Of a DNA stretch of 5,936 bases, positions 1 to 5,936 are shown piece by piece. The notes under the pieces were generated by a model that was not told where the DNA came from, did not search any database, and was given only the letters and a program-made list of their open reading frames with translations. The stretch spans positions 1-5,936 of the forward strand of contig JACPHL010000337.1 of the NCBI GenBank assembly GCA_016188625.1, written 5' to 3'. Positions within the stretch are counted from its first letter, which is position 1. Every line of letters begins with the position of its first letter. The translations under genes and the position numbers were made by a program. The DNA is from Candidatus Rokuibacteriota bacterium. GTDB taxonomy: Bacteria; Methylomirabilota; Methylomirabilia; Rokubacteriales; JACPHL01.

Positions 1-224
1 GACCGCGGTCCCCGATGTGCGGTCCCGCAGCGGAGCCGCGCGAGGTGCCCGGAGGGGCACCGGTAGTCCGCCGCGGGGAGGCCGGCTGGAGCCCGAGAGG
101 GGCCCCGCCCGACCTTCCGGCCCCCGGGGAGGCGGCGGCCCCGAGCGGAACGTTAAGCGGAGCGGCGCGGGTCCCTAACTCTCACCCTTGTCGCCACCGG
201 GAAGTTCGCGTAAGCTACCCCGCC
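1..224. other. Gene-free GC-rich leader region with inverted repeats
   Basis: I find no supportable gene here. The forward frames end at TAG 64-66 and TAA 176-178, and the third frame runs into the hotdog gene. None shows a Shine-Dalgarno or recognisable protein. The left edge could hold the tail of an upstream gene ending at one of those stops, but this cannot be shown. Structure is present: a 10-base palindrome at 1-10, a perfect 7-bp hairpin at 44-61 (GGTGCCC, loop GGAG, GGGCACC), and GGGGCCCC near 99-106. No T-run follows the hairpin, so it is not a standard intrinsic terminator. I compared it mentally with RNase P, tmRNA, SRP RNA and cobalamin or TPP riboswitches and saw none of their diagnostic motifs. 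Confidence 0.35.
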
Positions 225-1124
225 ATGAGCGACGTGAGCGTGGCGGAGGCCCTGCGTCGGGCGGTCGGCGGCCCGAGCCGGGTCATCTTCCCGCGGGAGT
301 TCCAGGGCTTCGTGGGCACGGTCCACGGCGGCGGGACGGCCGCCTTCTTCCTGGACGCGGCCGGTCTCCCGCCCGGCGCGCCGGCACGGCTCGACACGGT
401 GCTCGGCCGCACGGTCCCCGTCGAGTGCCCCCTCGAAGTCGTCCGGGAGGCGGGCCCGGGGGGGGTCCGCCTCGGGCTCCGGCATGAAGGGCGGCTCCTC
501 GCCGAAGGGGTCGTCGGCCGTGGCGAGGGCCTCCCGCTCGATCCCTCGGGGCTGCTCGGGGCATGGCGGTCGGCGCGGACGCCGAGCGGCCGGCTCCCCG
601 GGACGGCCACCTGCCTGGCCTGCGGCTCCACGAACCCCCTCGGCCTCCAGCTACGCTTCGATTATAACGACCGCTTCGTCTGGCGGGGTTTCGAGCCGCG
701 CCTCCCCTACGAAGAGCCGGGAGGGGGCCTCCACCCGGCCCTGGCCCCCATCCTGCTCGACGAGATCGGGTGGTGGCTCGGCGCCCTCGATCAAGGCGAG
801 TGTGGGGTGACGACCGAGATCGCCGTCGCGCTGGTCGAGCCGCTGCCCCGGGAACCCCTGCTCGTGCTCGGGGATCGGGCGGCGGTCCGGCGCACGGGCG
901 ACTCGAAGGGGCGCTACTCGCGGGCGGAGGCGCTCCTCCTCACCCGGTCCGGTACCCCCCTGGCCGCGGCGACGGTCCGGTTCGCCGGGAGCCGGGTGTA
1001 CTCTAAACGCCTCCTCCCCGTCTTTGCCGCCGAGTCAGGGGCGGCGATCTACCGGCTCTTCCCCCGGTACGCCCCGCCGGGCAGCTCGTCCGGAGGCGTC
1101 ATGGGCCCCGGCGACGGCGGGTAG
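225..1124 (+). CDS. Tandem hotdog-fold protein, PaaI/acyl-CoA thioesterase-like
   Basis: A 299-residue protein that reads as two hotdog-fold halves. Half one has FQGFVGTVHGGGTAAFFLD at about residues 26-44, the HGG-helix-D pattern of PaaI thioesterases, followed by strand-rich sequence to about 100. Half two begins with CLACGSTNPLGLQLRF (130-145), the Cys-x2-Cys-x3-NP-x-GL opening common in this family. It continues with LHPALAPILLDEIGWWLG (169-186), where HGG has become HPA but the acidic DE is kept. Family members usually hydrolyse acyl-CoA thioesters in the cytoplasm; the substrate here is unknown. The start is ATG 225. The frame stays open upstream to 15, but that stretch is unlike protein. 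No Shine-Dalgarno precedes 225, so translation may be leaderless, or the start may be a nearby GTG (234 or 240). The last 76 bases overlap a convergent small gene. The product class is fairly sure, enzymatic activity less so. Confidence 0.75.
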   Translation: MSDVSVAEALRRAVGGPSRVIFPREFQGFVGTVHGGGTAAFFLDAAGLPPGAPARLDTVLGRTVPVECPLEVVREAGPGGVRLGLRHEGRLLAEGVVGRGEGLPLDPSGLLGAWRSARTPSGRLPGTATCLACGSTNPLGLQLRFDYNDRFVWRGFEPRLPYEEPGGGLHPALAPILLDEIGWWLGALDQGECGVTTEIAVALVEPLPREPLLVLGDRAAVRRTGDSKGRYSRAEALLLTRSGTPLAAATVRFAGSRVYSKRLLPVFAAESGAAIYRLFPRYAPPGSSSGGVMGPGDGG

Positions 1125-1249
1125 AAGATCGTCTCCTCCCTCTCCGGCGACGGCCCCTTCCCCATCCCGTGAGCCGCCGCCGTCCGGCCGGGCGCGGTCG
1201 CCAGGATCACCACGGCGGCGAGGATCCCCAGTAGAACTGTCCAGCGCAC
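1049..1249 (-). CDS. Probable small secreted protein (66 residues)
   Basis: I do not recognise a family. Read from GTG 1249, the protein starts VRWTVLLGILAAVVILAT, a short positive n-region plus a hydrophobic core of about 16 residues. TAAA follows at residues 23-26, a plausible signal peptidase I site. The mature part is about 40 residues, hydrophilic and Pro/Gly-rich, ending GAYRGKSR. A strong Shine-Dalgarno (GGAGGG, minus strand, 1262-1257) sits 7 bases before GTG 1249 and 4 bases before an adjacent in-frame GTG at 1252, so I prefer 1249. It lies 92 bases downstream of the M48 protease gene on the same strand and could be cotranscribed, giving two exported products from one unit. Its last 25 codons lie antisense to the 3' end of the hotdog gene. 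The signal sequence plus Shine-Dalgarno make chance unlikely, but this is unconfirmed. Confidence 0.55.
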   Translation of the reverse strand: MRWTVLLGILAAVVILATAPGRTAAAHGMGKGPSPEREETIFYPPSPGPMTPPDELPGGAYRGKSR

Positions 1250-1262
1250 CACACTTCCCTCC

Positions 1263-1291
1263 TCTCTCGAGAGACCCCTCACCCGAGGGGT
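1263..1291 (-). promoter_or_regulatory. Hairpin plus palindrome abutting the small gene's Shine-Dalgarno
   Basis: Two dyads share base 1274. One is a 12-base palindrome TCTCTCGAGAGA (1263-1274). The other is a perfect 7-bp hairpin, ACCCCTC and GAGGGGT around a 4-base loop (1274-1291). On the minus strand they lie between the M48 stop and the Shine-Dalgarno of the small secreted protein (1262-1257). No U-run follows, so this is not a classic terminator. It could protect mRNA ends or tune translation of the small gene. The structure is seen; the role is a guess. Confidence 0.35.
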
Positions 1292-1341
1292 TCTCCAACG
1301 AGTAGGACAGCAGAGGGGGGAGAGGGGATTCGGCGCCGCCC

Positions 1342-2139
1342 TTACCGGCGGAGCCGCGCCTTTACGGCCTCGAACTCGGCGGTCTGGACGGTGGGGGGGC
1401 CGGCCGGCCGCACCTGGGCCGCGAGGCGCCGGGCCCGGGCGACCCGCTCGGCGGTCGGCGGGTGGGAGGCGAAGAAGCGCTCGATGGCCCCTGGCTCGCG
1501 CCGGCCGAGGGCCAGGAGCTTCTCGAGGAAGGTGACGGCAGTCTGGGGGTCGTAGCCGGTCCGGGCCAGGTAGCGGATCCCGAGGGCGTCCGCCTCCAGC
1601 TCCTGGGAGCGGCCGTAGGCGGAGAGCCCGGCGCCCCCGAGGATCTGGGCGGCCATCTGTCCCCAGAGGGCGGGGTTCTGGCCGAGCAGGGCGGTGGCGA
1701 TCAGCTGGGCGCCGAAGGCGAGCGAGAGCTGGGCGGCCGGGTGATGGGCCGCGACGTGGCCGATCTCGTGCCCGAGGACCGAGGCCAGCTCCGCCTCGTT
1801 GGCGGCCGCCTCGAGCAGCCCCTTGTGGATGTAGATGTACCCGCCGGGGAGGGCGAAGGCGTTGACCTCCTTGGCGTCCACGACCTTGAAGTGGTAGCGG
1901 ATCTCCCGCCAGTCCGACACGGCGGCGAGGCGCTGCCCGACCCGCTCGACGTACCCGGTGATGACCGGGTCCTGGACGAGGCGGACCTTCTGCTCGATCT
2001 CGCGGGAGAGCTGCCGTCCCATCTCCACCTCCTGGGCCGGGGAGACGAGGGAGAGCTGGGGCTGGCCGGTGGGGCTCACGGCGCAGGCGGCCAGGCCGAG
2101 GCCCAGGAAGGAGACGATCCACGGGAGCCGTCGGCTCAT
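1342..2139 (-). CDS. M48-family zinc metalloprotease lipoprotein (LoiP/YcaL/BepA-like)
   Basis: A 265-residue envelope peptidase. The N-terminus MSRRLPWIVSFLGLGLAAC is a lipoprotein signal with lipobox LAAC (16-19), so Cys19 should be lipidated. The residue after it is Ala rather than Asp, which would favour outer-membrane sorting if Lol rules apply. The conserved stretch NAFALPGGYIYIHKGLL (93-109) precedes the zinc motif HEIGH (124-128, catalytic Glu125). The third ligand is probably Glu180 in ELEAD, the ExxxD motif. SHPPTAERV (225-233) is the usual C-terminal signature; its His226 may correspond to the regulatory His of BepA, by analogy. No TPR repeats follow, so the length resembles LoiP or YcaL rather than full BepA. 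Family members degrade misfolded or stalled outer-membrane proteins. ATG 2139 is chosen because GGAGGA lies about 9 bases upstream and the signal peptide starts there. Confidence 0.93.
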   Translation of the reverse strand: MSRRLPWIVSFLGLGLAACAVSPTGQPQLSLVSPAQEVEMGRQLSREIEQKVRLVQDPVITGYVERVGQRLAAVSDWREIRYHFKVVDAKEVNAFALPGGYIYIHKGLLEAAANEAELASVLGHEIGHVAAHHPAAQLSLAFGAQLIATALLGQNPALWGQMAAQILGGAGLSAYGRSQELEADALGIRYLARTGYDPQTAVTFLEKLLALGRREPGAIERFFASHPPTAERVARARRLAAQVRPAGPPTVQTAEFEAVKARLRR

Positions 2140-2164
2140 CCGTCGGTCCTCCACATCCTCTCGT

Positions 2165-2193
2165 ATCTTAAGCGAGGCGCCGGGATGCGGCAA
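2165..2193 (-). promoter_or_regulatory. Sigma70-like promoter of the M48 protease gene
   Basis: On the minus strand, TTGCCG (2193-2188) and TAAGAT (2170-2165) are separated by 17 bases, close to the TTGACA-17-TATAAT consensus (4/6 and 4/6 matches). Transcription would start near 2158, giving a leader of about 20 bases that contains the Shine-Dalgarno of the protease gene. It lies in the 98-base gap after rpiA, implying the protease is transcribed independently of lysR-rpiA. Confidence 0.5.
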
Positions 2194-2214
2194 CCGCCGA
2201 TCCCCCGCCGCTCA

Positions 2215-2232
2215 TCCCGGGCGGCGCCGGGA
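2215..2232 (-). terminator. Possible 3' hairpin after rpiA
   Basis: TCCCGG and CCGGGA form a 6-bp GC stem around a 6-base loop, beginning 5 bases beyond the rpiA stop on the minus strand. There is no U-run, so intrinsic termination is doubtful. It may only stabilise the 3' end or mark a Rho-dependent end. Confidence 0.25.
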
Positions 2233-2237
2233 ACCCC

Positions 2238-2960
2238 TTACCGGCGCCCCTGCCGTTCGAGGATCCGAACGGCGCGCCCGTCCGCGACGAAGACGATCCC
2301 GGCGGTCCCGAGGAAGAGGCCCGTGTCCACCACGCCGGGGATCGCCCGGAGCTCCCGCTCCAGCGCCGCGGGATCCGCGAGCGGCCGGATCGCGCAGTCC
2401 AGGAGCAGGTTGCCGTTGTCGCTCCTGACCGGCCGGCCGGCCGCCTGGCGCACCGCCGGCGGACACCCCAGGGCCTCGAGGCGGCGGCGGCAGAGCGGCA
2501 GCGCGAACGGGACGATCTCGATCGGGAGCCGCCCGCGGGTGCCGAGCACCGGGATGAGCTTCTCGACCGTGACCAGGATCACCTGACGGCGGGAGGCGGC
2601 CGCGACGATCCGCTCCCGGACCATGGCCCCGCCGTACCCTTTGATGAGGTCGAGGCGAGGGTCCACCTCGTCGGCCCCGTCCACGGTGAGGGCCAGGGGG
2701 GCCTCGTCGAGCCCGGCGAGGGGGACGCCGAGCCGGCAGGCGAGCGCCGCGGTGGCCTCCGAGGTCGGGACGCCGCGGACCCGGAGCCCCTCCCCGACGC
2801 GCTCGGCCAGGGCCCGGAGGAAGGCGGTCGCGGCGCGCCCCGAGCCGAGCCCGACGATGTCACCGTCCCGGACCAGCTCGAGGGCCCGCGCGGCGAGCCG
2901 GGCGAGATCGCCTTCCCCCGGGGTGCTCCCGGCCGGAACCCCTGGATCGTCTGCCGGCAT
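2238..2960 (-). CDS. rpiA: Ribose-5-phosphate isomerase A
   Basis: A 240-residue cytoplasmic enzyme interconverting ribose 5-phosphate and ribulose 5-phosphate in the non-oxidative pentose phosphate pathway, and in the Calvin cycle where present. Family blocks occur in order: the phosphate-binding loop IVGLGSGRAATAF (35-47), LTVDGADEVDP (91-101), KGYGGAMVRERI (107-118), DNGNLLLD (181-188) and PGVVDTGLFLG (208-218). Asp94, Asp97, Lys107 and Glu116 match E. coli RpiA Asp81, Asp84, Lys94 and Glu103 with a constant offset of 13, so the active site is complete. The variant GYGG replaces the more usual GGGG after the lysine. ATG 2960 is 7 bases after the LysR stop, suggesting translational coupling. 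The Shine-Dalgarno is weak, and the N-terminal 14 or so residues are poorly conserved, so a slightly later start is possible. Length is normal for the family. Confidence 0.95.
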   Translation of the reverse strand: MPADDPGVPAGSTPGEGDLARLAARALELVRDGDIVGLGSGRAATAFLRALAERVGEGLRVRGVPTSEATAALACRLGVPLAGLDEAPLALTVDGADEVDPRLDLIKGYGGAMVRERIVAAASRRQVILVTVEKLIPVLGTRGRLPIEIVPFALPLCRRRLEALGCPPAVRQAAGRPVRSDNGNLLLDCAIRPLADPAALERELRAIPGVVDTGLFLGTAGIVFVADGRAVRILERQGRR

Positions 2961-2967
2961 CGCCCGA

Positions 2968-3882
2968 TCAGCCGCCCCCGAGGGATCGTCCCGCCGTCCG
3001 CCCCTGCTCCTCGATGAGCCCCACGAACGCGCGGGCCGCGGGCGAGAGGGCGCGGGCCTCATGGTGGATCACGTGGAAGTGACGGCGGATCGGGAGGCCC
3101 CGCAGGCGGAGGGCCCGCAGGCGCCCCGCCGCCAGCTCCCCCCGGACGGTGTGGATGGAGACGAAGGCCACCCCCAGGTTCGCCATCACCGCCTGCTTGA
3201 TCGCCTCGGGGTGGTCGAGCTCCATGGCGACCTGGAACGCGATCCCCGCCTGCTGGAGGGCGCGCTCTGTCACCCGGCGGGTCGCGGACCCCTCCTCCCG
3301 CATGAGGAGGGGCTCGGCGGCGAGCCTGGCCGGCGGAATCGCGCGGTGACGGGCCCACGGGTGTGTCGGCGACACGACCAGGACCAGCTCGTCCAGGAGC
3401 CCGGCGGCCAGGCAGCGCTCGCCGGGACCCAGGACGTGGCCGCCGACGACCCCCAGGTCGAGCTCGTCGGCGCGGATCCGCTCCTCGATCACCCGCGAGT
3501 TGGCGATGCGCAAGGAGACCTGGATGCCCGGGTAGCGGGCCCGGAAGCCCGCGATCAGCCGCGGCAGGACGTAGATCCCCGGGGTCGTGCTCCCCCCGAT
3601 CAGGAGAGACCCCCGCTGGAGGCCGAGGAGCTCCCCGATCGCCTCCCTGGCCCCCGCCAGGGTGGCGAAGAGGCGCACGGCGTGACCCTCGAGGAGCCGC
3701 CCGGCCTCCGTCAGGACGACGGTCCGGCTGAGCCGGTCGAAGAGGCGGACGCCCAGCTCCTCCTCCAGCTCCCGGACGTGCTGGGAGAGGGCCGGCTGGC
3801 TCAGGTGGAGGGCCTCCGCCGCGCGGCGGAAGCTCCCGGCGCGGGCCACCGCCAGGAAGACCTCGAACTGGCGCAGCGTCAC
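2968..3882 (-). CDS. LysR-type transcriptional regulator
   Basis: A 304-residue LysR-family DNA-binding regulator. The N-terminal winged helix begins MTLRQFEVFLAVARAGSF, with the helix-turn-helix at about 18-40 (AAEALHLSQPALSQHVREL). The linker is RTVVLTEAGRLL (53-64) and the periplasmic-binding-protein-like effector domain spans about 91-295. GGSTTPGIYVLPRLIAGF (96-113) and DLGVVGG (142-148) resemble CbbR, CysL and selenium-associated LysR regulators, but I cannot pick one. The start is GTG 3882, with AGGGG about 9 bases upstream. It lies head-to-head with the methyltransferase gene across an AT-rich island holding a T-N11-A site, the standard arrangement for a LysR regulator controlling itself and a divergent target. 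rpiA follows 7 bases downstream, so a pentose-phosphate role (CbbR-like) is possible. The effector is unknown. Confidence 0.95.
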   Translation of the reverse strand: MTLRQFEVFLAVARAGSFRRAAEALHLSQPALSQHVRELEEELGVRLFDRLSRTVVLTEAGRLLEGHAVRLFATLAGAREAIGELLGLQRGSLLIGGSTTPGIYVLPRLIAGFRARYPGIQVSLRIANSRVIEERIRADELDLGVVGGHVLGPGERCLAAGLLDELVLVVSPTHPWARHRAIPPARLAAEPLLMREEGSATRRVTERALQQAGIAFQVAMELDHPEAIKQAVMANLGVAFVSIHTVRGELAAGRLRALRLRGLPIRRHFHVIHHEARALSPAARAFVGLIEEQGRTAGRSLGGG

Positions 3883-3906
3883 CCGGCGATCCCCTGAGAA
3901 GTTTTA

Positions 3907-3935
3907 CTTATCAGCACCGTAAGAAATCGCTATTT
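3907..3935. promoter_or_regulatory. Probable LysR-type operator in the divergent promoter
   Basis: CTTA and TAAG flank nine bases at 3907-3923, a symmetric dyad that contains the T-N11-A core of LysR-family sites. A second dyad, AAAT-4-ATTT, adjoins at 3924-3935. Both lie in the only AT-rich stretch of the window, between the LysR gene and the divergent methyltransferase. The first dyad covers the -35 position for the plus-strand gene and would lie just downstream of the proposed minus-strand start, compatible with activating the former and repressing lysR itself. Confidence 0.55.
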
Positions 3936-3938
3936 GAT

Positions 3939-3968
3939 TTTATACTACGGCCCCCCTTATGGTCGCAA
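3939..3968 (-). promoter_or_regulatory. Promoter of lysR-rpiA
   Basis: On the minus strand, TTGCGA (3968-3963) and TATAAA (3944-3939) are separated by 18 bases. The -10 matches consensus at 5 of 6 and the -35 at 4 of 6. Transcription would begin near 3932, about 50 bases before the GTG start of the LysR gene, so the T-N11-A dyad would lie in the early transcribed region. Confidence 0.45.
3941..3946 (+). promoter_or_regulatory. -10 element for the methyltransferase cluster
   Basis: TATACT (5 of 6 to consensus) overlaps the minus-strand -10. No good -35 lies 16-18 bases upstream; the region is occupied by the CTTA-N9-TAAG dyad, which suggests an activator-dependent promoter. Transcription would start near 3953, leaving a leader of about 65 bases. 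Confidence 0.45.
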
Positions 3969-4017
3969 GGGGATCCGGGCGCGCCAGGCACGCCGGTTCC
4001 AGGAAGGAGGGCTCCAC

Positions 4018-5076
4018 GTGGACCAGAAAAGGCTTGACGCCTTCGCCGAACGCATCCTGAACGAGGCCAACGTCGCCATGAGCGGCCTCAACCTCTACCT
4101 GGGCCACCGCCTCGGCCTCTTCCGGGCCCTGGCCGACGCCGGGCCGGTCACGCCGGTCGAGCTGGCGCGGAAGACCGGATACGTCGAGCGGTACCTCCGG
4201 GAATGGCTCGAGTGCATGGCCGTGGGCGACTACCTCGAGCACGACCCGACCACCGGGCGGTTCCTCTTGCCCCCCGAGCACGCGGTCGCCCTCCTCGACC
4301 CCGACCACCCCGCCTACGTGGCGCCGTTCACGTGTTGGGTGCCCCGCTTCGCCCAGATCCTCACCCCCCTCATGGAGGCGTTCCGCTCGGGGGGCGGCGT
4401 CCCCTACGAGGCTTACGGGAAGGACGCGCTAGAGGCCATCGGCATGGGCAACCGGCCGATGTTCGTCAACGATTACGTGGCCAAATGGATCCCGACCATG
4501 CCCGCCGTGGAGGCCCGGCTCAAGGCCGGCGGGCGGGTGGCCGAGATCGGCTGCGGCGTGGGGTGGTCGAGCATCAGCCTCGCCCGGGGGTTCCCCCGCG
4601 TGAGGATCGATGGCGTGGACGTGGACCGGGCCTCCATCAAGCAGGCCCGGCGCAACGCGGAGGAGGCCGGCCTGGCCGACCGGATCGCCTTCCACCTGGC
4701 CCCGGCCGAAGAGGCGCCGCTGACGGGACCGTACGACCTGGTGACGGCCTTCGAGTGCCTCCACGACATGGCGTATCCCGTGAAGGCCCTGCGCCGCATG
4801 CGCGAGCTGGCCGGCCCGGACGGCGCCGTGCTCGTCGCCGACGAGGCCGTAGGGGACGGCTTGGAGGAGAACCGCAACTTCATCGGGCGCCTGAACTACA
4901 ACTTCAGCGTGCTGCACTGCCTGCCCCAGGCGCTGGTCTATCCCGACGCGGCGGGGACCGGGACCGTGCTCGGTCCCGCCACCCTCCGCGCCTATGCCGA
5001 GGACGCCGGATTCCGGCGCGTCGAGGTGCTGCCGATCGAGAACCCCCTCTGGCGGTTCTACCGCCTGACCCCGTAG
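4018..5076 (+). CDS. Class I SAM-dependent methyltransferase with N-terminal winged helix (Rv2258c-like)
   Basis: A 352-residue protein. Residues about 12-90 form a winged-helix or dimerisation domain (NLYLGHRLGLFRALADAGPV, then LARKTGYVERYLREWLECM), as in Rv2258c and O-methyltransferase-type enzymes. The Rossmann methyltransferase domain starts near 160: motif I VAEIGCGVGWSS (174-185) binds SAM, GVDVD (199-203) holds the acidic ribose contact, PYDLVTAFECLHDM (238-251) is motif IV, and GAVLVADEAVGD (269-280) follows. The C-terminal part (285-352) includes LGPATLRAYAEDAGF, typical of this group. The acceptor substrate is unknown; the domain also occurs in proteins annotated as regulators. GTG 4018 is chosen because GGAGG (4006-4010) lies 7 bases upstream; the open frame extends to TTG 3934 but that stretch contains the promoter. 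First gene of a plus-strand cluster, 75 bases before the cupin. Confidence 0.9.
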   Translation: MDQKRLDAFAERILNEANVAMSGLNLYLGHRLGLFRALADAGPVTPVELARKTGYVERYLREWLECMAVGDYLEHDPTTGRFLLPPEHAVALLDPDHPAYVAPFTCWVPRFAQILTPLMEAFRSGGGVPYEAYGKDALEAIGMGNRPMFVNDYVAKWIPTMPAVEARLKAGGRVAEIGCGVGWSSISLARGFPRVRIDGVDVDRASIKQARRNAEEAGLADRIAFHLAPAEEAPLTGPYDLVTAFECLHDMAYPVKALRRMRELAGPDGAVLVADEAVGDGLEENRNFIGRLNYNFSVLHCLPQALVYPDAAGTGTVLGPATLRAYAEDAGFRRVEVLPIENPLWRFYRLTP

Positions 5077-5108
5077 GAGGAGATGCGCCCCAGGACGGCG
5101 ATGCCCCC

Positions 5109-5128
5109 GCGCCGCGCGTCAGCGGCGC
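5109..5128 (+). promoter_or_regulatory. Intercistronic hairpin between methyltransferase and cupin
   Basis: GCGCCGC and GCGGCGC form a perfect 7-bp stem around a 6-base loop, ending 9 bases before the cupin's AGGAGGT. There is no U-run. It may act as a processing or stability element setting relative expression of the two genes. Confidence 0.3.
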
Positions 5129-5151
5129 TGAGCTGACAGGAGGTCAAGGCC

Positions 5152-5535
5152 ATGCGCCATTTCATCAATCTCTATGACGGGCTCCGGGCCATGGAAGCCG
5201 ATCCCTCGACCGCGGGGGATCCGATCAAGAGGATGTTCATCTGCGACGGGCAGCACCTGACCGCAAACCTCGCCATCGTCGGAGAGAGTGGCAACGCCCT
5301 TCATACCCAGCCTGCCCATGACGAGCTCGTGGTCATCCTCGAAGGCGAGGCGGACTTCCGGGTGGGCGATGAAGTGCGGCGCGTAGGCCCTGGAGACCTG
5401 GTCTTCATCCCCCGCAACACCCTGCATGGGCCGATTCTGAGTGAAGGAGCCAGGATTTCAACGGTGTCCGTGTACGCCCCCTTCTTCGACCGGTCCAGGA
5501 AGAACATCGAGTGGGACCGGGACCAGCAGACGTGA
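5152..5535 (+). CDS. Small single-domain cupin protein
   Basis: A 127-residue cupin beta-barrel. Motif 1 is GNALHTQPAHDELVVILEGE (47-66) and motif 2 is GPGDLVFIPRNTLHG (79-93). In the usual G-x5-HxH-x3,4-E-x6-G pattern, His51 and Glu58 are present, but the second His is Gln53; His56 is nearby. Motif 2 supplies His92. A metal site of His51, Gln53, Glu58 and His92, or one using His56, is possible, so it may be a dioxygenase or isomerase with altered metal binding, or a non-catalytic sensor. Small cupins are too diverse for a substrate to be named. ATG 5152 has a perfect AGGAGGT (5138-5144) 7 bases upstream. No signal peptide, so probably cytoplasmic. It lies between the methyltransferase and the MBL hydrolase on the same strand. 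Confidence 0.9.
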   Translation: MRHFINLYDGLRAMEADPSTAGDPIKRMFICDGQHLTANLAIVGESGNALHTQPAHDELVVILEGEADFRVGDEVRRVGPGDLVFIPRNTLHGPILSEGARISTVSVYAPFFDRSRKNIEWDRDQQT

Positions 5536-5555
5536 TCCGGCAGCTTCCCTCTTCG

Positions 5556-5584
5556 GGCCGCAGGGGTCCGTGACGAGTGCGGCC
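5556..5584 (+). promoter_or_regulatory. Inverted repeat between cupin and MBL hydrolase
   Basis: GGCCGCA (5556-5562) and TGCGGCC (5578-5584) are perfectly complementary around a 15-base loop, in the 80-base gap between the two genes. There is no U-run and no clear promoter. It may be a weak intercistronic structure or chance in GC-rich DNA. Confidence 0.2.
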
Positions 5585-5615
5585 TCGGAACGCCATGCAC
5601 GAGAGGAGGCGTAAG

Positions 5616-5936
5616 ATGATCTTCCGGCAGTTCCTCCGTCCCGAGACCGGCTGCGCGGCCTACCTCCTCGGCTGAGGGGGCGGCGGCATCGCCGCTGTGG
5701 TGGATCCACAGCAGGAGATCGAGCCCTACCTGGAGGTGGCGGCCGGCAAGCGCCTGGCCATCACCCACGTCATCGAGACCCACGTCCAGGCCGACCACCT
5801 CTCCGGAGCCCGGCCGCTGGCCGAGCGGACCGGCGCCGCGATCTACCTCCACGAGCTGGCCGGGGCCCGCTTCCCTCATCGCCCGGTCAAGGACGGGGAG
5901 GAGCTGACCCTCGGCAACGTGGCCATGAAGGTGCTC
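5616..5936 (+). CDS. Metallo-beta-lactamase-fold hydrolase, probable selenoprotein (TGA = Sec), 3' truncated
   Basis: Codons 1-107 run to the window edge in one frame, interrupted only by TGA at 5673-5675 (codon 20). Before it: MIFRQFLRPETGCAAYLLG. After it: GGGGIAAVVDPQQEIEPYLE, then THVIETHVQADHLSGARPLA (50-69) and TGAAIYLHE (72-80). Both sides match the start of MBL hydrolases of the ETHE1/persulfide dioxygenase and MBL-rhodanese type, so the gene is one unit. Relatives, as I remember them, often have Cys at this place (YLIGC then G-x-AxVxDP), so Sec is a natural reading. A hairpin at 5694-5712 supports this. The metal motif HxHxDH reads H56-V-Q58-A-D60-H61, with Gln for the second His. 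ATG 5616 has AGGAGG (5604-5609) 6 bases upstream; an in-frame ATG at 5595 precedes that site and is unlikely. Alternatives are a pseudogene or a base error. Family members typically act on glutathione persulfides or similar thioesters; the substrate is unproven. Confidence 0.75.
5694..5712 (+). promoter_or_regulatory. SECIS-like stem-loop downstream of in-frame TGA
   Basis: GCTGTGG and CCACAGC form a perfect 7-bp stem around the loop TGGAT (5701-5705). The stem begins 18 bases and the loop 25 bases after TGA 5673-5675. This agrees with the bacterial SECIS pattern as I know it: apical loop roughly 16-37 bases from the UGA, short upper stem, and a G in the first two loop bases. With a bulged A5713 and one G-A mismatch, pairing extends to about 5688-5719. 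A competing small hairpin (5683-5695, 3-base loop) overlaps it. Confidence 0.6.

Follow-up and report, generated by a model that had tools for sequence, protein, structure and literature searches.

The question raised by this locus is whether a reading frame at the very end of a contig, interrupted by a single TGA close to its start, is the beginning of a selenoprotein gene and, if so, what kind of protein it would encode. The window, i.e., the whole stretch of 5,936 nucleotides that was analysed, corresponds to contig C166 of a fragmented MAG (2.6 Mb, 84% complete, 344 contigs), and the closest named relatives are MAGs of Rokuibacteriota and Methylomirabilota (NC10). Because the contig ends at position 5936, the gene is incomplete in the window. 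A preliminary description, based on the letters alone, had proposed an intact frame interrupted by just one TGA, at codon 20, homology on both sides of it and an ideal Shine-Dalgarno sequence ahead of the ATG, and all three were borne out: 107 residues are translated without a second stop, both halves match the relatives within one alignment, and the Shine-Dalgarno motif is in place (Table 1). It had also been anticipated that gene callers would fall back on a downstream GTG, and indeed, without recoding, the sole open reading frame listed here starts at an internal GTG (5697-5936). Elsewhere in the window, an open frame of ~300 residues (225-1124, + strand) has no Pfam or NCBIfam match and contains a CLACGSTNPLGLQL motif.

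Table 1. Positions and strands of the features identified in the window
Feature	Position	Strand	Remarks
LysR-type regulator	2968..3882	-	Best NCBIfam match: selenium metabolism-associated LysR; in most relatives a homologue lies next to the selenocysteine gene, in divergent orientation
SAM-dependent methyltransferase, Rv2258c-like winged helix	4018..5076	+	Upstream of the selenocysteine gene, same strand
Cupin-domain protein	5152..5535	+	Directly upstream of the selenocysteine gene, same strand; ordinary TGA stop
Shine-Dalgarno sequence GGAGG	5605..5609	+	6 nt before the ATG; read from the sequence
Predicted selenoprotein gene, 5' part, 107 codons	5616..5936	+	MBL-fold, likely persulfide-dioxygenase-like; cut by the contig end
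In-frame TGA, codon 20, predicted to be read as selenocysteine	5673..5675	+	51 TGA loci; Cys in other close relatives
SECIS hairpin GCUGUGG-UGGAU-CCACAGC	5694..5712	+	7-bp stem, 5-nt loop

Relatives were taken from one-per-species genomes and comprise 80 loci. Codon 20 is TGA in 29 of these and TGC or TGT in the rest, save for one distant member with Ser (L097), so that the Cys given in the preliminary description for the YLIGC column was found with this lone exception. Within the class to which the window belongs, the same TGA is present in 35 loci from 32 genomes and is always the one in-frame stop. TGA was also found in two of the three Nitrospinota genomes searched and in 14 of 149 genomes of the phylum Eremiobacterota, which brings the total to 51 loci from at least three bacterial phyla; given this conservation, the TGA at codon 20 is not a chance occurrence. 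Cys codons (TGC/TGT) occupy the column in Chloroflexota, Actinomycetota and Bacillota, as well as in paralogues. Full-length relatives are intact and mostly 240-245 amino acids long, and the codons preceding the TGA (1-19) are conserved as protein in the relatives (MIFRQFLxPxTGCASYLFG).

A SECIS element, which had not been mentioned in the preliminary description, is present and conserved. The hairpin downstream of the UGA has a folding energy of -11.1 kcal/mol, and its loop, in which the second base is G, begins 25 nt after the UGA. According to the bacterial SECIS model (PMC13188914), the loop should have 3-9 nt with a G in the first two positions, the stem 4-16 bp, the distance from the UGA should be 16-37 nt and the minimum free energy at most -7.5 kcal/mol; the hairpin of the window satisfies all of these. 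Its stem corresponds to codons 27-32 (Ala Val Val Asp Pro Gln; gct gtg gtg gat cca cag), which are nearly invariant: GCT is used in 34 of 37 Sec genes and CCA in 35 of 37. Elsewhere in the same genes, GCT makes up ~8% of the Ala codons and CCA ~8% of the Pro codons (GC3, 84%), and the Cys genes of other phyla have GCG/GCC and mostly CCG/CCC at the same codons. When the 48 conserved codons among the first 106 are ranked by synonymous bias, codons 27-31 take the first five places. A model-conforming hairpin with at least seven Watson-Crick pairs was found in 32 of 34 Sec genes and in none of 64 Cys genes, the background for this hairpin type at other codons being 2.2%, and RNAalifold recovers precisely the hairpin given in Table 1. 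Covariation in the stem does not exceed that of shuffled alignments (matched by 69 of 500), with one pair showing a two-sided change (UA to CG, in L043). This signal is weak because the stem is nearly frozen inside the class, and the case therefore rests on the constraint on synonymous codons and on the different hairpins of the other phyla. Nitrospinota Sec genes have their own hairpin within range, with a 9-bp stem and an AGGU loop, and so do those of Eremiobacterota, with a bulged stem, an AGUUC loop and frozen CCT and GAG codons. That distinct hairpins serve one task across phyla is hard to explain except by Sec insertion. In addition, a truncated Cys copy of the Sec clade (L154; G091:C69, 201-540; YVLGC, with TGC) was observed, which after ~80 codons is joined to a frame resembling alcohol dehydrogenase. 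Drift is evident in the SECIS codons of this copy (GCC GTC GTG GAT CCG), and its genome still has a TGA copy on contig C44; L154 is thus a natural control, in which loss of the hairpin accompanies loss of Sec.

The genes selA, selB, selC and selD, for which a search had been suggested, were all found in the genome of the window. Matches to selA (600 bits), selB (380.7 bits) and tRNA-Sec (75.7 bits; anticodon TCA, reported by ARAGORN as tRNA-SeC) lie together on contig C273, and selD (395.7 bits) is located on contig C179. The latter has its own in-frame TGA within the context SHGAGUACK, where SelD proteins classically have Sec. The gene in the window is thus accompanied by one or more standard selenoprotein genes in this genome. 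Of the 32 genomes of the class with the TGA gene, 31 have a selA match, and selA is present in both of the outlier genomes that were found first; since 83 of the 95 genomes of the class have selA, this co-occurrence is statistically weak. On an NC10 CSP1-5 contig (L155, 7500-17000), selA lies ~5 kb from the Sec MBL gene.

Other accounts of the TGA have to be weighed against these observations. A pseudogene or a sequencing error, with the TGA as a genuine or spurious stop within a decayed gene, could be suspected from a single TGA in one MAG contig, in a gene cut by the contig end and in a family which does have decayed copies such as L154; however, the recurrence of this TGA, at an unchanged codon position, in 51 loci from many independent assemblies, the intact downstream frames and the strong selection on synonymous codons after the TGA leave it hardly tenable, and we regard it as already refuted by conservation. 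A frame that stays open past the UGA would equally be expected if the codon were decoded in another way, either by genome-wide reassignment or by plain readthrough to Trp, Arg or a similar residue. This has just as little in its favour, given that in the window both the cupin gene and the LysR gene end with TGA as an ordinary stop, as most Sec genes do, that the column, where it is not TGA, is Cys and never Trp or Arg, and that the Sec machinery is present. Translation might also restart at GTG 5697, where an open GTG-start frame is available, with the first 19 codons as a leader; this is very improbable too, since that GTG is Val28 and lies within the SECIS stem, codons 1-19 are conserved as protein, and the strand formed by residues 13-20 in the structural model would be lost, in line with the expectation that a downstream start removes the first strand of the fold. 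We consider it virtually certain that the gene encodes a selenoprotein, on comparative evidence and without any measurement of selenium. Every computational test proposed at the outset (the identity of the aligned column, the four sel genes and possible decay downstream of the contig end) had an outcome in favour of this reading.

In regard to function, the locus had been described as an MBL hydrolase, of which the MBL fold holds (Pfam match Lactamase_B), whereas the hydrolase part probably does not, as sequence and structure point to persulfide (sulfur) dioxygenases. An AlphaFold2 model was obtained for the relative L021, which is 75% identical to the part present in the window (pLDDT 89.3, pTM 0.90), and residues are numbered as in this protein. 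The best solved structures for the model are 3tp9 (Z 37.3) and 3r2u (Z 35.4), followed by persulfide dioxygenases of the ETHE1 type (Z about 30-31) and glyoxalase II (23). In these structures, the Sec column is occupied by Cys in 3tp9 (YLVGC) and 3r2u (YLIGC) and by Asp in the ETHE1 of M. xanthus. His56, Asp60, His112, Asp137, Arg146, His182 and Cys188 are each found in at least 90% of the aligned relatives; His56 is present in the window, and His112, Asp137 and His182 fall past the contig end and are known from the relatives only. Residues equivalent to His56, His112 and Asp137 bind the iron of type I persulfide dioxygenases, and the triad is assigned here by homology to ETHE1. Out of three features expected of type III enzymes, the His/His/Asp iron triad (with His112 and Asp137 from relatives) and an MBL fold nearest to known persulfide dioxygenases are met, and the C-terminal rhodanese domain is not, as the Sec relatives generally end at 240-245 amino acids. 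A persulfide-dioxygenase-like activity is therefore likely by inference, no assay with persulfides being available for the clade. The protein could instead be a selenoprotein with thioester hydrolase activity, similar to glyoxalase II: GloB is the best NCBIfam sequence match of the Sec protein relatives, and the binuclear MBL ligands Asp60, His61 and His182 are mostly conserved. Yet four full-length relatives reach only 78-88 bits, below the curated cut-off of 200.8 bits for GloB (TIGR03413), the match to persulfide dioxygenase structures is far better (Z 27-37 versus 23 or less), and Gln takes the place of the second His of the HxHxDH motif in most members, as it does in the window (HVQADH), so that we see hydrolysis as the less plausible activity without discarding it.

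In the model, the strand of residues 13-20, which belongs to the first hairpin of the fold, ends with Sec20. The strands that run towards the metal site are 25-29 and 48-53, so the turn with Sec20 would probably be some distance from the iron, and it is from this arrangement that a relay or redox role is inferred. Such a role is suggested by analogy with the persulfide dioxygenase of A. caldus, which has essential surface cysteines, at positions other than that of Sec20 (PMC6060420), and its specific form is put forward tentatively, with somewhat less than even confidence. A second Cys, at residue 26 and across the hairpin from Sec20, is common in most Rokubacterial Sec relatives and absent from the window and from the NC10, Nitrospinota and Eremiobacterota members; where present, it is a possible selenenylsulfide partner of Sec20.

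The gene context was counted for the 29 Sec loci among the 80 relatives. In 26 of them, the Sec gene has a gene for an MFS transporter next to it, located downstream, with an overlap of 4 bases in several loci, or, in L055, upstream. Three loci gave no MFS match, and in two of these the sequence ends shortly past the Sec gene. The MFS gene of the window would fall past the contig end. A LysR gene is found upstream, in the opposite direction, in 22 of the 29 loci, and is missing at the NC10, Nitrospinota and Eremiobacterota loci and at one Rokubacterial locus. The LysR protein of the window shares 79% identity with its counterpart beside the Sec gene of L031; among the NCBIfam models it scores best with the selenium metabolism-associated LysR, at 239.5 bits, just short of the cut-off of 250. 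Here, the methyltransferase and cupin genes separate LysR from the Sec gene, and the methyltransferase was not seen adjoining the Sec gene in relatives. The same MFS neighbour occurs in 37 of 72 Cys loci (Chloroflexota, Actinomycetota and one Pseudomonadota), none of which is the rhodanese-fused paralogue of the class. As the neighbour is common to both, such Cys forms and the Sec forms constitute one two-gene module. Pairs of a Cys-type MBL gene with the MFS gene downstream were observed at L049, L051, L057 and L065-L096. For the MFS group paired with the MBL gene, NCBIfam names no specific function.

The full explanation that we favour combines Sec insertion, a persulfide dioxygenase-like enzyme in which Sec20 has a role, and an MFS partner, and we assign to it a probability of roughly 0.75. 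Guided by the SECIS hairpin, SelB and Sec-tRNA(Sec) would decode codon 20 (UGA), for which the evidence is comparative and not chemical, and the ribosome would continue to give an MBL-fold protein of roughly 245 residues. Judging from the fold and the conserved residues, one Fe(II) would most likely be bound via His56, His112 and Asp137, and a low-molecular-weight persulfide would be oxidised to sulfite and a thiol, as persulfide dioxygenases do. Sec20, in place of Cys20 of the CstB-like type III enzymes, would probably have a redox function or carry sulfane sulfur alongside the reaction at the iron, without being a metal ligand, which is the weakest step of the inference. The adjoining MFS transporter is presumed to move the substrate or the product.

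On a tree built from 95 proteins, three changes are needed to account for the Sec label. The Rokubacterial, NC10, Eremiobacterota and Nitrospinota Sec members are not gathered in a single clean clade, and the branches of the two outliers are long. Either more than one change from Cys to Sec or one gain followed by losses may account for this. A review of May 2026 tabulates 119 prokaryotic selenoprotein families and subfamilies, and neither an MBL-fold protein nor a persulfide dioxygenase is among them (PMC13188914). Likewise, no model of NCBIfam release 20 fits with a score above its cut-off, the deep-Sep paper (PMC12013277) mentions no such selenoprotein, and our literature search found no paper on a selenocysteine MBL protein or a selenocysteine persulfide dioxygenase. 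As cited in PMC13188914, the groundwater MAG study of Deng et al. 2026 (Cell Rep) predicted 63 selenoproteins in one Methylomirabilota MAG, and this set may already include the Sec MBL protein. A more far-reaching proposal is that of an uncatalogued selenoprotein family, probably of more than one origin given that each phylum has its own SECIS hairpin, with Sec in an Fe-dependent MBL sulfur dioxygenase, where it would serve as a sulfane-sulfur acceptor feeding the iron site or in the handling of perselenide, and with a dedicated MFS transporter; taken as a whole, we hold it to be rather doubtful. Most selenoproteins are thiol oxidoreductases, and with the present protein they would gain a metal-dependent dioxygenase-like fold and the use of selenium would be tied to sulfane-sulfur oxidation. 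An exchange between Sec and Cys is usually the sign of a reactive residue, and therefore a chemical role is indicated for Cys20 of the CstB-like enzymes as well. Genes of this kind are missed or shortened by gene callers in genomes of Rokubacteria, NC10, Nitrospinota and Eremiobacterota, and the adjoining MFS gene provides a functional partner that can be tested.

Selenoproteins are already known from sulfur metabolism, namely the rhodanese-like forms 1-5, a Sec-type sulfide quinone reductase (NF049943) and YeeE/YedE (PMC13188914); they share with the present protein the use of Sec in sulfur handling and the decoding machinery, but have other folds. The genome's own paralogue (L002, G000:C311), in which the MBL domain is followed by two rhodanese domains, is 54% identical over the part in the window and reads CLAYLLGC at the same column; unlike the Sec gene, it has a Cys codon (TGC), no SECIS codons and fused rhodaneses, and no MFS neighbour was found for it. 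The ETHE1-type (type I) enzymes (4ysb, 4chl and 5ve3) resemble the Sec protein in fold, in the positions of the His-His-Asp iron triad and in the GR(P/T)D motif, and differ from it by the lack of the ACGK loop and, in 4ysb, by Asp at the Sec column. The CstB-type (type III) persulfide dioxygenase-sulfurtransferases, represented by 3r2u of Staphylococcus aureus and 3tp9 of Alicyclobacillus acidocaldarius, match over the full length of the MBL domain (33-42% identity, Z 35-37) and share the column near the start, occupied by Cys in both, as well as the ACGK/CGK motif following the last metal His. In contrast to them, the Sec protein has Sec in place of Cys at position 20 and no fused rhodanese, and its gene is paired with that of an MFS transporter.
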